In this document: in pieces, positions 1 to 64,000 of the stretch
Layout: the number at the start of each line of letters is the position of its first letter
Position numbering within the stretch: the first letter of the stretch is position 1
Origin: Pyrinomonadaceae bacterium
GTDB taxonomy: Bacteria > Acidobacteriota > Blastocatellia > Pyrinomonadales > Pyrinomonadaceae
Direction: 5' to 3'
Length of the DNA stretch: 64,000 nt
Assembly: GCA_036277115.1 (NCBI GenBank)
Contig: DASUNM010000024.1
Span: 496,001-560,000 of the forward strand
The notes under the pieces: generated by a model
Told to the model about the DNA's origin: nothing
What the model saw: only the letters and a program-made list of their open reading frames with translations
Database searches by the model: none
Program-made: the position numbers and the translations under genes

Positions 1-1653
1 CCGGAAGGCTTCCCAATAGGGCGGAATCGATTCGAGCAGAGTAATCAGGCTTGACGGGCCGACGTAATCAACGGCCGCCGCGTACAGGTCAGGCGTGAAC
101 GTCACCCCCGCGAGCGTCGCATAGCCACCATAAGAACCACCCATGATGCCGATACGTTTCGGATCGGCAATCCCTTCGGCAATCAGGTATTTCGCGCCCC
201 AGGTGATGTCGTCCTGCATCTTGTCGCCCCACTGTTTGTTACCGGCGTCGATGAACTTCTTTCCGTAGCCGGTCGAACCGCGGAAGTTAGGCTGCAACAC
301 GGCATAACCGCGGTTCGCGAAGAACTGAGCAAAGGTGTTGTAGCCCCAGGAATCACGCGCCCAGGGCCCGCCGTGCGGGTTGATCACCACCGGCAAATTC
401 TTCGCCGGGACGCCTTTTGGCAGCGTCAGATACGCGGGAATTTCCATGCCATCGGACGACTTATAACGGACTGTTTTCATTGGCGCGAGGTGTTCGCGGT
501 CCAGCTTTTCGCGACTTCGATATTGCAGCGTCAGCTTTTTCGTCCGTCGATCGAACAGGTATCGTGCGCCTGGATCGGTGTCGCTGTAAGCGGTCAACAG
601 GAATAGTTGTTCGTCTTTAGTGGCTGAACCGAACCCGATTTCCTTGCCGGGCAGTTTGCTCTGCACCAGCTTGTAGTCGGCTTCGTAGCCCTTGTCTTTC
701 CAGTAAATTCGATTGCGGTCGTCTTCATAAGTCGTCTGGATCAGTTCATCAGTGACTTCCGAAAAGGACATATCGCTGAGGTCCGCGCGCTTCATTGGAT
801 CCGATTCCACATGCTCTTCTTTTCCCGTCGTGGGATTGAATAGCGTCAATCGGGTGAGATCGATGTCCGCGCCTTTATTGGTAGTGAAATACACGCGTTG
901 CCCGTCCTTGTGATACTGGACAGGACCGCAGCTCTCAAACACGTTGCACGAATAAACCTTGGTGAAGCCCTTTTCGTCGAGCCGCAGCACCTCAGTGTCG
1001 CCATTGTCTGCCACGCGCGTGGCGAGCCGGAGCTGATCCTTGAGATCAAACGTCCAGCCCACGATCCGATCCTTGTTTTCCCGGACCAGAGTTTTCTCTC
1101 CAGTCGAGATCTTCACTTTGTAGAGATCGTGCCAGGCTTTATCTCGATCGTTGATGGACACGTAGAGCGCATCCGGATCAGTGCGCGGCACACCCACGAT
1201 TTGAGCGCGCACGCCCTTCATGTCCGTCAGGTTTCGCGCGACAGGAACTTCCTGACCCGCGGCCGGCGCGTCAGCAGGACTAACGGCGTACACGAGATAG
1301 TTTTCGTCGCCCCCTTTGTCCTGGACGAAGAGGATGTACTTGCCGTCGCGGCTCCAAAAGTACTGTGGAATTGGCCGCTGGGTGTCGGCCGTAATCGGCT
1401 TCGCTTTATCGAAAGGCTCTTCGGTGCGCTTGACCCAGATGTTGCGCGTGCCTTTCAGCGGTTTGATGAAGGCGATGAACTTGCCGTCGGGTGAGATTTG
1501 CGCGCCCGAGATTTCGGGGTCGCCGAAGAATAATTCGCGATCGATTAGCGGTGGCGGCGCCTGCGCCAAAACGCGGGATGCTGTCGAAAAACCGAGGCAA
1601 ACGACGGCCACGGCCAGCGCCAAAAAGGCGGTGCGAAACTTCAAGAACTTCAT
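1..1653 (-). CDS. Secreted S9 (prolyl oligopeptidase family) peptidase, 3' end outside window
   Basis: Serine peptidase expected to hydrolyse short peptides outside the cytoplasm. The 551 codons seen here start with a signal peptide (MKFLKFRTAFLALAV, hydrophobic to about residue 30, ending near VLAQA). A long propeller-like region follows, with blade motifs such as ISPDGKFIAF, and then the alpha/beta-hydrolase domain. That domain shows HGGPWARDSWGY (about residue 425) and the nucleophile motif GGSYGGY with Ser at about 507. The Asp and His of the triad would lie beyond base 1, so the reading frame is open at the window edge. The start ATG (1651-1653) is the one that gives a complete signal peptide. 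It is transcribed away from a repeat-rich gap and looks monocistronic at its 5' end. Family assignment is firm; substrate is unknown. Confidence 0.93.
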   Translation of the reverse strand, partial: MKFLKFRTAFLALAVAVVCLGFSTASRVLAQAPPPLIDRELFFGDPEISGAQISPDGKFIAFIKPLKGTRNIWVKRTEEPFDKAKPITADTQRPIPQYFWSRDGKYILFVQDKGGDENYLVYAVSPADAPAAGQEVPVARNLTDMKGVRAQIVGVPRTDPDALYVSINDRDKAWHDLYKVKISTGEKTLVRENKDRIVGWTFDLKDQLRLATRVADNGDTEVLRLDEKGFTKVYSCNVFESCGPVQYHKDGQRVYFTTNKGADIDLTRLTLFNPTTGKEEHVESDPMKRADLSDMSFSEVTDELIQTTYEDDRNRIYWKDKGYEADYKLVQSKLPGKEIGFGSATKDEQLFLLTAYSDTDPGARYLFDRRTKKLTLQYRSREKLDREHLAPMKTVRYKSSDGMEIPAYLTLPKGVPAKNLPVVINPHGGPWARDSWGYNTFAQFFANRGYAVLQPNFRGSTGYGKKFIDAGNKQWGDKMQDDITWGAKYLIAEGIADPKRIGIMGGSYGGYATLAGVTFTPDLYAAAVDYVGPSSLITLLESIPPYWEAFR

Positions 1654-1755
1654 TAATTACCTCTTTCGTTGGTGGTGGTTGAGATATAGAGACTGAGCGA
1701 AGAAACTATTACGCACAGTTGGGGAGAACGGTTTCAGAGAATCCGGATGACGCAC

Positions 1756-1936
1756 TTCGCTCCGTTAGGAGCGAAATGTCTATAGAAATCCCTCTCAATA
1801 ACGCGAAGCTCCTCTAGGAGCGAAATAATTGTGACTTCCTCGGTTTCGCAGTTGAGCCACAGACTATCTCGCTCCTACGGAGCGACAAACTCGGCAAATG
1901 CGCATGCTCTACAAACAGGTCGCTCCTACGGAGCGA
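1756..1936. repeat. Cluster of four short palindromes (GCTCC-N4-GGAGC type)
   Basis: The 320-base gap between two minus-strand peptidase genes (1654-1973) holds no ORF. It carries four near-identical palindromes: about 1756-1775 (TTCGCTCC, 4-base loop, GGAGCGAA), 1805-1825 (GAAGCTCC..GGAGCGAAAT), 1867-1886 and 1919-1936 (both CGCTCCTACGGAGCGA). Several are followed by AAAT or AAAC. Spacing is irregular (about 40-60 bases), so this is not a CRISPR array. It resembles REP-type bacterial palindromic repeats and could also act as an mRNA-stabilising or terminating structure downstream of the M16 peptidase operon. Confidence 0.8.
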
Positions 1937-1973
1937 AACTACATTGTGCCGCGTACTCGGGGCCGAATCCTGC

Positions 1974-4754
1974 CTATTCGGCTACTCGTCTGCCGTCAAC
2001 ATCCAGGTAGGCGATCGTGAATCCGTTCAGTTCCTTCAACTTCGGTTCGATTACTTTGCGGTCGCCAACAATCAGAATCGCCATTTTGGACGGGTCGAGA
2101 TACTTGTTCGCTACCCGATTGACGTCCGCCACGGTAACGGCATTAACCTTAGCGATGTAATCGTTGAAGTAACTATCCGGCAGTCCGAACACAACCAGGT
2201 TGGACAACTGATTCGAGATTTGGCCCACAGTTTCAAAAGCACCCGGGTAACGCCGAATAATACTCTGCTTATTGTAATCGAGCTCTTTCTGCGTCACCGG
2301 AATTGAGCCGCGAATGCCATTGAGTTCCTTCATGAACTCCTGGATGGATTCCCGGGTAACAGCGGTCTGAACGTCGGCCGAGGCGGAAAACGGTCCGGCC
2401 CCTCGGCGGAAACTCCACCCGCTGCGCGCGCCGTAGGTGTAACCCTTATCTTCGCGCAGGTTCATGTTTACGCGAGACGAAAACTGTCCGCCCAGAATGG
2501 AGTTCATCACCAACAGAGAGAAGTAATCGGGATTGCTCCGATCCACTCCGATCTGACCGATCGTTACCACCGACTGTGCGGCGCCAGGCCTGTCGACGAT
2601 GTAGATACCAGGTTGCTCAAACCGCGGCGCAGGTGGCACCGAAGTTGCCGTCACCGTGGATGCTTTCCAGGTTTCAAAAGCCTTTTCCAGCTTCGGCATC
2701 AACGTCTTCGCATCGGCTTCGCCAGCCACAATCAAGACTGAGTTGTTGGGCCGATAGTAACTGTCATAAAACTTTTGCAGGTCATCTCTGGTGAGCGCCT
2801 TGAGCGACTCTTCATCGCCCGCCAACGGTCTGCCATAGGGATGAGTCTTCCCGTAGAGCAAAGAACTGTAAGCGATGTTGGCAATTTGGTTCGCATTGTT
2901 CTTGCGCTGCAGAAACTGCACGGCATTCCGGCGACGCTGGACTTCAAACTCGGTTTCCGGGAACGTGGGATTAACCACCACGTCCGAGAAGACTTCCAGA
3001 GCTTTGTCCAGATTCCTGGTCAAAGTAAGCAAGCTCACGTTCGACGAATCCCAATCTGATCCGGTGTTAAGCTGCGCGCCGATTGATTGAAGCTGCTTTG
3101 AAATCTCAGTCACGGAACGCGTCTTGGTTCCGTCATCCAGAAGAGAGGCCGTCATATTAGCGACGCCGGCCTTCGGGTCAGCAGTACCACCGGTCTTAAC
3201 CACCAGGTTCATCGACACAATCGGAAGTTCGTTCTGATGAACCAGCCAGACCTCCAGACCGTTTGAAAGTTTGTTTTTCTCGATTTTCGGCAGCACAAGT
3301 TTCGGATCGGGACCCGGTTTTGGCAATTTCGAAGAATCCGGCTCCTCCTTCTGCTTGGCAGCGGTTGATGTTGGCGTGTTGGCAGAGTTTTGCGCCACAG
3401 ATTGCGCCGCGCCCTGTCTGCGAACGTAACTCATTACGAGCTTCTTGTCGGTCAGGTACGTTTGGGCGACCCGTTGAACATCGGCTGCCGTGACCTTGCG
3501 AAACTCATCCAGATTCTGCTGGAAGTAGTCGGGACGGCCGCGCATGGTGAAATAGTTATTCATCTGGTCGGCCCGTCCGAAAACGGTTTGTAATGCGTAA
3601 ACGGCTTGAGACTCGATCTGATTCAAGGCCCGCTCCATCTCTTCCGCGGTCGGTGGTTCTTTCTTGATTCGTTCAATTTCGGCCAGAATTTCTTTCTCGA
3701 TTTCATCGAGCGATTTTCCCGGACGCGCCGTGGTGGTCACCGAAAAAGATCCCGCGATTTCGCGCGATTGTTGAAAAGCCCCCACTTCCTGGGCCAATTG
3801 TTTGCCATACATCAGATTGCTTTGCAGCCGCGAGTTGCGCCCTGAAGACAGCACCGAGCCGAGCATAGAAAGCGCACTGTCGTCTCCGGCAAAGCGAGGA
3901 ACGGTATGCCAAATCATGTAGAGACGCGGCAGTGGTACGTCGTCTTCCACACTCTTGCGAATCTCAGCGTCGAATTTCGGCGCCGCGGGCTTGGGGCGAA
4001 CCACAGCCGCACCGCGCGGAATAGGACCAAAGTATTTCTCCACCCAGCCGCGCGCCTTCTTCGTGTCAAAGTCTCCGGCAATCACCAGCGAGGCGTTGTT
4101 TGGCACATAGTACTGACGGAAGAAAGCCTTCACGTCCTCCATTGAGGCGGCGGTGAGATCGTCGAGCGAGCCAATCGTGGTCCAATGGTAGGGGTGATCA
4201 GCCGGGTACATGATCGCGGCGATCTTTTCCTGGGCCGTTCCGTAAGGCTGATTCTCATAGCTCTGACGTCTTTCATTCTTCACAACGTCGCGCTGGTTGT
4301 TGAGCTTTTCCATCGTCATGGCGTCGAGCAGGCCACCCATGCGATCGGCTTCCATAAACAACGCCAGCTCGAGAAAGTTGGACGGGAGAATCTCGTAATA
4401 ATTCGTCCGGTCGGCGTTGGTTGATCCGTTAATGTTTGCGCCCGCTTCCTGCAACGGTCTGAAATAATCGTCGTTGTAGTTTTTTGAGCCCTGAAACATC
4501 ATGTGCTCGAACAAATGTGCGAAGCCCGTGCGCCCGCGCACCTCGTTCTTGGAGCCCACGTGATACCAGAGGTCGACCGCTACGATTGGAGTCGACTTAT
4601 CGACGTGCATGATCACGTTCAGCCCATTGGGCAGAGTGAATTGCTCATATTTGACCGGCGGCAGGTTACCGCCACTCTTTGGTTGGGCCGCAGCCAAACC
4701 CGGCAGGACCAGTGAAAGTCCCAGCACAATCGCAAACAATCTCGCTTTTCTCAT
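1974..4754 (-). CDS. Secreted two-domain M16 (pitrilysin family) zinc metallopeptidase
   Basis: Zinc peptidase of 926 residues made of two fused M16 halves, as in processing-peptidase-like periplasmic enzymes. A signal peptide (MRKARLFAIVLGLSLVLPG..AAAQ) precedes the catalytic half, which carries the inverted zinc motif HLFEH (His80, Glu83, His84) within GFAHLFEHMMFQGS. The second half (from about residue 495, after a Thr/Lys/Pro-rich linker) repeats the fold but has ANMTASLLDDG in place of the zinc motif, so it is the non-catalytic clamp half. A longer reading frame begins at 4796, but the ATG at 4754 is preferred: it starts the signal peptide and has AGGAG 9 bases upstream. It follows the aminotransferase gene by about 40 bases, suggesting co-transcription. 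Another M16 gene lies at 52.8-55.6 kb. Confidence 0.95.
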   Translation of the reverse strand: MRKARLFAIVLGLSLVLPGLAAAQPKSGGNLPPVKYEQFTLPNGLNVIMHVDKSTPIVAVDLWYHVGSKNEVRGRTGFAHLFEHMMFQGSKNYNDDYFRPLQEAGANINGSTNADRTNYYEILPSNFLELALFMEADRMGGLLDAMTMEKLNNQRDVVKNERRQSYENQPYGTAQEKIAAIMYPADHPYHWTTIGSLDDLTAASMEDVKAFFRQYYVPNNASLVIAGDFDTKKARGWVEKYFGPIPRGAAVVRPKPAAPKFDAEIRKSVEDDVPLPRLYMIWHTVPRFAGDDSALSMLGSVLSSGRNSRLQSNLMYGKQLAQEVGAFQQSREIAGSFSVTTTARPGKSLDEIEKEILAEIERIKKEPPTAEEMERALNQIESQAVYALQTVFGRADQMNNYFTMRGRPDYFQQNLDEFRKVTAADVQRVAQTYLTDKKLVMSYVRRQGAAQSVAQNSANTPTSTAAKQKEEPDSSKLPKPGPDPKLVLPKIEKNKLSNGLEVWLVHQNELPIVSMNLVVKTGGTADPKAGVANMTASLLDDGTKTRSVTEISKQLQSIGAQLNTGSDWDSSNVSLLTLTRNLDKALEVFSDVVVNPTFPETEFEVQRRRNAVQFLQRKNNANQIANIAYSSLLYGKTHPYGRPLAGDEESLKALTRDDLQKFYDSYYRPNNSVLIVAGEADAKTLMPKLEKAFETWKASTVTATSVPPAPRFEQPGIYIVDRPGAAQSVVTIGQIGVDRSNPDYFSLLVMNSILGGQFSSRVNMNLREDKGYTYGARSGWSFRRGAGPFSASADVQTAVTRESIQEFMKELNGIRGSIPVTQKELDYNKQSIIRRYPGAFETVGQISNQLSNLVVFGLPDSYFNDYIAKVNAVTVADVNRVANKYLDPSKMAILIVGDRKVIEPKLKELNGFTIAYLDVDGRRVAE

Positions 4755-4795
4755 TTTCTCATTCTCCTTTACAAGCCAGCAGGTCTTACCGCGCA

Positions 4796-6100
4796 CTAGG
4801 CAGCGGCAAAAGCTCCATCCATTGCCTCGATTAATTCATCGACATGATCTTTCGTCGAGTTGAGCATCATGCCGGTGCGAATTACATTCCCGTAAAGTCC
4901 GCCTTTGCCGACCAGCACGCGACGTTTCTTAGTTTCCTCGAAAACGCGCGCGACAGATTGCGGATCGGGCTCCTTGGTTTCTCGATCTTTGACCAGTTCC
5001 ACGGCCTGCATCAGCCCCATGCCGCGCACGTCGCCGATCGTCCGGTATTTTTCCTTTAAGCCTTCAAGCTTTTCGCGGAAGTAGCCGCCGACCACCGCGG
5101 AATTCTTCTTCAGATCGTCGTCTTCGATCACCTTGATTACAGCGAGCGCCGCTGCGGACGAAACTGGATTGCCGCCGAAGGTTGAGAACGTCAGACCGGG
5201 AAACTTATCGGCCACTTCCGGTGTCGCGACCGTGATTCCGATCGGCGTTCCATTGCCGAGACCTTTCGCGGACGTGATGATGTCCGGCTCAACATTCCAG
5301 TTTTCAATGCCGAACCATTTGTCGCCGGTGCGTCCCCAGGCCGTTTGCACCTCGTCAGCAATGAAGAGCCCGCCATGCTTGCGCGTGATTTCAACCGCGC
5401 GTTCAAAGTAGCCCGGCGGCGGCACGATGAACCCGCCGACTCCGAGAATCGGCTCAGCCATGAAAGCGGCAATCTCGCCGGTCGTCGTCGTCATGATTAG
5501 TTCTTCAATGTCATTCGCGCAGGCGAGTCCGCATTCCGGATAGGTAAGCTTGAACGGGCAGCGATAACAATACGGCGCGCGCGCGTGCACAAAACCGCTG
5601 ACCTGCGGTGGCAGAGGTCGCCAGGTCGAGTGTCCCATCGCAGATAGTGAAGTTGCCGACCTGCCACTGTAAGCGTGACGCAGCACAACGATCTCGTGAC
5701 GGCCGGTCGCGAGCTTCGCGGCATGCACCGCCGTGTCGTCGGCTTCGGTGCCACTGTTAGTGAAAAAAGATTTCTTCAAGCGGCCCGGCGTAATCTGCGC
5801 AAGCTTCTCAGCCAAATCCGACTGCGGCTGGTTGCAGTAAAGCGTTGACGTGTGCGAGATGGTGTTGACTTGATTGATGATGGCTTCGTTCACACGCGGA
5901 TTTGCGTGACCGACGCTGACCGTGAGCACCCCGCCAAAACAGTCCAGGTACTTCTCGCCCTGGTCGTCCCAAACGTGAGCGCCTTCGCCTTTCACCAGCG
6001 CCAGCGGCTCTTCGTAATAAGTCGCGACCGCCGGAAAGAGAAACTCTTTATGTTTGCGGACGGGGTCAGACTGCGACGGTTTTGGTTCTGGAGTGCTCAT
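4796..6100 (-). CDS. Class III PLP-dependent aminotransferase (AGXT2/GABA-aminotransferase-like)
   Basis: Cytosolic fold-type I aminotransferase of 434 residues, the normal family length. Seen: substrate/PLP motifs FTNSGTEADDTAVH, then FIADEVQTAWGRTG with the PLP-binding Asp, and the Schiff-base lysine in SAKGLGNG (Lys at about 279). A cysteine-containing insert YCYRCPF..YPECGLAC at about residue 180 is typical of the subgroup annotated as aspartate aminotransferase family or alanine-glyoxylate aminotransferase 2-like. The amino donor and acceptor cannot be fixed from sequence: alanine-glyoxylate, 4-aminobutyrate and beta-alanine activities all occur in this family. It precedes the M16 peptidase gene on the same strand. 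ATG at 6100 is the natural start. Confidence 0.9.
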   Translation of the reverse strand: MSTPEPKPSQSDPVRKHKEFLFPAVATYYEEPLALVKGEGAHVWDDQGEKYLDCFGGVLTVSVGHANPRVNEAIINQVNTISHTSTLYCNQPQSDLAEKLAQITPGRLKKSFFTNSGTEADDTAVHAAKLATGRHEIVVLRHAYSGRSATSLSAMGHSTWRPLPPQVSGFVHARAPYCYRCPFKLTYPECGLACANDIEELIMTTTTGEIAAFMAEPILGVGGFIVPPPGYFERAVEITRKHGGLFIADEVQTAWGRTGDKWFGIENWNVEPDIITSAKGLGNGTPIGITVATPEVADKFPGLTFSTFGGNPVSSAAALAVIKVIEDDDLKKNSAVVGGYFREKLEGLKEKYRTIGDVRGMGLMQAVELVKDRETKEPDPQSVARVFEETKKRRVLVGKGGLYGNVIRTGMMLNSTKDHVDELIEAMDGAFAAA

Positions 6101-6112
6101 TATGATCTTCGG

Positions 6113-6655
6113 TTAGTTACCGCTTTCGAGACAGGGCTTACCGGCAGATTTATCGGCGGCGGCTCGAGCGGCCAGGTTTGCGTCAGCGCCGGGTGCGATC
6201 TTGTCCGTGACGCAGGACTTGGAAACCGTAATTTTGGCGACGGCCAAATAGGATGTGATCTTTGTGGAATCTTCGGGGCTGCTGAGGTTGTAGCGGACGA
6301 TTAGCGCAACAGGTACAACCTTGCCTCGCTGGGTCCTGACGCGCCACTCAGCCTTTTCACCGAGGCTCGAAAAATTAGATCCGACGACGGTCCAAAGATC
6401 CAGCGAATGTTTTTGGCCGCCCGGGGTAATGACTTGAATGTTTTGGCGCAGGTCACCCTCTTCGACCTGCAACTTGTAACCGCCGACGCCGGCGCAAATA
6501 CCAACGTACGAGCCGGCTTCGGATGCGTCAGCTCTGACTGTCCGGCAGCTTTTCTCTCCGAGGTTAGTGTAGACGCTTCGATTCGCTTGCGCCGAGACGC
6601 AGACCGCGCAGACTAAAATGCAAAAACCAACTCGTCCCAGATTCATAATTTTCAT
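6113..6655 (-). CDS. Secreted protein of unknown function
   Basis: Not recognised. From the ATG at 6655 it gives 180 residues: a signal peptide (MKIMNLGRVGFCILVCAVCVSAQA), then a soluble region of about 155 residues with four cysteines (CRTV, GICAG, KSCVT, KPCLES). The even number and spacing suggest two disulfides in an exported protein. A longer frame begins at 6712, but its first 19 residues are polar and would bury the signal peptide. It ends 12 bases before the aminotransferase start, so it probably heads the aminotransferase and M16 genes in one transcript. Function unknown. Confidence 0.75.
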   Translation of the reverse strand: MKIMNLGRVGFCILVCAVCVSAQANRSVYTNLGEKSCRTVRADASEAGSYVGICAGVGGYKLQVEEGDLRQNIQVITPGGQKHSLDLWTVVGSNFSSLGEKAEWRVRTQRGKVVPVALIVRYNLSSPEDSTKITSYLAVAKITVSKSCVTDKIAPGADANLAARAAADKSAGKPCLESGN

Positions 6656-6721
6656 GTTTGTTACCGTACCTACCTTGTTCCTATCAGCTAATTTGCGCGC
6701 GCCGGCGAGCAACTCCCGCCT

Positions 6722-7402
6722 CTAAACTTTGGCGTTCACACCTGGTCTTGCCTTGCGGTTAGTGAAGGCGGCGGCGACCAGCAAAAGAATCGTCACGGCC
6801 ATGACAATGTCTTCAATGAAGTAAACGACTGAATAGAAGAAACGTGATGCTGATGTCGACATCCGCATCGGCTCAACGATGCTCGGCAGCCAATACAGAA
6901 TCAGGGTGTACACCACCATATCCACCAGAGAAATACCCAGCGCTATAACCGTCATCAGCGAGGCGCGCGGATGCAGTCTCCAGCGCATGATGGCGAAGAT
7001 GATTCCGCCCAGCGCCAAAAGGAGCATTGGCAGTCGGCGCGCAATCCTCGTGAGAAAGTACGAGAAGATATTTTCGCCGGCCGGTAAGACCGCGTAGGCG
7101 ATGAGCACAACCACGCCAATCACCAGCAACACTGCGATGGTAATAAGCAACGGAACGAGGCTGCGGGTAGGTGCGCCGGGCGCCGCGACCGGCGACGAAA
7201 TTTTGGGTTCATCAGCGGCGATAACCGGCGGTGAGGCCTCGATCGTTTCGGGCATGTTGTTTTCGGATTCAGACATGACCGCCGTAGGCTCAGGCTCGGA
7301 TTCCGGCGTGGTCGAGACGAGTTCCGTCCCGTCGTCGAGACAAAACTTCAGCCCGACGTCAGCGTAGACTCGACTGCATGCCGGACATTGGTTCAATGCC
7401 AT
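6722..7402 (-). CDS. Zinc-ribbon membrane protein, paralogue of the next upstream gene
   Basis: Predicted membrane protein of 226 residues. The N-terminus has a zinc-ribbon-like knuckle, CPACSRVYADVGLKFCLDDG (Cys at about 5, 8 and 19), of the kind found at the start of many acidobacterial membrane proteins. An acidic, low-complexity stretch (about residues 25-75) and four hydrophobic segments follow (about 85-110, 125-145, 155-180, 195-215). The segment FAIMRWRLHPRASL..VIALG closely matches FAITRWKHHPRVAM..VIALG in the gene at 7479-7844, so the two share a duplicated membrane domain, here with an added zinc ribbon. ATG 7402 is chosen because it places the zinc ribbon at the N-terminus. Function unknown. 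Confidence 0.8.
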   Translation of the reverse strand: MALNQCPACSRVYADVGLKFCLDDGTELVSTTPESEPEPTAVMSESENNMPETIEASPPVIAADEPKISSPVAAPGAPTRSLVPLLITIAVLLVIGVVVLIAYAVLPAGENIFSYFLTRIARRLPMLLLALGGIIFAIMRWRLHPRASLMTVIALGISLVDMVVYTLILYWLPSIVEPMRMSTSASRFFYSVVYFIEDIVMAVTILLLVAAAFTNRKARPGVNAKV

Positions 7403-7436
7403 GTGGTTCGTATCGTTGTTGCTACGCACGCCTCTC

Positions 7437-7466
7437 GCGTGCCGGCAGGCCAGAAGCCTGCGTACC
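7437..7466. repeat. REP-like palindromic repeat, copy A (intergenic)
   Basis: A 30-base imperfect palindrome in the gap between two membrane-protein genes: GTGCCGGCAGGC, short loop, GCCTGCGTACC. It is 27/30 identical to the reverse complement of 11045-11074, which lies inside the acyl-CoA ligase gene, so the two define a dispersed repeat family. Confidence 0.8.
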
Positions 7467-7478
7467 GAGAATTACGGA

Positions 7479-7844
7479 TTAGACTTCCGCTACAGGTTTC
7501 GGCGTGCGGCGCATGAAAATAGCGGCCAGCAACAGACCAAACCCAATGGCGGCAGCGCCATTCGAAACCAGGCCAAGAATCAAATAGGTGCGATCGATAA
7601 CTGTGCGAAAGTCTTCGTAGCTTCCCGAGGATCTAATAACCCAGCGGGGAACTACGTTGTAAACAATCGTGAAGACAACCAAGTGCAGTAATAGGTACCC
7701 CAGCGCAATGACCACGACCATCGCGACTCTTGGGTGGTGTTTCCAGCGCGTAATCGCAAAGACAATGCCCGCTATCAACGCCAAAAAAGACGGCAATTGT
7801 TCCAGGTAACTCTGAAGCAAATTGAAGAGTTGAGTGGAATCCAT
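7479..7844 (-). CDS. Small membrane protein of unknown function
   Basis: A 121-residue protein with about three hydrophobic segments and the conserved block FAITRWKHHPRVAMVVVIAL, shared with the membrane domain of the zinc-ribbon protein downstream (6722-7402). No catalytic motif is visible. The start ATG at 7844 is one base after the stop codon of the TPR protein gene (7846-8967), so the two are surely co-transcribed and probably translationally coupled. The ORF ends 13 bases before repeat copy A. Function not recognised; it may be a structural membrane protein. Confidence 0.78.
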   Translation of the reverse strand: MDSTQLFNLLQSYLEQLPSFLALIAGIVFAITRWKHHPRVAMVVVIALGYLLLHLVVFTIVYNVVPRWVIRSSGSYEDFRTVIDRTYLILGLVSNGAAAIGFGLLLAAIFMRRTPKPVAEV

Positions 7845-7845
7845 A

Positions 7846-8967
7846 CTATTTCTTTAAATCCTTAACTGCTTCGCGGAACGATTTATCTTTCATCAACTCT
7901 TTGAATGCCGGATCTCTGCTGATGTCAGGCAGCGACATGCTGCTGGAAGCCACTCCCGGAAACTTGGTGTTCTCAAAGACTTCCTTTTCCTGTTTCATTA
8001 AAGGAAAAAGCGTGCGTAAGGTGGCGAGAGTCTTTCCGGTGTCTCCCAGCCTGGCATATGTGCGTGCCAGGTCCATCAGCAGCTCCGTGTTGGTTGGTTC
8101 CGCGTGTACTCCGAGTTGAAGGAATTCGACGGCCTTATTCAGCCGGCCCAGCGCCGTGGCAGATTCGGCACCCATGGTCACCAGGTTTCGCCACAAGGTG
8201 GCATCAAGGGTGCGCGCCGCTAGTTCCAGACGCACTACAGTTTCCAGAGCCTCTAAAGCGCGGGCATGTTCTTGCTGGAAATGCCATGAGCGACCGACGT
8301 GGTAATAGTCGAAGCTGTTGTTTGGCGTTGCGACGTCCACAAATTGGACAGAGTGCAATAGCGAATAGAATTGCTCTTCATCTTCGCGTTCGAAAGCTGT
8401 CGCGGTGAGAGTCACCGTCGCGCTCACATCACCTCTCACAAAATACGCTTCCAGGTGGCGCGTGAAACGCGGTCCCAGATAGTTCTCGGTTACGGTTGTG
8501 CCGATCACAGTTTTAAGCGGCTGGTTTTGTGTCTTATACGAGGCGACGAGAAACTGATCGTGCTGCGATGTTTTAAGGTCGCGCGGCTGGTGCGTGAGTT
8601 TCTTCAACGTGAACGATCGAAGATCGTCGGCGCTCATCCCCTCGACGCCGGGCATGACCCGGACAAACAAGTGACCCGGATTTGCCCGGTCCTTTCGGAC
8701 TTGCACTGCGAACAGCAAGGCGATGCGGTTCCTGGTGAGACTTTCTACAGGACGAACAAACGAAGGTGTGGGCAAATTCGGTGGTGACTTGTAACTGACG
8801 TCAATCGTCGGCAGGACTAATTCTAAGGCCCAATTTTTCTCGGGCACTGAAAGTCTGTACTTCGTTGGCGTCGCAATTGACTGGCAGATAACCGTGGTGG
8901 CGGCGCCGCAAGCGGCGAGGATCGTCGCGCAAAGGCCGGCTGCTTTCATCCGCCACAAAAATCTCAT
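7846..8967 (-). CDS. Exported TPR-containing protein
   Basis: A 373-residue protein with an N-terminal signal or anchor (MRFLWRMKAAGLCATILAACGAA). A beta-rich domain of about 180 residues follows, then two to three TPR-like helical pairs at about 225-320 (for example AVEFLQLGVHAEPTNTELLMDLARTYARLGD). No enzyme motif is seen; TPRs suggest protein-protein contacts. An internal Met seven codons in (MKAAGL) is an alternative start. The start overlaps the stop of the upstream aldehyde dehydrogenase gene (ATGA arrangement at 8965-8969), and its own stop abuts the next small membrane protein, so it sits in the middle of an operon. Specific role unknown. Confidence 0.8.
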   Translation of the reverse strand: MRFLWRMKAAGLCATILAACGAATTVICQSIATPTKYRLSVPEKNWALELVLPTIDVSYKSPPNLPTPSFVRPVESLTRNRIALLFAVQVRKDRANPGHLFVRVMPGVEGMSADDLRSFTLKKLTHQPRDLKTSQHDQFLVASYKTQNQPLKTVIGTTVTENYLGPRFTRHLEAYFVRGDVSATVTLTATAFEREDEEQFYSLLHSVQFVDVATPNNSFDYYHVGRSWHFQQEHARALEALETVVRLELAARTLDATLWRNLVTMGAESATALGRLNKAVEFLQLGVHAEPTNTELLMDLARTYARLGDTGKTLATLRTLFPLMKQEKEVFENTKFPGVASSSMSLPDISRDPAFKELMKDKSFREAVKDLKK

Positions 8968-10445
8968 CAGTACAAGTTGCCCTCGCGTTTTTGCCCGGTG
9001 TAATCCACGTAAACTACTTTCAGTTCGGTATAGAAGTCCAGAGCTGTCGATCCCTGTTCGCGGTCGCCGATGCCCGTGCCTTTGATGCCGCCGAACGGGA
9101 CGTGAGCTTCGCCGCCCGTCGTCGGCGAGTTGATGTGCGTCATGCCCGTTTCGATCTCATCAACAAAGCGAAAGATGCGCGCGGCATCATTTGTGAAGAT
9201 CGACGAAGAGAGGCCGAATTCAGTGTCGTTGGCGACCTGCATGGCTTCTTCGAAATCTTTGACGCGCAGCACGCTCAGGACCGGTCCAAAAATTTCTTCC
9301 CGAGCAATGCGCATGTCGGGCGTGACGTGATCGAAGACCGTCGGCTGCACGAAATAACCTTTGTCAAGGCCGTTGCCGGTCGCGGGTTCGCCGCCGCAGG
9401 TCATTGTCGCGCCGTCTTCACGCCCGATGTTGATGTAGTCGAGCACCGTCTTGAATTGACTCTCGTCAACACTCGGTCCCATTTCGGTCTGCGGATCATT
9501 GCCGTGGCCGATGCGCATTGACTGTGCGCGTTTCGTAACCCGCTCGACGAATTCGTCGGCGACTTGATTGACGACGACCGCGCGGCTGGTCGCCGTGCAA
9601 CGCTGACCGGTTGAGCCGAACGCGCCCTGGGCCGTGTTCTCAACGGCCAGAGCCATGTCGGCATCTTCAAGAATCACCACCGGATTTTTTCCGCCCATCT
9701 CGCACTGGCATTTTGCGCCGCGCCGCGAGACCTGTTCGTACATTCGAATACCGACACCATTCGAGCCGGTGAACGAAACGGCTTTTACCGCCGGGTGTCC
9801 GATAATTTCATCGCCGGCTTCCGAGCCTGATCCGAGGATAAGATTCAGAACGCCCGGTGGAATTCCTGCCTCCTCGAATAGCTGCACGATGCGAACCGCG
9901 GTGCCGGGTGTCAGCGTCGCCGGTTTGAATACGACCGAGTTCCCGGCGACAAGTGCCGGCGCAATTTTCCAGGTGGGAATTGCCACCGGAAAATTCCACG
10001 GCGTGACGCACGCGACCACGCCCAATGGCTGCTTAACTGTGTAAACGAAGTTGGACGGTAGCTCGGAAAAAATTGTTTCGCCATTCATCCGGCGCGATTC
10101 GCCGGCGCAGAATTCCGCGACGTTGATCGAGCGCTGGAGCTCGCCGCGTGACTCCCCAATAGTCTTACCTTCTTCGCGAGTCAGGAGTTGCGCGAGTTCT
10201 TCCTTCGCTTCTTCCATCAAGCGCGCGGCTTTCGCGACGATCTTTCCCCGCGCCGGAGCCGGCGTCCTGCGCCATGATTGAAAGGCATCGGCGGCGGCTT
10301 CGACGGCAGCGCGGGCTTCTTCGCGGGCCGCCTGCTTAACGGTGCCGATGACGTCGTCGGTGTTTGCCGGATTGATGTTGTTGACTGATTTCGATGAAGC
10401 GGACTCGACCCACTTCCCGTTTATGAAGTTGCGATAAGTTTCCAT
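8967..10445 (-). CDS. NAD(P)+-dependent aldehyde dehydrogenase
   Basis: Cytosolic aldehyde dehydrogenase of 492 residues that oxidises an aldehyde to the acid. Seen: cofactor region TPWNFPVAIPTWKIAPAL and FTGSNGVG, general-base Glu249 in CEMGGKNP, and nucleophile Cys283 in GSTGQRCTATSR. The C-terminal oligomerisation motif HVPFGGIKGTGIG is also present. The closest class by feel is the 2,5-dioxovalerate (alpha-ketoglutaric semialdehyde) / aromatic aldehyde dehydrogenase group, but the substrate cannot be fixed by reading. ATG at 10445 is the first codon of METYRNFINGKWV, the normal family start. It overlaps the downstream TPR gene. A hairpin-forming gap separates it from the divergent acyl-CoA ligase. 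Confidence 0.95.
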   Translation of the reverse strand: METYRNFINGKWVESASSKSVNNINPANTDDVIGTVKQAAREEARAAVEAAADAFQSWRRTPAPARGKIVAKAARLMEEAKEELAQLLTREEGKTIGESRGELQRSINVAEFCAGESRRMNGETIFSELPSNFVYTVKQPLGVVACVTPWNFPVAIPTWKIAPALVAGNSVVFKPATLTPGTAVRIVQLFEEAGIPPGVLNLILGSGSEAGDEIIGHPAVKAVSFTGSNGVGIRMYEQVSRRGAKCQCEMGGKNPVVILEDADMALAVENTAQGAFGSTGQRCTATSRAVVVNQVADEFVERVTKRAQSMRIGHGNDPQTEMGPSVDESQFKTVLDYINIGREDGATMTCGGEPATGNGLDKGYFVQPTVFDHVTPDMRIAREEIFGPVLSVLRVKDFEEAMQVANDTEFGLSSSIFTNDAARIFRFVDEIETGMTHINSPTTGGEAHVPFGGIKGTGIGDREQGSTALDFYTELKVVYVDYTGQKREGNLY

Positions 10446-10446
10446 G

Positions 10447-10530
10447 AGTGATCGTAAATAGTGAATCGTAAATCGTGAATAGAAAGACAGCTGTTCAGTT
10501 TCTATTTACGATTTACCATTTACGATTCAC
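10447..10530. repeat. Long imperfect inverted repeat between divergent genes
   Basis: The gap between the aldehyde dehydrogenase and acyl-CoA ligase starts holds AT-rich arms GTGAATCGTAAAT..TAGAAA (about 10447-10485) and the matching TTTCTATTTACGATTTACC..GATTCAC (10498-10530), with an 11-base loop. The unit CGTAAAT recurs within each arm, giving a repeat-of-repeat structure. It lies where both promoters should be, so it could affect both genes. Confidence 0.75.
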
Positions 10531-10581
10531 GGCCGGTAAGGTTATGCCTGAAAGCGCGCGCTAATATATCATCGCATCCGC

Positions 10582-12141
10582 ATGAATGACAGCACGCCAA
10601 GCGCCGGGCAAAAGCCCGTCGATGAGCCGGAGAATATTGCCGCGCTGCTCGCCGATCGCGTGCAAAACGCGCCGGAAAAAGTGTTCCTGTTTTCGGAGGC
10701 CGACGGACGCCAGTTTAGTTACGCGCGCTTCGCTGCGGCAGTTGAACGGGCGGCCGCGATGCTGCAATCACATGGGGTCGCGAAGGGCGACGTCGTCAGT
10801 CTCCTGATGCCGAACAGCGCTGAATACATCATCGCGTACTTCGCGTGTTGGAAGCTCGGCGCGCTCGCCGGCCCGGTAAACTCGCTCTTAAAAGATGAAG
10901 AGACGCAGTTTGTGATGCATAACTCTGAGGCAAAAGCGGTGCTCGTCTCTTCCGAGTTTCGCGAGCGAATTGAGAACATCAAAGGGGAGTTGCCCCATTT
11001 GAAATCAGTGATCACGTTTGATGATGAAGAAGCGGCAACGCGTGGGTGCGCAGGCCTCAGGCCTGCCGGCACGCCCGAGGCCTGCGCTCCCAGCGACGAT
11101 GCGATCATCATCTACACGTCAGGCACGACCGGAAAACCGAAAGGCTGTCTGCTGACGCACGGCAACCTGATCGCGAACGCGCGGCAAATCAGTGACTGGT
11201 TAAGTTTCACCGAAAACGATCGTCTGCTGACGATCATGCCGCTCTTTCATATGAATGCCGTCTCGGTTACGACCATGTCGGCGCTGTACGGCGGCGGCTC
11301 GAGCGTAATCAGTCCAAAATTCTCTGCGTCGAAATTCTGGAATGTGATTTCGGATTACCAAATCACTTCGTTCGGTTCAGTGGCGACGATGCTGTCGATG
11401 TTACTGAACACCTATCCCCACGGGGTGCCCGCCGAACTGAAAACGGATCAACTTCGGTTTGCGATGTGCGGCTCAGCGCCGGTGCCCGCCGAAGTGATGA
11501 AGAAATTTGAAGAGACTTTTAACTGTCCCGTGATCGAAGGTTATGGCTTGTCTGAATCGACCTGCCGATCAACGTTCAATCCACCTGATGAGCGCCGTCG
11601 CGCCGGCTCGTGTGGAATGACAATCGGAAATGAAATGAAAGTCGTTGACGAAGAAGACCGAGAAGTCCCAGACGGGGAACTGGGCGAAATCGTGCTGCGC
11701 GGTGAAAACATTCTGAAGGGATACTTCAAGAATGCGGAAGCCAATGAACGCGCCTTTCGGGGTGGCTGGTTTCACACCGGAGACGTTGGCTATCGGGACC
11801 AGGAGGGATTCTTCTATATCGTTGATCGCAAATCAGACATGATCATTCGCGGCGGTGAGAACATCTATCCGCGCGAGATTGACGAAGTGCTTTACGAACA
11901 TTCCGCGGTTGCAGCCGCTGCGACAATCGGCGTGCCCGACCCGCTCTACGGGGAAGAGGTTGCGGCCTTTATCGTGCTTAAGAACGGAACGGAAGTAACC
12001 GAAGAGCAAGTGATCGATTACTGCAAATCCAAGCTCGCGGACTATAAATGCCCGAAGACAGTTCGCTTTGTCGAAGACATTCCGAAAGGGCCGACGGGTA
12101 AGCTCTTGAAGCGTGTCCTCGTCGAACAATTTCAAAAGTAG
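10582..12141 (+). CDS. Acyl-CoA synthetase (AMP-forming, long-chain fatty acid-CoA ligase type)
   Basis: Activates a carboxylic acid to acyl-AMP and then to the CoA thioester. All ANL-superfamily motifs are present in 519 residues: P-loop YTSGTTGKPKG (178-188), EGYGLSES, hinge region DRKSDMIIRGGENIYPREID and the C-terminal catalytic lysine in PKGPTGKLLKR. Residues 154-171 (RGCAGLRPAGTPEACAPS), just before the P-loop, are encoded by an inserted palindromic repeat; see that entry. The gene is divergent from the aldehyde dehydrogenase and ends at a strong hairpin terminator. ATG 10582 gives a normal N-terminus. Substrate chain length is not predictable by eye. Confidence 0.94.
   Translation: MNDSTPSAGQKPVDEPENIAALLADRVQNAPEKVFLFSEADGRQFSYARFAAAVERAAAMLQSHGVAKGDVVSLLMPNSAEYIIAYFACWKLGALAGPVNSLLKDEETQFVMHNSEAKAVLVSSEFRERIENIKGELPHLKSVITFDDEEAATRGCAGLRPAGTPEACAPSDDAIIIYTSGTTGKPKGCLLTHGNLIANARQISDWLSFTENDRLLTIMPLFHMNAVSVTTMSALYGGGSSVISPKFSASKFWNVISDYQITSFGSVATMLSMLLNTYPHGVPAELKTDQLRFAMCGSAPVPAEVMKKFEETFNCPVIEGYGLSESTCRSTFNPPDERRRAGSCGMTIGNEMKVVDEEDREVPDGELGEIVLRGENILKGYFKNAEANERAFRGGWFHTGDVGYRDQEGFFYIVDRKSDMIIRGGENIYPREIDEVLYEHSAVAAAATIGVPDPLYGEEVAAFIVLKNGTEVTEEQVIDYCKSKLADYKCPKTVRFVEDIPKGPTGKLLKRVLVEQFQK
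11044..11092. repeat. REP-like palindromic repeat, copy B, in frame inside a coding gene
   Basis: Bases 11045-11074 are the reverse complement of intergenic repeat copy A (27/30 identical). A third arm (GAGGCCTGCGCTCCC) extends to about 11092 and mirrors the first arm. The element is translated in frame, adding about 17 Gly/Ala/Pro/Cys-rich residues in a linker just before the ATP-binding P-loop of the acyl-CoA ligase. Confidence 0.8.
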
Positions 12142-12184
12142 ACGAAGCTGTTAATAGGCTGGACTTAGGCGAGCGTAAAAACAA

Positions 12185-12212
12185 GAAAGGCGACGTAAGC
12201 ACGTCGCCTTTC
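12185..12212. terminator. Bidirectional rho-independent-type terminator
   Basis: Perfect 12-bp stem (GAAAGGCGACGT / ACGTCGCCTTTC) with loop AAGC, lying between the convergent acyl-CoA ligase (ends 12141) and iron permease (ends 12235). The arms begin and end with AAAG/CTTT, and the flanks are A-rich on the left and T-rich on the right, so it can serve both strands. Confidence 0.85.
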
Positions 12213-12234
12213 TCGTTCAAACATGGATGCGGCA

Positions 12235-13077
12235 TTAGACTTCTCTGACTTCTGTAAGTCTTATGTCGGCATGCTTCTTCGGCTGAGCTCGGTCAATAAT
12301 CCAGGCGCCCAGCAACCAAAGCCCACACACGCCGACCATCACAATGGAAAACCACTGGCCGTAGAGTCCGTCGGGTGAAAATTTCTCAGTCGCCGTATGA
12401 ATTGCTTCGCTGTTTGGCAGGACGCCGGCTTCGGAAAATTCGTGGAAGGTATAGATACCAACCTGAATCATGAACAGCACGAGGAAGATGGCGGTGACCT
12501 GAAAGAACCGGCGCACGTTAATCAAATGCCCAAAGCGCGCCCACGCCAGGGCCATCCCGATCGTAGCGATTAATCCGAGCGCCGCTCCCCAAATCAAACG
12601 CGGGCTGCGCACCTGCAAAAGCATCAGCGCGGTTTCCATTCCTTCGCGGCTGATCATCAGCACGGTGAACAGAAAAATTCCCGCGAAAGCCATCCATCCG
12701 GGGCGAACCGAAACCTTGCCCAGGCGATGCTCCATTCGCTCTTTCAAGTTCGCGCCCGTTCTCCACATGTAAATGACGAGCGACATCACCATGAGGATGG
12801 CGGCAAGTCCGAGCACTCCTTCACGCAGCGCTTCGTTCGCGAAGAAGCCAGCCACGCTCGGGCCTACCCATTGCTCCATTAATTCCGGGTCTCCTGTCTG
12901 CATGCGGTAGAGCAGGTAACCGAGTGCCGCGCTGATGGCGAGCCCCACGCCGATGGCCGAGTAAACGGCCGGCGAGAGTTGCGGACGACCCGATTTTTTC
13001 AGATACGAAAAGATAACGGCCACGAGCAGGAATGACTCGAACCCTTCGCGAAGTACGATGATGAATGACTGAAGCAC
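12235..13077 (-). CDS. FTR1-family high-affinity iron permease
   Basis: Inner-membrane iron permease of about 280 residues with seven hydrophobic segments. The two family-defining iron-binding motifs are present: REGFE near the N-terminus (IIVLREGFESFLLV) and REGME in the middle (MISREGMETALMLL). The frame is open to a TTG at 13125, but the GTG at 13077 is preferred. It begins the protein exactly at VLQSFIIVLREGFE, as in other FTR1 proteins, and has AAAGGA about 8 bases upstream. A Fur-box-like palindrome lies 74 bases upstream, which fits iron repression. No EfeO or EfeB partner is adjacent, so it may work alone or with distant partners. Confidence 0.93.
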   Translation of the reverse strand: MLQSFIIVLREGFESFLLVAVIFSYLKKSGRPQLSPAVYSAIGVGLAISAALGYLLYRMQTGDPELMEQWVGPSVAGFFANEALREGVLGLAAILMVMSLVIYMWRTGANLKERMEHRLGKVSVRPGWMAFAGIFLFTVLMISREGMETALMLLQVRSPRLIWGAALGLIATIGMALAWARFGHLINVRRFFQVTAIFLVLFMIQVGIYTFHEFSEAGVLPNSEAIHTATEKFSPDGLYGQWFSIVMVGVCGLWLLGAWIIDRAQPKKHADIRLTEVREV

Positions 13078-13150
13078 GACAGAATCCTTTGCGTGATGCA
13101 GAGTCGGCTGCGACCGGGACCGCAAATTGCCTCAGCAGTATTGCTCAAGT

Positions 13151-13169
13151 TGAAAATGATTGTCAATTT
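13151..13169. promoter_or_regulatory. Fur-box-like operator upstream of the iron permease
   Basis: Read on the minus strand the site is TGACAATCATTTTCA with A/T-rich flanks, an imperfect palindrome close to the classical Fur core TGATAATCATTATCA. It is 74 bases upstream of the permease start, where a promoter is expected. Family knowledge (FTR1 genes are commonly Fur-controlled) supports the call; binding itself is inferred. Confidence 0.6.
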
Positions 13170-13187
13170 CTAGGAATGAGGCACCGA

Positions 13188-13380
13188 GCCCGCGAAGCGG
13201 GCGAAAGAGATTGTTGCAGCAGGTTCATGAGGGTGGGGATTGCAGCTTCAAAGCCTGCTAACTCAGGGGGCTTATCGGTCGCCGCTCCGCGGCTCCAAAC
13301 AATTTTGCGCATCCGCTACCCAAGGCTCGCAAAGCCTCGCCTTGGGCTTAACTACCTCCGCCGCTCCGCAGCTTGCTGTC
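13188..13380. repeat. GC-rich composite hairpin repeats in a non-coding gap
   Basis: The 385-base gap between the permease start and the next gene has no convincing ORF. Besides the Fur-box-like site it holds a GCCCGC-GAA-GCGGGC hairpin (13188-13202), a CCCAAGGC..GCCTTGGG inverted repeat (13319-13346) and two copies of CGCCGCTCCGC (about 13273 and 13361), the second followed by AGCTTGC. The mixture looks like a degenerate composite REP element rather than regulatory DNA. Confidence 0.55.
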
Positions 13381-13426
13381 GTATTGGACGCCCTAACCAC
13401 TCTTGAGCAAAGCTGGATAGAAGCAG

Positions 13427-13455
13427 TTGAGTTAGCGACGGCACGGGAATAGAAT
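13427..13455 (+). promoter_or_regulatory. Sigma-70-type promoter for a leaderless gene
   Basis: TTGAGT (13427-13432), 17-base spacer, TAGAAT (13450-13455). Seven bases after the -10 box comes the GTG start codon of the following gene, so the predicted transcription start coincides with the start codon and no ribosome-binding site can exist. GCACGGG (13441-13447) and CCCGTGC (13460-13466) form an inverted repeat around the -10 box. Confidence 0.6.
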
Positions 13456-13462
13456 CCGTCCC

Positions 13463-13831
13463 GTGCGAAAGCTGAACACCATTATCTACGGGCTCTTTGG
13501 GGTGCTCGCGATGGTTTACGGCTTCGGGGCGTTAATCCGTCCGCAAGCCATTGTCCCCGAGGCCGCTCAGTTTCCAATTTCTCATCTCGTTCGAGAGCAG
13601 GGAGCCCTAGGAGTTTTTCTGGGTCTGATGTCCGTGTGGTGCATCTTCAACGAAGATCGCCGCACCGCGGTGCATTACTTCCTCACGCTGTTCGCGTTCC
13701 TGCTCGCCGCGATTCATTGGTTGGATTTTTTTAACGGACACTTGTCGTGGAAAAGTCCGCTGTACAACACAGTGCCGTTTTTGATCCTGTTGCTGATGGC
13801 GGTCGTTAATCGGGTGGCCGCGAAGATCTAA
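13463..13831 (+). CDS. Small integral membrane protein of unknown function
   Basis: A 122-residue, almost wholly hydrophobic protein with four predicted membrane segments (about 5-25, 45-65, 70-90, 100-118), of a type common in soil bacteria and usually annotated as hypothetical. No charged catalytic motif is seen. It starts with GTG at 13463; no Shine-Dalgarno precedes it, and a promoter-like TTGAGT-N17-TAGAAT ends 7 bases upstream, so translation is probably leaderless. It converges on the cytochrome gene, with the two stop codons a base apart. Confidence 0.75.
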   Translation: MRKLNTIIYGLFGVLAMVYGFGALIRPQAIVPEAAQFPISHLVREQGALGVFLGLMSVWCIFNEDRRTAVHYFLTLFAFLLAAIHWLDFFNGHLSWKSPLYNTVPFLILLLMAVVNRVAAKI

Positions 13832-13832
13832 C

Positions 13833-14174
13833 CTACTTGGATTCGGATTTAGAAGCGTCGAGAAACTCGCGAATCACTTGTTGCTCCTTTTTGTCTTTAA
13901 TCCGCCCAAAGAGTTTCGTTCCAAGCCGGGTAATAGTCTCCGCCTTGTCAAAAGGTAATTCGTCATACATTTTTCCGCCCGGAAAGTGACAGGGCTGACA
14001 CCGCGCCTGGAGAATTGGCTTAATCGTCTTGTCAAAATTAGCAGTCGAATCTTCTGCGGTTGAAATAGCCGACTGCGTAAATGCGGAAGTGCGTGAGTGC
14101 GATGCTTTCAGCAGGAGACACACGCCGGCGACGAAGGCGACAAACGCGAAGAGCAGCAACACCCTGTTACGCAC
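13833..14174 (-). CDS. Small membrane-anchored c-type cytochrome-like protein
   Basis: A 113-residue protein with an N-terminal anchor or signal (MRNRVLLLFAFVAFVAGVCLLL) and one covalent heme motif CQPCH at about residues 59-63, in the context IKPILQARCQPCHFPGG. This context matches the planctomycete-type cytochrome c motif, in which IxPIL..RCxxCH is typical. There is no obvious distal Met ligand motif, so it may be a truncated or minimal cytochrome. The start is GTG at 14174, with GGAG about 12 bases upstream. The gene faces the small membrane protein and follows nothing closely, so it is probably single. The redox partner is unknown. Confidence 0.8.
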   Translation of the reverse strand: MRNRVLLLFAFVAFVAGVCLLLKASHSRTSAFTQSAISTAEDSTANFDKTIKPILQARCQPCHFPGGKMYDELPFDKAETITRLGTKLFGRIKDKKEQQVIREFLDASKSESK

Positions 14175-14241
14175 GACGGAATGTTACTCCGATAATCGGA
14201 GGTGAGGATGTTAAATGTTGTGAAGAATGGGATGGCCAACC

Positions 14242-17200
14242 CTACTTTTCTGGCTGACTCACAATCCCACGTCGTCGATCGCGTGGCGCCGGTTTGGGCG
14301 CTTTAGTGAACGGCTTCGTTTTGAGTTCATCCATCATCTGTTTGATCGCGGCGTCCAATTGCGGTTCAACTCCCGCGACCAATTTCGATGGGTCGTTAAT
14401 GACGGTAATATCAGGGTCCAGGCCGTGGCCTTCGATCAGCCAGGTACCGTCCTCTTCATAAAATGGAGCGTTTGGAATGTTGAAGTAGCCGCCATCGAGC
14501 AGGCTCGGGTTTCCATTCAGACCGACGAAAAGTCCTCCGGTTCTGGTACCAATGATTTTCCCGACGCCGAACTTGCGAAAGATGTACGCAAAATTCTCCC
14601 CGGCTGACACCGACATGCCGCTCGCCAGCACGCACTTTGGACCGCGGTGGACGCGAGCCGGAAATGCGCGATCCTTACTGAAGCGGCCTCCCAGGTAACT
14701 GAAGACGCGCGGATCCATTAGTTTGTTAAGCATGTCGGGCAGCCAGCCTCCGTGGCTCCATCGAATATCGATGATCAACGCTTCTTTATCGGTCTGTGAA
14801 TAGTACTGGGTGACAAACGAATTCAATCCAATCGCGTCGAAAGCGGGCAGATGCATGTACCCAACACGACCGCCGGTCTTTCTTGCGATGTACGAGCGAT
14901 TCGCTTCGATCCAGGACTGATAGCGAAACGAAATTTCGGCCGGCGAGGGTTTTACGACCACGTGTCTCGCGGTCGAATCCATTACCGGCTTATCACTTAT
15001 CGTCAGCGTCGTGTCAGTGCCACCCATTCCGACAAGGGCTGCCCAGGGATCTTTCGCCGTATCGACCGGCTTACTGTTAACGGCCAGCAAGTAATCCCCA
15101 GGCTTGATCATGATGCCCGGTTGGCTAAGTGGTCCGCGTGTGTTTGTGTCCCAGGCCGCGCCTTCGTGAATCCTGGTAATTCTGTACGCGCCGCGATCAA
15201 GCTCGAAATCCGCCGCCAGCATGCCCGGCGAAACTCTCGGCGTTTGTTCTACATCGCCGCCACCGCCGTAGGCGTGACTGACACTTAGTTCGCCAATCAT
15301 CTCGCTCAGCACGAAGTTAACGTCTTCGCGCGTCATGGAGGCATCCACCATGGCCAAATATCGCCGGCGCATCAGCGGCCAGTCGATCCCGTGCATCTTC
15401 TCGTCGTAGAAGTAGTCGCGAATCAGTCGCCAATGATCGTTGAATATCTGTCGCCATTCGGCGCGGCGGTCGATCTCGACGTTCATTCCGGCAAGAGAAA
15501 CTTGTTTGAGCGATATCGGATTCGAAGCAGTGTCGGCGACGCTCACGGTTCCGCCCGTGAAAACCAGAGCGTGACGGCCATCCTGCGCCAACTTGAAACT
15601 GCTGGCCCCTTCTGCGACCACTGTCTCTTTCTGCGTTTTCAAATCGAATGTCTTAAGCGCGCGCGTGGACCCGACCTTAATCTGGATGTAGAGCGGATTT
15701 CCCTCACTCCTAATCGCCATACCGTCCAGGCCCCAGCCTTCGATGGGTAACTTGATGGCGCGTGCTTCAATTCCTTCAAGGTCAATGAGCGGGTTCCCAG
15801 AAGATTGATTGTTTGCGCGGTCAGGGAGGAGGGGCGAAGGAATCGTCTTTCGAAGCGGAACTGCAACCAGAGTATCTTCATTCGGATAGATGAACTGACG
15901 CATTGCGAAGCTGAAGGTCGGCCCAGAGTAATTCCGCGTGCTTAAGAAGAAGAGATAGTTGCCCGCCCGGTCGAACCTAGGGGTGTTGTCGTCGAAGGCC
16001 CCTTTAGTGACCTGATGTGTCGAGCGCCGGTCGACGTCGTAGAGCCAAATCGAGCGAAGCGGCTTTTCACCCAGCTTGTTATAGACCAGCCAGGACGAGT
16101 CGGGAGACCAGTTGACCTGCGGTTCGGAGCCCCATTCGTCCATGTCAACTCGGCGGGTTTCATTGCTGGCAATCGTATGAATAAAGATCGTGTTGGTGTA
16201 ATCGGTAAATGCGATGCGGTTCGAATCCGGCGACCAAACTGGATTCGACTTGAACCCTAAACCGGTTCGTGACAGTTGGCGTGGGCCTGAAGATCCGTCC
16301 GCGCTGATGGCGTAGAGTTCGTATTCCCCGGTAGCGTCAGAGAAATAAGCTATCGATTTTCCATCGGGACTCCACACCGGGTCGCGTTCAAACGCGCCAC
16401 TTGTCGCCGTCAGATTGCGTGGCGAACCGTTCGCCACGGGGACGACCCAAACATCACCACGCGCACTCACGGCCACCCGATCGCCGTGGGGAGAGATGCT
16501 GCCGCCATTGAGGAGTTTGCTCGCATCTACATTCGCCGGCTTGACCCGACGCTGCTCTTCAGAAATCCGGACTTCCAATACACGTGATTGGCGCGTGCCG
16601 AGGTCCAGGAGATAAAGCTCAGGGCCATACTGGAAAACTATTTCGCCTTGATCGTTTTGACCCGGGCCGATTGAAGGATTCCTGACGTCGTATTCGTCAA
16701 AACGCGTGACCTGACTTCGCGCGCCTGTCTTGATGTTGTATTCCCAGATATTCAGGCGGCTTTCCGGCCCGGCATCGGAGACATAATAGAGGACGTCCCC
16801 GCGCCACATGGGCTTCGTATCGGTACCTTCCCAATTTGTGACTTGGCGCGATTCGTTTGTTCGCAGATTGAACAACCAGATATCGAGGGCCATGCCGCCG
16901 CGATAGTGTTTCCAGTTGTCGTTCAGAGTGTTCGGCCAGTTAGGCGTGTAAGCCACCATTTCACCATCAGCGCTGATCGCGGCTTCGGCTCCGTAGGGCA
17001 CGGCCAGCCGCTTAGGTAATCCGCCGGTGGCGGGCACGGTAAACAACTGCATCGCAAGGTTAACGAACGAAAGACTGTTCGTGTAAAAGAGAAGTTTTCC
17101 GTCGGGAGTCCACTGGGTTACCGCTTCTCCCGTGGGCAGGTGCGTGACTCTGGTCGGGGCGCCGCCGGCAATGGGCATGGTGTAAATCTCAAAATTGCCC

Positions 17201-17556
17201 TCCAGGTTGCCACCGAAGGCAACGCTTTTTCCGTCCGGGCTGAACAGCACATTGTTTTTCATTCCGGGAGCGTCGGTCAGCGGAACTGCGACACCGCCTG
17301 CCCTGGGCGCGCACCAGACATCATTCGCGAAGACGAACGCGACATGAGTGCGGCTGATCGCTGGATACTGTTTCAGCACTGTCTGCGGAGTCTGAGTGGA
17401 AACGGAGTTGTCGGTGACCCTCAACGCAGTTCGGGAGGGAACCGACTCGTTTTGGCCAGCTGAATCAGTTTCAATTGTTTGGTTTTGAGCCCGGACGCCG
17501 GCTGACAAGATCATAGCGGAGGCGCAAATCAGGTTGATGAGTCTTCTTAAAGGCAT
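14242..17556 (-). CDS. Secreted tricorn-like protease (beta-propeller, PDZ, S41 domains)
   Basis: Large exported serine protease of 1104 residues that should trim peptides. Signal peptide (MPLRRLINLICASAMILSAGVRAQ). Two WD40/PD40-like propellers follow, with repeated FSPDGKSVAF, WSPDGKSIAYFSD and WSPDSNRIAFTD blades (about 60-640). Then come the tricorn core region (WRQIFNDHWRLIRDYFYDEKMHGIDW), a PDZ domain (about 830-900) and the S41 catalytic domain with nucleophile Ser984 in GMSVSAGENFAY. Order and length fit bacterial tricorn homologues. ATG 17556 starts the signal peptide. No obvious operon partner; the AraC regulator gene ends 93 bases upstream. Confidence 0.95.
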   Translation of the reverse strand: MPLRRLINLICASAMILSAGVRAQNQTIETDSAGQNESVPSRTALRVTDNSVSTQTPQTVLKQYPAISRTHVAFVFANDVWCAPRAGGVAVPLTDAPGMKNNVLFSPDGKSVAFGGNLEGNFEIYTMPIAGGAPTRVTHLPTGEAVTQWTPDGKLLFYTNSLSFVNLAMQLFTVPATGGLPKRLAVPYGAEAAISADGEMVAYTPNWPNTLNDNWKHYRGGMALDIWLFNLRTNESRQVTNWEGTDTKPMWRGDVLYYVSDAGPESRLNIWEYNIKTGARSQVTRFDEYDVRNPSIGPGQNDQGEIVFQYGPELYLLDLGTRQSRVLEVRISEEQRRVKPANVDASKLLNGGSISPHGDRVAVSARGDVWVVPVANGSPRNLTATSGAFERDPVWSPDGKSIAYFSDATGEYELYAISADGSSGPRQLSRTGLGFKSNPVWSPDSNRIAFTDYTNTIFIHTIASNETRRVDMDEWGSEPQVNWSPDSSWLVYNKLGEKPLRSIWLYDVDRRSTHQVTKGAFDDNTPRFDRAGNYLFFLSTRNYSGPTFSFAMRQFIYPNEDTLVAVPLRKTIPSPLLPDRANNQSSGNPLIDLEGIEARAIKLPIEGWGLDGMAIRSEGNPLYIQIKVGSTRALKTFDLKTQKETVVAEGASSFKLAQDGRHALVFTGGTVSVADTASNPISLKQVSLAGMNVEIDRRAEWRQIFNDHWRLIRDYFYDEKMHGIDWPLMRRRYLAMVDASMTREDVNFVLSEMIGELSVSHAYGGGGDVEQTPRVSPGMLAADFELDRGAYRITRIHEGAAWDTNTRGPLSQPGIMIKPGDYLLAVNSKPVDTAKDPWAALVGMGGTDTTLTISDKPVMDSTARHVVVKPSPAEISFRYQSWIEANRSYIARKTGGRVGYMHLPAFDAIGLNSFVTQYYSQTDKEALIIDIRWSHGGWLPDMLNKLMDPRVFSYLGGRFSKDRAFPARVHRGPKCVLASGMSVSAGENFAYIFRKFGVGKIIGTRTGGLFVGLNGNPSLLDGGYFNIPNAPFYEEDGTWLIEGHGLDPDITVINDPSKLVAGVEPQLDAAIKQMMDELKTKPFTKAPKPAPRDRRRGIVSQPEK

Positions 17557-17648
17557 GTTGTGAATCCACTTTGTCAGAGTATTGCGCTTGGGGAGTTAGC
17601 CGAGAAGCTATCACCATCCCAGGCGCAAAAATAGAACGGATTTAACTT

Positions 17649-18515
17649 TTAGCCGGCGAGGAGTCTTCGGTAGGTTGATGGGCTGACGCCCATGATCTGT
17701 TTGAAAGACCGCGTGAAATGGCTCTGATCTGCGAAGCCGCAAGTCGTCGCGATTTCCGTGAGCGTCAAATTTCTGCGCGGCATCAGTTCGAGTGAACGTT
17801 CGACGCGAATGTTCCGCACATACTCACCAAGCGTGCAGTGGAAATAGCGAGAGAAACTTCTCGAGAGATGCACGGGATGAACTGCCAGCTCACGTGACAG
17901 CTTCTCGAGCGAAAGTTTTTCCGCGTAGTCGAAGCTCAGAATCTCTTCCAACCTTTTGACCCACGTTGGTCGCGCGAACCGTTCCCTGCGGTCGTTGAAA
18001 AGTAATTGCCCGAGAATCTCTAACGACAGGCTTTGCACTGAGGTAGCGGAAAGATCGTCCGAAATGACAGCTTCGCTAAAAAGTCTATAGCAGGCAACTT
18101 TGGCCTGTGGATTCCGAATGCTGAAGATGCCGTCCAGTTTGCTGCTGGTCGCGCCGATGGTCTTCAGATAGTCCTGATGAAAATCGACATGCAGACAGCG
18201 GGCGCATCCGGCTAACTTCGCGTTGTAGTGCGGCTCGAAAGCGCCATGAAAAAGTAGCTCACCCGGGGAACACTGGTAGACCTGTTGCTTCGTGCCTTCG
18301 ATCACGGCTCCGCGCAAGATGAAGGTCAGGTGAGGATTCTCGTGATAGTGCCAGCCGACCCGCGTTCCCAAGTCGTCGTCTATGTTAACGACTGCGAGAG
18401 TGACCGCGGGGAGTTCGAAACATCTCTGTACTCCGAAATGATCAGCGGCTTGCCGTGATGAATCCATAAGCTTCAAATTAAGTCTAGAGTAAGGTCGCAA
18501 TCCGACAGCATTCAC
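17649..18515 (-). CDS. AraC-family transcriptional regulator
   Basis: Cytosolic DNA-binding regulator of 288 residues. The N-terminal half is a cupin-like sensor (GTRVGWHYHENPHLTFILRG, GELLFHGAFEPHYN) with His residues that could bind a metal or a small ligand. The C-terminal 100 residues are two helix-turn-helix units, with LSRELAVHPVHLSRSFSRYFHCTLGEY and LTEIATTCGFADQSHFTRSFKQIMGVSPSTYRR. It starts with GTG at 18515, overlapping the stop codon of the upstream winged-helix gene by three bases (GTGA), so the two regulators are co-translated. A Met at 18467 is an alternative start. Target genes are unknown. Confidence 0.92.
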   Translation of the reverse strand: MNAVGLRPYSRLNLKLMDSSRQAADHFGVQRCFELPAVTLAVVNIDDDLGTRVGWHYHENPHLTFILRGAVIEGTKQQVYQCSPGELLFHGAFEPHYNAKLAGCARCLHVDFHQDYLKTIGATSSKLDGIFSIRNPQAKVACYRLFSEAVISDDLSATSVQSLSLEILGQLLFNDRRERFARPTWVKRLEEILSFDYAEKLSLEKLSRELAVHPVHLSRSFSRYFHCTLGEYVRNIRVERSLELMPRRNLTLTEIATTCGFADQSHFTRSFKQIMGVSPSTYRRLLAG

Positions 18516-20479
18516 TTCGATTCAACCCGCCTGACCAATTCGGCAAAGCGCGGATCGTCGCGTAATGAATCGAGACCCGGGTCGCCGTTGAGTTGAGAAA
18601 TCGCTAACGAACGATTCTCCACGGCTTCATTTAAATAGCGGAATGACTGGTCGCGCTGATTCAACATCGCTGACAAAACCGCCTTACTGTAGGCGCTGGA
18701 GACGCCACCTTCAACTTTGAGAACTTCGAAGTACCTGAGTAGAACGCTTTGCCAGCCACTCTTTGCAAATGAGCTTTCGTAGCTTCTAAGCACTTCGGCT
18801 TTCGTTCCGATCAACCGCTGAAAGGTCATAAAAGATTCGTAAGCGCGCGGTTGATCACCTTTCATGTGATACGAACGCCAGAGAGTGCTGTAGGCCGCGG
18901 GACGGTTTGAATCCATTTCGATTACGCGCTGCATCTGGGTTATTGCCTCATCGTAGCGGCGGGCGAAGTACAGAGTTCGCCCGTAGTGAATCTGATGAAA
19001 AAGGGAATTGGGATTAATGTCAACGGCAGTCTTGATTCTGGCAATCGCTTCATCCGCGCGTCCCCATCCGGCTAAACGATTGGCATACCACCGATGAACG
19101 ACATCTGCATTCGGATCGATCTGAATTGCTCGAACGAAGTGCTTTTCACTGTCCGAAAAATCCCAATCATAGTCAGCTCTAATGATGCCGAGCACGCCGT
19201 AAGCCTCACCAAGATTCGCGTCGAGCTCAAAGGCCCTCTGAATCGCAGGCTTGGCTTGGGCAAACTGAGCATCCGGCGAACTGCCGCCGTTATGCGCGTA
19301 AGCGCAATGAGCGCGAGCCTTGCCGGCCCAGGCTTTGGCATAATTCGAATCAAGTGACAGGGCCGCGTCAAAAAGTTCGATTGCGCGTTTTGAATCGGCG
19401 GCGCTTTCTTTGTCTATCAAATACATTCCTTGCATATAAAGCAGATAAGCTTCTTGATTGCTGGTTCCGCGCTTTGCCGCTTCGCTACTCGAGGTAGTTG
19501 CGAACCGCGCTTGCAAGAAATTTCCAACGTCGCCTGCAATTGCGTCCTGCATCGCGAAAACGTTGCGCGCGTCTTTTTCGCTTTTATACGTATCTTCGAT
19601 CTGCCCGGTGGCAACGTTGAAGAGCTGCGACGTAATCCGGATTTTTCCGTCAGCCAATTGGTAATTGGAGGCGAGAACATAATCGACTTGCTGCTCTTTA
19701 CCGGCCGCAACCGGGTCTTGATTGATATCCGCGTATTTGCGCGTCGCGTTCAAGGGCCGCACCACGAATCCTTTTATTGAACTGAGCCGGTGAATCAGGG
19801 AATCCGCAATCCCGATTTCGTAAAGCTCGTCGCGGCGGCCCGTGCTGATCGGTTTTAACGGGAGAACCGCGATTGAGCTGGTGGCTGTCCGCGCGGGCGT
19901 ACCTCGTGTTCGAAAGAACATGAAGTACACGGCGGCGGCCAGAAGCAAAGGCACAGCTATGAAGAGAGCCAGGCGCAATGCCCGGCGTCGTGTGGCCTTT
20001 GTTGCCGGCACTGGAACCGTGCTCGACGACGCCGTTACACCGGCGGATTCAGAAGGAGTTACTTCGCGTGCGTCGGTGACGGGCACTAATGAATGATCAA
20101 CTGTCGGAATCTGCGGTGCCGTTTCGACTTTCACAGCGCCGCCCGCACCGGCGTCTACTTCTCTCACGTCCGCGACGAAGCGATACCCGAGCCCGGGAAT
20201 GGTGGCGATGTAGTGACTCTCCTGACGGCTATCGCCAAGAGACTTTCTTAAGGCGCTAATATTTTGGTTGAGGTTATTTTCCTCGACCACCGCGTCGGGC
20301 CAGACCCTTTCCATCAAGTCGTCCTTCTCAATGGTAGTCCCGCTCTGCTGGACAAGTACTAGAAGTGTGTCGAAAGCCTTTGGTGTAAGCGGAATCAAGT
20401 CACCATTGCGCAGCAGACGGCGCTTTGCGGGGTCGAGCCGGAACGGACCGAATTCGTATAAGTGCGTTTCTTTGCCCAA
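18512..20479 (-). CDS. ToxR/CadC-like transmembrane regulator with TolB-like and TPR regions
   Basis: A 655-residue signalling protein. Residues 1-105 are an OmpR/ToxR-type winged helix (YEFGPFRLDPAKRRLLRNGD, LTPKAFDTLLVLV, NQNISALRKSLGD, YIATIPGLGYRFVADV). A linker follows, then one membrane segment (LALFIAVPLLLAAAVYFMFF, about 168-190) and a TolB/FlgO-like domain (SIAVLPLKPIS..LYEIGIADSLIHRLS). The C-terminal half holds several TPRs outside the membrane. This architecture is abundant in Acidobacteriota. The frame starts at TTG (20479); no ATG is available upstream, so this is the likely start. Its 3' end overlaps the AraC gene. It is divergent from the secreted-protein operon at 20.7 kb, a plausible target. 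Confidence 0.9.
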   Translation of the reverse strand: MGKETHLYEFGPFRLDPAKRRLLRNGDLIPLTPKAFDTLLVLVQQSGTTIEKDDLMERVWPDAVVEENNLNQNISALRKSLGDSRQESHYIATIPGLGYRFVADVREVDAGAGGAVKVETAPQIPTVDHSLVPVTDAREVTPSESAGVTASSSTVPVPATKATRRRALRLALFIAVPLLLAAAVYFMFFRTRGTPARTATSSIAVLPLKPISTGRRDELYEIGIADSLIHRLSSIKGFVVRPLNATRKYADINQDPVAAGKEQQVDYVLASNYQLADGKIRITSQLFNVATGQIEDTYKSEKDARNVFAMQDAIAGDVGNFLQARFATTSSSEAAKRGTSNQEAYLLYMQGMYLIDKESAADSKRAIELFDAALSLDSNYAKAWAGKARAHCAYAHNGGSSPDAQFAQAKPAIQRAFELDANLGEAYGVLGIIRADYDWDFSDSEKHFVRAIQIDPNADVVHRWYANRLAGWGRADEAIARIKTAVDINPNSLFHQIHYGRTLYFARRYDEAITQMQRVIEMDSNRPAAYSTLWRSYHMKGDQPRAYESFMTFQRLIGTKAEVLRSYESSFAKSGWQSVLLRYFEVLKVEGGVSSAYSKAVLSAMLNQRDQSFRYLNEAVENRSLAISQLNGDPGLDSLRDDPRFAELVRRVESK

Positions 20480-20684
20480 CTTTGCCGCTTTCAGAAACTC
20501 TTTCAGAAGAATTCAGGCGATTTCTAAGGACGTTCCAACCGCCGCCGGGGTAGTTTGCTGCTCCCCCAATCCCGACAAGTCGAAAACTTTAACCGCGGTT
20601 TTGAAGAGGCCAACTGCACTCATTGTAGTCCGCGATATTTGGCGGGGGCAATCGCCGCAGATCGAGACGGGGAGGAAGCGCCAG

Positions 20685-22445
20685 ATGAAGAGACTTATCT
20701 ACGCACTGTTAGTAACGCTGAGCTTGTTACTTCAGACACCAACGCCGGCCCAAGACGGGATTGAGTCGGTGGTAACTGAAAAGGTACCGATTCGCGGACA
20801 AGAGCCCTACAAAAACCTGGCATTAGAACTAGTGGCGCTCCCTTCCAAGCGCTCGTCCGCCACCCAGCGAGGAACCACGACGCGCGAGCGGGTAAAGAAG
20901 CACCGCGAGGAAACCAAAAAACATTTTGACAAACTCCGCGAGCGCCACACTCCGCACGACAACGTCAACGGGTCACTCGTGGGCAATCTGTTTCAAGAAA
21001 AAAGCGGAGCGAACGCGAAGACGCGGACGGCACAAGAGCAGCAGACAGATAGCGATGCGGGAAGCGCCTTCAAGGAAAAGAAGACCCGGTATGACGAAAT
21101 CACCGGCGAGCGCTTGAAATGCAAGACTGACGGGAACAAGGGGCTCAACCTTCGCATGGTTCGGGATTACGATGATGAAACCGATGGGACGCTCGACCAC
21201 CGGGAAGTCTCCACCGTCGCCTACGACGAGGATTGCAATCTCATAGAGCGCAGCTTCCATAGCGACTTAGACGTCGATGGAGTCATCGACAGGCGGGAAT
21301 TCCACTACTCGGATACCTACACTTACGACCGGCGCGGAAACCTCGTTCGGCATGTCAGCGATTTCGCTGGCTCCTACATTGCCCGCACTGTGTTTCAAGC
21401 CTCATATGATGCCAAGGACCGGCTCGTGGAAGAAGATTACGAGACTGACAACAATATGGACGGAACGATCGACCAGCGATCACGGTCTTTCTATACCTAC
21501 GACGCCCGCGGCAATCTCGTGAGTATGGTGTCCGAGTTCAAGGACGGCAACGGCCGTCGCGACTATCAAAGCACGGTTAAATATTTCTACGACGAACAGG
21601 ACAGACGCGTGCGCGGCACCGGCGATTACGATGACGGCGCCGATGGCACGATCGATGCGCAAGCCCTCCTTAATATTTCATACGACGATACCCTCAACGT
21701 AGTGCGCCTGGTGTTGGAGTGGGACGACCCTTTCGATGGCGTGATGGACTCCCGTGAAATGACCAGTACCACATACGACAGCCGGGGTGAGGTCGTGCGT
21801 TTTGAGTGGTCAATCGATTACGACGGGGACGGCGTGAACGAGTTCCACACGATTGAGAATGTCTCGTATGACCGGCGAGGTGAAGTCGTGCGATACGAAA
21901 CTGCAGTCGACTGGGACGGCGACGGCGTAACTGATAACCATAGTATTGGCACTAACACTTATGACGATAAGGGCAGGCTCATTAGGGTCACGGACGACCT
22001 CAAATCCCCTGACTTCAAGTTCTCTCAAGTTGGCACTCTCTCCTACGACGTCAGAGGCAATCTCGTGCGATATGCCGAAGAGGTCGACAGTGAGTCTGAA
22101 GATAGTGTGGATGGCATCGACTCTCGCAGGGTCATCACCTGGGTCTACGACAACAAAAACCAGCAACTCCAAAGTGTCGAGGACACGGAGGATTTTTATC
22201 CGAATCACCCGCCCTTCCGTAATCGTGACACGCTAACCTGGGAATATGACGGCAAGGGCAATGTAGTGCGAACAGTCGACGAAAGCGATGCGGAGATCAA
22301 CGGTGTGATCAACTCGCGTCTGACCGTTGTCGCTGACTACAACGAGCGGGGACGCGTGCTGCGTGCCGTGGAAGATCACGAAGATTATTTCAATGACGGC
22401 AGGCTCTACGGGACCTACCGCGTCACCTACACTTACCAGTACTAA
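20685..22445 (+). CDS. Secreted YD/DxDxDG repeat protein
   Basis: Exported repeat protein of 586 residues. Signal peptide MKRLIYALLVTLSLLLQTPTPAQ, then a charged, Lys/Arg/Thr-rich region to about residue 150. After that come about nine repeats, most of about 31 residues and some longer, of the form D-x-D-x-D-G-x-x-D, 10-15 residues, YDxxGxLVR (for example DYDGDGVNEF.., YDRRGEVVRYETAV). The second half of each unit is the YD-repeat signature of RHS proteins; the first half resembles EF-hand or dockerin-type calcium loops. No toxin-like C-terminus is seen. ATG 20685 has GGAGGA upstream; the frame is open further left but lacks a signal peptide there. It heads a three-gene plus-strand run with 62- and 55-base gaps. 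Confidence 0.85.
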   Translation: MKRLIYALLVTLSLLLQTPTPAQDGIESVVTEKVPIRGQEPYKNLALELVALPSKRSSATQRGTTTRERVKKHREETKKHFDKLRERHTPHDNVNGSLVGNLFQEKSGANAKTRTAQEQQTDSDAGSAFKEKKTRYDEITGERLKCKTDGNKGLNLRMVRDYDDETDGTLDHREVSTVAYDEDCNLIERSFHSDLDVDGVIDRREFHYSDTYTYDRRGNLVRHVSDFAGSYIARTVFQASYDAKDRLVEEDYETDNNMDGTIDQRSRSFYTYDARGNLVSMVSEFKDGNGRRDYQSTVKYFYDEQDRRVRGTGDYDDGADGTIDAQALLNISYDDTLNVVRLVLEWDDPFDGVMDSREMTSTTYDSRGEVVRFEWSIDYDGDGVNEFHTIENVSYDRRGEVVRYETAVDWDGDGVTDNHSIGTNTYDDKGRLIRVTDDLKSPDFKFSQVGTLSYDVRGNLVRYAEEVDSESEDSVDGIDSRRVITWVYDNKNQQLQSVEDTEDFYPNHPPFRNRDTLTWEYDGKGNVVRTVDESDAEINGVINSRLTVVADYNERGRVLRAVEDHEDYFNDGRLYGTYRVTYTYQY

Positions 22446-22507
22446 AGCCACGCGGGCAGTCAACACAGGATAGCGACAAGAGCTTCGCGAGCATAGGAGG
22501 AACGGCG

Positions 22508-25500
22508 ATGAATAAGACACGATCCGCACGATGGTTCAGGCCCATTGCGGTAATTACATCTCTGGCCCTGACGCTGGTGGCGATGATCAACGCAGGCGTG
22601 GACGCTCAGGCGCCACGCCCTGCGCTATCTGTCCTGACGGAACACCGCGACGACGTTGTGCGGCGCCTTCCGTCTCTGTCCGAAGCTAAGCTGGCTGCCG
22701 CCAAAGAGAATTCGGCGCGCTCTCCACTACACGCCGTGCCGGGCGCGACCCAAAAACCCGCGACACCCAACTTGTCGTGTGCGGCCGACACCGCCAATCC
22801 GCTCAGCAGCCTCGTAGCGGAAGAAGACAATCCTGTAGCACGTGCCCTGGAAGGCTTCGTGCTGCGTGATAAACATGGTAGACGCACGCGGCCCTGGCGC
22901 GCCCTGAAACGCGCTGAGCAAGAGAAGCGAGGTACGGTTGTTCATCGTCCGCTCCTTGTTTTTCTGGAAACACCAACCCACCGGCAGGATTTCAACAAAC
23001 CCTGGTATGGGCCAGTGCGTTTCGATCGTCCGGGTTTTCCCACCACCAAGGAAGCGATTGCAGAACAGGTCTTCGGGAAAAACTTTGACCATCGCGATCC
23101 CGCGTCAGTCGCCGGATTCTACTTTCGTGAATCCGGTGGAAAGCTCGTCATCAAAGGCGATGCCAGCAGTATTCACACCGTCCTCGTGCCACACATGACC
23201 TTTGACTCGGCGCCGATGGTTGAGGCGATCCTTCAGCAAGTTGATCCGATTGTTGATTTCACCAAGCGCGCAGATGAGTTTGGTTGGGCGGACCCGATCT
23301 TCATCATGACTCCCTACTCGTTTGTCCTGGACTACTACGACTATTGGACCATGGGTGAAGGGCACACATACCGAGGTTATGGGCCAACGGTCTACGACAA
23401 GGCGCCCGCCATCACCAACGATAAGTTCCCGGACGGTTCTCACGCGGCAATCGCGACAGTGGCGATCAGCATGGTTGGACTCCACTTCGGAGCTAGCCAA
23501 GCTCCCTGGCACGCATGGTTTGGCCTCCCCGAAGACCAGACGCGCGATGACGATGTGGCGTTGTATGCCCACGAGTACGGCCATAACCTCGGCCTCAGCC
23601 ACATGATGACGAGTGATTTTGCCCAGTCTCCCGGAGAGTCCGGCCGGTTCAATGTAATTGGGAGAATGTCGCCCTCCACTTTGAATCGCTGGTATGGGAG
23701 CGGCTTCGCGACGACTATTATGAATTACTCCTATGGGTCGGGAGGTGGGCCAGATTTGGTGCCGCGTGGATCACAACAGGCCGCCGGCCTCGATCCGATG
23801 AACCGAAGCAAACTCGGTTGGGGGAACGTCGTCGAAGTCACGCTCACCGAAGATAACGGCCGCGCCGGCCCGCGTGAACTCGCGCCGGGCGACGAGCGTC
23901 GCATTGACCTCGTCGAGCATCTGGGTCACGGTCCTAACGATCCGAAGCCCGAGATCCTCAAGGTGAACCTCCCGCCACAGCGGGTCAGCCTTTTTCCGCA
24001 GCGTGACGCTGCAGGCAACCCGTCAGGGTATTGGCGCCCCGGTCCGGAAACACGCCGCATGGTTTGGTCAGGACGACCATGGGGCGGCAGTCGCATGATG
24101 GAAACCAGCCTGGAGATACCGGCGGACCTCGACCAGCCGGTCCTTACCTTTTGGACAAAATACGGTCTTCACGGCAACCGGGGTCTCTACCCTCCTGGGT
24201 ATGATTTCGGCTGGATCCAGATCTCAACGGATGACGGTAACAGTTGGACCTCTTTGGCCGGTCAGACCACTAACACGTATGTTCAGCCTGAGCGCGCGGG
24301 ATATCACTACTTTGGCGAAGATCTTGGAGCCCCAGCCCTCACTGGCGACAGTCGCCAGTTTGGTCCAAACGGCTGGATTCTCGAGCGCGTCCCATTGCCC
24401 CTCCCGCCCAGTGCGAAGTTTCGTCTGCGCTTCAACTTTAATGGCTACGGGCTTTCAGGTATCAACCCGTCCCAGGACTTTGGTTGGTGGATCGATGACG
24501 TCTACCTTGGTACGCCGGCCCAACCCACGAAGCACTTAGTCAGCGATTTCGAGGGAGAAGACGTTCGCCGTTGGCAGGGTCTGCTCACCGAGTTCAATCA
24601 GGGGGCCGGCTTTGTGGTTGTCGAGCAGACCTCACCGTTTCCCCAGGCTTATTTCTTTGAACTGCGAGGTAACAATACACACGACGAAATTGCGTTTAAG
24701 GAGCAGCATCCGAAAGAACTTAACGGCTATCTGGACGTGGCCACCTACACATACAGCGATGGCGTCGTTGGATACTTCGCCAATCAGTACGCCACGTTTT
24801 GGGCTCACCCTGAAATCTACACGGGAAGTGCAACGCATGAGCAGGTTCCGATAGAACGGTTGTTACGCGGCAACGTTTCTTATCCGTACGGTGCGGGGGT
24901 GATCCAGCTGAACTATGTTGATTTCGGTGGAGCGTTCGCGGCCGCATCCGATCCCAACTCGGGAGTTACGCTCGATGACGTGGTGTTCTTGTTCACATTG
25001 CCGCACGAGTCTTTCGGCTTGGCCGATCGCGACTACGGTTGGGGTTTCGCGTATCCCATAATCGGGGAGAATCCCGTACCGAGCGCGGTCACGCTCCTCG
25101 ATGCGACGCCTACCTATCGGCCGCCGGAGGTGACGCCCGCATCACCCGAAACGCCGTTTCCCGAAAGACCATCGTCTCTGTGGCCCTATGTCAAAGGCTC
25201 GCCTGGGGGTTGGCCAAAGACAGCCGGACATGGCCCGCTGGGATTAAGTGATCCAACAACCACAACCGTATTAGGCCAGCCTTTCCTTGCACGTGACGCC
25301 GCGTTTCATCCGCAAGCGAACGCACGCTTCGATGATCGAGGGAATTACCCCGGCAGTTTCGCAACCGAATTCAATAACTGGCATCGACAGCCAACCCACG
25401 CTGCTTTTGCTTCGACCGTGCGGTCGGAACGCTTTAAGTCGCTTTTGGCGGGGACGGTTCCGGTGTCAGAGACCGAGTCGATCGATTACTACTATGAGCA

Positions 25501-25975
25501 GTATTGCCCGCAGAACGCCTCGGGATCTTGTGTCGCTCCTGATCAGGCCGTGCAACGACCGTGGATCGAGCAGATCCTTTACGAGCGTCTGGCGTTCATG
25601 AGTTTTCTGATTAACATCGGGTCGTGCCCGCGACCGCCGAACCCTCAGGTCTTTACGATCGAAACTAAGCCAGCATGGGATGCGATGTACGCATGCTTCG
25701 TGAATGCCGCCGACGGTGCACACACTCGCACGAACCAACTCCTCGAGGTAGCTCGAAACCTCGGTCACAACCCGCGCTACGCATGGCTCAACTCCTTTGG
25801 CAATCAGGGAACGCTAAGCCCTGGCCTCTGGACTGAGTTCTATCTCGACGCTTGGGCGCGGGCGAAGGGACCTGAGCCGGTGCCGTCGTTTGGTTTTTCT
25901 ATGGAGGTCGAACGCATCACGAAAGCCGGCACACCAGAAGCGACTCTCAAGCTTCGACGCTCAACGACAAATTAG
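22508..25975 (+). CDS. Secreted M6-like zinc metalloprotease
   Basis: Large exported metalloprotease of 1155 residues. Signal peptide (ARWFRPIAVITSLALTLVAMINAGVDAQA), a prodomain-like region, then the catalytic core with HEYGHNLGLSH: His355, Glu356, His359 and His365. Overall layout and the immune-inhibitor-A-like beta domains that follow (FDFG/YDFGWIQISTDDGNSWTSL, DFGWWIDDVYLG) point to the M6 family. However, the third zinc ligand is in metzincin position (HExxHxxGxxH) rather than the M6 PDEYD context. Pairs of Cys near the C-terminus (YCPQNASGSC, GSCPRPPN) suggest disulfides. RBS GGAGG is 8 bases before ATG 22508. Second gene of the 20.7-27.3 kb operon. Confidence 0.88.
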   Translation: MNKTRSARWFRPIAVITSLALTLVAMINAGVDAQAPRPALSVLTEHRDDVVRRLPSLSEAKLAAAKENSARSPLHAVPGATQKPATPNLSCAADTANPLSSLVAEEDNPVARALEGFVLRDKHGRRTRPWRALKRAEQEKRGTVVHRPLLVFLETPTHRQDFNKPWYGPVRFDRPGFPTTKEAIAEQVFGKNFDHRDPASVAGFYFRESGGKLVIKGDASSIHTVLVPHMTFDSAPMVEAILQQVDPIVDFTKRADEFGWADPIFIMTPYSFVLDYYDYWTMGEGHTYRGYGPTVYDKAPAITNDKFPDGSHAAIATVAISMVGLHFGASQAPWHAWFGLPEDQTRDDDVALYAHEYGHNLGLSHMMTSDFAQSPGESGRFNVIGRMSPSTLNRWYGSGFATTIMNYSYGSGGGPDLVPRGSQQAAGLDPMNRSKLGWGNVVEVTLTEDNGRAGPRELAPGDERRIDLVEHLGHGPNDPKPEILKVNLPPQRVSLFPQRDAAGNPSGYWRPGPETRRMVWSGRPWGGSRMMETSLEIPADLDQPVLTFWTKYGLHGNRGLYPPGYDFGWIQISTDDGNSWTSLAGQTTNTYVQPERAGYHYFGEDLGAPALTGDSRQFGPNGWILERVPLPLPPSAKFRLRFNFNGYGLSGINPSQDFGWWIDDVYLGTPAQPTKHLVSDFEGEDVRRWQGLLTEFNQGAGFVVVEQTSPFPQAYFFELRGNNTHDEIAFKEQHPKELNGYLDVATYTYSDGVVGYFANQYATFWAHPEIYTGSATHEQVPIERLLRGNVSYPYGAGVIQLNYVDFGGAFAAASDPNSGVTLDDVVFLFTLPHESFGLADRDYGWGFAYPIIGENPVPSAVTLLDATPTYRPPEVTPASPETPFPERPSSLWPYVKGSPGGWPKTAGHGPLGLSDPTTTTVLGQPFLARDAAFHPQANARFDDRGNYPGSFATEFNNWHRQPTHAAFASTVRSERFKSLLAGTVPVSETESIDYYYEQYCPQNASGSCVAPDQAVQRPWIEQILYERLAFMSFLINIGSCPRPPNPQVFTIETKPAWDAMYACFVNAADGAHTRTNQLLEVARNLGHNPRYAWLNSFGNQGTLSPGLWTEFYLDAWARAKGPEPVPSFGFSMEVERITKAGTPEATLKLRRSTTN

Positions 25976-26030
25976 GGGCGGCACCATTGGAAATGGAAGT
26001 TGTCAGTCTCGTTAAAGAAAGGACATTGCG

Positions 26031-27341
26031 ATGAAGACACGTAGTTCGCGGAGTTTCGGCTATCGAATCCAAATAACGGTGGCCATGGCTGCATTATTGG
26101 GTTCGATCGGCTTAGTGGTACATCGTTTTGGCAACGAGAGGGTGGTTGCCATCAGTCCTCTCTCAGAGGAGAGCATCCCGAACAACCACCCGGTGAAGAA
26201 CCCGGGCGGGAAGGCGGCGACCTTCAGCACGCAGGGCTTCGTCAATCTTACCGGCGAGTACTTTCAGGCCCAGGGCACGAATGGTCGCAGCTGCGCGTCC
26301 TGTCATATTCCAGAAGAGGCCTGGAGCATTAACCCCGGCACACTGCAACATCTGTTTGATGAGTCTCAAGGCACGCACCCAATTTTCAATCCGCTGGACG
26401 CCAACAACCCGAGTGCGATCCCGCTGAACCCAACAGTCGAGGATTTGCTCGCCGCTTATAGCATGCTCTTGAGCCGCGGTGTGTTTCGCAGAGGCGGAAC
26501 TCCGCGAGCAAACTCTGAGTGGGAGCTGATCGCGGTCGAGGATCCGCACGGTTATGCCAACCTGACCCGGCTCGTTCATTGGCGACGCGCGATGCCGACC
26601 ATCAACTTCGCGCAGGGGAGCGCGACTATCAACTGGGACGGCGGGAACAGCGTCGGCTCCGACCAGCATGTCGGACTTCTCAATCAAGCGGCGCGCAACG
26701 TAACCGGTGGTCAGCAGGGTGCGCCGGCGCCGCCGGAGGTGATCGCTGATATCGTAGCTTTCGAAGAATCGCTCTTTACCGCCCAACTCATTGTCCCTGG
26801 CGTTGGGCGCCTCGACTCTGAGGGCGCGCGCGGCGGTCCCGAGGCGTTATCCACCATGCCGAAGCTCGCAGGCCGATTCGATCTGTTTGACGCATGGGCC
26901 AATCACGGGAACCCAAGACGAGCGCAGATTGCACGGGGCCAGGAACTCTTCAATACCACCAACGCCGGCGGACGCAGCTGCAGCGGTTGCCATAACTCTG
27001 CGAACAACGGCACGAACATCAACAATCTTCTGTTCGACGTTCGCACAGCTTCCGCTGAGGCGCGCACACCGGACCTACCTCTATACACCTTCCGTAACCG
27101 AACAACTGGGGAAATTCGCCAGCTGACAGATGCGGGCCGAGGTCAAATCACCGGGCTCTGGAACGATCTGGGTCGCTTCAAGACGCCCACGATACGGGCG
27201 CTGGCCGCGCGCGCCCCTTATTTTCACAACGGCATTGCTCCGACGATCGAAAGCGTTGTCCGCCACTACGAGGTTCACTTCGGTTTCGTTTTCACCGATC
27301 AAGAGAGAGCCGATTTGGTGGCTTTCTTGAACGCGCTCTAA
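26031..27341 (+). CDS. Di-heme cytochrome c peroxidase/MauG-family protein
   Basis: Exported di-heme cytochrome of 436 residues. An N-terminal hydrophobic segment (ITVAMAALLGSIGLVVHRF) acts as signal or anchor. Two covalent heme motifs are visible: CASCH (Cys88, Cys91, His92) and CSGCH (Cys317, Cys320, His321), in the two-domain arrangement of bacterial cytochrome c peroxidases. The C-terminal signature FKTPTIRALAARAPYFHNG is typical of the family, which reduces peroxide or oxidises protein side chains. AAAGGA precedes the ATG by 7 bases. It lies 55 bases after the metalloprotease, so it probably belongs to the same transcript. Whether it is a peroxidase or a MauG-like modifier cannot be told from sequence. 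Confidence 0.92.
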   Translation: MKTRSSRSFGYRIQITVAMAALLGSIGLVVHRFGNERVVAISPLSEESIPNNHPVKNPGGKAATFSTQGFVNLTGEYFQAQGTNGRSCASCHIPEEAWSINPGTLQHLFDESQGTHPIFNPLDANNPSAIPLNPTVEDLLAAYSMLLSRGVFRRGGTPRANSEWELIAVEDPHGYANLTRLVHWRRAMPTINFAQGSATINWDGGNSVGSDQHVGLLNQAARNVTGGQQGAPAPPEVIADIVAFEESLFTAQLIVPGVGRLDSEGARGGPEALSTMPKLAGRFDLFDAWANHGNPRRAQIARGQELFNTTNAGGRSCSGCHNSANNGTNINNLLFDVRTASAEARTPDLPLYTFRNRTTGEIRQLTDAGRGQITGLWNDLGRFKTPTIRALAARAPYFHNGIAPTIESVVRHYEVHFGFVFTDQERADLVAFLNAL

Positions 27342-27745
27342 ATGTCGGTGCGTCCGTACGTGAATCGAGCTGGCGCAACGCTCGCAACAGAATTGGTAAT
27401 AGTTTCCACCAGTTTAAGAACAGAAGGCGAAGCGTTGAGGACGGTTCACTCGACGCTTTCGTCATGATTCACCTTTTCGATCTGACCAACTGTCAAGCCG
27501 ACTTACTTTCTACGCTGGTCTGTTTGCACTACCGCGAGTTGCAGCCGCTACTTGAAGAATCCCTTCTAGTCTTCCCACCACTCACCTTCCTATTCGCTCA
27601 GTTCACGGCTGGATAAGCGCGCTTTACAACAAATCGCTCTACTCATGTCGAGCGGACCTGCTAGGCTGCGCCATTACGTATCAATAGTGGATCGGACGCT
27701 GGCGGAGCCTCGTCGGGTCCCTGGAACACCACTACGCTGGAAAGG
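27342..27745. other. Non-coding gap of about 400 bases
   Basis: No convincing ORF, RNA gene or terminator is visible. The only recognisable item is 27350-27368 (GCGTCCGTACGTGAATCGA), which matches the 3' end of the tRNA-Glu pseudogene at 40.46 kb in the same orientation with two mismatches. Confidence 0.5.
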
Positions 27746-28189
27746 ATGCAAAAGACATTGATGCACGTTTGGGTCTTCTTCTATGGCTTGTTCATGAGCC
27801 CTGGCGTATTGAGCGAGCACGGCGTAACGCCGGGCCGCATCGTCCCGGCGAGGCTGAACGGTTATGAGCTTTCCATTCGTCCCCGTGGAAACGTCATGCG
27901 CTCCGAGCGCTCTTGTGTTTACGGTGTAATGACCGAAGTCACTCATGAAGATCTCGCCAAACTTTATTCGGACCTCGATGAACTCTTTGATCTGAAGTAC
28001 TTTCCCGAACCCGTGCTGGCCGAGGCGTTCGACGGCACAGTGAGGCCGGTGCTTTGCTATATCGCACCTCACATGGACGACGCGTTGGCGACGAAAGAAT
28101 ATGTCGACGAACTAGCAGAGGCGGTCAGAGCTGCCGGCCTTCCCGAATGGTACGCGGAACTCGTGGAGTCGTTTGGACCAAAAGAGTGA
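27746..28189 (+). CDS. Gamma-glutamylcyclotransferase-like protein
   Basis: A 147-residue protein of the GGCT-like (AIG2/BtrG) fold, whose members release 5-oxoproline from gamma-glutamyl amines. Seen: the N-terminal VFFYGLFMSPGVL, matching the family's substrate-loop pattern (FxYGxLmxxxvL), and the mid-region YGVMTEVTHEDLAKLYSDLDE, in which Glu is expected to be the catalytic base. Two starts are possible: ATG 27746 and ATG 27761. The latter puts the conserved VFFYG close to the N-terminus as usual. The end overlaps the frame of the next gene but not its preferred start. Exact substrate unknown. Confidence 0.8.
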   Translation: MQKTLMHVWVFFYGLFMSPGVLSEHGVTPGRIVPARLNGYELSIRPRGNVMRSERSCVYGVMTEVTHEDLAKLYSDLDELFDLKYFPEPVLAEAFDGTVRPVLCYIAPHMDDALATKEYVDELAEAVRAAGLPEWYAELVESFGPKE

Positions 28190-28211
28190 ACGAGTGAACA
28201 AGGTAAAACTA

Positions 28212-29465
28212 ATGAAAGTTCGGAAATATCGACTGACGCTAGTTCTCCTTTTCTGGTTGTTCATCTATTCGTTCGCGCAGACGGTGGCGCCTGACTCTGT
28301 TTCATCCGGGCAAAATGCATCGGCTGCCGAGATCGTGCTTCCGGCACCGACCGGCTCTTTTAGAGTTGGTCGGGCGAGTTTTCACCGCATAGACACATCA
28401 AGACTTGAGCCTTTTACCGAAGATCCTTCAGATCACCGGGAAGTGTTATTTCAAGTATGGTATCCCGCCGAACCTACGGGCGGAGCAGTTGCCCCATATG
28501 TTGATTCGTTGCCGGATGATGAGGTCTTTCGTTATTCGTTCGTGGGAATTGAGCGATTGATGAAGACACGCTCGCACGCACTTACCCGCGTGAAAGTTTC
28601 CGGCGCCATAAAGCGGTATCCGGTGATTATTTTTTCTCACGGATTGGGAAGGGTGTCGGCGCACTACACTGCTTTTTTGGAGAACCTGGCAAGCCACGGT
28701 TATATCGTGGTTGGCGTCGATTCACCATTCTTTTCTTCCGCCCTTAAAATGCCCGACGGTCGCATCATTCAGAACAAATCGCAACGAAATCAGCGTCCGG
28801 GAGCGCGTGTGGAAGAAGCAGTCATCCAGGCTCAGGACCTGGTTTTTGTGCTGGATGAATTGGAGCGAATAAATAAGAACGCAGCTGACATCGGTTTAGC
28901 TGGGCGCTTTGACTTGCGTCACGTCGGAGTATTTGGGCACTCTCGGGGCGCTATCGCCGCGCCGCACGCTTGTTTATTAGACGGTCGATTCCGTGCCTGT
29001 CTCAACCTCGACGGCTACTCATTAACTCCTGCTGTAATGGAGAAAGGTATCCGGCAACCTTATATGCACATTGAAGAAATCGCGCCGTGGCTGCAGTCTC
29101 CGCCAACGGACGAGGAATTAAGAACGGCCAACCAGACGCGGGAAGAAGCTAATAAACAGGCACAGGAGGCGGAGCAGAGAAGGGAGAAGACTTTCAGCAA
29201 AATGTCTTCCGGCGTTTATCTAGTCACCGTCAAGGGCGCAATGCATAACAGCTTTAGTGATATGCCGTTTATTGCGCCTGAGCGTTACAGCAACATAGAG
29301 ATCAACGCCGAACGCGCCCTTGCGATTACCAATGCGTATATTCTGGCGTTCTTCGATCGCTACCTTCAAGGTCGGCCGCAATCGTTGCTCAAAGCTTCCG
29401 ATCCACTGTTCCCGGAAGTCACGTTGAAGGTTTATCGCCCGAGAAACGCAATCAGACTCAGGTAA
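28212..29465 (+). CDS. Secreted alpha/beta hydrolase, platelet-activating-factor acetylhydrolase-like
   Basis: Exported lipase/esterase-type enzyme of about 417 residues. Signal peptide MKVRKYRLTLVLLFWLFIYSFAQ. The PAF-acetylhydrolase-like core shows a strand with VIIFSHGLGRVSAHYTAF (oxyanion), nucleophile elbow GHSRG with Ser at about 244, LDGR..NLDGY, and a likely catalytic His in KGAMHNSFSDMPF. An amphipathic, Glu/Gln/Arg-rich insert (TREEANKQAQEAEQRREK) forms a lid-like helix at about residue 320. The frame is open to a TTG at 28173, overlapping the previous gene, but ATG 28212 begins the signal peptide; GTG 28194 is possible. Substrate unknown. Confidence 0.85.
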   Translation: MKVRKYRLTLVLLFWLFIYSFAQTVAPDSVSSGQNASAAEIVLPAPTGSFRVGRASFHRIDTSRLEPFTEDPSDHREVLFQVWYPAEPTGGAVAPYVDSLPDDEVFRYSFVGIERLMKTRSHALTRVKVSGAIKRYPVIIFSHGLGRVSAHYTAFLENLASHGYIVVGVDSPFFSSALKMPDGRIIQNKSQRNQRPGARVEEAVIQAQDLVFVLDELERINKNAADIGLAGRFDLRHVGVFGHSRGAIAAPHACLLDGRFRACLNLDGYSLTPAVMEKGIRQPYMHIEEIAPWLQSPPTDEELRTANQTREEANKQAQEAEQRREKTFSKMSSGVYLVTVKGAMHNSFSDMPFIAPERYSNIEINAERALAITNAYILAFFDRYLQGRPQSLLKASDPLFPEVTLKVYRPRNAIRLR

Positions 29466-29585
29466 AGTGTGCCGGGGTCAGCGCTGTTTCTCGATTGCTT
29501 TGTCCGGTTAGGGTTTTCGTTGGTGCGCCGCCCGTGGCGCGTTAGTTCGCTTTGAGATTACACTTCGAAATGCAGAATCCCGAAA

Positions 29586-30389
29586 ATGTCGATTAGCGTC
29601 GTTCGAATCTGCCGTTACCCCGTGAAAGGACTGAGTGTCGAAGACCTGGAGCGGGTGATGCTCACAGTCGGCCAGTGTCTCCCTCAAGATCGGCGCTTTG
29701 CCCTCGCCCATGCAGCGACAGACTTTGATCCCACTCGTGCCGCTTGGCTGCCGAAGACCAACTTCCTCATGCTGATGCGGAATGAAAAGCTCGCTCAGCT
29801 TCGGACGCGCTTCGACGAGCAGACTGGCTATTTCACGATCGAGCGCGATGGTCAATTGCTCCTGAAGGCCGAGATAGCCGATCCATCGCAGCGGGACTCG
29901 ATTAACGAGTTCTTCGCCGATTTTCTGAGAGACTCTGTGAACGGTACGCCCAGGGTCGTCGAGGCGGCCGGCCATACCTTCTCTGATGCCAGACAAAAGC
30001 CCAATTCAACCACGTACCAGTACGTCTCGGTGGTGAACCTGGCGAGTATCAGAGCCCTTGAGCAGGTGGTGGGGGTACCCGTCGATCCGATTCGCTTTCG
30101 CGCCAACCTCTATATTGATGGCTTGCCCGCCTGGAGCGAGTTCGATTGGGTGGGCTCTGAAATCACGGTCGCGCAAGCAAGGCTACATATCGTCTCGCGC
30201 ATAACCCGATGCGCCGCGACTACGGTGAACCCTGCGACCGCGGAGTGTGACTTGGACGTCCTCATACACCTCCAGCAATCGTTCGGGCACGTTCAAATGG
30301 GCATTTACGGAGAAGTCATCGGGAGCGGCGAGATTGTCACGGGCGACACGGTTCTGCTGAACCAGAACAAATTTTTTACCAGCGAATAA
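29586..30389 (+). CDS. MOSC domain protein (YcbX-like)
   Basis: A 267-residue protein with an N-terminal MOSC beta-barrel domain (VVRICRYPVKGLSVEDLERV, FLMLMRN) and a C-terminal MOSC domain. The MOSC domain carries the conserved cysteine (Cys209) in ITRCAATTVNP, which in this family holds a sulfur or binds molybdenum cofactor. The order matches YcbX and mARC proteins, which reduce N-hydroxylated compounds with molybdenum cofactor, but no ferredoxin domain is attached. ATG 29586 gives the normal N-terminus. Its stop codon is directly followed by the ATG of the ketopantoate reductase-like gene, so the two are translationally coupled. Confidence 0.92.
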   Translation: MSISVVRICRYPVKGLSVEDLERVMLTVGQCLPQDRRFALAHAATDFDPTRAAWLPKTNFLMLMRNEKLAQLRTRFDEQTGYFTIERDGQLLLKAEIADPSQRDSINEFFADFLRDSVNGTPRVVEAAGHTFSDARQKPNSTTYQYVSVVNLASIRALEQVVGVPVDPIRFRANLYIDGLPAWSEFDWVGSEITVAQARLHIVSRITRCAATTVNPATAECDLDVLIHLQQSFGHVQMGIYGEVIGSGEIVTGDTVLLNQNKFFTSE

Positions 30390-31310
30390 ATGAAGATCTT
30401 TATCATCGGAGCCGGAGCGATTGGAAAAGCTTTAGCCGTCGCACTCAAACTCAGCAACAAGAATGTTGTCCTCGTGCGCGGAAGCGTTGACGACGGTTCG
30501 CGTTCGGTCGAAAAAATTGAAGTCGTCACGAACGACGGCGCCAAACTCGAAGCGGAGATTGAAGTCGGCACCTTCAGCCGCTTTTCCGCCCTCGACGGCA
30601 TCATTGTTTTGACCACCAAATCGTTTGGCAACGACAATCTGGCGCGCACGCTCGAAGCCAAAGCGAAGAATTCGCCGCTCGTCATTTTGCAGAACGGCTT
30701 GGGAGTCGAACGCCCGTTTATTGACCGTGATTTTCCCGAAGTTTACCGCTGCGTCTTGTTTGTCGCCAGCCAAGCGATTTCCACCAACCTAATCAGATTT
30801 AAGCCGGTGACAATTTCTCCCATCGGCATCATCAAAGGCAGCAAGGCGAATTTACAGTCGGTGGTAGAGCAACTGAACTCTCCCGTATTTCAGTTCAAAA
30901 CCGAAACCGACATTCAAACCGTCATCTGGACGAAAGCGATCATCAACAGCGTTTTCAATTCGATTTGCCCGCTGCTCGAAATTGACAACGGTATTTTTCA
31001 TCGCGAAGCGCAGGTTCTCGACATCGCCAAAAGAGTCATCGCCGAATGCGTGGCGATTGCCAAAGAAAACGGAATCGATCTCGAAGCGGATGAAGTCGTT
31101 GAAAGGCTTTTGCTAATCAGCAAATCTTCGGACGGACAGCTTATCTCGACGCTGCAGGACATTAACAACAAGCGACCAACCGAAATCGAAACGCTAAACT
31201 TTGAAATCGTCAACATCGCCCGAATATTGAACCAGGAAAACGCGGTGACGGAAACCAAACTACTCGGAGAATTAACGCGAATGAAATCGGAATTAAGCCG
31301 TTCAAACTAA
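30390..31310 (+). CDS. 2-dehydropantoate 2-reductase family protein
   Basis: NAD(P)H-dependent reductase of 306 residues, KPR/ApbA family. The N-terminal Rossmann motif MKIFIIGAGAIGKALAVAL (GxGxxG) is clear. LQNGLGVERPF and the catalytic-lysine region TVIWTKAIINSVFNSICPLL (Lys before N) match ketopantoate reductases, as does the all-alpha C-terminal domain. It may reduce ketopantoate in coenzyme A synthesis or a related 2-oxo acid; paralogues with other substrates are common. The gene follows the MOSC gene without a gap. Its codons are richer in AAA/GAA/AAT than its neighbours, which could reflect transfer, but this is only an impression. Confidence 0.88.
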   Translation: MKIFIIGAGAIGKALAVALKLSNKNVVLVRGSVDDGSRSVEKIEVVTNDGAKLEAEIEVGTFSRFSALDGIIVLTTKSFGNDNLARTLEAKAKNSPLVILQNGLGVERPFIDRDFPEVYRCVLFVASQAISTNLIRFKPVTISPIGIIKGSKANLQSVVEQLNSPVFQFKTETDIQTVIWTKAIINSVFNSICPLLEIDNGIFHREAQVLDIAKRVIAECVAIAKENGIDLEADEVVERLLLISKSSDGQLISTLQDINNKRPTEIETLNFEIVNIARILNQENAVTETKLLGELTRMKSELSRSN

Positions 31311-31469
31311 TAGCCGGGGCGGTTATGAAGCGGCCGAGCGCTTCATTGCATCCCTCAAGTTGGGATCTTACGCCGGAAGCTCGGTGGGATGATTTGGATC
31401 AGCACAACCTGCATCACCATCTGGAGGAGATCTCATCAACTGGTTCGTGCACGAACGTGAAAGGTCGAC

Positions 31470-31877
31470 ATGGAACACTATACCTTCCCTGACACGAGCA
31501 TCCCGCCCGCGTACGGACCCTATTCTCACGCCGTCGTGGCCGGGGATTTCGTCTTCCTCGCTGGTCAGATCGCGCGAGACCCAGTATCGGGCCAACTCAT
31601 CGAGGGTGACATAAGGGCCCAAACCACCCGTTGCCTGGAAATCGTTGCCGATATTTTGAGAAGCCTTGGGCTCTCGCTGGCGGACGTGGTACGCACGACA
31701 GTCTTTCTATCCGACATCGGGGATTTCGACGCTATGAATAGCGTGTACGCCGCCGTGTTCCAGGCGCCGTATCCAGTACGTAGCACACCAGAGGTCAAGA
31801 TGCCTTTCGGAGCGTTGGTCGGGATCGAAGTCACCGCTCACCGCAGCCGGCACACTCAAAGCGTTAGTGGTCAATAA
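31470..31877 (+). CDS. RidA-family enamine/imine deaminase (first copy)
   Basis: A 135-residue RidA (YjgF/UK114) protein. Canonical members hydrolyse the reactive enamines and imines released by PLP enzymes. The sequence keeps YGPYSHAV near the N-terminus, FLAGQIARDP, and the active-site Arg104 in PVRSTPEV with Glu120 in LVGIEVTAH, equivalent to Arg105 and Glu120 of enteric RidA. ATG 31470 follows AAAGGTCGAC. It is the first gene of a RidA-PhzF-RidA-PhzF series with 75-, 235- and 150-base gaps, which suggests joint action on small amino-acid-derived metabolites. Confidence 0.93.
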   Translation: MEHYTFPDTSIPPAYGPYSHAVVAGDFVFLAGQIARDPVSGQLIEGDIRAQTTRCLEIVADILRSLGLSLADVVRTTVFLSDIGDFDAMNSVYAAVFQAPYPVRSTPEVKMPFGALVGIEVTAHRSRHTQSVSGQ

Positions 31878-31951
31878 GCATTGCTTCGTAAACATACTGG
31901 TTGCGATGCGAGCGGTCGTTACAGACGGAAAACAACGCGGAGGTTCATAGA

Positions 31952-32752
31952 ATGAAAACCTTCATTGTCGATGCTTTCACAGACACACCATTCAAGGGGA
32001 ATCCGGCGGGCGTTTGTATGGTTGAGTCGCCATTAGGGGATCAACGCATGTTGGACATCGCTCAAGAGTTGAACCTTTCGGAAACCGCTTTTCTTCACCC
32101 GCTGAAGAACCGGGGCGCTTATTCCATTCGATATTTTTCGCCGAGGGTGGAAATCCCCCTGTGTGGTCATGCGACCTTAGGCTCCGCCAAAGTGATTTTC
32201 TCGACTTTGGGACTAAACGAGGTTCACTTCCTAACCAGTCGGAATCTCGAATTGTCCGCGCAAGCGTCGAACGGCAAAATCGTCATGGAGTTTCCCATTT
32301 ACGAAACACTACCCGCCGAAGCGCCGCCGGCCCTGCTCGCGGCGCTCGGGGTTAAAGCAGTCAGTAACGTCGCCTACAATGAAGAAACCCACATCTTATT
32401 GCTGGAATTAGCGAGCCCCGATGAGGTGGCTGGATTAGAGCCGGATTTTACGGCTTTGCTTCGGTCGCACCAATCCATCAATGGCGTTTTAGTCACGGCG
32501 GCATCTGGTTCAGACGGATATGATTTTCATTCACGGTACTTCTGGCCGTGGAGCGGCACAAATGAAGACCCGGTGACCGGGGGTTCGCACACCTTCCTGG
32601 CAAAATATTGGTCGTCGCGATTGGGCAAAACAAAAATGAGGTCTTTTCAAGCGTCAAAGCGAACCGGTTTCATGGAGGTGGAATTGAAAGACGGCAGGTT
32701 AAAGATTAAGGGCCAGGCCGTCATTGTTTTCGAAGGCCGGCTCGCCGTTTAG
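31952..32752 (+). CDS. PhzF-family isomerase/epimerase (first copy)
   Basis: A 266-residue protein with the diaminopimelate-epimerase-like two-lobe fold of the PhzF family. N-terminal MKTFIVDAFTDTPFKGNPAGVC contains the strongly conserved FxGNPAgV; the catalytic Glu lies at about 44 in LNLSETAFL. FSPRVEIPLCGHATLGSA and EDPVTGGSH are the other conserved blocks. PhzF isomerises a dihydro-hydroxyanthranilate; most relatives, including this one, have unknown substrates. ATG 31952 has GGAGG 8 bases upstream, so the longer frame from 31901 is rejected. The residues around the second conserved block (TGGSH in place of TGSA) fit the eukaryote-like PhzF subgroup. Confidence 0.93.
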   Translation: MKTFIVDAFTDTPFKGNPAGVCMVESPLGDQRMLDIAQELNLSETAFLHPLKNRGAYSIRYFSPRVEIPLCGHATLGSAKVIFSTLGLNEVHFLTSRNLELSAQASNGKIVMEFPIYETLPAEAPPALLAALGVKAVSNVAYNEETHILLLELASPDEVAGLEPDFTALLRSHQSINGVLVTAASGSDGYDFHSRYFWPWSGTNEDPVTGGSHTFLAKYWSSRLGKTKMRSFQASKRTGFMEVELKDGRLKIKGQAVIVFEGRLAV

Positions 32753-32810
32753 GTTTAGGGTGACGGCGGAACACTGGATGTGAGGCGACGGCGAGGGTGT
32801 CCTAATTTCT

Positions 32811-32917
32811 TTCCTGGTGTCTCTGTGCGAACTCCGTGTCTCTGGGTTGAAAATGGTCAGGAAAAGCTTCACCACAGAGTCACAGAGATGTTCACAGAGA
32901 CACAGAGAAAAACCCAG
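32811..32917. repeat. CACAGAGACACAGAG-type inverted repeat element
   Basis: The 235-base gap between the first PhzF gene and the second RidA gene contains GGTGTCTCTGTG and CCGTGTCTCTGGGTT on the left and the complementary CACCACAGAGTCACAGAG and CACAGAGACACAGAG on the right, so the RNA can fold into a long stem. Similar direct CACAGAGA arrays occur widely as dispersed elements in environmental bacterial genomes. No coding potential is seen. Confidence 0.75.
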
Positions 32918-32987
32918 CTTAGGGCACTACTAGGCAGCACAGTTCGCTCCGTCATTGACTCAACATCAAACTATGGAGGTGACCGCG

Positions 32988-33443
32988 GTGTCGGTATATG
33001 AAAAACTCAAGGCTCTCAACATCAACCTCCCTGAGGTGACGCAACCCGTGGCGGCTTTCGTACCTTTTGTGCGCAGCGGCCAATTGCTTTTTGTTTCGGG
33101 TCATATTGCGAGGATCGACGGTAAACCGTGGGTCGGACAGTTAGGCCGCGAACTTAACACCGAACAGGGAAAGGATGCCGCCCGAGGGGTGGCAATCGAT
33201 CTGCTCGGAACCCTACATGGTGCTCTGGGCGATCTCGAAAAAGTTCGGCGGATTTTAAAACTATTGGTGCTGGTGAATAGCGATCCTTCGTTCACGGAAC
33301 AGCACTTGGTCGCGAATGGTGCGTCAGAGTTTTTGGTCGAGGTCTTTGGCGACCGGGGCAAACACGCGCGCGCCGCGTTTGGGGTAGCGCAAATTCCCTT
33401 CGGTTCGTGTGTGGAGATTGATTTGGTGGCGGAAGTGGAATAG
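32988..33443 (+). CDS. RidA-like protein, YjgF subgroup with extended termini (second copy)
   Basis: A RidA-superfamily protein of about 151 residues, more distant from canonical RidA. Conserved features: FVRSGQLLFVSGHIARIDGK, the helix CLG..-equivalent AAIDLLGTLHGALGDLEKV, and the C-terminal HARAAFGVAQIPFGSCVEIDLVAEVE with Arg and Glu in RidA-like positions. GTG 32988 is chosen because GGAGGT sits 7 bases before it; an ATG at 32973 overlaps that ribosome-binding site. It belongs to the subgroup often found fused to or beside small-molecule enzymes; whether it deaminates imines is not certain. It is followed 150 bases later by the second PhzF gene. Confidence 0.88.
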   Translation: MSVYEKLKALNINLPEVTQPVAAFVPFVRSGQLLFVSGHIARIDGKPWVGQLGRELNTEQGKDAARGVAIDLLGTLHGALGDLEKVRRILKLLVLVNSDPSFTEQHLVANGASEFLVEVFGDRGKHARAAFGVAQIPFGSCVEIDLVAEVE

Positions 33444-33593
33444 CCATGAAAATCAAATGGTGAGGTCATGGCGATGAAGGTGCCAGAGTCATCGGGGCGT
33501 AATGGAGTCGGGTGCGTTGGGTAAGATTGTTCTGATGTCTCGAGCGCCGGCGCGATTGAAACGAGTTAGCTTCTTAAACCTGGAGAGTTAGCG

Positions 33594-34469
33594 ATGCCCT
33601 TGCTGCACTATCGAATCGTGGATGTCTTTACAACTGAAGCTCTGGAGGGAAACGCCCTGGCAGTGTTTACCGATGCGTCTCAGCTTGACGAGGCGATCAT
33701 GCAGAAGATTGCGCGAGAGATGAATTTGGCTGAGACCACTTTCGTCCTGCCCCCGGAGAATCCGGACTGTGCGGCGCGGGTGCGAATATTCACGCCAAAG
33801 AAAGAGATGGCCTTTGCGGGTCATCCAACGATCGGCACGAGTTTCGTTTTGCTGGACGAGGGCGCATTACACAATCGTGACTCTTTTTGCCTCGAGGAAA
33901 AGGTCGGCCCAGTTCGGATTTGGGTTGAACATGGTGAGCGTCCGATGATTTGGCTGCTTACCCCGCCGATTTCCGAAGGGAGGATCTTTGATCGTTCGCT
34001 TTGTGCTCAAGCCCTCGGAATCGAGACAGATGATTTGCTCGACGTCGAGCCACAGCTTCTGAATGCCGGGAACCCGACATTGTTCGTTGGTCTCAAGAAT
34101 GAAGGAGCAGTCGATCGGACTTGGCTGGATTCGCAGGGCATGAAGATCCTAAGAGATGGCGAAAGCGAACCGTTCTGTGTCTTTATCTTCTCTCAAACGA
34201 GCGAGGGCGCTTACTCGCGCATGTTCGCGCCTGACTATGGCGTCCCCGAAGATCCCGCAACCGGGAGTTCCACCGGGCCTTTGGCTGCCTTCATGATTAA
34301 ACACGGCTTGCTTACGGGTGCTTCCGAAACGCGTTTTATCAGTGAACAGGGCACTAAGATGGGCCGCCGTAGTCTGTTGCACGTAAGGATTGCCGGTAAC
34401 AAGCAAGCGGAGGAAATCTATGTCGGCGGCCACGTCACCGCAATTGCGGAAGGAAGAATGAGACTCTAG
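33594..34469 (+). CDS. PhzF-family isomerase/epimerase (second copy)
   Basis: A 291-residue PhzF-family protein. Conserved blocks: YRIVDVFTTEALEGNALAVF (FxGNxLaV), catalytic Glu at about 47 in MNLAETTFVLPP, RIFTPKKEMAFAGHPTIGTS, and DYGVPEDPATGSSTGPLAAFM. This copy has the typical bacterial DPATGS motif, unlike the first copy, so the two are not recent duplicates. GGAG precedes ATG 33594 by 10 bases. It is the last of the four RidA/PhzF genes and is followed 23 bases later by an alpha/beta hydrolase gene. Substrate unknown. Confidence 0.94.
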   Translation: MPLLHYRIVDVFTTEALEGNALAVFTDASQLDEAIMQKIAREMNLAETTFVLPPENPDCAARVRIFTPKKEMAFAGHPTIGTSFVLLDEGALHNRDSFCLEEKVGPVRIWVEHGERPMIWLLTPPISEGRIFDRSLCAQALGIETDDLLDVEPQLLNAGNPTLFVGLKNEGAVDRTWLDSQGMKILRDGESEPFCVFIFSQTSEGAYSRMFAPDYGVPEDPATGSSTGPLAAFMIKHGLLTGASETRFISEQGTKMGRRSLLHVRIAGNKQAEEIYVGGHVTAIAEGRMRL

Positions 34470-34492
34470 CGCCCGGCGGCAGGCGAAATAAT

Positions 34493-35335
34493 ATGCATAT
34501 CCCGATACAAACAAACCTCCCACGTCTCGACCGGCTAGTCGTCGAATGGCGTGGCCGGCAGTTTTCGCTGCCCTACCTCTACCGCGAGGGAACTGGCGGC
34601 CCGGCCATCCTCGTTGTTCACGGGCTAGGTGGCGCGAAGGAAAACTTCTATGCCGCCTTCCAAAGTCCGGCCTTGGCCGACTGCACTCTGGCCACTTTCG
34701 ACCAGCCTGGCACCGGCCTCGCCGCGTTTGACCCGGACGCCGATCTCGACGTCAGCGCCCTGGCCGACATGGCGCAGGCCGTAGCGGATCAGTTGCTGCC
34801 CGGTTCCTACTTTCTGGCGGGGGCCAGCATGGGCGGACTGATCACCTTGTTGCAAATGCGTCGTCACGGCATCGGGCGAATTAAGGGGTATATCAACTTC
34901 GAAGGAAACTTGTCATCGGAAGACTGCCTGTTCTCGCGACAGGTCGTCCCGCACGACTTCGCTTCGTTCGAGCCGGAGTTCCGGCGGATGATGGGGGATC
35001 TGCGCGCGTCACGCGACACCGGCGACCAGATGATCGCGCACAACATGGCGCTGAACGTCGACATCCGCGGCTATCATGCTTACTCGTTTGAGACGGTGGC
35101 CGAGTCCGATTCCGGGCGGCTCCTCGAAGAGTTCATCGGTTTGCCCGTGCCGCGTCTGTTCCTCTACGGCGAAGCCAATAAGCGCCTCTCCTATTTACCC
35201 CGGCTTCGGGCGAGTGAGGTACAGGTTCAGGAAATTCCCTCGAGCGCGCACTTCCTGTTTTACGACAATCCGGTCGAAACATTTCGGGCTGTGGGCGAGT
35301 TCGTGCACATGCCTCACCAGAACTCAGCCGTCTAA
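34493..35335 (+). CDS. Alpha/beta hydrolase
   Basis: A 280-residue cytosolic alpha/beta hydrolase. Visible: the oxyanion-loop motif VVHGLGGAKENFYAAF (about 44), FDQPGTGLAAFDPDADLD, nucleophile elbow AGASMGG with Ser at about 112, and a late SSAHFLFYDNP that supplies the catalytic His. No signal peptide is seen. It lies close behind the second PhzF gene and may hydrolyse a product or precursor of the same pathway, but the substrate is not predictable. ATG 34493 is the only good start. About 120 bases follow to the convergent gene at 35456. Confidence 0.9.
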   Translation: MHIPIQTNLPRLDRLVVEWRGRQFSLPYLYREGTGGPAILVVHGLGGAKENFYAAFQSPALADCTLATFDQPGTGLAAFDPDADLDVSALADMAQAVADQLLPGSYFLAGASMGGLITLLQMRRHGIGRIKGYINFEGNLSSEDCLFSRQVVPHDFASFEPEFRRMMGDLRASRDTGDQMIAHNMALNVDIRGYHAYSFETVAESDSGRLLEEFIGLPVPRLFLYGEANKRLSYLPRLRASEVQVQEIPSSAHFLFYDNPVETFRAVGEFVHMPHQNSAV

Positions 35336-35455
35336 CATCGGATAACCGGGACTCGCGAATCCAAGCCCGGCAATACCACGTTAGCTACGAGCAGTACTAT
35401 GAAGAAAGAGATCGCCGACGCGGTCCCTGGCGATTAACTTCCATTGCGTCACGCG

Positions 35456-36244
35456 TTAGCTTCCCGGAGTCTTGCGGAGAACAATCCACAACTCTACTGA
35501 TCGATACTTCGGTGCTTTTCGAGACGTGACTTCAATTCCGGGTCCGTGCAGTCCGCCTTTGCTCGTTAGATAGTTCTTCTCGCCTTGAATGAACGTTTGC
35601 ACCTTTCGGCGCGCGTCTCGTGGCAGCGAATAGACGACGAGGCGCGCTTTCGCTCCAGGCGTCTGGCTGATCGCCTTAATAAATCCGTCGAGGCGCGCGG
35701 ACTGATCCTCATACGACATTCCTGAGTAACCACAATCGTCAAAATAGTCGGCAGCCTTCAACTTTGTTTGAAACAAACGATCGCAGTCAAAACTGTAGCT
35801 GTCATACAAGAATGACTTCATGGTGCTGGGTTCAGCGGAAACTGCTGGGTCAGGCATGGGCGAGGGGCTTCCCGGCGGTGAGATCCAAAACTCGACCGTA
35901 ATTTCTTCCCGCCGCCCGCCCTCTAACAGGACCAGGCGCGAGGGCTCAATGCCTCTGGGGCCCGCCAAATAGTTTTGCAGTCTTTTTACGTATCTGAGCG
36001 CTGCGCCCGGAAGCGATTTCGCGCCGTTATGGAAGATGAAGTAACCCTGCGCGTTGGGCTCGTTCTGCAAAGCGATGGCGATATTGTCCAGACGTGCGGA
36101 GTAATTCTCATGACTCATGTACCCAAAGTCATCGAACTTCCTCGGCCCTTGGGCATTCTCCTGCGCTGAGGCACTACGAAGAAACACGAAAGTCCCGAGT
36201 ACGATCAACACCACGCATATCCGGCAAAGGCTCTTCATTTTCAT
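35456..36244 (-). CDS. Secreted protein with an internal duplication, function unknown
   Basis: A 262-residue exported protein (signal peptide MKMKSLCRICVVLIVLGTFVFLRSASAQE) built of two copies of one domain. The first copy is FDDFGYMSHENYSARLD.. to ITVEFWI (about 37-130), the second YFDDCGYSGMSYEDQSARLD.. to SVELWIV (about 165-258). Each unit contains YSARLD / QSARLD, then a segment with FIFHN or LVVYS, YLxxxxG(I) and a strand with VE(F/L)WI. The fold may be OmpA-like, since the pattern resembles peptidoglycan-binding OmpA-type repeats with a shared D..R helix, but no key NxxLSxxRA motif is clear. ATG 36244 starts the signal peptide. No operon partner. Confidence 0.75.
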   Translation of the reverse strand: MKMKSLCRICVVLIVLGTFVFLRSASAQENAQGPRKFDDFGYMSHENYSARLDNIAIALQNEPNAQGYFIFHNGAKSLPGAALRYVKRLQNYLAGPRGIEPSRLVLLEGGRREEITVEFWISPPGSPSPMPDPAVSAEPSTMKSFLYDSYSFDCDRLFQTKLKAADYFDDCGYSGMSYEDQSARLDGFIKAISQTPGAKARLVVYSLPRDARRKVQTFIQGEKNYLTSKGGLHGPGIEVTSRKAPKYRSVELWIVLRKTPGS

Positions 36245-36310
36245 TTCTTCAAATCGAAAATCATCATGAGTTTCAATACTATTCTTTGACTTTAGCGTTT
36301 GATCCGTCTA

Positions 36311-36590
36311 AATACCTGCAGCCCGCCATTCCTTATACAGCATGAACCCAAAGACGACAGTTCAGATTCGATCCTGGCTCCTTCCCTGGCTGCCAAGTCG
36401 GAAGCTGTCTCAGATGACTTGCTGCGCGCAATCATCGACGAACACGCGGAGCCAATCATCAAGAAAATACTGAGAAGTAAAGGTCGCCTTATGCCATCGA
36501 TCAACGCATTGGAGAGGCGATTGATTCTGATTCCAAACCTGAGCTGTTCGTTTCCGGCATATTGGAAAATCTTCAGGCGTCAGATTTAAC
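36311..36590 (+). pseudogene. Possible decayed gene fragment upstream of the graspetide precursor
   Basis: The 444-base gap before the precursor gene contains a coding-like stretch HEPKDDSSDSILAPSL..SDDLLRAIIDEHAEPIIKKILRSK (about 36340-36480). Shortly after this the reading frame shifts +1: SPYAIDQRIGEAIDSDSKPE and ELFVSGILENLQASD (about 36485-36590) are then read in the neighbouring frame. The first part looks like the N-terminus of an acidobacterial sigma-like hypothetical family, recalled from memory. No intact ORF spans it, so it may be a frameshifted remnant. Assigned with low confidence; it may simply be non-coding. Confidence 0.3.
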
Positions 36591-36688
36591 AAACTCGCGA
36601 GTAACCCCGAGCGCTTTCGACGCATCACAGGTGTCGTCTAGAGTTCGTACTCGCAATGCACACTTCAACCCCTTAAGGAGATCACTCA

Positions 36689-36865
36689 ATGCCAGATAAG
36701 ACAGAAGTACGCATCCCCGAAGACTCCGAGCAGAGTCTGCCGTTCTTCGCGCGCTTTCTCGAAGCCCAAGCCACCCCCGAGGTTAGCAAAATGACGCTCA
36801 AGTACCCGTCCGACAGGGATGAGATCGACCAACGACTTGAATTGACGTCAGGCAACAACGAATAA
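36689..36865 (+). CDS. Graspetide precursor peptide (microviridin/marinostatin-like)
   Basis: A 58-residue ribosomal peptide precursor. Leader: PFFARFLE at residues 18-25, the helix that binds and activates the ATP-grasp ligase in microviridin systems. Core: TLKYPSDRDE at 36-45, matching microviridin TxKYPSD and closest to marinostatin (TMRYPSDSDE). By analogy with marinostatin (Thr3-Asp9, Ser8-Asp11), esters are predicted between Thr36-Asp42 and Ser41-Asp44. The product would be bicyclic with Leu37 as P1, so a serine-protease inhibitor of elastase/chymotrypsin/subtilisin type is likely. The ATG follows AAGGAG (36675-36680) by 8 bases. Odd: a 13-residue tail (46-58, IDQRLELTSGNNE) extends past the core. 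A cognate ligase gene lies 176 bases downstream. It was too short for simple ORF lists, so it is easily missed. Confidence 0.9.
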   Translation: MPDKTEVRIPEDSEQSLPFFARFLEAQATPEVSKMTLKYPSDRDEIDQRLELTSGNNE

Positions 36866-36897
36866 ATAAAAAGTCCGTTCCAAACGGTCGCCGAAAA

Positions 36898-36929
36898 GCC
36901 GGTCGTGTCGAATCTCGCGCACGGCCGGC
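36898..36929. promoter_or_regulatory. Inverted repeat between graspetide precursor and ligase genes
   Basis: GCCGGTCGTG and CACGGCCGGC arms (one G-T mismatch) with a 12-base loop form a GC-rich hairpin in the 176-base gap. It lacks a T-run, so it is not a classic terminator. It could attenuate read-through or protect the short precursor mRNA from decay, giving more precursor than ligase; this is inference. Confidence 0.5.
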
Positions 36930-37041
36930 GCCCTTAACAGAAGGATCCGGCCCTCGTTCGAAGCATTCGCGGCTAGCATTCCATCGTCGCACGAGGCTCG
37001 TCAGACGGGGGCCGCACCTTCTAACTACTCACCTCCGACGC

Positions 37042-38034
37042 ATGAATCCAACAGCGCGCGACGCCGTTCTCATGTTGACGCACGGCGGCGATTTCTACAC
37101 CATCGATCTCGTCTCGCAGGCTCTTGCGCGCAGGGGCGCCCGCCCCATTCGCTTCAACACAGATTTCTTCCCGTCGTCCGTCATGCTTTCGGCTCGCGCG
37201 GGCGATGAACGCGCCGCGTACCTTTTCACGGACGTGGGCGAGCAGATTTCCACCACGGAGGTGCGCGCCGTGTGGGCCCGTAAGCTTTGGTCGCCGCGTA
37301 TGGCCGACGACCTCGATGAGCGTTATCGCGAAATGTGCATACGGGAGTCCACCGCCGCGCTTGAAGGCTTTCTCGACGCGCTCCACGATGTGCGCTGGGT
37401 CAACGACCTCCAGCGCGAGGGCGCCGCCGAGAACAAGCAACGACAGCTCCGACTCGCCGCGCGCGCTGGCCTGCGCGTCCCGCGTACTCTCGTCACCAAC
37501 GACCCCGTCGCGGCTCGACAGTTTTTCGCAGAGACTGAAGGCCAAACCGTGGCGAAGCTCCTCCGCCCGCTCACCGTCAGCATGGACGCTGTCGAGGCCT
37601 TCGTTTACACCAGCCGCCTCCGCGAAGAAGATCTGGCTTCGGCGGAGTCACTTCGGCATAGCCCGATGGTCTTTCAAGAGTTGATTCCGAAAGCGCGCGA
37701 ATTGCGCGTCGCGTGGGTTGCGGGCGAAGCCTTCGTAGGCGCGCTCGACGCGAGTGGTACGTCGCGCGGGCATACCGACTGGCGGCGCGCCGCCGCCGGC
37801 GAATGTCGATGGGAGACGGCCCAGCTTCCCGCCGAGGTCTTAAGCGGCCTGCTGGCATTGATGTCGGAACTCGGTCTCGTCTTCGGGGCCGTTGATCTCA
37901 TCTGTACTCCGTCGGGCGAGCACGTTTTCCTCGAAGTTAACCCCTCTGGCGAATGGGGTATGCTCGAACGAGACCTCGGCCTTCCTATCTCGGAAGCCAT
38001 CGCCGAAGCGCTCCTCGAAACCCGTAAGCAGTAA
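37042..38034 (+). CDS. MdnC/MvdD-like ATP-grasp peptide ligase (graspetide maturase)
   Basis: A 330-residue ATP-grasp ligase predicted to form side-chain ester crosslinks in the precursor encoded just upstream. The N-terminal MLTHGGDFYTIDLVSQALARRGARPIRFNTDFFP matches the MvdD/MdnC pre-ATP-grasp domain (HxxD..FDTDxFP type). Central KLLRPL, VFQELIPKARELRVAWVAGEAFVGALD and C-terminal GAVDLIC..HVFLEVNPSGEWGMLERDLGLPI are the ATP-grasp core, with the metal-binding Asp, Glu and Asn (DLIC, EVNPSGEW). Length fits the family (about 325). Only one ligase is present; microviridin systems use a second to make the Lys-Glu amide, so bicyclic ester-only product is favoured. GC-rich codon use, as in much of the window. 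ATG 37042 has no strong ribosome-binding site. Confidence 0.92.
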   Translation: MNPTARDAVLMLTHGGDFYTIDLVSQALARRGARPIRFNTDFFPSSVMLSARAGDERAAYLFTDVGEQISTTEVRAVWARKLWSPRMADDLDERYREMCIRESTAALEGFLDALHDVRWVNDLQREGAAENKQRQLRLAARAGLRVPRTLVTNDPVAARQFFAETEGQTVAKLLRPLTVSMDAVEAFVYTSRLREEDLASAESLRHSPMVFQELIPKARELRVAWVAGEAFVGALDASGTSRGHTDWRRAAAGECRWETAQLPAEVLSGLLALMSELGLVFGAVDLICTPSGEHVFLEVNPSGEWGMLERDLGLPISEAIAEALLETRKQ

Positions 38035-38173
38035 GCAATAGGCCGGAGGCAGAAGACCCGAGGTCCAACCTTCAATTTACTTTTGAAGAAAAGCGACAAC
38101 AGCTTTGCGATGACGTTAGGTGTCTGCCTTTCAGTTGCCAGTCATACCGCGGCTGTGCTTCACTGCGTCGTCG

Positions 38174-39376
38174 ATGCCTGAGCTGTCCACAACCGAACTC
38201 GATCAACTTCTTTCGCGGATAAGTTCCTTTGTGCGGGACGAGATCTACCCGCTCGAACAGTCTTTCCTGCGCCAGCCTTTCCGTGAACTCCTGCCCGCGT
38301 TGCAATCCAAGCGAGCTCAAGTTAAAGCCGCCGGGATGTGGACCCCCCACCTTCCGGAAGAGTACGGCGGTCTCGGACTAACTCTTTCTCAATTTGCGCG
38401 GGTCAGTGAGGAACTCGGTCGCACGCCGCTGGGTCACTATTTATTCAACTGTCAGGCGCCCGACATCGGCAACACCGAAATATTGATAACTCATGGTACG
38501 GCTTCCCAGAAGGACCTCTATCTTCGGCCGCTGATACAAGGAGAGATTCGCAGCTGCTTTTCGATGACTGAGCCCGAACACCCAGGTTCGAATCCGACCT
38601 GGATGAGCACCACAGCCGTTACGGAGGGCGACGACTACGTCATCAACGGTCACAAATGGTTCACCTCCTCCGCCGAAGGTGCGAGCTTTGCGATCGTGAT
38701 GGCCAACACCAATCCGGATTCGACCAGTCGCTACGGGAAGGCGAGTCAAATAATCGTTCCCATACCTACGCCGGGTTTCGAGATAGTGCGGAACATCAAT
38801 GTCATGGGCGAGGACGGTAGCGACTACGCAAGTCATGCAGAGGTGCGATACACGAATTGTCGCGTGCCTCGGACGAACTTGCTCGGCGAAGCAGGTAAAG
38901 GATTTCAGATCGCTCAGGAACGACTCGGGCCCGGCAGAATTCATCACTGCATGCGTTGGATTGGAATATGTGAGCGGGCGTTTGATCTCATGTGTGACTA
39001 TGCAGCGAAAAGGGAGTTGGCACCCGGTGTGTTGCTGGGGACAAAGCAGAACGTGCAGGAGTGGATCGCCGAGAGTCGGGCTGAAATAAACTCTGCCCGG
39101 CTCCTGGTTCTTGATGTTGCCTCAAAAATTGATCAGCTGGGCGCCAGCGCGTCGCGCTCGGAAATTTCGTTAATCAAATTCTACGTCGCCGGGATCCTGC
39201 AGCAGGTGCTTGACCGCGCCATTCAGGTCCATGGAGCGCTTGGCTTAACCGACGCCACGCTGCTTTCATACTGGTACCGACACGAACGAGGAGCACGAAT
39301 CTACGACGGGCCGGATGAAGTTCACAAAACGGTGGTCGCCCGAGAGGCTCTGCGACGATACGGCATGAAGTTGTAG
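38174..39376 (+). CDS. Acyl-CoA dehydrogenase (ACAD10/11-like half)
   Basis: FAD-dependent acyl-CoA dehydrogenase of about 400 residues. Seen: N-terminal helical domain (FVRDEIYPLEQSFL, MWTPHLPEEYGGLGL), the flavin/substrate region CFSMTEPEHPGSNPTWMSTTAV, GHKWFTSSAEGASF, and the C-terminal QVHGALGLTDATLLSYWYRHERGARIYDGPDEVHKTVVAREALRR. The pattern SMTEP.HPGS and the downstream phosphotransferase gene (5 bases away) correspond to the two halves of eukaryotic ACAD10/ACAD11. Those act in breakdown of 4-hydroxy fatty acids through 4-phospho intermediates. Catalytic-base position is not obvious by eye. ATG 38174 is chosen over an upstream GTG (38120) because it matches the family N-terminus. Confidence 0.92.
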   Translation: MPELSTTELDQLLSRISSFVRDEIYPLEQSFLRQPFRELLPALQSKRAQVKAAGMWTPHLPEEYGGLGLTLSQFARVSEELGRTPLGHYLFNCQAPDIGNTEILITHGTASQKDLYLRPLIQGEIRSCFSMTEPEHPGSNPTWMSTTAVTEGDDYVINGHKWFTSSAEGASFAIVMANTNPDSTSRYGKASQIIVPIPTPGFEIVRNINVMGEDGSDYASHAEVRYTNCRVPRTNLLGEAGKGFQIAQERLGPGRIHHCMRWIGICERAFDLMCDYAAKRELAPGVLLGTKQNVQEWIAESRAEINSARLLVLDVASKIDQLGASASRSEISLIKFYVAGILQQVLDRAIQVHGALGLTDATLLSYWYRHERGARIYDGPDEVHKTVVAREALRRYGMKL

Positions 39377-39381
39377 CAGCC

Positions 39382-40455
39382 ATGGAAGAGTCCTCGTTCA
39401 TTGATCAGCCGCGCGGTGTTCGCGCTGGAGAAGAACTAAACGAACAGAACCTTGCATCGTATTTGCGTACGCATCTCCCCAACCTGGAAGCCGCGCTTAC
39501 GGTAAAGCAATTCCCCTCAGGGTTTTCGAATCTCACTTATCTTTTGAAGTTTGGCGATCGTCAACTCGTTCTTCGACGCCCGCCGATCGGGGCAAAAATC
39601 AAGACGGCCCACGACATGGGCCGAGAGTTTCGGATACTTTCACATCTGCATCCTGTTTATCCAAAGGTTCCCGAGCCGTTGTTGTTTTGTGAAGATGAGA
39701 CGGTTATCGGTGCACCGTTTTATGTGATGGAGCGAGTGCGCGGAATCATCCTGCGGGCCCAATCTCCAGAAGGCTCCGAGCTGACGCCTCAAACTATGCG
39801 CCGCCTTTCGAGGGCATTTGTTGAAAACCTGGTTGAAATTCACGCGATCGATTATCGCGGAGCGGGATTGGGTGATTTAGGATCTCCACAAGGCTATGTG
39901 CATCGTCAGATCGAAGGGTGGACCAAGCGATATTACAATGCCCAAACTGACGATGTTCGCGAAATCGATCAACTTGCTGATTGGTTGCGCACACATCTTC
40001 CCCACGACTCGCCTGGAGCTCTGATTCACAACGATTACAAGTACGACAACCTCGTACTCTCATCAGAGGACATTGCCAGGGTCATTGCGGTCCTTGATTG
40101 GGAGATGGCTACCATTGGTGATCCGTTGATGGATCTTGGGACCACACTTGGTTACTGGGTAGAGTCGACGGATTCTGAAGAGTGGCAGCGATCCGGGTTT
40201 GTCTTGACGAGACTGCCAGGAAACCTGAGTCGCAAGCAGGTGGTTGACTACTACGCTGAGAAGAGTGGCCGCGAAATAGGCGATGCCACTTTCTACTACG
40301 CTTACGGCTTATTGAAGATCGCCGTAATCGTGCAACAGATCTATTTTCGATATAAGCAAGGCCTTACGACGGATTCACGCTTCGCCGGGCTGGGAAGCTT
40401 GGTCAAGGCTTGCGGCCGGCAGGCAGAGAGAGCGGTTGAAGGTGGAATAATTTGA
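39382..40455 (+). CDS. Aminoglycoside-phosphotransferase-fold kinase (ACAD10/11 kinase half)
   Basis: A 357-residue kinase of the APH/choline-kinase fold. Visible: nucleotide-binding region FSNLTYLLKFGDRQLVLRRPP with the catalytic lysine position replaced in part by Arg, PVPEP-type KVPEPLLFCED, FYVMERVRG, Brenner-type catalytic loop LIHNDYKYDNLVLS and metal-binding VIAVLDWEMATIGDPLMDLG. In eukaryotes this domain is fused to acyl-CoA dehydrogenase (ACAD10/11) and phosphorylates the 4-hydroxyl of 4-hydroxyacyl-CoA. Here it is a separate gene 5 bases after the dehydrogenase, so the pair is likely one enzyme system. Aminoglycoside resistance is unlikely. ATG 39382. Confidence 0.92.
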   Translation: MEESSFIDQPRGVRAGEELNEQNLASYLRTHLPNLEAALTVKQFPSGFSNLTYLLKFGDRQLVLRRPPIGAKIKTAHDMGREFRILSHLHPVYPKVPEPLLFCEDETVIGAPFYVMERVRGIILRAQSPEGSELTPQTMRRLSRAFVENLVEIHAIDYRGAGLGDLGSPQGYVHRQIEGWTKRYYNAQTDDVREIDQLADWLRTHLPHDSPGALIHNDYKYDNLVLSSEDIARVIAVLDWEMATIGDPLMDLGTTLGYWVESTDSEEWQRSGFVLTRLPGNLSRKQVVDYYAEKSGREIGDATFYYAYGLLKIAVIVQQIYFRYKQGLTTDSRFAGLGSLVKACGRQAERAVEGGII

Positions 40456-40457
40456 GT

Positions 40458-40538
40458 TGGCGTCCGTACGGGAGTCGAACCCCGACTGGTCGGGGTCGCC
40501 GCCGTGAAAGGGAAGCGACCAATTGTAGTTCACGGGAC
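40458..40538 (-). pseudogene. Degenerate tRNA-Glu copy
   Basis: An 81-base sequence that resembles the intact tRNA-Glu(UUC) at 41622-41697 on the same strand. Shared parts are the 5' acceptor strand (GTCCCGT), the anticodon loop with 3' stem strand CTTTCACGGCGGCGA, the T-loop segment GGGTTCGACTCCCGTACGG and the 3' GACGCCA. Differences: one base lost in the acceptor 3' strand, a mismatched anticodon stem, an unrelated D-arm and a hairpin-forming insert (CCCCGACCAGTCGGGG) between the anticodon and T arms. It is probably non-functional. With 40539-40722, otherwise empty, it fills the gap before the PEP-CTERM gene. Confidence 0.7.
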
Positions 40539-40722
40539 TTAGCGGCATGGATAGCGCTTTAACGCACTTGAAGGACTAACGAGAACCGTTTATTGGGCGT
40601 TTAGTTGGACCCGCGAGTGGAGTACTGGTTAGGCCATAATCCGATTGAAAACCTGAAGACTTGATGCTATTAGGCGTGTCTCACTTACAAGCAAAGACAG
40701 TGGAATCAAAGGAGCCTCCCAA

Positions 40723-41415
40723 ATGGGTTATCTTAAGGGAGTCAGTCTCGCCGTTATCGGCGTTTGCGTGTTTTTCATTGCCGCCACCACGGCCCGCGCC
40801 GATACCTTCGTGCTGACGGGCGGCCGAGGTGCCACGGGCGGGACAATTTTGAGTCTATTCCTAACCGGACCTAACTTCCAGTTCGAGACCGATGCCCTTG
40901 CGCAGACCCTCGCCCCCGCTCTTCAGGGTTGCCCTGGGCCCTCGGGCCAATGCACAACTGGGGCAACATTCAGTCTGAATTCCTCCGTACCCGCCACGGC
41001 TTTTACCTTCGGAGCGCCGGGCAGCCTGGTCGTCAATGGTACAAGCTATCCTCCTTTCCGATTTAACAGCGGAAGCGTGAACTGGATGGGGAGTGCAATC
41101 GTTCCCACAACCACCGACCGCGGTGAGATCGTTTTCTCGATGCCCTTTACCATGTCGGGTACAATGGTTGGCACCAACATAGTCGGGAACCTATTTATAC
41201 CGCCCGACCCAGCCGAAACAGTAATCTTCAGTTTATCGTTTGAAGCCGCAGGGACGGCGCTGGTGTTTCTTGATCAATTCAATCGCCCTAACTTCGTCAA
41301 TTTCCAAATGACTTCAGGGTCAGTGCAGTTTGACCCCGTGCCCGAACCGGCTACGATCCTGCTGCTAAGTGCCGGCCTCGCAGGTTGGTCGGTGCTGCGC
41401 CGTAGGAGGCGCTAG
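40723..41415 (+). CDS. PEP-CTERM sorting-domain protein
   Basis: A 230-residue exported protein. N-terminal signal peptide (GVSLAVIGVCVFFIAATTARAD), a beta-rich Thr/Phe/Gly body rich in Asn/Ser, and a classic C-terminal sorting signal: VPEPATILLLSAGLAG, a membrane segment, then the Arg cluster RRRRR. An exosortase (EpsH family) is expected to cleave at PEP and anchor or release it, usually in organisms making exopolysaccharide; no exosortase is visible in this window. AAAGGAG precedes ATG 40723 by 8 bases. The body is not recognised. The gene is flanked by a tRNA-Glu pseudogene and an intact tRNA-Glu. Confidence 0.93.
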   Translation: MGYLKGVSLAVIGVCVFFIAATTARADTFVLTGGRGATGGTILSLFLTGPNFQFETDALAQTLAPALQGCPGPSGQCTTGATFSLNSSVPATAFTFGAPGSLVVNGTSYPPFRFNSGSVNWMGSAIVPTTTDRGEIVFSMPFTMSGTMVGTNIVGNLFIPPDPAETVIFSLSFEAAGTALVFLDQFNRPNFVNFQMTSGSVQFDPVPEPATILLLSAGLAGWSVLRRRRR

Positions 41416-41621
41416 ACTTACCTCATAAACTTTCACTAACTATTTAGCTGCGGTTTTTCTAAACGCACGTACCCGGACCAGGAATGCACTTAGCAGAGTA
41501 AAAGTGTGTCTGACTTAATAACCTCGGTTCTTCGTATTGCCGTTCGCAGCCCAATGCTACGAAAAAACCGGCCAGTTGGCTTGAGTGATGGCGATGCGAT
41601 GGGAAGGAGGGGCAGGGAAGT

Positions 41622-41697
<76 letters not shown>

Positions 41698-41737
41698 GCA
41701 CAGAATTGATTTTTGGTGAGAGAACGAAACCGTTAAG

Positions 41738-42073
41738 TTAACTGACAGGCGGGACACTGTCAAACGACTCGCTTTGAAGCTTCTCAATCAGTTTTGTCAG
41801 CGCGCGCCGTTCATTCTCTTCGCTGAAAACGAATCGCAAAGCAAAGCCCATGTCCGCCACCCGGTAGACGACTTTCCCCCAGGCAAAGACCAGATGATTG
41901 CCAAAGTCTATTTCCAGTCGCACCAGTTCTGCTGCTTTAACTTCACCCGCAGTTAGCACGAAGCAGCCACTCGCGCTCAGATCGCAAATTCCACCTCGAT
42001 CCTGCGTCAATAAACTTTGCCAGCGCGCCGGCAGGTTCAGACGAATGCGTTCAGCTTGACGACGCTCTTGCAT
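41738..42073 (-). CDS. PilZ-domain protein
   Basis: A 111-residue protein made of one PilZ domain, which usually binds cyclic di-GMP. Both binding motifs are visible: the N-terminal RxxxR (RRQAERIRLNLPARW) and the D/NxSxxG (CDLSASGCFV). A beta strand with GKVVYR and GFALRF follow. No other domain is attached, so it may act as a receptor that docks to a partner. Start ATG 42073. A cyclic di-GMP phosphodiesterase-like HD-GYP gene lies 4 kb downstream, but no operon is evident. Confidence 0.92.
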   Translation of the reverse strand: MQERRQAERIRLNLPARWQSLLTQDRGGICDLSASGCFVLTAGEVKAAELVRLEIDFGNHLVFAWGKVVYRVADMGFALRFVFSEENERRALTKLIEKLQSESFDSVPPVS

Positions 42074-42158
42074 GAGCAGAACTTCAACTTATAATCACTG
42101 CGCGTAGTTTCAAAGCGCTTCAAGAATCGCGCTACTTATAGCACAGGAGATCGTCGCC

Positions 42159-43625
42159 ATGTTTAGCCTTCGCGCTCTTTCCTCAACTTTGCTGGTGCTG
42201 TTGACATGTGGGGTCGCTGTCGCCCAACACGAAGTTGGGGGCGGGTCGACTTCGGGCAGCGCAACTTCCACGGACTCAGGTCGTGGAGGCAGCGTCCGCG
42301 TCCGTCGCGCGCCAGCTCGGGCCGTCGCGCCGCGCCGTACGCGGCCCGCGGTTCGCGCGCTCACGGCTGAGCAATACGACCAGCAAGGCGACATTCTTTT
42401 TAAGGCCGAACAGTACGACGATGCGCTCGAGGCATATCAGAAGGCAGTCCAGCTAAAACCGATCGCGTCGGCTTACTATCACATCGGTTGGATCTACAAC
42501 GAGCGTGATGAATATGCGCAGGGGCTGACAGCGTTGCAGCAGGCGATCAGGCTGAATCCAAATTACGCGATCGCGTACGGAGAGATTGGCTATTCGTATC
42601 GCAATCTAAAACGCTATGACGAAGCGCTGTTGGCTTATCGGCGCGCGGTCACCCTCGACCCATCGTACGCGCGGGCGTACTACGACATGGGTTGGACATT
42701 TAATGAAAAGAAACAGTATGCCGAGGCGGTGCCGCCGCTGCGCACCGCGATTACCCTGAGACCCAATTACGCGGAGGCTCATTTCGAGTTAGGTTACGCC
42801 TCCCGCCGTCTGGGACGTTATCAGGAAGCGATTAGCTCTTATCGTCAGGCAATTTCATTCAAATCAGATTACGCCGAGCCGTACTTTGGACTTGGCGACG
42901 TGTATTTCTACAACACCAGCCAATATCCGGAAGCCATTAGCGCTTACAGCACGGCGCTCACTATCAAGCCGAACAATGCGACGGCGGTTTACAACATCGG
43001 CTGGTCGCACAATGAGCTGAAGCAGTATCAGCAAGCGATCGTCCAGCTCGAGCGGGCTGTCAGTCTGAAGCCTGATTACGCCGAAGCACATGGTGAACTC
43101 GGTTACGCGTATCGAAAGCTGGAACGGTTCAACGACGCGATGCGCAGCTACAACCAGGCGGTCCGGCTCAAGCCTGATTACGCCCCGCCGTATTTCGGTT
43201 TGGGCGATTTGTACTACTACAACCTGAGCCAGAGTGAGAATGCGATTCGCGCCTATCAGCAGGGCTTGCGTCTAAAGCCGAACAACGCGACGGCCCACTA
43301 CAACGTCGGGTGGGCCTTCAACGATCTGGGCCGTTTTCCTGAGGCCCTCGCGCCGCTGCGTGAAGCGCTTCGCCTGAAAGCGGAATACACGGAAGCGTAT
43401 CAGGAGCTTGGCTACGCTTATTTAAATATCGGCAGTTACAACGAAGCGGTGGCGAGTTTTCGCGAGGCGATTCGCATCAAGCCGGATTACGCGCTCGCGC
43501 ATTACAACCTCGGCGTTACTTACGTCAACATGCGCGACCGAAGCCGCGCGCTGGAACAGTATCGAGTCCTTCAACGGTTGGATCGCGCGCGGGCGGACAA
43601 ACTCTACGCTGCGATCAGTAAATGA
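42159..43625 (+). CDS. Exported TPR-repeat protein
   Basis: A 488-residue protein with a signal peptide (MFSLRALSSTLLVLLTCGVAVAQ), a Ser/Gly/Arg-rich linker (about 25-65), then about 12 tandem tetratricopeptide repeats to the C-terminus (repeating AY..A..L(K/N)P(D/N)YA.A...LG). The repeat pairs show a periodic alternation of YAEAHxELGYAYRxLxR and YAPPYFGLGDLYYYNLSQ, suggesting growth by duplication of two-repeat blocks. No catalytic domain; a scaffold or protein-binding role outside the cytoplasm is likely. AGGAG is 10 bases before ATG 42159. The pairing partner is unknown. Confidence 0.88.
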   Translation: MFSLRALSSTLLVLLTCGVAVAQHEVGGGSTSGSATSTDSGRGGSVRVRRAPARAVAPRRTRPAVRALTAEQYDQQGDILFKAEQYDDALEAYQKAVQLKPIASAYYHIGWIYNERDEYAQGLTALQQAIRLNPNYAIAYGEIGYSYRNLKRYDEALLAYRRAVTLDPSYARAYYDMGWTFNEKKQYAEAVPPLRTAITLRPNYAEAHFELGYASRRLGRYQEAISSYRQAISFKSDYAEPYFGLGDVYFYNTSQYPEAISAYSTALTIKPNNATAVYNIGWSHNELKQYQQAIVQLERAVSLKPDYAEAHGELGYAYRKLERFNDAMRSYNQAVRLKPDYAPPYFGLGDLYYYNLSQSENAIRAYQQGLRLKPNNATAHYNVGWAFNDLGRFPEALAPLREALRLKAEYTEAYQELGYAYLNIGSYNEAVASFREAIRIKPDYALAHYNLGVTYVNMRDRSRALEQYRVLQRLDRARADKLYAAISK

Positions 43626-43647
43626 TTCGTCTAGACGAGGTGATTTC

Positions 43648-43707
43648 GTTTAGAGGCGGGCTTGCCCGCCGGTCTTTATGAAGGCGGGCGGTAGCCCGCC
43701 TCTAAAC
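43648..43707. repeat. Perfect long inverted repeat downstream of the TPR gene
   Basis: GTTTAGAGGCGGGCT and AGCCCGCCTCTAAAC are perfect 15-base arms; inside them GCCCGCC and GGCGGGC form a second pair. Total length is 60 bases in the gap between the TPR and deacetylase genes. It could serve as a transcription terminator for the TPR gene, and a 13-base part of one arm (CCCGCCTCTAAAC) recurs at 6715-6727, suggesting a dispersed repeat. Confidence 0.75.
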
Positions 43708-43736
43708 TATTCGAGTAAATCGGGAAACTCATTTTG

Positions 43737-44681
43737 ATGACCACCGCTATTGTTCATCATCCAGTTTTTGAAAAGCATGACACCGGCCCCGGCCACCCTG
43801 AGCGGTCCGAGCGTTACGCCGTGGTCATGGAAGCACTGCGTGGCGACGCAGAACTTTGGTCGAGTGCGGTGGAGATTGAAGCTGACCAGGCGAAGCGCAC
43901 CGAGATTCAGTCCTGCCATACGCCACAACACTTCAAACGTGTCGAGCGAGTCGTGAATGAAGGCACCGGTTATCTCGATTCAGACACAACGGTATCGGTG
44001 CATTCACTTGACGCCGCCTTGCGCGGCGCCGGAGCGGCTTGCCGGGCCATCGATGCAGTTATGCAGGGTGACGCGGCGAACGCTTTCGTTCCTGTCCGGC
44101 CGCCCGGCCACCACGCGACGCCCGATCGCGCCATGGGCTTTTGCCTCTTCAATAATGTCGGAGTCGCGGCGCGCTACGCGCAGCAGCGTTACAAGGAAAT
44201 CGAGCGCGTTGCCATTCTCGATTGGGATGTTCATCACGGTAACGGAACGCAGGGAATCTTCTACGACGACCCATCGGTTTTTTACTTCTCCATGCATCAG
44301 TATCCGTGGTATCCGGGCACGGGAACACGGGACGAAACGGGTCACGGCCGCGGGCGCGGCTACACCTTGAATGTGCCGCTGCGGGCAATGACGCCCACGA
44401 CCGATCAGCGGCGCGCGTTCGAAGCCGCCGTGGGCGACATGGCGGAGAGGTTTAAGCCCGATCTGATTCTGATTTCAGCAGGCTTCGACGCGCACACGGC
44501 TGACCCGCTCGGCCAGTTACTGCTGACCGACACTGACTTCGTGCAGATGACCGAGGTGCTGAAAGATTGGGCGAAAGACGCCTGCGCGGGCCGTCTTGTC
44601 TCGTGCATGGAAGGCGGCTACAACCTCGGAACGCTCGGCCAGACAGTACGGGCGCATGTGAAGGCACTTCAGGCGTCCTGA
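43737..44681 (+). CDS. Histone deacetylase-like amidohydrolase (class II/AcuC-type)
   Basis: Zinc amidohydrolase of 314 residues that would remove acetyl groups from lysine or acetylpolyamines. Motifs in order: HPVFEKHDTGPGHPERSERY, VRPPGHHATPDRAMGFCLFNNVGV (catalytic His pair), AILDWDVHHGNGTQGIFYDDPSVFYFSMHQ (zinc Asp/His), GRGYTLNVPL, LILISAGFDAHTADPLG (zinc Asp) and CMEGGYNLGTLG. These match the class II-type HDAC family. The ORF begins at TTG 43734, but ATG 43737 is the natural start. No N-terminal signal; cytosolic. Natural substrate in bacteria is unclear. Confidence 0.95.
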   Translation: MTTAIVHHPVFEKHDTGPGHPERSERYAVVMEALRGDAELWSSAVEIEADQAKRTEIQSCHTPQHFKRVERVVNEGTGYLDSDTTVSVHSLDAALRGAGAACRAIDAVMQGDAANAFVPVRPPGHHATPDRAMGFCLFNNVGVAARYAQQRYKEIERVAILDWDVHHGNGTQGIFYDDPSVFYFSMHQYPWYPGTGTRDETGHGRGRGYTLNVPLRAMTPTTDQRRAFEAAVGDMAERFKPDLILISAGFDAHTADPLGQLLLTDTDFVQMTEVLKDWAKDACAGRLVSCMEGGYNLGTLGQTVRAHVKALQAS

Positions 44682-44765
44682 GCCTTCGAATTCCTCTGTA
44701 CAGTTCCCGCCTCCGAGAGTACACTCTGCGCAAACGTTCAACAGATAAACCCACGGGAGAAGCCC

Positions 44766-45077
44766 ATGCCAGATCTGGATATCAATTGCGCCGAGTGCGG
44801 ATCAACCTTTCCTTTTACTGAGCGAGAGCAGGACTATTATCGTGAACGGGGACTGACTCATCCGAAGCGCTGCAAGCCATGCCGCGACGCGCGCCGCCAA
44901 AATTTTGGCGGTCCGGGCCAGGGCCGAGGCGGCGGCGGTGGCAGTGAGCGGGAAAGATTCGAGATTGTTTGCGATCAATGCGGAAAGGGCGACAGTGTTC
45001 CGTTCAAGCCTCAGGCGGGCCGACCGGTTTTATGCGGCGAATGCTTTGCCGCGAGCCGCGCTCAACGCGGCGCGTAA
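44766..45077 (+). CDS. Zinc-ribbon protein (CxxC-x17-CxxC type)
   Basis: A 103-residue protein with two zinc-binding units. The first is CAEC..(x)..RCKPCRDARR, in which the spacer contains FTEREQDYYRERGLTHPK; the second is CDQCGKGDSVPFKPQAGRPVLCGECF. This is the domain often annotated as a probable zinc-binding or CxxC-x17-CxxC protein. A Gly-rich linker joins the units. GGGAGA precedes ATG 44766. Function unknown; perhaps nucleic-acid binding, as in cold-stress-type zinc-ribbon proteins, but that is a guess. Convergent with the 45177 gene across an inverted repeat. Confidence 0.88.
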   Translation: MPDLDINCAECGSTFPFTEREQDYYRERGLTHPKRCKPCRDARRQNFGGPGQGRGGGGGSERERFEIVCDQCGKGDSVPFKPQAGRPVLCGECFAASRAQRGA

Positions 45078-45117
45078 CGTGTAGTAAACATTTTCGGTGG
45101 AAGCCCGACCGTAGGGC

Positions 45118-45173
45118 GATGAGATCTCAAATCTGAGCTCTGGGATTTGAGATCTGAAATCTGAGATCTCATC
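45118..45173. terminator. AT-rich inverted-repeat hairpin between convergent genes
   Basis: GATGAGATCTCAAATCTGAG and its partner TCTGAGATCTCATC frame a 56-base palindrome with several GATCTGAAATC/GATTTGAGATC repeats. It occupies the gap between the convergent zinc-ribbon and methyltransferase-like genes. There is no T-run, so it may act as a bidirectional structural block or be a dispersed repeat. Confidence 0.55.
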
Positions 45174-45176
45174 GCT

Positions 45177-46094
45177 TCACGCGCCGGCCGTTATGATGAC
45201 TGCCTTCAATCCGAGCAACTCCGAAAAATCTTTTGTGTAGACGGCGTCGATTTTTCGGGCGTCGGCGACGCATTCAACCAATTCATCGGTCGAAATAAAT
45301 CCGTCGCTAATGCCGGCGATGGCCCAGGTCGGGACATGGGCGGCAATGTGCAGCAGATCCTCAACCAGCCTCAAATACTGTTCCTTCGTTTCGACCGGCG
45401 CCGCCAACCGCGCACTGCCGAAATGCCCATTGTCGCGGGAAGCACGCGACTGTCGCAGCCACTCTTCGCGCCATGAAAGCACGCGCGCGTTGCGGCTGTC
45501 GGTCGCGCGCGGCGGATGCGGCAGCCGGATAAAAAGCAGATCCGTGTCGAAGGTCTCGGCGACAAAACTTCGCACCGGCGTGTTGGTGCTTTTGTTCTTC
45601 AGCCGGTTATCAACTGGCGGCGGGAGAGTGCGCCACAACCTGCGAAAGACATTCGACAGAGAAAGCGGCTGACGCAGATCCCGGGTTTCAAGATTGAACG
45701 AGAAAACGTAGTCGCCAACGGCCATCCCAAGCGTGAGGGCCAGCGCACGCTTGTAAGGTGATTGAAGCTTATCGGCATTCGCGCGTACGTTATCGAACCA
45801 CCACGCGTCAGTCTCGTTGAACCAGGACAGCAGCGCGGCGTTCTTAAAGTAGTTCGCCGGGACGTAGGCGTCGGCCAAAACAAGATCAATGTCGGCTTCC
45901 GTCAGTACTTCCAAGTTGTTTTCAATGAAAGCCGTCGACTTTGTCCACGACCATTCCGCCGGATCATTCGCGGCGACACTCACGTTTAAACGTTTCAAGT
46001 ACTGCCCGAGGTGCGGCTCGCCCGCGAGGGGCAGCGCCACGGATTGAAATTTCAAACGGCGGAGCACGCTCAGTTCGAATCCGAGCCAGCTCAT
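45177..46094 (-). CDS. Uncharacterised protein with degenerate D12-methyltransferase-like features
   Basis: About 305 residues from ATG 46094. The frame extends further upstream to 46343, but that part is Arg/Ser/Thr-rich, overlaps the HD-GYP gene and looks non-coding. N-terminal LKFQSVALPLAGEPHLGQYLKRLNVSVAANDPAEWSWTKSTAFIENN recalls the SAM-binding and ND motif of D12-class N6-adenine methyltransferases (GxGxxxxxLK..VIANDxxxxx..ENN). Later DTDLLFIRLPHPP occupies the position of the catalytic D/NPPY but lacks it. If the homology is real, the protein may be an inactive or repurposed methyltransferase. Not recognised with confidence; last gene of the minus-strand run. Confidence 0.6.
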   Translation of the reverse strand: MSWLGFELSVLRRLKFQSVALPLAGEPHLGQYLKRLNVSVAANDPAEWSWTKSTAFIENNLEVLTEADIDLVLADAYVPANYFKNAALLSWFNETDAWWFDNVRANADKLQSPYKRALALTLGMAVGDYVFSFNLETRDLRQPLSLSNVFRRLWRTLPPPVDNRLKNKSTNTPVRSFVAETFDTDLLFIRLPHPPRATDSRNARVLSWREEWLRQSRASRDNGHFGSARLAAPVETKEQYLRLVEDLLHIAAHVPTWAIAGISDGFISTDELVECVADARKIDAVYTKDFSELLGLKAVIITAGA

Positions 46095-46128
46095 GCCTCC
46101 AGTATTGATCCCGTTCTGAGTGTGCAAA

Positions 46129-46809
46129 CTATGTCCCCAAATGGTCGATGCGCTCCAGCAAATCGTCAGCAATGCCCGGCAGATCCGGGGGCGTGTCCTC
46201 TCTATAGTAGCTCCGCAATTCGTCAAACGGTTCGAGCGAGAGCAGCGCTTTGACCACTCCCGGATCGAACTCCAGACCAATCCACTCGAGCAGATGTTCA
46301 CGCGCCTGTTTCTCCGAGAGCGCAGGACGAAACGGCCGATCATCCGTCAAAGCGGCGTAGGCGTCGGCGACGCGCAGGATGCGGGCTCCAAGTGGTATCT
46401 GTTCGAAGCGCAGGCCGTCGGGGTATCCGCTGCCGTTCCACCATTCGTGATGCCAGCGAACCAGCAATTGCGCGCCGCGATCAGCTCCGGCATCGGCCGC
46501 TTCGCGTTCGCCAAGCACCGGATGCCGTGCGAGATCGATGCGCTCGTCGTCACTCAATGGCCCACGTCCCTGGATGTAATCGCGCGCCATCGCCGCCTCG
46601 CCCAGATCGTGCGCCAGCGCGGCCACGCGCAGCGAAAACCGGTCGCGCGAACCCAGACTGAAAGACTTGCCAATTTCTTCGGCGATCGCCGCGACCCGTA
46701 CCGCGTGCGGATGCGAATATTGCTCGAACTGATCAGCCTCAGCCGCCAGGTCTCTGAAAATCTCAATCGTCGCCACCTGATCGACGTCGTTGGTTTCAAT
46801 TAGCGGCAT
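46129..46809 (-). CDS. HD-GYP-domain phosphohydrolase
   Basis: A 226-residue protein with the HD-GYP fold, a cyclic di-GMP phosphodiesterase family. Seen: first metal His region HPHAVRVAAIAEEIG, HD motif ALAHDLGE, HHEWWNGSGYPDGL (the HHExxxGxGYP signature) and RILRVADAYAALTDDRPFRPALS. The signature is complete, so activity on cyclic di-GMP is plausible. Unlike most family members it has no attached sensor or response-regulator domain. It starts at ATG 46809, 12 bases after the DnaJ/TPR gene's stop, so is part of the trmFO-xerC run. Confidence 0.9.
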   Translation of the reverse strand: MPLIETNDVDQVATIEIFRDLAAEADQFEQYSHPHAVRVAAIAEEIGKSFSLGSRDRFSLRVAALAHDLGEAAMARDYIQGRGPLSDDERIDLARHPVLGEREAADAGADRGAQLLVRWHHEWWNGSGYPDGLRFEQIPLGARILRVADAYAALTDDRPFRPALSEKQAREHLLEWIGLEFDPGVVKALLSLEPFDELRSYYREDTPPDLPGIADDLLERIDHLGT

Positions 46810-46821
46810 AGATTCGTCGTG

Positions 46822-48276
46822 TCAGTTCTTCAAACTCGCCAGTAAAGTTCGTGCCGCGGCGTTTTTTGGATCCACAGTCAAGGCGCGTTGTAATTCGCCT
46901 TCAGCGCGGCGGCGTAGCCCGAGGGCTTTGTAGAGTTCCGCGAGCGCGACTCGATACGAAGTGTTATCCGGATCGAGGGCTATGGCGGCTTTCAGTTCGA
47001 ATTCGGCCAACCGTCTCGTCTTTGGATCGCTGATGAGCGCCCGTCCATATTCAGCGCGGTAGCGCGCGCAACGCGGTTCAATACTGGCGGCTTCGGCAAA
47101 GAATCTCACTGCCTGTTGCAGCTGGCGCTGATTAGTAGCGGCAACACCTTTTTGAAAACTCGATTCAGCGCGACTCTCCGTCGTTGTTTGCGGGGAAGCC
47201 GGACCGCCCTCACTGGTCGCCCCTTTTGAACCTGACGGAGACGCCGGGACAGCAAACTGTGCGTCATAAGTGGCGCGGGACGATTGATCGCCCAGTACGT
47301 CGTAGGCTTGTGCGACGCGCGCGAACGCAGCTTCGATTTGGCTGCGAAGTTTCGCGTCGGCCTGGTGGAAACGGTCCGGATGAAAGCGGCGCGCCAAAGA
47401 ATGGTACGCGTTCTTGATCTCGTCGGCGCTCGCCTGATGACTCACGCCGAGCAAGTCGTAGTAAGTGGCCGCCACTTCGGCCCGGGCGAAGAAATCTTCG
47501 AGCGTACCGAGTTGCTCATCGGCGCCGGCTTCGCTTTTCACCGGCACCTTTGCGCCGGCGCTGCCTTCGAATTGCGGTGTCGCCCACGCGGCGCGCTTAA
47601 CTACGCCACAGATAGCGAGAGCGTAAAGCGACTGCAACGTTTCCTCCGCGTTCATCCCGCTCACCGACAGCAAGTCGTTGACCGTCGTCGGGCCGTCGAT
47701 GCGCGAAAGCACGAAGGCTTCGGCCGGCAACAAACTTGGTTGCTGGCCATTGGCTTGCGCGAGTTCAAGCCGCTCGGACGTATCGGCAAAGCGTGACAAA
47801 AGGTAAGTTGCGGGCAGATGGCGCGTCGATTCCAGCAGCAGCCGGCGCACATCAATCGCCACACGCGTGTCGCCGGCAATACGCACGCGTGGATCGAATT
47901 CCCAGTCACCCTCGGTCCAGAGCAAAACGCCACGCAGAACTTCCGCGACATGACCAGCCCGAATGGTGCCGACCCGGTCTGCACGAATGCGGCGACTCTC
48001 CACGAGGATATTCAGCACTTCATCATCGGTCGCTTTTGGCGGGAACGAGGCGGCCGCGCTTTCATCCAGGATGCCGGTACGCTTCAGAAATTCGAGCAGG
48101 CGATGGGTGCGAATGTTCGAAGCCGCGAAAGCGACGTCGCCACTCTCGAAATACACGACTGCTTTCGCTCGGTCGCGGGAGAGTCTGAGCGCGCCCGAAG
48201 CTGAAGCTTCGCCGATTTCACGAATCAGTTCCGCAACAGGTTTCTGAGCGAGCTCGCCTTTAGTTGCCTTGGTCAT
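46822..48276 (-). CDS. DUF4388-DnaJ-TPR protein
   Basis: A 484-residue protein with three parts. Residues 1-120 are a DUF4388 (PATAN-like) domain (ELAQKPVAELIREIGEASASGALRLSRDRAKAVVYFESGDVAFAAS). A J-domain at about 275-340 has the HPD motif in YHSLARRFHPDRFHQ, able to stimulate an Hsp70 ATPase. C-terminal TPRs cover about 385-480 (AVRFFAEAASIEPRCARYRAEYGRAL). Similar proteins occur in Myxococcota and Acidobacteriota and may link signalling to chaperones. The frame begins with TTG 48291, but ATG 48276 is preferred (MTKATKGELAQKPV). It overlaps nothing; it is 12 bases before HD-GYP. Confidence 0.88.
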   Translation of the reverse strand: MTKATKGELAQKPVAELIREIGEASASGALRLSRDRAKAVVYFESGDVAFAASNIRTHRLLEFLKRTGILDESAAASFPPKATDDEVLNILVESRRIRADRVGTIRAGHVAEVLRGVLLWTEGDWEFDPRVRIAGDTRVAIDVRRLLLESTRHLPATYLLSRFADTSERLELAQANGQQPSLLPAEAFVLSRIDGPTTVNDLLSVSGMNAEETLQSLYALAICGVVKRAAWATPQFEGSAGAKVPVKSEAGADEQLGTLEDFFARAEVAATYYDLLGVSHQASADEIKNAYHSLARRFHPDRFHQADAKLRSQIEAAFARVAQAYDVLGDQSSRATYDAQFAVPASPSGSKGATSEGGPASPQTTTESRAESSFQKGVAATNQRQLQQAVRFFAEAASIEPRCARYRAEYGRALISDPKTRRLAEFELKAAIALDPDNTSYRVALAELYKALGLRRRAEGELQRALTVDPKNAAARTLLASLKN

Positions 48277-48355
48277 GGTTGCGCCGGCCAATCAGAAATC
48301 ATAGCGCACGGCTTCTGTGGTGCGGAAGCCGCAATTTCTACCGAGCGCGATGTCG

Positions 48356-49303
48356 TCAGGCTTTAGGGTGAGTTTTATCGTAGACCTCGATCAGCTTTTC
48401 CATGGAAACATGCGTGTAGACCTGCGTAGTCGAAAGCCGCGCGTGGCCAAGCAAGGCTTGGATGTCGCGCAGATCGGCGCCGCTGTCGAGCAGGTGTGTC
48501 GCAAATGAATGACGCAACGCGTGGGGGCTGATGTCGTGAATGCCGGCGCACAGTTTGATGTACTTCTCGATCAAGCGGCCCACTGAACGAGTCGTCATTC
48601 GCGTGCCCTGGTAGTTAAGGATTAGCGGCTGCGCGTCGCGCTTGGTCGCCGGCGCGTTCATGAGGAATTGCTCGCGCACGGAAAGATAATCCTGCAAGGC
48701 CTTCGCGGCGGGTTCACCGAACGGGACGATCCGCTCTTTGCGCCGCTTGCCGAAAACGCGCAGCAGCTTGTTACTGAAATCGATGTCGCGGAGATTCAAT
48801 TGCACCAGCTCGGATACGCGCACGCCCGTAGCGTAAAGCAATTCAAGAATTGCGCGGTCGCGCTTGCCAAAATGTGTCTCCGCGTCAGGCGTTTCAATAA
48901 ATCGAACAGCGTCTTCGACGGACAAGTGAACCGGAAGCTTCTTTTCTTTGCGGGGAGTCGCGACCAGTTTCGCGGGGTTCGATTCAATCACGCCTTCGCG
49001 CACGAGAAACTGAAAAAAGGTCCGCAGCGCCGCGAGCTTCCGCGCGATCGATGATTTCTTTTTCCGGTCCGAGTGCAGCGAGGCCAGCCATTCACGAATC
49101 GTGAGGTGATCGATCTGCTTGATATCGGGCTCGGCAGGTGGAGCCGGCGCTCGTTTCTTCCCATTCCCGTTTGCTGGTTCCGGCGGGACCAGATAGGCGA
49201 CGAACTGCTGCAGGTCGCTTTCGTAGTTGCGCAGCGTGTGAACGCTGACGTTGCGTTCGTAGCGCAGGTGATCGAGAAACTGCGTACTAAGATGGTTAAG
49301 CAT
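48356..49303 (-). CDS. xerC: Tyrosine recombinase XerC
   Basis: A 315-residue tyrosine recombinase that resolves chromosome dimers with a partner at dif. It has an N-terminal SAM-like DNA-binding domain ([30 protein letters not shown]). The catalytic domain has Arg in [13 protein letters not shown], the HxxR block [27 protein letters not shown] and the nucleophile Tyr in TTQVYTHVS. An insert at about 50-70 ([15 protein letters not shown]) is longer than usual. Linkage to trmFO, separated only by the VWA gene, recalls the trmFO-xerC order of other bacteria and supports a housekeeping role. XerD is possible but XerC is favoured by context. Confidence 0.9.
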
Positions 49304-49364
49304 CCGGAGCGAGGGGGCAGGCTGTCAGGTGTGCATCAGCCGGAAAGCCGACGCTGCGGCCACT

Positions 49365-50414
49365 CTACACCCGTTCGCGTTTTTTGACTAGAAATCCCTT
49401 GCGCGCGCGAATCCGCAGGTTGCTCCTGTCCTTCACGCGAATTGAAATGTTGTGATAGCGGCCGTCGCGTTTGTCCTCAGGCGGGTAGTAGCTCAGCACA
49501 TACTGTTGCGCCAGGTCCGCTGCGATCTGCGTGAAGGCGATGTCCAGGTCGTCAACGTTCTTCGGAATGTAAACCGCGCCGCCCGTTTGCGCTGCGAACT
49601 CGTGCATGCGACGTTCAGCGGCCAGATCGCGCACATTCGCGTTGTCATAGAGTCCGGTTTGCACGACATAAATTTGGCATTCGTCGCCTTGCAGCCTTCT
49701 GAGCGTTGCATCGAAATCGTGATCGTGACGGCTGGTGGTGTCGCGGCCGTCTGAGACAATCACGATCACGCGCCGGCCGCTGAAGGGTCTCAGATAAGTG
49801 AGAGCGGCAAACACGCCGTCGTACAACGACGTGGAACCCTCCGCCTTTCCGAACGACTCAATTGTTCGTTGCAGAACTCGAACATTGTTGGTCATGGGTT
49901 GCGACAGCAGCACGTCGGTGGAGATGGAATAGATGGCCGCTTCATCGATGGGGCGCATTACGTTTTCAAAGAACCGCACGGCCGCATGTTTTTCGAACTC
50001 GCGCGAGGCGCTCAGACTGCCGCTGTTGTCGAACAGCATCGCCATCCGCACGGGCGTTTCCGAGCGATTTATGTCGCTGATCGCATGTATCTGACCGTCC
50101 ACACGCAACTCAAAATCATCCAGTGTCAGCGTCGTAATCGCAGCGCCGCGACTATCAACCACGGTAGTCGGTACCGGCACCAGGTTTGAACTTACGCGAA
50201 GGACATCATCCCCTTCGTCCGAGTTCATGTTCGAAGGATCGGCAATTGGGGTGGTCGACGATGGGCGCGACGACTTATTGCCGTTCGCAGTCTTCGGATC
50301 CTTCTGACGGCCGGATTGAGATTGAATTGTCAGCGGCGCAACAATTACGATGACGGCAATCGCAATACTGAGAAGTCGCGCGCGACGAACATGAGGACTT
50401 GGGGGAACTTGCAT
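49365..50414 (-). CDS. VWFA-related (acidobacterial-type) von Willebrand domain protein
   Basis: An exported or anchored protein of 349 residues. The N-terminal hydrophobic stretch (RLLSIAIAVIVIVAPLTIQ) acts as signal or anchor. A short linker is followed by a beta domain (VSSNLVPVPTTVVDSRGAAI) and a VWA domain with MIDAS LFDNSGSLSAS (DxSxS) and IVIVSDGRDTTSRHD. This is the family annotated as VWFA-related acidobacterial domain. The C-terminal beta region contains YVLSYYPPEDKRDGRYHNISIRVK. ATG 50414 is chosen because it starts the anchor right after the trmFO stop (50420); longer frames overlap trmFO. Role unknown; metal-dependent adhesion or secretion is typical for VWA. Confidence 0.9.
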   Translation of the reverse strand: MQVPPSPHVRRARLLSIAIAVIVIVAPLTIQSQSGRQKDPKTANGNKSSRPSSTTPIADPSNMNSDEGDDVLRVSSNLVPVPTTVVDSRGAAITTLTLDDFELRVDGQIHAISDINRSETPVRMAMLFDNSGSLSASREFEKHAAVRFFENVMRPIDEAAIYSISTDVLLSQPMTNNVRVLQRTIESFGKAEGSTSLYDGVFAALTYLRPFSGRRVIVIVSDGRDTTSRHDHDFDATLRRLQGDECQIYVVQTGLYDNANVRDLAAERRMHEFAAQTGGAVYIPKNVDDLDIAFTQIAADLAQQYVLSYYPPEDKRDGRYHNISIRVKDRSNLRIRARKGFLVKKRERV

Positions 50415-50419
50415 CAAAG

Positions 50420-51769
50420 TTAAGTAACGACCGCGAGTGCCGGCTGCTGTTCTCTCACGCTTTGCATCCATAGGTCCCACTCCTGGAGAGCCAGCTTCAC
50501 TTGCAGCATGTGCCGGTCGCGTTTCCGGCGAACTGAACGGGCTTGCTCCGGCGACAGCGGTTCAAGCAGCGCAAACGTTATGTTCACCGGCTGGTAATTC
50601 TTTGTCTCGGCCGTTGAGACATAGCGTGCGAGTGCTCCAATCGCACTACGCGGCGGCGCGATCAAAAGTTCTTTGTCTTGCAGAAGCCGCGCGGCATTCT
50701 GTCCCGCCAACCATCCCATCGCCACCGATTCGACATAGCCCTCGACGCCGGTAATCTGCCCGGCAAAGAAGATGTTTGGATGCTCGCGCATCTGCATGGT
50801 TGGCCGCAGGACGCGCGGCGCATTGATATAAGTGTTCCGGTGGATTTGCCCAAACTGGAGAAACTCGGCGCGTTCGAGGCCGGGAATCAAGCGCAACACG
50901 CGCGCCTGCTCGCCGTAACGGAGATGATTTTGAAAGCCGACCATGCTGTAGGCGTCAGCCATCAAGTTTTCCTGGCGCAGTTGCACGGCAGCATACGGCT
51001 CACGACCGGTACGCGGATCGTTCAAGCCCACCGGTTTCATTGGCCCAAATCGCAGAGTGTCCACGCCGCGGCGCGCGAGTTCTTCAATCGGCAGGCATGC
51101 TTCGAACCAACGGGTCTCTTCAAAGCGCTGTAACGGGACGCTCTTGGCATCGATGAGTTCGCCATAGAACCGGGCGTATTCTTCTTCATTAAAAGGGCAA
51201 TTCAGATAATCATCGCCGCCCTTTCCGTAGCGCGCAGCTTTGAAGGCGATCGAATGATCGATTGAGTCGGCGGCGATGATCGGGGCGATGGCGTCGTAGA
51301 AGTACATCTGATCGTCGCCGGTCAACTTCATGATTTCCCAGGTCAATGCGTCGGAGGTCAGCGGGCCGGTCGCGATGATTGAAAAATCGTGCGGCGCAAT
51401 CGAAGTAACTTCGTCACGCAGGAGTTCGATATTCGGATGGGATTCAATTTCCGCCGTGATGTAGTGGGCAAACCGTTCCCGGTCGACGGCGAGTGCCGCT
51501 CCGGCCGGGACACGGGCATGTTGCGCCGCGCGCATTACGAGCGAGTCGCCGCGGCGTAACTCTTCTTTCAAAAGGTACGACGCCGAGCCTGGCTCGTCAG
51601 ACTTCAGCGAATTCGAACAGACAATCTCGGCAAGCTTGTCGGTGCGATGCGCCGGTGTCTGGCGCACCGGGCGCATCTCGTACAGCTTGACGCGCGCCCC
51701 CGCTGCGGCGGCTTGCCAGGCGGCTTCGACGCCCGCTAATCCTCCGCCAATGATGTTGATGGTGCTCAT
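50420..51769 (-). CDS. trmFO: tRNA (uracil-54-C5)-methyltransferase, folate/FAD-dependent
   Basis: TrmFO uses methylenetetrahydrofolate and FADH2 to make ribothymidine at position 54 of tRNAs. The 449-residue protein starts at ATG 51769 with the FAD dinucleotide motif IIGGGLAGVEAAWQAA, followed by MRPVRQTPAHRTDKLAEIVCSNSLKS and FFAGQITGVEGYVESVAMG, all family signatures. The reading frame continues 35 codons upstream, but that stretch is a repeat-derived Ser/Pro/Arg sequence, so the upstream part is discarded. It leads the minus-strand run trmFO-VWA-xerC. Housekeeping. Confidence 0.96.
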   Translation of the reverse strand: MSTINIIGGGLAGVEAAWQAAAAGARVKLYEMRPVRQTPAHRTDKLAEIVCSNSLKSDEPGSASYLLKEELRRGDSLVMRAAQHARVPAGAALAVDRERFAHYITAEIESHPNIELLRDEVTSIAPHDFSIIATGPLTSDALTWEIMKLTGDDQMYFYDAIAPIIAADSIDHSIAFKAARYGKGGDDYLNCPFNEEEYARFYGELIDAKSVPLQRFEETRWFEACLPIEELARRGVDTLRFGPMKPVGLNDPRTGREPYAAVQLRQENLMADAYSMVGFQNHLRYGEQARVLRLIPGLERAEFLQFGQIHRNTYINAPRVLRPTMQMREHPNIFFAGQITGVEGYVESVAMGWLAGQNAARLLQDKELLIAPPRSAIGALARYVSTAETKNYQPVNITFALLEPLSPEQARSVRRKRDRHMLQVKLALQEWDLWMQSVREQQPALAVVT

Positions 51770-51817
51770 GATGCTGTGTGAGACGTTTATCTGCAGATTC
51801 CGGTGCGCGTTCGTTTT

Positions 51818-51903
51818 CCTCCCTGCGTGCGGGGAGGGGTTAGGGGAGGGGTTGAGCGCGCGTTGCAATCTCACGCGCTACCTCTCTCCGCTGCGGAGAG
51901 GGG
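51818..51903. repeat. GC-rich palindromic repeats upstream of trmFO
   Basis: CCTCCC-TGCGTGC-GGGGAGG (51818-51837) and CTCTCCG-CTG-CGGAGAG (51884-51900) are two hairpins in the gap between trmFO and tRNA-Thr; GGGGAGGGGTT and GAGGGGTT also recur nearby. Their position at the 5' side of trmFO explains the spurious N-terminal extension of its reading frame. Confidence 0.65.
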
Positions 51904-52012
51904 ATAGAGATTACGTAGCATGATCGCCCTATCTCATTGTAATCTGTGGCTGATTTGTTGCCCCCAAGCTTGACCTGAATTTCGCCGATTCGTATAGTCA
52001 AAACTTCGATGT

Positions 52013-52088
52013 GCCGGCTTAGCTCAGTTGGTAGAGCGTGCGATTCGTAATCGCAAGGTCACCGGTTCGACTCCGGTAGCCGGCTCCA
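52013..52088 (+). tRNA. tRNA-Thr (anticodon CGU)
   Basis: Acceptor GCCGGCT/AGCCGGC, D-arm TAGCTCAGTTGGTAGAGC, anticodon arm TGCGA-TTCGTAA-TCGCA with anticodon CGT, T-arm ACCGG-TTCGACT-CCGGT, discriminator T and encoded CCA (52086-52088). Seventy-six bases, a standard cloverleaf. Confidence 0.96.
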
Positions 52089-52157
52089 ATAGATCACCTC
52101 TCCGGTGAGTGTCTCGAAATTGGAAGCCAAACAACGAAGATGCCACCGCCGACAGCT

Positions 52158-52781
52158 CTATCTCACAACCGCTCCATAAACCGACAGCGACGTCGACCTG
52201 TGATTGACTGAGAGATTCCAGTGTTTGAAATCTTCGGCCTGGGTGCAGTGATTTCCTCGGCCCTGGAGGACGAGACGGAATTTTGCGCCTCTCCATGTCT
52301 TGAACACGCCGGTGCCGGTCGCTGATCCATCAAAGCGCCATTCTTTGTAGAGCAGCGGCCCACCGCCGCCGCCTTGTTGGCCATCATGAACATCGGCGCC
52401 GAAATTCACCAGGCGTAACGGGATGGGTAGCGTGAGAGAGCCGCTCTTTTCCTGAGCCCCAACGTACTTCAGTTGCCAGTGCCGCATATCATTCGAGCGC
52501 GTCAATTCAAACTCGCCGTCTGAAAATGGCGCGTCCTCCGAGCCGCTCATTCCATTCTTGGCTTCGGAGAAGTTGACCCGGTTAATCTCTTTTCGCATCT
52601 CCGCAGTAAGCCGTTCGGCCCGCTGGTACCATTCGCCGTCATCAGCACAGCAAGCACAGAACATGGGTGGCGCAGCTGCTTTGTTGCTCGTTGCCACCTT
52701 TGAGGTTGAAAAGATAGTTGCTGAGACGGCTGCGGCGATCAGGACCGACATCCGTACTATGTGGATCAACTTTCGGTTCAT
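52158..52781 (-). CDS. Exported protein of unknown function with clustered cysteines
   Basis: A 207-residue exported protein. Signal peptide-like N-terminus (MNRKLIHIVRMSVLIAAAVSATIF). A Cys cluster FCACCADDGEWY (about 42-53) sits just inside the mature region and could bind a metal, for example zinc or copper, or form disulfides. A beta-rich remainder has a Gly-rich loop (GQQGGGGGPLLYKEWRF) and a C-terminal LVLQGRGNHCTQAEDFKHWNL. Not recognised. It lies 19 bases downstream of the M16 peptidase gene on the same strand and is probably co-transcribed with it. Confidence 0.72.
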   Translation of the reverse strand: MNRKLIHIVRMSVLIAAAVSATIFSTSKVATSNKAAAPPMFCACCADDGEWYQRAERLTAEMRKEINRVNFSEAKNGMSGSEDAPFSDGEFELTRSNDMRHWQLKYVGAQEKSGSLTLPIPLRLVNFGADVHDGQQGGGGGPLLYKEWRFDGSATGTGVFKTWRGAKFRLVLQGRGNHCTQAEDFKHWNLSVNHRSTSLSVYGAVVR

Positions 52782-52800
52782 GGGCTCTCCTTCGACTTAG

Positions 52801-55641
52801 TCAGTTTGTTTTCTTTTCCGGGAACAACTTGACCTCAACATAACGCTTCGGGTTGAGGTAGGTCCTGGCTGCCTGCTGAATCGTCGCCTTGTCGATTTTC
52901 CCGTAGTAGTCCGGGACGGCCCATAAGCCGGCTACATCTTCACCGACGTTATATCGCGACGAAATGTTATTCAACAGGTAGCTATTTAATTTGATGTTGG
53001 TCTCGAATTCGCGCAGCAACGTCTCTTTCTGATCCTTTAATTGCTGTTCGGTTGGGCCGTTTGTCTTGAAGCTCTCGATTTCGTCGAAGACGCGTTTGAC
53101 CAGAGCTTCCGTGCGATCCGGCGCGCTGCCAAAGTTTATGGTTATCGAGTAACCTGGATTCGGAAACTTTTCGTAACTTGGTGCGGCGCTGACGCTGTAG
53201 GTTCCGCCTAACTCTTCGCGGAGCGTTTCCAGCAGCCGTCGCTGCAAAATCTCGGTCATAGCGCGAATTGTGGCGCGGTTCGTAGCGTTATATTCGAAGG
53301 GGCCGCTGAATACTATCGCAGTCTGGCTCTTCGGCTCGACGCCTTTTTCTATTCGTTTTACCACGACATCGGTCGGGGTACGCGCCCCGACGTCCTTCCA
53401 GGTTTCCTTCCGGCGGATCGAAGGCAATGACGCCAGGTATTTTTCGATTAAAGGTTTTATCGTCGGCAGATCGAAGCTACCCACGAAAACGAAGGTGAAG
53501 TCGCTGGCATCCGCAAACCTATCCCGATAGAAGGCCATCGATTTTTCGAGGTTCCATTGGTTTATCGTTTCCGATGTCGGCACTAGTCGACGGGGATGGT
53601 TTTGGAATCTTGCGGCCTGTAGTTCTTTCGCGAAGTTGAATTCCGGCACGGCGCTCTGGTTGGCCAACAGCGTCTTCAAATGCGTGGCCTGCACATTGAA
53701 AGCAGTTTCGTCCGCGCGCGGCTGTGTGAAACGCAGATGAATTAGCTGAAACAGCAGTTCTAAATCTTTCTTCGAACTGCTTCCACTCAGTCCCTCCTGC
53801 AGTTCGCTGATAAACGGATCGGCAGTCGCGATCTTACCAGCCATCATCTTTTGTAGATCTACAACATTGAATTTACCCAGGCCACCGGACGTCACCACGT
53901 AGGTGGCCCAACTCGCAGGAACGTAATCGCTATCGCCCGCCAGCGACGTTCCCCCTGGACTGGTCGCGCGGAAAAGGATTTCGTCCTCCTTGAAAGTTGT
54001 GGGTTTAAGTATGACTCTCGCGCCGTTCGACAGCTCCAATTCCGTGATGCCGATGGGCTCTTTAGCCGTGGTCTTGATCACGCTGCCTGGCGTAGGCGCC
54101 GAATCCAGTAAGCTCGCGCCGGATGCGGCATCGACATAAGCTTTCAGATCTTTTGTCGCGGCGGATTTGAGGACCGCGGCAAGCTTTGCCTGGTCCGGGA
54201 TAACGACGCCGGCTTTCTCGGGGGCCTGGACGATGACCATGCGATTGCGATCGGGAAACCATTCCCGGGCAAGTTTATTGATCTCGTCCAGTGTAATTGC
54301 CGGCAGAAAACGTTTGTGCAAAGCATACTCATCGGCCGGACTGGGCAGCGTTTCGTCGTCCAGAAAGTGCCGCACGTATTCGTTGGCGCGGCTGGCAGAT
54401 TCGGTGTTTTCCGTTTCCAGCGCGTATTGCTCGTAGTTTCGCAGCGTGTCCTGTTTATGTCGCTCGAGTTCAGTGGCAGTGAACCCGAAGCGCGTCACTC
54501 TTTCGGCTTCCGTTAGTAACGCGCCCAGTCCGCGCTCGATGCCGTCGTCCTTTACCAGAGCGCTAAGAAACGCAATATCTTTTGTGCGCGCGAAGAAAGC
54601 GCCGCGTCCTGCGCCGGCATTGAAAAAGGGAGCATTGGGTTGCTGAACTATTTCTGAGAATCGCGCGGTGAGCATGCTCGCGAACAAGTTGTCGACAGTC
54701 TTTTGCCGATAAGCGCCAACCGTTCCTTCTGCGCGTGACGGCAGCAAAGTCAGGAGCTGAACTACGGTGCCGCCGGCTTCTTTGTCCGCGGCGATCGCGT
54801 ACGCAGTCTCTGCCCGATCAGGCACGTCGAATTGCTGTCTCGGCCGCGGCTTTGTTGCGGCAGGTATTGAGCCAAAATGCTTCTTGATCGTTTGTTCCAT
54901 TGCCGCCTTGTCAAAATCGCCAACGGCAACTACTGCCATCAAATCCGGCCGATACCATTCCCGGTAGAACTGCTTGATTCGTTCAACGTTCGCCTTTTGG
55001 ATTATTTCGGGCTTGCCGATTGGCAAGCGATCGGCGTAGCGCGAGCCCTTTAGAATGACGGGGAAGATCTTTTGCAGCATGCGCATGCTGGCGCCCTGAC
55101 CGAGTCGCCATTCTTCCATGACGACGCCCCGCTCTTTTTCAATCTCTGCGGCGTCGAAAGATACGTTGTGCGCCCAATCTTCAAGAATCAGCATTGCCTT
55201 CGCCATCGTCTCGGGCTTGTCGGTCGGCACTGTTAGTGTATAAACCGTCTCGTCGAAGCTGGTGTAGGCGTTTACATCCGCGCCAAATCGCATTCCCAGC
55301 GACTCCATGAATCTGATCGTTTCGTTTTTCGGAAAGTTCTTCGTGCCGTTGAAAGCCATGTGCTCAACCAGGTGCGCGAGACCCTGTTGATCGTCATCTT
55401 CGAGAATTGAGCCGGCCTTTATGACCAGCCGCAATTCGGCGCGCTTTTCAGGTTTCTTGTTGGCCCGGATGTAATAACGGATGCCGTTCGGCAAGGTACC
55501 GATCATGATTTTCGGATCCACCGGCATTGCGTCGCTCAATGCCTGAGCGCGAATGAGTTGAGTTCCAACGCCGGCGAGGCAGACACTGGTTAAAACGACG
55601 GTGGCGATGAGGAATAAACGAAGAGGACGCCGAGAGTTCAT
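52801..55641 (-). CDS. Secreted M16 (pitrilysin family, PqqL-like) zinc metallopeptidase
   Basis: A 946-residue exported zinc peptidase with two M16 halves. Signal peptide (MNSRRPLRLFLIATVVLTSVCLAGVG). The catalytic motif HLVEH has His90, Glu93 and His94 in GLAHLVEHMAFNGTKNFP, followed by FDETVYTL and the distal Glu region ERGVVMEEWR. The second half (from about residue 480) lacks the motif. It is closer to PqqL/zinc-peptidase-like M16 proteins than the first M16 gene at 2-4.8 kb. The frame opens at 55653, but ATG 55641 with GGAGAA upstream starts the signal peptide. Followed by a small exported protein. Confidence 0.95.
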   Translation of the reverse strand: MNSRRPLRLFLIATVVLTSVCLAGVGTQLIRAQALSDAMPVDPKIMIGTLPNGIRYYIRANKKPEKRAELRLVIKAGSILEDDDQQGLAHLVEHMAFNGTKNFPKNETIRFMESLGMRFGADVNAYTSFDETVYTLTVPTDKPETMAKAMLILEDWAHNVSFDAAEIEKERGVVMEEWRLGQGASMRMLQKIFPVILKGSRYADRLPIGKPEIIQKANVERIKQFYREWYRPDLMAVVAVGDFDKAAMEQTIKKHFGSIPAATKPRPRQQFDVPDRAETAYAIAADKEAGGTVVQLLTLLPSRAEGTVGAYRQKTVDNLFASMLTARFSEIVQQPNAPFFNAGAGRGAFFARTKDIAFLSALVKDDGIERGLGALLTEAERVTRFGFTATELERHKQDTLRNYEQYALETENTESASRANEYVRHFLDDETLPSPADEYALHKRFLPAITLDEINKLAREWFPDRNRMVIVQAPEKAGVVIPDQAKLAAVLKSAATKDLKAYVDAASGASLLDSAPTPGSVIKTTAKEPIGITELELSNGARVILKPTTFKEDEILFRATSPGGTSLAGDSDYVPASWATYVVTSGGLGKFNVVDLQKMMAGKIATADPFISELQEGLSGSSSKKDLELLFQLIHLRFTQPRADETAFNVQATHLKTLLANQSAVPEFNFAKELQAARFQNHPRRLVPTSETINQWNLEKSMAFYRDRFADASDFTFVFVGSFDLPTIKPLIEKYLASLPSIRRKETWKDVGARTPTDVVVKRIEKGVEPKSQTAIVFSGPFEYNATNRATIRAMTEILQRRLLETLREELGGTYSVSAAPSYEKFPNPGYSITINFGSAPDRTEALVKRVFDEIESFKTNGPTEQQLKDQKETLLREFETNIKLNSYLLNNISSRYNVGEDVAGLWAVPDYYGKIDKATIQQAARTYLNPKRYVEVKLFPEKKTN

Positions 55642-55784
55642 GTTCTTCTCCAAATTAGAAAAATGATCAGCTTATCTGTGTGATCCAGACGAGTTCGCAG
55701 AGCAGGGAGACTCGAGAGTTTTTATAACATCGGCCCGAAGGGGAAGCAATTCACCGTTGACGTTGCGTGTCGCAAGTTTGGACA

Positions 55785-55901
55785 ATGGCTGACTTGCTTA
55801 ACGAAGAACAGCTTCAGCAATACCAAAGCCAAGCAACTATTGCTGCAATGAATTTCCACGAGCACGTCCAAAACGAAATCTGGAGCGAAAGGGACACCTA
55901 A
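55785..55901 (+). CDS. Possible small ORF (38 residues)
   Basis: The 445-base gap between the second M16 gene and the next plus-strand gene contains ATG..TAA encoding MADLLNEEQLQQYQSQATIA and 18 more residues, rich in Gln/Glu/Asn and predicted helical. It has no clear ribosome-binding site and no known relatives; it could be a small protein or chance. The rest of the gap is featureless apart from a GC-poor stretch. Confidence 0.25.
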   Translation: MADLLNEEQLQQYQSQATIAAMNFHEHVQNEIWSERDT

Positions 55902-56086
55902 ATTGGAAGAGTCTTGTTGGCTTCACGTCGTTCATCGAGGGGTCAAGCGAATTGACAGGCGTCTTTTGATCATAGTAGGTTTTGGCGGCTATTTGGGCCG
56001 TTCTCTTACTTCCAGACTTCAAAGACATTTTGCCGTCTTGATCTTCGAGCCTGATTCGGTCTGGCCATTTGCCGCGGTGAAAACCT

Positions 56087-57328
56087 ATGGCTTGCATCCT
56101 CCTAGTCTTCTGGATATTTCTTTCGAGCGTTGACAGTAAGGCAAACAAACCAGACACACCTCAACCACCGGCCCCGCCGTCTTTGACGATTTCCTTCGAG
56201 CGTCAAAATATCCGTCAAAACGATTGCTCAAGCGTCGAGTTGCTCCTGGTCAATAACTCGGAAGAGGAGCTGAAAACCACCCTGACGATTGCGGGGCCTT
56301 CCTTTATTACATGGTCCAGCGAGCCTTGTAAGAAGGATTCGGGTGAGTCCGCTGGGCAATCATTGGATCTCGGAGCTATTTCGGCTAGATCGACGTTGCG
56401 GCGGCGGTTGTTTCTTCGCACTGCTTCCACGATCGAAGTCGGAGATTACAACAGCTTGTTTACGGTTGAATATCGCTGGGAACGGAACAACGTAACGGCT
56501 TCCGCATTCGTCAGTGCCGAGAAGCCGATCAAAATAAGCTTTCTCGGAAGCGAAAGCGTGGGCGGTATTCCGCTGGCGCTGGCCGGGTTCATCGTCCCGG
56601 GGCTGGTTTTCTGGTGGATCATCAAATTGTTCGGCGCGCCGTGGAGCCTCGAAGGATTAAGTAATCAAATGATCTACAGCGTTTTTGTTTCAATCGTGCT
56701 CATGTTCATCGGCACATGGCTGCACATTTCAGACATTAGCCGGGGCATCAGCATGGAGAAGTTACTAATCTTGTCGGCCGCTGGTTTGGTGGCAGGAGTC
56801 GCGGTTGGGGGCGGGGACCTGCTGGTCCGAAAGGAAAAAGCACGGCGCGCGGCCGGTGTGGCCGCTGCGAAACTGGAGCAACAAATAAGATTAGAAGAGA
56901 GTGAAGCAAGTCTCCTTGGAAAACTGTTAGAGCTTCCTGACAAAGCTCAACTTAACAAGCCCTTGATCCTGCTGAAGAATGGCAAACGGTACATCGGGGC
57001 GCTGGGGGCGCTGACATTCTTTGCCAAGCAGGGTAGCGCTGAGAGTGAGCGAATCTATTCGCTGGTGGGTTCCTTCGTTATCAATGCGAAGCTTGCCGAC
57101 GAGACGGTCAAGGCCCGTCTGGTAGAACTTCGAGCGTCTAAAAAGATGCGCGCGCTGGTGACATTGGCGGCAGAAAAGGGCTTGTTGAATTCTATTGAAG
57201 AGATCCAAACAATAAACGCCGATGGAGAGTTCGAGCCTTCCGGAGTGACATTCATGCAGTGGAAAGAGGCCGAAGTTGCGTCGGCGGCTGTAGATCAAGA
57301 AAACTGGGAAGCGCCGCCTTTGAAGTAA
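56087..57328 (+). CDS. Membrane protein of unknown function with an extracytoplasmic beta domain
   Basis: A 413-residue protein. N-terminal hydrophobic signal (MACILLVFWIFLSSVDS), Pro-rich linker, then a beta-sandwich-like region of about 130 residues (TISFERQNIRQNDCSSVELLLVNNSEEELKTTLTI, with two Cys). Three hydrophobic segments (about 170-190, 200-220, 225-245) follow, then a charged cytoplasmic tail of about 165 residues starting with a coiled-coil-like RKEKARRAAGVAAAKLEQQIRLEESEA. It has no recognised domain. ATG 56087 is the best start though without a strong ribosome-binding site. It is followed by a strong terminator, so it is probably monocistronic. Confidence 0.7.
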   Translation: MACILLVFWIFLSSVDSKANKPDTPQPPAPPSLTISFERQNIRQNDCSSVELLLVNNSEEELKTTLTIAGPSFITWSSEPCKKDSGESAGQSLDLGAISARSTLRRRLFLRTASTIEVGDYNSLFTVEYRWERNNVTASAFVSAEKPIKISFLGSESVGGIPLALAGFIVPGLVFWWIIKLFGAPWSLEGLSNQMIYSVFVSIVLMFIGTWLHISDISRGISMEKLLILSAAGLVAGVAVGGGDLLVRKEKARRAAGVAAAKLEQQIRLEESEASLLGKLLELPDKAQLNKPLILLKNGKRYIGALGALTFFAKQGSAESERIYSLVGSFVINAKLADETVKARLVELRASKKMRALVTLAAEKGLLNSIEEIQTINADGEFEPSGVTFMQWKEAEVASAAVDQENWEAPPLK

Positions 57329-57334
57329 AAAGGA

Positions 57335-57362
57335 ATCGCGCCACCCTTGCGAGTGGCGCGAT
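57335..57362 (+). terminator. Rho-independent-type terminator
   Basis: ATCGCGCCAC and GTGGCGCGAT form a perfect 10-bp stem with an 8-base loop, seven bases after the stop codon, followed by AGTTTAGTTT. It ends the 56087-57328 transcript. Confidence 0.85.
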
Positions 57363-57411
57363 AGTTTAGTTTCCCGAATGTTTAGCAGTCACATTCTTTC
57401 ATTTAGCGCCA

Positions 57412-57567
57412 CCGCCCCGAAGGGCGGAAGCGAATTGTGGTTTTATCCACATCTACACGGCCCGGACAGTCAATTCCGGAGCCGGGTGCAAGCGCCTCGA
57501 AGGGCTAGCTCCCGCTAAGCGCTATTTCGACCCGTAGGTCGGCTTTGTATGGTGTTACCACCCTACG
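57412..57567. other. Hairpin-rich non-coding segment before an unrecognised gene
   Basis: The 334-base gap (57329-57662) holds, after the terminator, four small inverted repeats in 156 bases: CCGCCC/GGGCGG (57412-57427), TGTGG/CCACA (57436-57451), CCGGA/TCCGG (57462-57479), CGTAGG/CCTACG (57533-57567, with TGGT/ACCA inside). They lie upstream of the gene at 57663, so a structured leader or small RNA is possible. No match to a known riboswitch is seen. Confidence 0.4.
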
Positions 57568-57662
57568 AAACATCACCAGCCGTATGCTATAACGCGCCCG
57601 AAAACAAAGTCAATCGAACGTTCGGCGTGGCAATCATAATTTGAGAAGGGAGGCAGTGGGAC

Positions 57663-58790
57663 ATGTTAGAGATACCGTTTCAGGGAATCGACCTTTACAT
57701 CTTCGATGTGCATACAACAATCAGACCGCTGACCTTTAACAATTGTCTGCAAGAGAGATTTCGGTTTTTGGTTGAACCAGCTGCCTATCGAAAAACTTAT
57801 CTCGACGCAAAATCAACGCTCACGAAGTCCTTTGACGTTCACCCGCTGTCGCAGCACGCGCAAACCAAAAATCACTTTTGGAAGAACTATCTCAATTTGT
57901 TTTCGGAGGGCGCGCCGGACGTGTGGCAAATGCAGGCGCCGTTTGTTTGCAGCCTCCGCCAGCCAATCGTCACGTTGGCGGACGATTTGGGCTTTACCGG
58001 ATCAATTCGTCCGAGAATTTACGTCTCGGCCCTGGGTTGGTCAACAAGTCTCAGTATTCACCTGCGAGGCGAGATTCACCTTTCAGCTTTATTAGATTTT
58101 ATTCTTGGCCTCATCGGAACCAGGGGGAAGTCCGGTCTGCGATTCGACGGACAAGCGGCAAACATCTCCTTCGTCTTCCGCGGTCTGGCTGAGCGGCTGC
58201 TGGAAGAGGTTTATGACAAAGCGCATCCGCCTAAGACGGGGGCACCGCAAGTGCCGCGTCGAATGGTGATATCCCTGTCGAAATTTGAAGGCACGCCACT
58301 ACATTACAAGAAAACGCTCGATCGAAAAGGAATGTCCAGTGAAGAGCAGGCGCTGCTTCACAGTCTCTTGCGCGGAGAAGAAATTGGAGTGAAGGACCTG
58401 GCTCAGAAACTGCGAAGTCCATCGGCCACGGTGGTGCGCTTCGAGCCGGATGCGGACTTTATGTTGATCTATTTCGAATATGGGGCACTGGTTTTCATGC
58501 AAAGGACCGCGCGCCTCAAGGATAAACGCCAAAGGTCACTGACTTGCTTTTCCTCGAATACATGCGCTTATGCGATTATGATTTGGACCCTGTTCCACTT
58601 TTACCACGGCACGGTAAACACTTCGAACGAGGCGGTAAAGGCCATGCGGCAGCAGGTGAGAGCCAACCTGGCGGCCATGAAAGACAAATACCTTTCAAGC
58701 GCGGATACCACCAGGGACAGCGTTCAGTTTGGGAAGGCGTTTTTCAAAAATAACACAGACCTGAAGAAGATCTTCGAGGAATCAGCGTGA
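57663..58790 (+). CDS. Protein of unknown function
   Basis: A 375-residue soluble protein with no signal peptide and no membrane segment. It starts MLEIPFQGIDLYIFDVHTTIRPL and contains Phe/Tyr-rich blocks (FRFLVEPAAYRKTYLD, HFWKNYLNLFSEG), a hydrophobic stretch LLDFILGLIGTRG at about 148, a middle VVRFEPDADFMLIYFEYGALVF and a helical C-terminus. No motif of a known family was recognised. GGAGG is about 9 bases before ATG 57663. It is a cytosolic protein of its own transcription unit with a hairpin-rich leader; context (membrane protein upstream, dioxygenase downstream) does not reveal its role. Confidence 0.72.
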   Translation: MLEIPFQGIDLYIFDVHTTIRPLTFNNCLQERFRFLVEPAAYRKTYLDAKSTLTKSFDVHPLSQHAQTKNHFWKNYLNLFSEGAPDVWQMQAPFVCSLRQPIVTLADDLGFTGSIRPRIYVSALGWSTSLSIHLRGEIHLSALLDFILGLIGTRGKSGLRFDGQAANISFVFRGLAERLLEEVYDKAHPPKTGAPQVPRRMVISLSKFEGTPLHYKKTLDRKGMSSEEQALLHSLLRGEEIGVKDLAQKLRSPSATVVRFEPDADFMLIYFEYGALVFMQRTARLKDKRQRSLTCFSSNTCAYAIMIWTLFHFYHGTVNTSNEAVKAMRQQVRANLAAMKDKYLSSADTTRDSVQFGKAFFKNNTDLKKIFEESA

Positions 58791-58889
58791 CTGCTCTCGC
58801 AGAATTCGGGCTCCCAACGACCAGAAACTTAACAAGTCGTCAGCGGGAATTGCGACGGTCATCTGAGTCCTCACGAGCTTAAATCGAAC

Positions 58890-59729
58890 TTGTCGATCAG
58901 TTCACAACAACTTGAGGATTACGAACGCGACGGTTTCTTAGCGCTCCCGAATTTTGTGAAGCTGTCGGTCTGCGATCGTTTGCGACACCGCGCCGAAGAG
59001 TTAGTGCGCGAATTCGATCCGCAGGAAGTCGTTTCCATCTTTTCTACCCGCGAGCAAACGCGGACGAGCGATGACTACTTCCTCGAGTCGGGCGACAAAA
59101 TCCGATTCTTCTTTGAAGAGAACGCATTCAATGCGGACGGCAGTTTCCGGCAAGCGACGGCGATGTCAATCAATAAGATTGGGCACGCGCTGCACGATCT
59201 CGATCCCGTATTCGATGAGTTTTCCCGGCGCGGCGAAATCAAAGAACTCGTCTCTGACCTGGGAATTGACCAGCCGTTATTGCTGCAATCGATGTACATC
59301 TTCAAGCAGCCGAAGATCGGCGGCGAAGTTACTTGCCATCAGGATGCAACGTTTCTTTACACCGAGCCCTTAAGGATGCTTGGGCTATGGTTTGCGCTGG
59401 AAGATGCGACGATCGACAACGGTTGTCTGTGGGTGATTCCCGGCGGGCATCGATTGGGATTGAAGTCGCGATTCGTAAGAGCCGAAGCCGGCGGAACTCG
59501 TTTTGAAATCTTTGACGATGCGCCCTGGCCGGAAGACAACCTGCGGCCTTTGGAAGTCGAGAAGGGAACTCTGATCGTGCTGCATCCACAGCTTCCGCAC
59601 CTCAGTCGCGAAAATCGCTCGCCCAAATCGCGACACGCCTACACCCTGCACGTCATCGACGCTTCAGTAAATTATCCGACTGAGAATTGGTTGCAGCGAT
59701 CCGCTGAGATGCCGGCGCGAGGATTCTAG
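58890..59729 (+). CDS. Phytanoyl-CoA dioxygenase (PhyH) family Fe(II)/2-oxoglutarate oxygenase
   Basis: Non-heme iron oxygenase of 279 residues. Jelly-roll motifs: QLEDYERDGFLALPNFV at the N-terminus, metal-binding HQD (His150, Asp152) in VTCHQDATFLYTEPL, the distal His in LPHLSRENRSP and the 2-oxoglutarate-binding Arg in SRHAYTLHVID. Family members hydroxylate lipids, or small molecules such as ectoine; this one is of the phytanoyl-CoA hydroxylase type with EAGG-like insert, but the substrate is unknown. It starts with TTG 58890, as no ATG or GTG is available upstream in frame. It converges on glmS with no spare bases (59729/59730). Confidence 0.9.
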   Translation: MSISSQQLEDYERDGFLALPNFVKLSVCDRLRHRAEELVREFDPQEVVSIFSTREQTRTSDDYFLESGDKIRFFFEENAFNADGSFRQATAMSINKIGHALHDLDPVFDEFSRRGEIKELVSDLGIDQPLLLQSMYIFKQPKIGGEVTCHQDATFLYTEPLRMLGLWFALEDATIDNGCLWVIPGGHRLGLKSRFVRAEAGGTRFEIFDDAPWPEDNLRPLEVEKGTLIVLHPQLPHLSRENRSPKSRHAYTLHVIDASVNYPTENWLQRSAEMPARGF

Positions 59730-61592
59730 TTACTCGACAGTTACGGATTTCGCGAGGTTCCGTGGCTGGTCGACGTCGCATCCGCGTCGCACGGCGATGT
59801 GATAAGCGAGCAGTTGCAGCGGAATGATCGAAAGCAAGGGCGAGAGCAAGTCACTCGATTCCGGGACCGAAATTACGTGATCGGAAACGACTGAAGACAT
59901 CGTGTCGCCTTCGGTCAGGACGGAAAGCACGATGCCTTCACGTGCTTTTACTTCCACAATGTTCGAATGCGTCTTCTCGTAGCGCAGCTCTGAGGAACGA
60001 TTCCCCACTTCACGCGTATTGATGAACATCACAGGCAGCCGCTCATCAATCAGTGCGTTCGGCCCATGTTTCATTTCACCCGCCGGATAGCCTTCGGCGT
60101 GAATGTAGGAAATCTCTTTCAGCTTCAGCGCGCCTTCGAGGGCAATCGGAAAATTGATGCCGCGGCCGAGGTAAAGGAAGTCGGTCGCGCGAAAGAACTC
60201 TCGTGACAGCTCGTCAATCGCGTCCGACTGGTTCAGCAGGTGCTCCATCTTCACCGGCAGTTCGGCCAGTTGCCGCACATGCTCGAGACTCTCTTCATCG
60301 CTCAATGTTCCGCGCAGCTGGCCCAGGTAGAGCGCAAACAAATAGAGCGCGATCATCTGCGAAGTAAAAGCCTTCGTTGAAGCGACACCGATTTCCGGGC
60401 CGGCATGCGTAAGGATCGTGCCGTCGGCTTCGCGCGTGATCATCGAGCCCTGCACGTTGCAGATTGAGAGAACTTTGGCGCCGCGTTCTTTGACTTCGCG
60501 GAGGGCGGCGATCGTATCTGCCGTTTCACCAGACTGCGTAATCACCAGGAGCAAAGTATTGTCGTCGAGAACGGGATCGCGGTAACGGAATTCCGACGCG
60601 TAATCAACATCAACGTTAACGCGTGCGAGCTGCTCGATCATGTACTTGCCGGCCAGACCCGCGTGCAGGGAGGTTCCGCATGCGGCTATCTTGATGGAAT
60701 TAAAACTCTTGAACTCGTCTTCACTGATGTTGCGCATTTCATCGAGGAATACGCGGCCGGTCGCGTGCGAGATTCGTCCCTCGACGGTTTCGCGTACCGC
60801 GCGCGGCTGCTCATAAATCTCCTTGAGCATGAAATGCTTGAAGCCGCCCTTTTCGACCTGAATCGGATCCCACGTAATGCGCGTCTGTTCGGGCTGAACT
60901 TCCTTGCCGCTGAAGTCGCTAACGCGAATGCCGTCCTTTGTCATGACGGCGATCTCGCCGTCGGCCAGAAAGAAGACATCGCGCGTGTGTTCGAGAATCG
61001 CAGGAACGTCGGACGCTACAAAAAATTCGCCATCGCCAAGGCCCATGACCACCGGCGGACCCTGACGCGCGGAAATAATCGTATTCGGGTAATCGGCCGA
61101 GATGATCGAGAGGGCAAAGATGCCCGTGAGTCGCAGCACGGTCTCGCGCACTGCCTTTTCGAAATCAGCGCCCTGCTTCAAATACTCTTCGATCAGGTGC
61201 GCCACGATCTCGGTGTCAGTCTCGGTAACGAACTCATGATCCTTCTGCCGGAGTTCTTCTTTTAGTTTCAGGTAATTCTCGATGATGCCGTTATGAACGA
61301 CGATTACGCGGCCCGTGCAGTCGCGGTGCGGATGCGCGTTCTCTTCGGTCGGTCGCCCGTGGGTCGCCCAACGCGTATGGCCAACACCATAAGTGCCGTT
61401 AAGCGGATTCTGCTGCAACGCCGCTTCCAGGTTGCGCAGCTTTCCTTCGGCGCGGCGAATCTGTAATTCATTGTTCCCGTTGACGACGGCAATGCCAGCC
61501 GAATCATAGCCGCGGTATTCGAGCTTCCGCAGACCATCGATGATCAACGGCACCACCGGTTTGTTTCCAACGTATCCGACTATTCCACACAT
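59730..61592 (-). CDS. glmS: Glutamine-fructose-6-phosphate transaminase (isomerising)
   Basis: Makes glucosamine-6-phosphate from fructose-6-phosphate and glutamine, the first step to UDP-GlcNAc for peptidoglycan. The 620-residue protein starts MCGIVGYVG with the N-terminal nucleophile Cys2 (after Met removal), has [19 protein letters not shown] of the glutaminase, two SIS domains ([60 protein letters not shown]) and ends [10 protein letters not shown], the normal C-terminus. It lies 61 bases after glmU. Essential housekeeping; identity is certain. Confidence 0.98.
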
Positions 61593-61653
61593 AAGTTAGT
61601 AAACAGTAAGTCGTGAGCAGCGAGCAGTAAAAACGGCGAATCCCGCCGCCTTT

Positions 61654-63075
61654 TCATTTCGAATCGTCGTCCGCTTTTCTGATTGCCTTGGCCGGCACAC
61701 CGGCGACCAGGGTATTTGGCGGCACATCCTTGGTAACAACCGAGCCGGCGCCGGTTGAGGCCCCGCTGCCGACGCGCACCGGCGCGATCAGCATTGTATC
61801 TGAGCCGATGTGAACGTGGTCTTCAATGATCGTCTGGTGTTTGTTCTTCCCGTCGTAATTGCACGTGATCGTGCCGGCGCCGATGTTCGTTTCTTCACCA
61901 ATCGTCGCATCGCCAAGATAAGTCAGATGCATGCTCTTCGTGCCGCGACCGATGCGCGATTTCTTCACTTCGACAAAGTTGCCGACGACCGACCGTTCGT
62001 CCATCTGAGCATTCATGCGCAGGTGCGCAAACGGTCCGACGGCGCAGTCATCGGCGATTTGCGAATCCATGACCAGGCAATGGTCTTTGATGGTGACGCG
62101 ATTGCCGATCTGCGAATTCACAATGCGCGATCCCTGTTGGATTTCGCAAGCTTCACCAATGACCGACCTGCCCTGAATATGCACGTCGGGATGAATCACT
62201 GAGTCGCGGCCAATCTTTGCATCGCTGCTGACATAGGAATGGGAAGGATCGATGAATGTCACGCCGTCTTCGATCATCATTCGCCGAATCGTGTTCCGGC
62301 GCATCAGGTTTTCGAATTCGGCAAGTTCAGCCCGCGTGTTGATGCCTGAAACTTCGCGTGCATCGCCGTGCAGGTAAACAGCAACGTGATCGCCGTCCGC
62401 TTTCAGGATCGCCGGCACATCGGTCAGATAGAATTCGGACTGTGCATTGTTTGGTTTGATGCGACTGAGCCCGTCTATCAGCTTTGCGCTTTCAAAGCAA
62501 TAAATGCCGGCGTTTATTTCGCGAATCTGGCGCTCGTCTTCCGTGGCGTCTTTTTGTTCGACGATCTTCACAAAGCCGCCTGCGTCGTCCCGCATGACGC
62601 GACCGTAACCGGTCGGGTTTTCCAGTCTAACACTGAGCAGCGCGCAAGCTGCTTTCGCCGCGTGGTGAGCATCGATCAATTTAGTCAGCGTGCCCGGTCG
62701 AATGAGCGGCACATCACCTGACAACACCAGCACGGTCCGATTATCGCCGCGCAGTTCATTCTCAGCGGCGATCACCGCGTCGCCAGTGCCACGCTGTTTC
62801 AGTTGATGAACAAACGCGATTCTTTCGCGGTCTGAGGCAAACTCGGCTTCGACGATTGCGCGGACTTCTTCCGCCTGGTGACCGACAATTACGACAACCT
62901 TCCCCGGGTTGAGCGCTAGCGCACTTCGGCAGACATGCGAGATTAACGGACGGCCATCAAGCTTGTGCAGCACTTTCGCGACATTCGATTTCATGCGCGT
63001 GCCCAGGCCGGCCGCCATGATCAGCACGTCAACACTTTGTCCGTCGCTCGGATTAGGATTTGAGGAATTCTGCAA
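61654..63075 (-). CDS. glmU: Bifunctional N-acetylglucosamine-1-phosphate uridyltransferase / glucosamine-1-phosphate acetyltransferase
   Basis: Acetylates glucosamine-1-phosphate and couples it to UTP, giving UDP-GlcNAc. N-terminal pyrophosphorylase domain MAAGLGTRMKSNVAKVLHKLDGRPL (UTP-binding) and QLKQRGTGDAVIAAE, GDVPLIRPGTL. The C-terminal left-handed beta-helix (about 250-455) has the acetyltransferase histidine region and GAGTITCNYDGKNKHQTIIEDHVHIGSD. Length 473 is slightly above the usual 456. The start is TTG 63075; a later GTG or ATG would cut the UTP-binding loop. It lies between yvcK (16 bases) and glmS, and together they form a UDP-GlcNAc block. Confidence 0.97.
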   Translation of the reverse strand: MQNSSNPNPSDGQSVDVLIMAAGLGTRMKSNVAKVLHKLDGRPLISHVCRSALALNPGKVVVIVGHQAEEVRAIVEAEFASDRERIAFVHQLKQRGTGDAVIAAENELRGDNRTVLVLSGDVPLIRPGTLTKLIDAHHAAKAACALLSVRLENPTGYGRVMRDDAGGFVKIVEQKDATEDERQIREINAGIYCFESAKLIDGLSRIKPNNAQSEFYLTDVPAILKADGDHVAVYLHGDAREVSGINTRAELAEFENLMRRNTIRRMMIEDGVTFIDPSHSYVSSDAKIGRDSVIHPDVHIQGRSVIGEACEIQQGSRIVNSQIGNRVTIKDHCLVMDSQIADDCAVGPFAHLRMNAQMDERSVVGNFVEVKKSRIGRGTKSMHLTYLGDATIGEETNIGAGTITCNYDGKNKHQTIIEDHVHIGSDTMLIAPVRVGSGASTGAGSVVTKDVPPNTLVAGVPAKAIRKADDDSK

Positions 63076-63091
63076 GGTCGTATTTGCGTGG

Positions 63092-64000
63092 TTAGACTGT
63101 TACCGGCAGAGGCACAGGCGATTGTGCGCCGCAGGCCAGCACGACACGCGCCAGTTGATCAGGATCGTGACGCACCATTTCGCCCTCCTCGAGCAAGTTC
63201 GTGCGGACGATTTCACCGTAGCCCGTTCCGTTGGTGCTTGGTTTCGCTTCAGCCCAGGTTACCTGGAACGCGCCGTCAGCCGCATACAGCGAGGCCTGGT
63301 GCTCAGTGATACTCCGGTCATTCAACAACACGTAATCAAACTGAATCTGCGGAGCGTACTTCTTGACGGTCGCCAGATGTTTCTGCGCGTCGAAACCGTC
63401 GGTCTCTCCGGGCTGTGTCATCAGGTTGGTGACAAAGATTTTGATTCCTCCTGATTCCGCGATGGCGTCAGGTACTTCTGAAACCAGCAGGTTTGGCAAG
63501 ATACTCGTGTAGAGCGATCCAGGCCCCACGGTAATCACATCGGCAGCGCGAATCGCGGCCAGCGCACCCGGCAGCGGTTCGCAGTGATCCGGCTCAAGCC
63601 GCAGGCTCCGAATTTCGGACTTCGCCGCAGTGATTTGCGTTTCGCCGTGAACCGTTCGCCCGTTTACCAGTTCCGCCACCAGTCGCACATCCGTGGTCGT
63701 GGCCGGAAAAATGTGGCCTTTGCTGGCCAGGACCTCTGAAGAAAGCCGTACGGCTTCAACGAAGTCGCCGGTAACGTCCGCCAGAGCAGCGAGGAAAAGA
63801 TTGCCGAAGCTGTGGCCGGCCAAATCGCCTGAACCGCCGAAACGATGCCGAAAAAGGCGCGAAATCAGGGTCGAATCCTCTGACAGCGCAATCATGCAGT
63901 TGCGTATATCACCCGGCGGAAGCATCTGAAGTTCATCACGCAGGCGGCCCGAACTCCCGCCGTCGTCAGAAACGGTGACGATGGCCGAAAGCGACTCCAA
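63092..64000 (-). CDS. yvcK: YvcK/CofD-like UDP-sugar-binding regulator, partial (5' end outside window)
   Basis: The 302 codons present are the C-terminal part of a YvcK protein. It binds UDP-GlcNAc and helps control carbon flux to cell-wall precursors; the N-terminal GGGTG nucleotide-binding loop lies beyond base 64000. Visible: AIVTVSDDGGSSGRLRDELQMLPPGDIRNCMIALS, FGNLFLAALADVTGDF, ADVITVGPGSLYTSILPNLLV, MTQPGETDGF and the terminal DYVLLNDR. The truncated frame begins with TTG at 64000, which is not the real start. Linkage to glmU/glmS agrees with its role. Closely related CofD proteins make coenzyme F420, but the sugar-gene context and DDGGSSG favour YvcK. Confidence 0.9.
   Translation of the reverse strand: MESLSAIVTVSDDGGSSGRLRDELQMLPPGDIRNCMIALSEDSTLISRLFRHRFGGSGDLAGHSFGNLFLAALADVTGDFVEAVRLSSEVLASKGHIFPATTTDVRLVAELVNGRTVHGETQITAAKSEIRSLRLEPDHCEPLPGALAAIRAADVITVGPGSLYTSILPNLLVSEVPDAIAESGGIKIFVTNLMTQPGETDGFDAQKHLATVKKYAPQIQFDYVLLNDRSITEHQASLYAADGAFQVTWAEAKPSTNGTGYGEIVRTNLLEEGEMVRHDPDQLARVVLACGAQSPVPLPVTV

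Follow-up and report, generated by a model that had tools for sequence, protein, structure and literature searches.

A microviridin precursor and MdnB-type ligase gene pair without mdnC in a Pyrinomonadaceae genome

Introduction

Microviridins are encoded by mdnA-mdnB-mdnC clusters (mvdE-mvdC-mvdD), in whose biosynthesis MvdD/MdnC forms two lactones and MvdC/MdnB forms the lactam (PMC7823629, PMC13039773). MdnB is inactive on the linear or monocyclic precursor and requires both lactones first (PMC7823629). Marinostatin-type loci are devoid of MdnB (PMC7823629). Mining of Atacama soil MAGs mentions microviridins, and the Pyrinomonadaceae are rich in RiPP clusters in that data set (PMC11520301). 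Here we describe a locus found in a 64,000-nucleotide stretch (the window) of a Pyrinomonadaceae genome of 4.85 Mb (30 contigs, completeness 100). What is new, as judged from its sequence, is an unusual reduced layout, mdnA-mdnB without mdnC, within the known microviridin family.

Results

The locus comprises the following features, of which several are shared with two related genomes (G067 and G088).

36622..36688, +, upstream stretch that aligns with the G067 and G088 orthologous loci (blastn against L040 and L137)
36675..36680, +, ribosome-binding site AAGGAG of the precursor gene (direct sequence reading)
36689..36865, +, mdnA-type microviridin precursor, 58 aa (NF033738, PF12559; same-length orthologues in G067 and G088)
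36740..36763, +, leader recognition motif PFFARFLE, residues 18-25 (sequence, precursor alignment)
36794..36823, +, core TLKYPSDRDE, residues 36-45 (sequence; linkages inferred)
36824..36862, +, C-terminal tail IDQRLELTSGNNE, 13 residues (translations of the window, G067 and G088)
37042..38034, +, MdnB/MvdC-type ATP-grasp ligase (lactam-forming paralogue), 330 aa (TIGR04185, tree, diagnostic residues)
38035..38173, +, site of mdnC in relatives, here without mdnC or a remnant (tblastn, DNA alignment)

The precursor

The 58-codon gene at 36689-36865 (+) translates as MPDKTEVRIPEDSEQSLPFFARFLEAQATPEVSKMTLKYPSDRDEIDQRLELTSGNNE. It scores 35.1 bits against NF033738 microvirid_RiPP of NCBIfam (cut-off 26, E 1.7e-8) and 30.2 bits against PF12559 Inhibitor_I10 of Pfam (cut-off 21), which is far beyond chance. 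PFFAR, L24 and E25 are without variation across ten aligned precursors, and the tail is kept in the G067 and G088 orthologues as xDQRLxxTSxxN[E/D]. The core follows the pattern TxKxPSDx[DE][DE] and holds all of the ring residues (Thr, Ser, Lys and their acidic partners), including Lys38 and Glu45 of the amide. The stretch 36622..36688 is the probable promoter region of this gene. The original prediction had recognized a microviridin precursor signature in the 58-residue length, the PFFARFLE leader and the TLKYPSDRDE core, and both family models bear it out. Precursor models, leader and core all fit a graspetide of the microviridin group, as which the peptide is classified from its sequence, and this class stands upon comparison with related genomes, where leader motif and core are conserved. 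By microviridin connectivity (PMC7823629), Thr36-Asp42 and Ser41-Asp44 esters and a Lys38-Glu45 amide are predicted, and a serine-protease inhibitor with Leu at P1 is expected from the family.

The adjacent ligase

The ligase gene begins 176 bases after the end of the precursor gene. Its product passes the cut-off of the MvdC equivalog model TIGR04185 (434 bits, cut-off 425) and falls below that of the MvdD model TIGR04184 (269 bits, cut-off 475). The best solved relatives, about 50% identical in sequence, are AMdnB 7m4s (348 bits) and 5ig8 (341 bits), the latter of which we take to be MdnB, in agreement with its placement in the tree. Structure 5ig9, named as MdnC (PMC7823629), reaches 187 bits. 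In a phylogeny of 56 ATP-grasp proteins, a branch supported at 100/99 sets apart the MdnB group, which includes the window ligase; CdnC is placed on the MdnC side, and the window and G067 ligases are sisters (99/93). Of 15 positions that distinguish MdnB from MdnC, 13 carry the MdnB residue in the window ligase and none the MdnC residue, the positions around 305-307 being favoured by the search pattern that gathered the loci; none of 81 near-invariant MdnB positions is broken. By these sequence criteria, the window ligase gene is intact and encodes the lactam-forming MdnB/MvdC paralogue. Thus, the original prediction of an MdnC/MvdD-like ligase was correct as to an ATP-grasp graspetide ligase, but the MdnC/MvdD paralogue is ruled out by model cut-offs, tree and diagnostic residues.

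Absence of mdnC and surroundings of the locus

A tblastn search of the window with MdnC matched only mdnB, the next match having an E of 0.35, and neither mdnC nor a remnant of it was found; the locus thus has no MdnC/MvdD ester ligase. DNA similarity to G067 (blastn) begins at 36622, some 67 bases ahead of mdnA, extends over two blocks and ends with mdnB, at 38018. An assembly gap is an unlikely cause of the missing gene, as the contig runs unbroken through the window to either side of the locus, with a genome completeness of 100%. The neighbours encode two PhzF-like proteins, a RidA/YjgF-like protein, an alpha/beta hydrolase, an acyl-CoA dehydrogenase, an APH-type phosphotransferase and, on the opposite strand, a 262-aa protein with no family match. 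Between this divergent gene and the precursor lies a 96-codon open frame (36299-36589, +), also with no family match, which may be a gene remnant. No C39-peptidase transporter or GNAT acetyltransferase is encoded among the neighbours, and no peptidase near mdnA-mdnB. For an empty-site comparison within the genus, six congeners were searched for the flanking acyl-CoA dehydrogenase, and no close homologue was found (best 42%).

A complete cluster elsewhere in the genome

Exactly three proteins of the ligase domain family are present in the genome: the window ligase and a pair encoded side by side on contig C23. The latter belong to a complete mdnA-mdnB-mdnC cluster (G000:C23:947747-950190; L036 5715-8185), in the order precursor, MdnB, MdnC. 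Its precursor has 128 aa, the leader PFFARYLEGQ and two cores, TMKAPSDKDE and TLKYPSDRDE, of which the second is identical to the window core. The first is odd in having Ala in place of the usual Tyr. The C23 MdnB scores 434 bits against TIGR04185, and the C23 MdnC (947747-948700), the sole MdnC of the genome, scores 486 bits against TIGR04184, above the cut-off, and retains the two acidic residues that bind the leader in MdnC (Glu191 and Asp192 in 5ig9). With its two-core precursor, MdnB and MdnC, this is a complete canonical microviridin cluster. The earlier statement that no second ligase is nearby thus holds for the window, but the genome has a second ligase pair.

Relatives of the pair

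The nearest relative, G067, is of the same family and has mdnA-mdnB-mdnC, with a 58-aa precursor and a ligase that are 71% and 77% identical, respectively, to those of the window. G007 and G057 also have mdnB beside mdnC, both loci being cut by contig ends. An orthologous precursor (72% identical to that of the window) also occurs in G088, where it is orphaned, no true mdnB or mdnC match being found in that genome. No frameshift interrupts the window pair. Pairwise dN/dS against the closest relatives is 0.17-0.19 for mdnB and 0.21-0.27 for mdnA, values that mostly reflect history before any loss of mdnC, and both genes look constrained. The window branch, with a dN of 0.05-0.07 vs 0.07-0.09 for the full-cluster relative, shows no acceleration. 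The pair is most likely the remainder of an mdnA-mdnB-mdnC cluster after loss of mdnC. This is the simplest history because G067 has the full cluster, similarity does not extend beyond mdnB, and no trace of mdnC is left.

The contig with the orphan precursor of G088 (C605) also carries an astacin-type metalloprotease gene (PF01400; L137 2743-4137) ending in about ten TLKF[RS]DDP-like repeats. Directly after it lies an MvdD-like ATP-grasp gene (4163-5110; TIGR04187 243 bits, below the cut-off). From its sequence, the astacin gene appears to be a fusion of a protease with a multi-core precursor of the graspetide type.

Frequency of the layout

We surveyed the 80 MdnB-bearing loci most similar to that of the window from 84,980 species genomes. 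An MdnC-type gene is present at 78 of these best 80 loci, at L057 6.8 kb away. L106 ends at a contig edge, and L078 of Nostoc sp. FACHB-152 is without an MdnC-type gene over 4 kb downstream. The lone mdnA-mdnB pair is thus rare (1 of the 79 informative loci among the best 80), and the Nostoc genome has a second, full cluster at L070. That the same layout occurs in the unrelated Nostoc suggests that it arose more than once. Of 294 related Acidobacteriota genomes searched, a microviridin precursor occurs in ten and a strong MvdD in eight; the family is thus scattered within the phylum, yet established there. Two other Acidobacteriota loci (G256:C42:271138-275258 and G124:C159:63362-67855) carry two or three lower-scoring MvdC/MvdD-like ATP-grasp genes and probably belong to other graspetide groups.

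Discussion

As published MdnB requires both lactones, a lone mdnA-mdnB pair is by present knowledge not self-sufficient, and either maturation by the C23 MdnC in trans is probable or the locus is decaying. We favour, with a probability of roughly 0.6, a leftover pair without mdnC whose peptide is matured in trans by the C23 MdnC to a tricyclic microviridin. In the first step, the C23 MdnC would form the esters Thr36-Asp42 and Ser41-Asp44; it could act on the window core because its own precursor holds an identical one. The window MdnB or the C23 MdnB would then close Lys38-Glu45, as the known order of reactions suggests, and host peptidases, none encoded at the locus, would remove the leader and possibly the tail. 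The inferred three-ring product, with two esters and one amide, would have lost three waters, would carry Leu at P1 and, judging from the family, might target an elastase-, chymotrypsin- or subtilisin-like serine protease. The acidic residue pair retained in the C23 MdnC, the constraint on both window genes and the parallel Nostoc pair with a full cluster in the same genome support this reading. Against in-trans maturation speaks that the C23 MdnC shares only 63% identity with the MdnC of G067, which is the closest proxy for the cognate enzyme presumed lost. More tentatively, the pair could be a satellite reliant on the MdnC of the other cluster, such that one ester ligase serves two distant loci, each with its own lactam ligase.

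The main rival to in-trans maturation is decay, which we consider rather unlikely: the pair would have yielded no product since mdnC was lost, and its genes would be intact only through recency. The absence nearby of mdnC, transporter, acetyltransferase and peptidase speaks for such a remnant, as do the reported inactivity of MdnB on linear and monocyclic precursors (PMC7823629) and the orphan precursor of G088. As the latter stands without mdnB and mdnC, orphaned precursors could simply decay slowly, and recent decay is compatible with low dN/dS because the pairwise values cover mostly time before the loss. Nevertheless, the pair shows no frameshift and no broken near-invariant MdnB position, and its branch has not evolved faster than that of the relative with the full cluster.

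It is improbable that the window MdnB stands alone, having taken on ester formation or forming the amide on an unesterified precursor, to give a new ring pattern. One precursor and one ligase would make the pair complete, and single-ligase graspetides exist, though with other ligase types (plesiocin, thuringinin; PMC8939145), but 0 of 81 near-invariant positions are altered, no MdnC-specific residue has been gained, and published MdnB requires a bis-lactone substrate (PMC7823629). Least probable is the marinostatin-like bicyclic peptide of the original prediction, with an MdnC-type ester ligase, two esters and no Lys-Glu amide. A single ligase beside a single-core precursor, and a core ending in DE as in marinostatin, would suit it, and the core had been thought nearer to that of marinostatin. 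That proximity is not confirmed: Lys is at position 3 in all 178 cores of the 80 MdnB loci, and 46 of these cores end in DE. A two-ester peptide without an amide does not follow, because the ligase is MdnB, not MdnC, by cut-off, tree and diagnostic residues; both amide residues, Lys38 and Glu45, are retained, the ester ligase lies elsewhere in the genome, and marinostatin-type loci are without MdnB (PMC7823629).

For in-trans maturation, the expected chemistry is corrected: with an amide ligase at the locus, the mass shift would be -54 Da, not -36 Da, if the esters are supplied in trans. The genome offers a natural test of microviridin ligase sharing between clusters within one cell. It also calls for caution in genome mining, as a precursor with a lone ATP-grasp gene next to it is not necessarily a self-sufficient system.

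Comparison with known systems

The locus shares with microviridin clusters (mdnA-mdnB-mdnC; mvdE-mvdC-mvdD) the PFFARFL leader, a T-x-K-Y-P-S-D-x-[DE]-[DE] core, an MdnB/MvdC ligase above the equivalog cut-off and the order mdnA then mdnB. It differs in the absence of mdnC, acetyltransferase and transporter and in its conserved 13-residue tail. Its closest counterpart, the Acidobacteriota MAG8 cluster of G067 (L040, L046; JAIVJV010000009.1), has the orthologous 58-aa precursor with an identical core, the 77% identical ligase and alignable DNA that starts some 67 bases ahead of mdnA and ends with mdnB, but its mdnC lies directly 3' of mdnB and its other flanking genes differ. The Nostoc sp. FACHB-152 locus (L078, contig78) has the same mdnA-mdnB layout with a complete cluster elsewhere in the genome; it is cyanobacterial, its core is TFKYPSDLED and its ligase is 53% identical to that of the window. 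Marinostatin resembles the window locus in the PFFARFL leader, a related core and a single ligase gene. It is characterized by an ester ligase, no MdnB, no Lys at the amide position and a peptide without the amide; the window locus, with MdnB present, MdnC absent and Lys kept, is its mirror image, the reverse of the MdnB loss that has been linked to marinostatin (PMC7823629).
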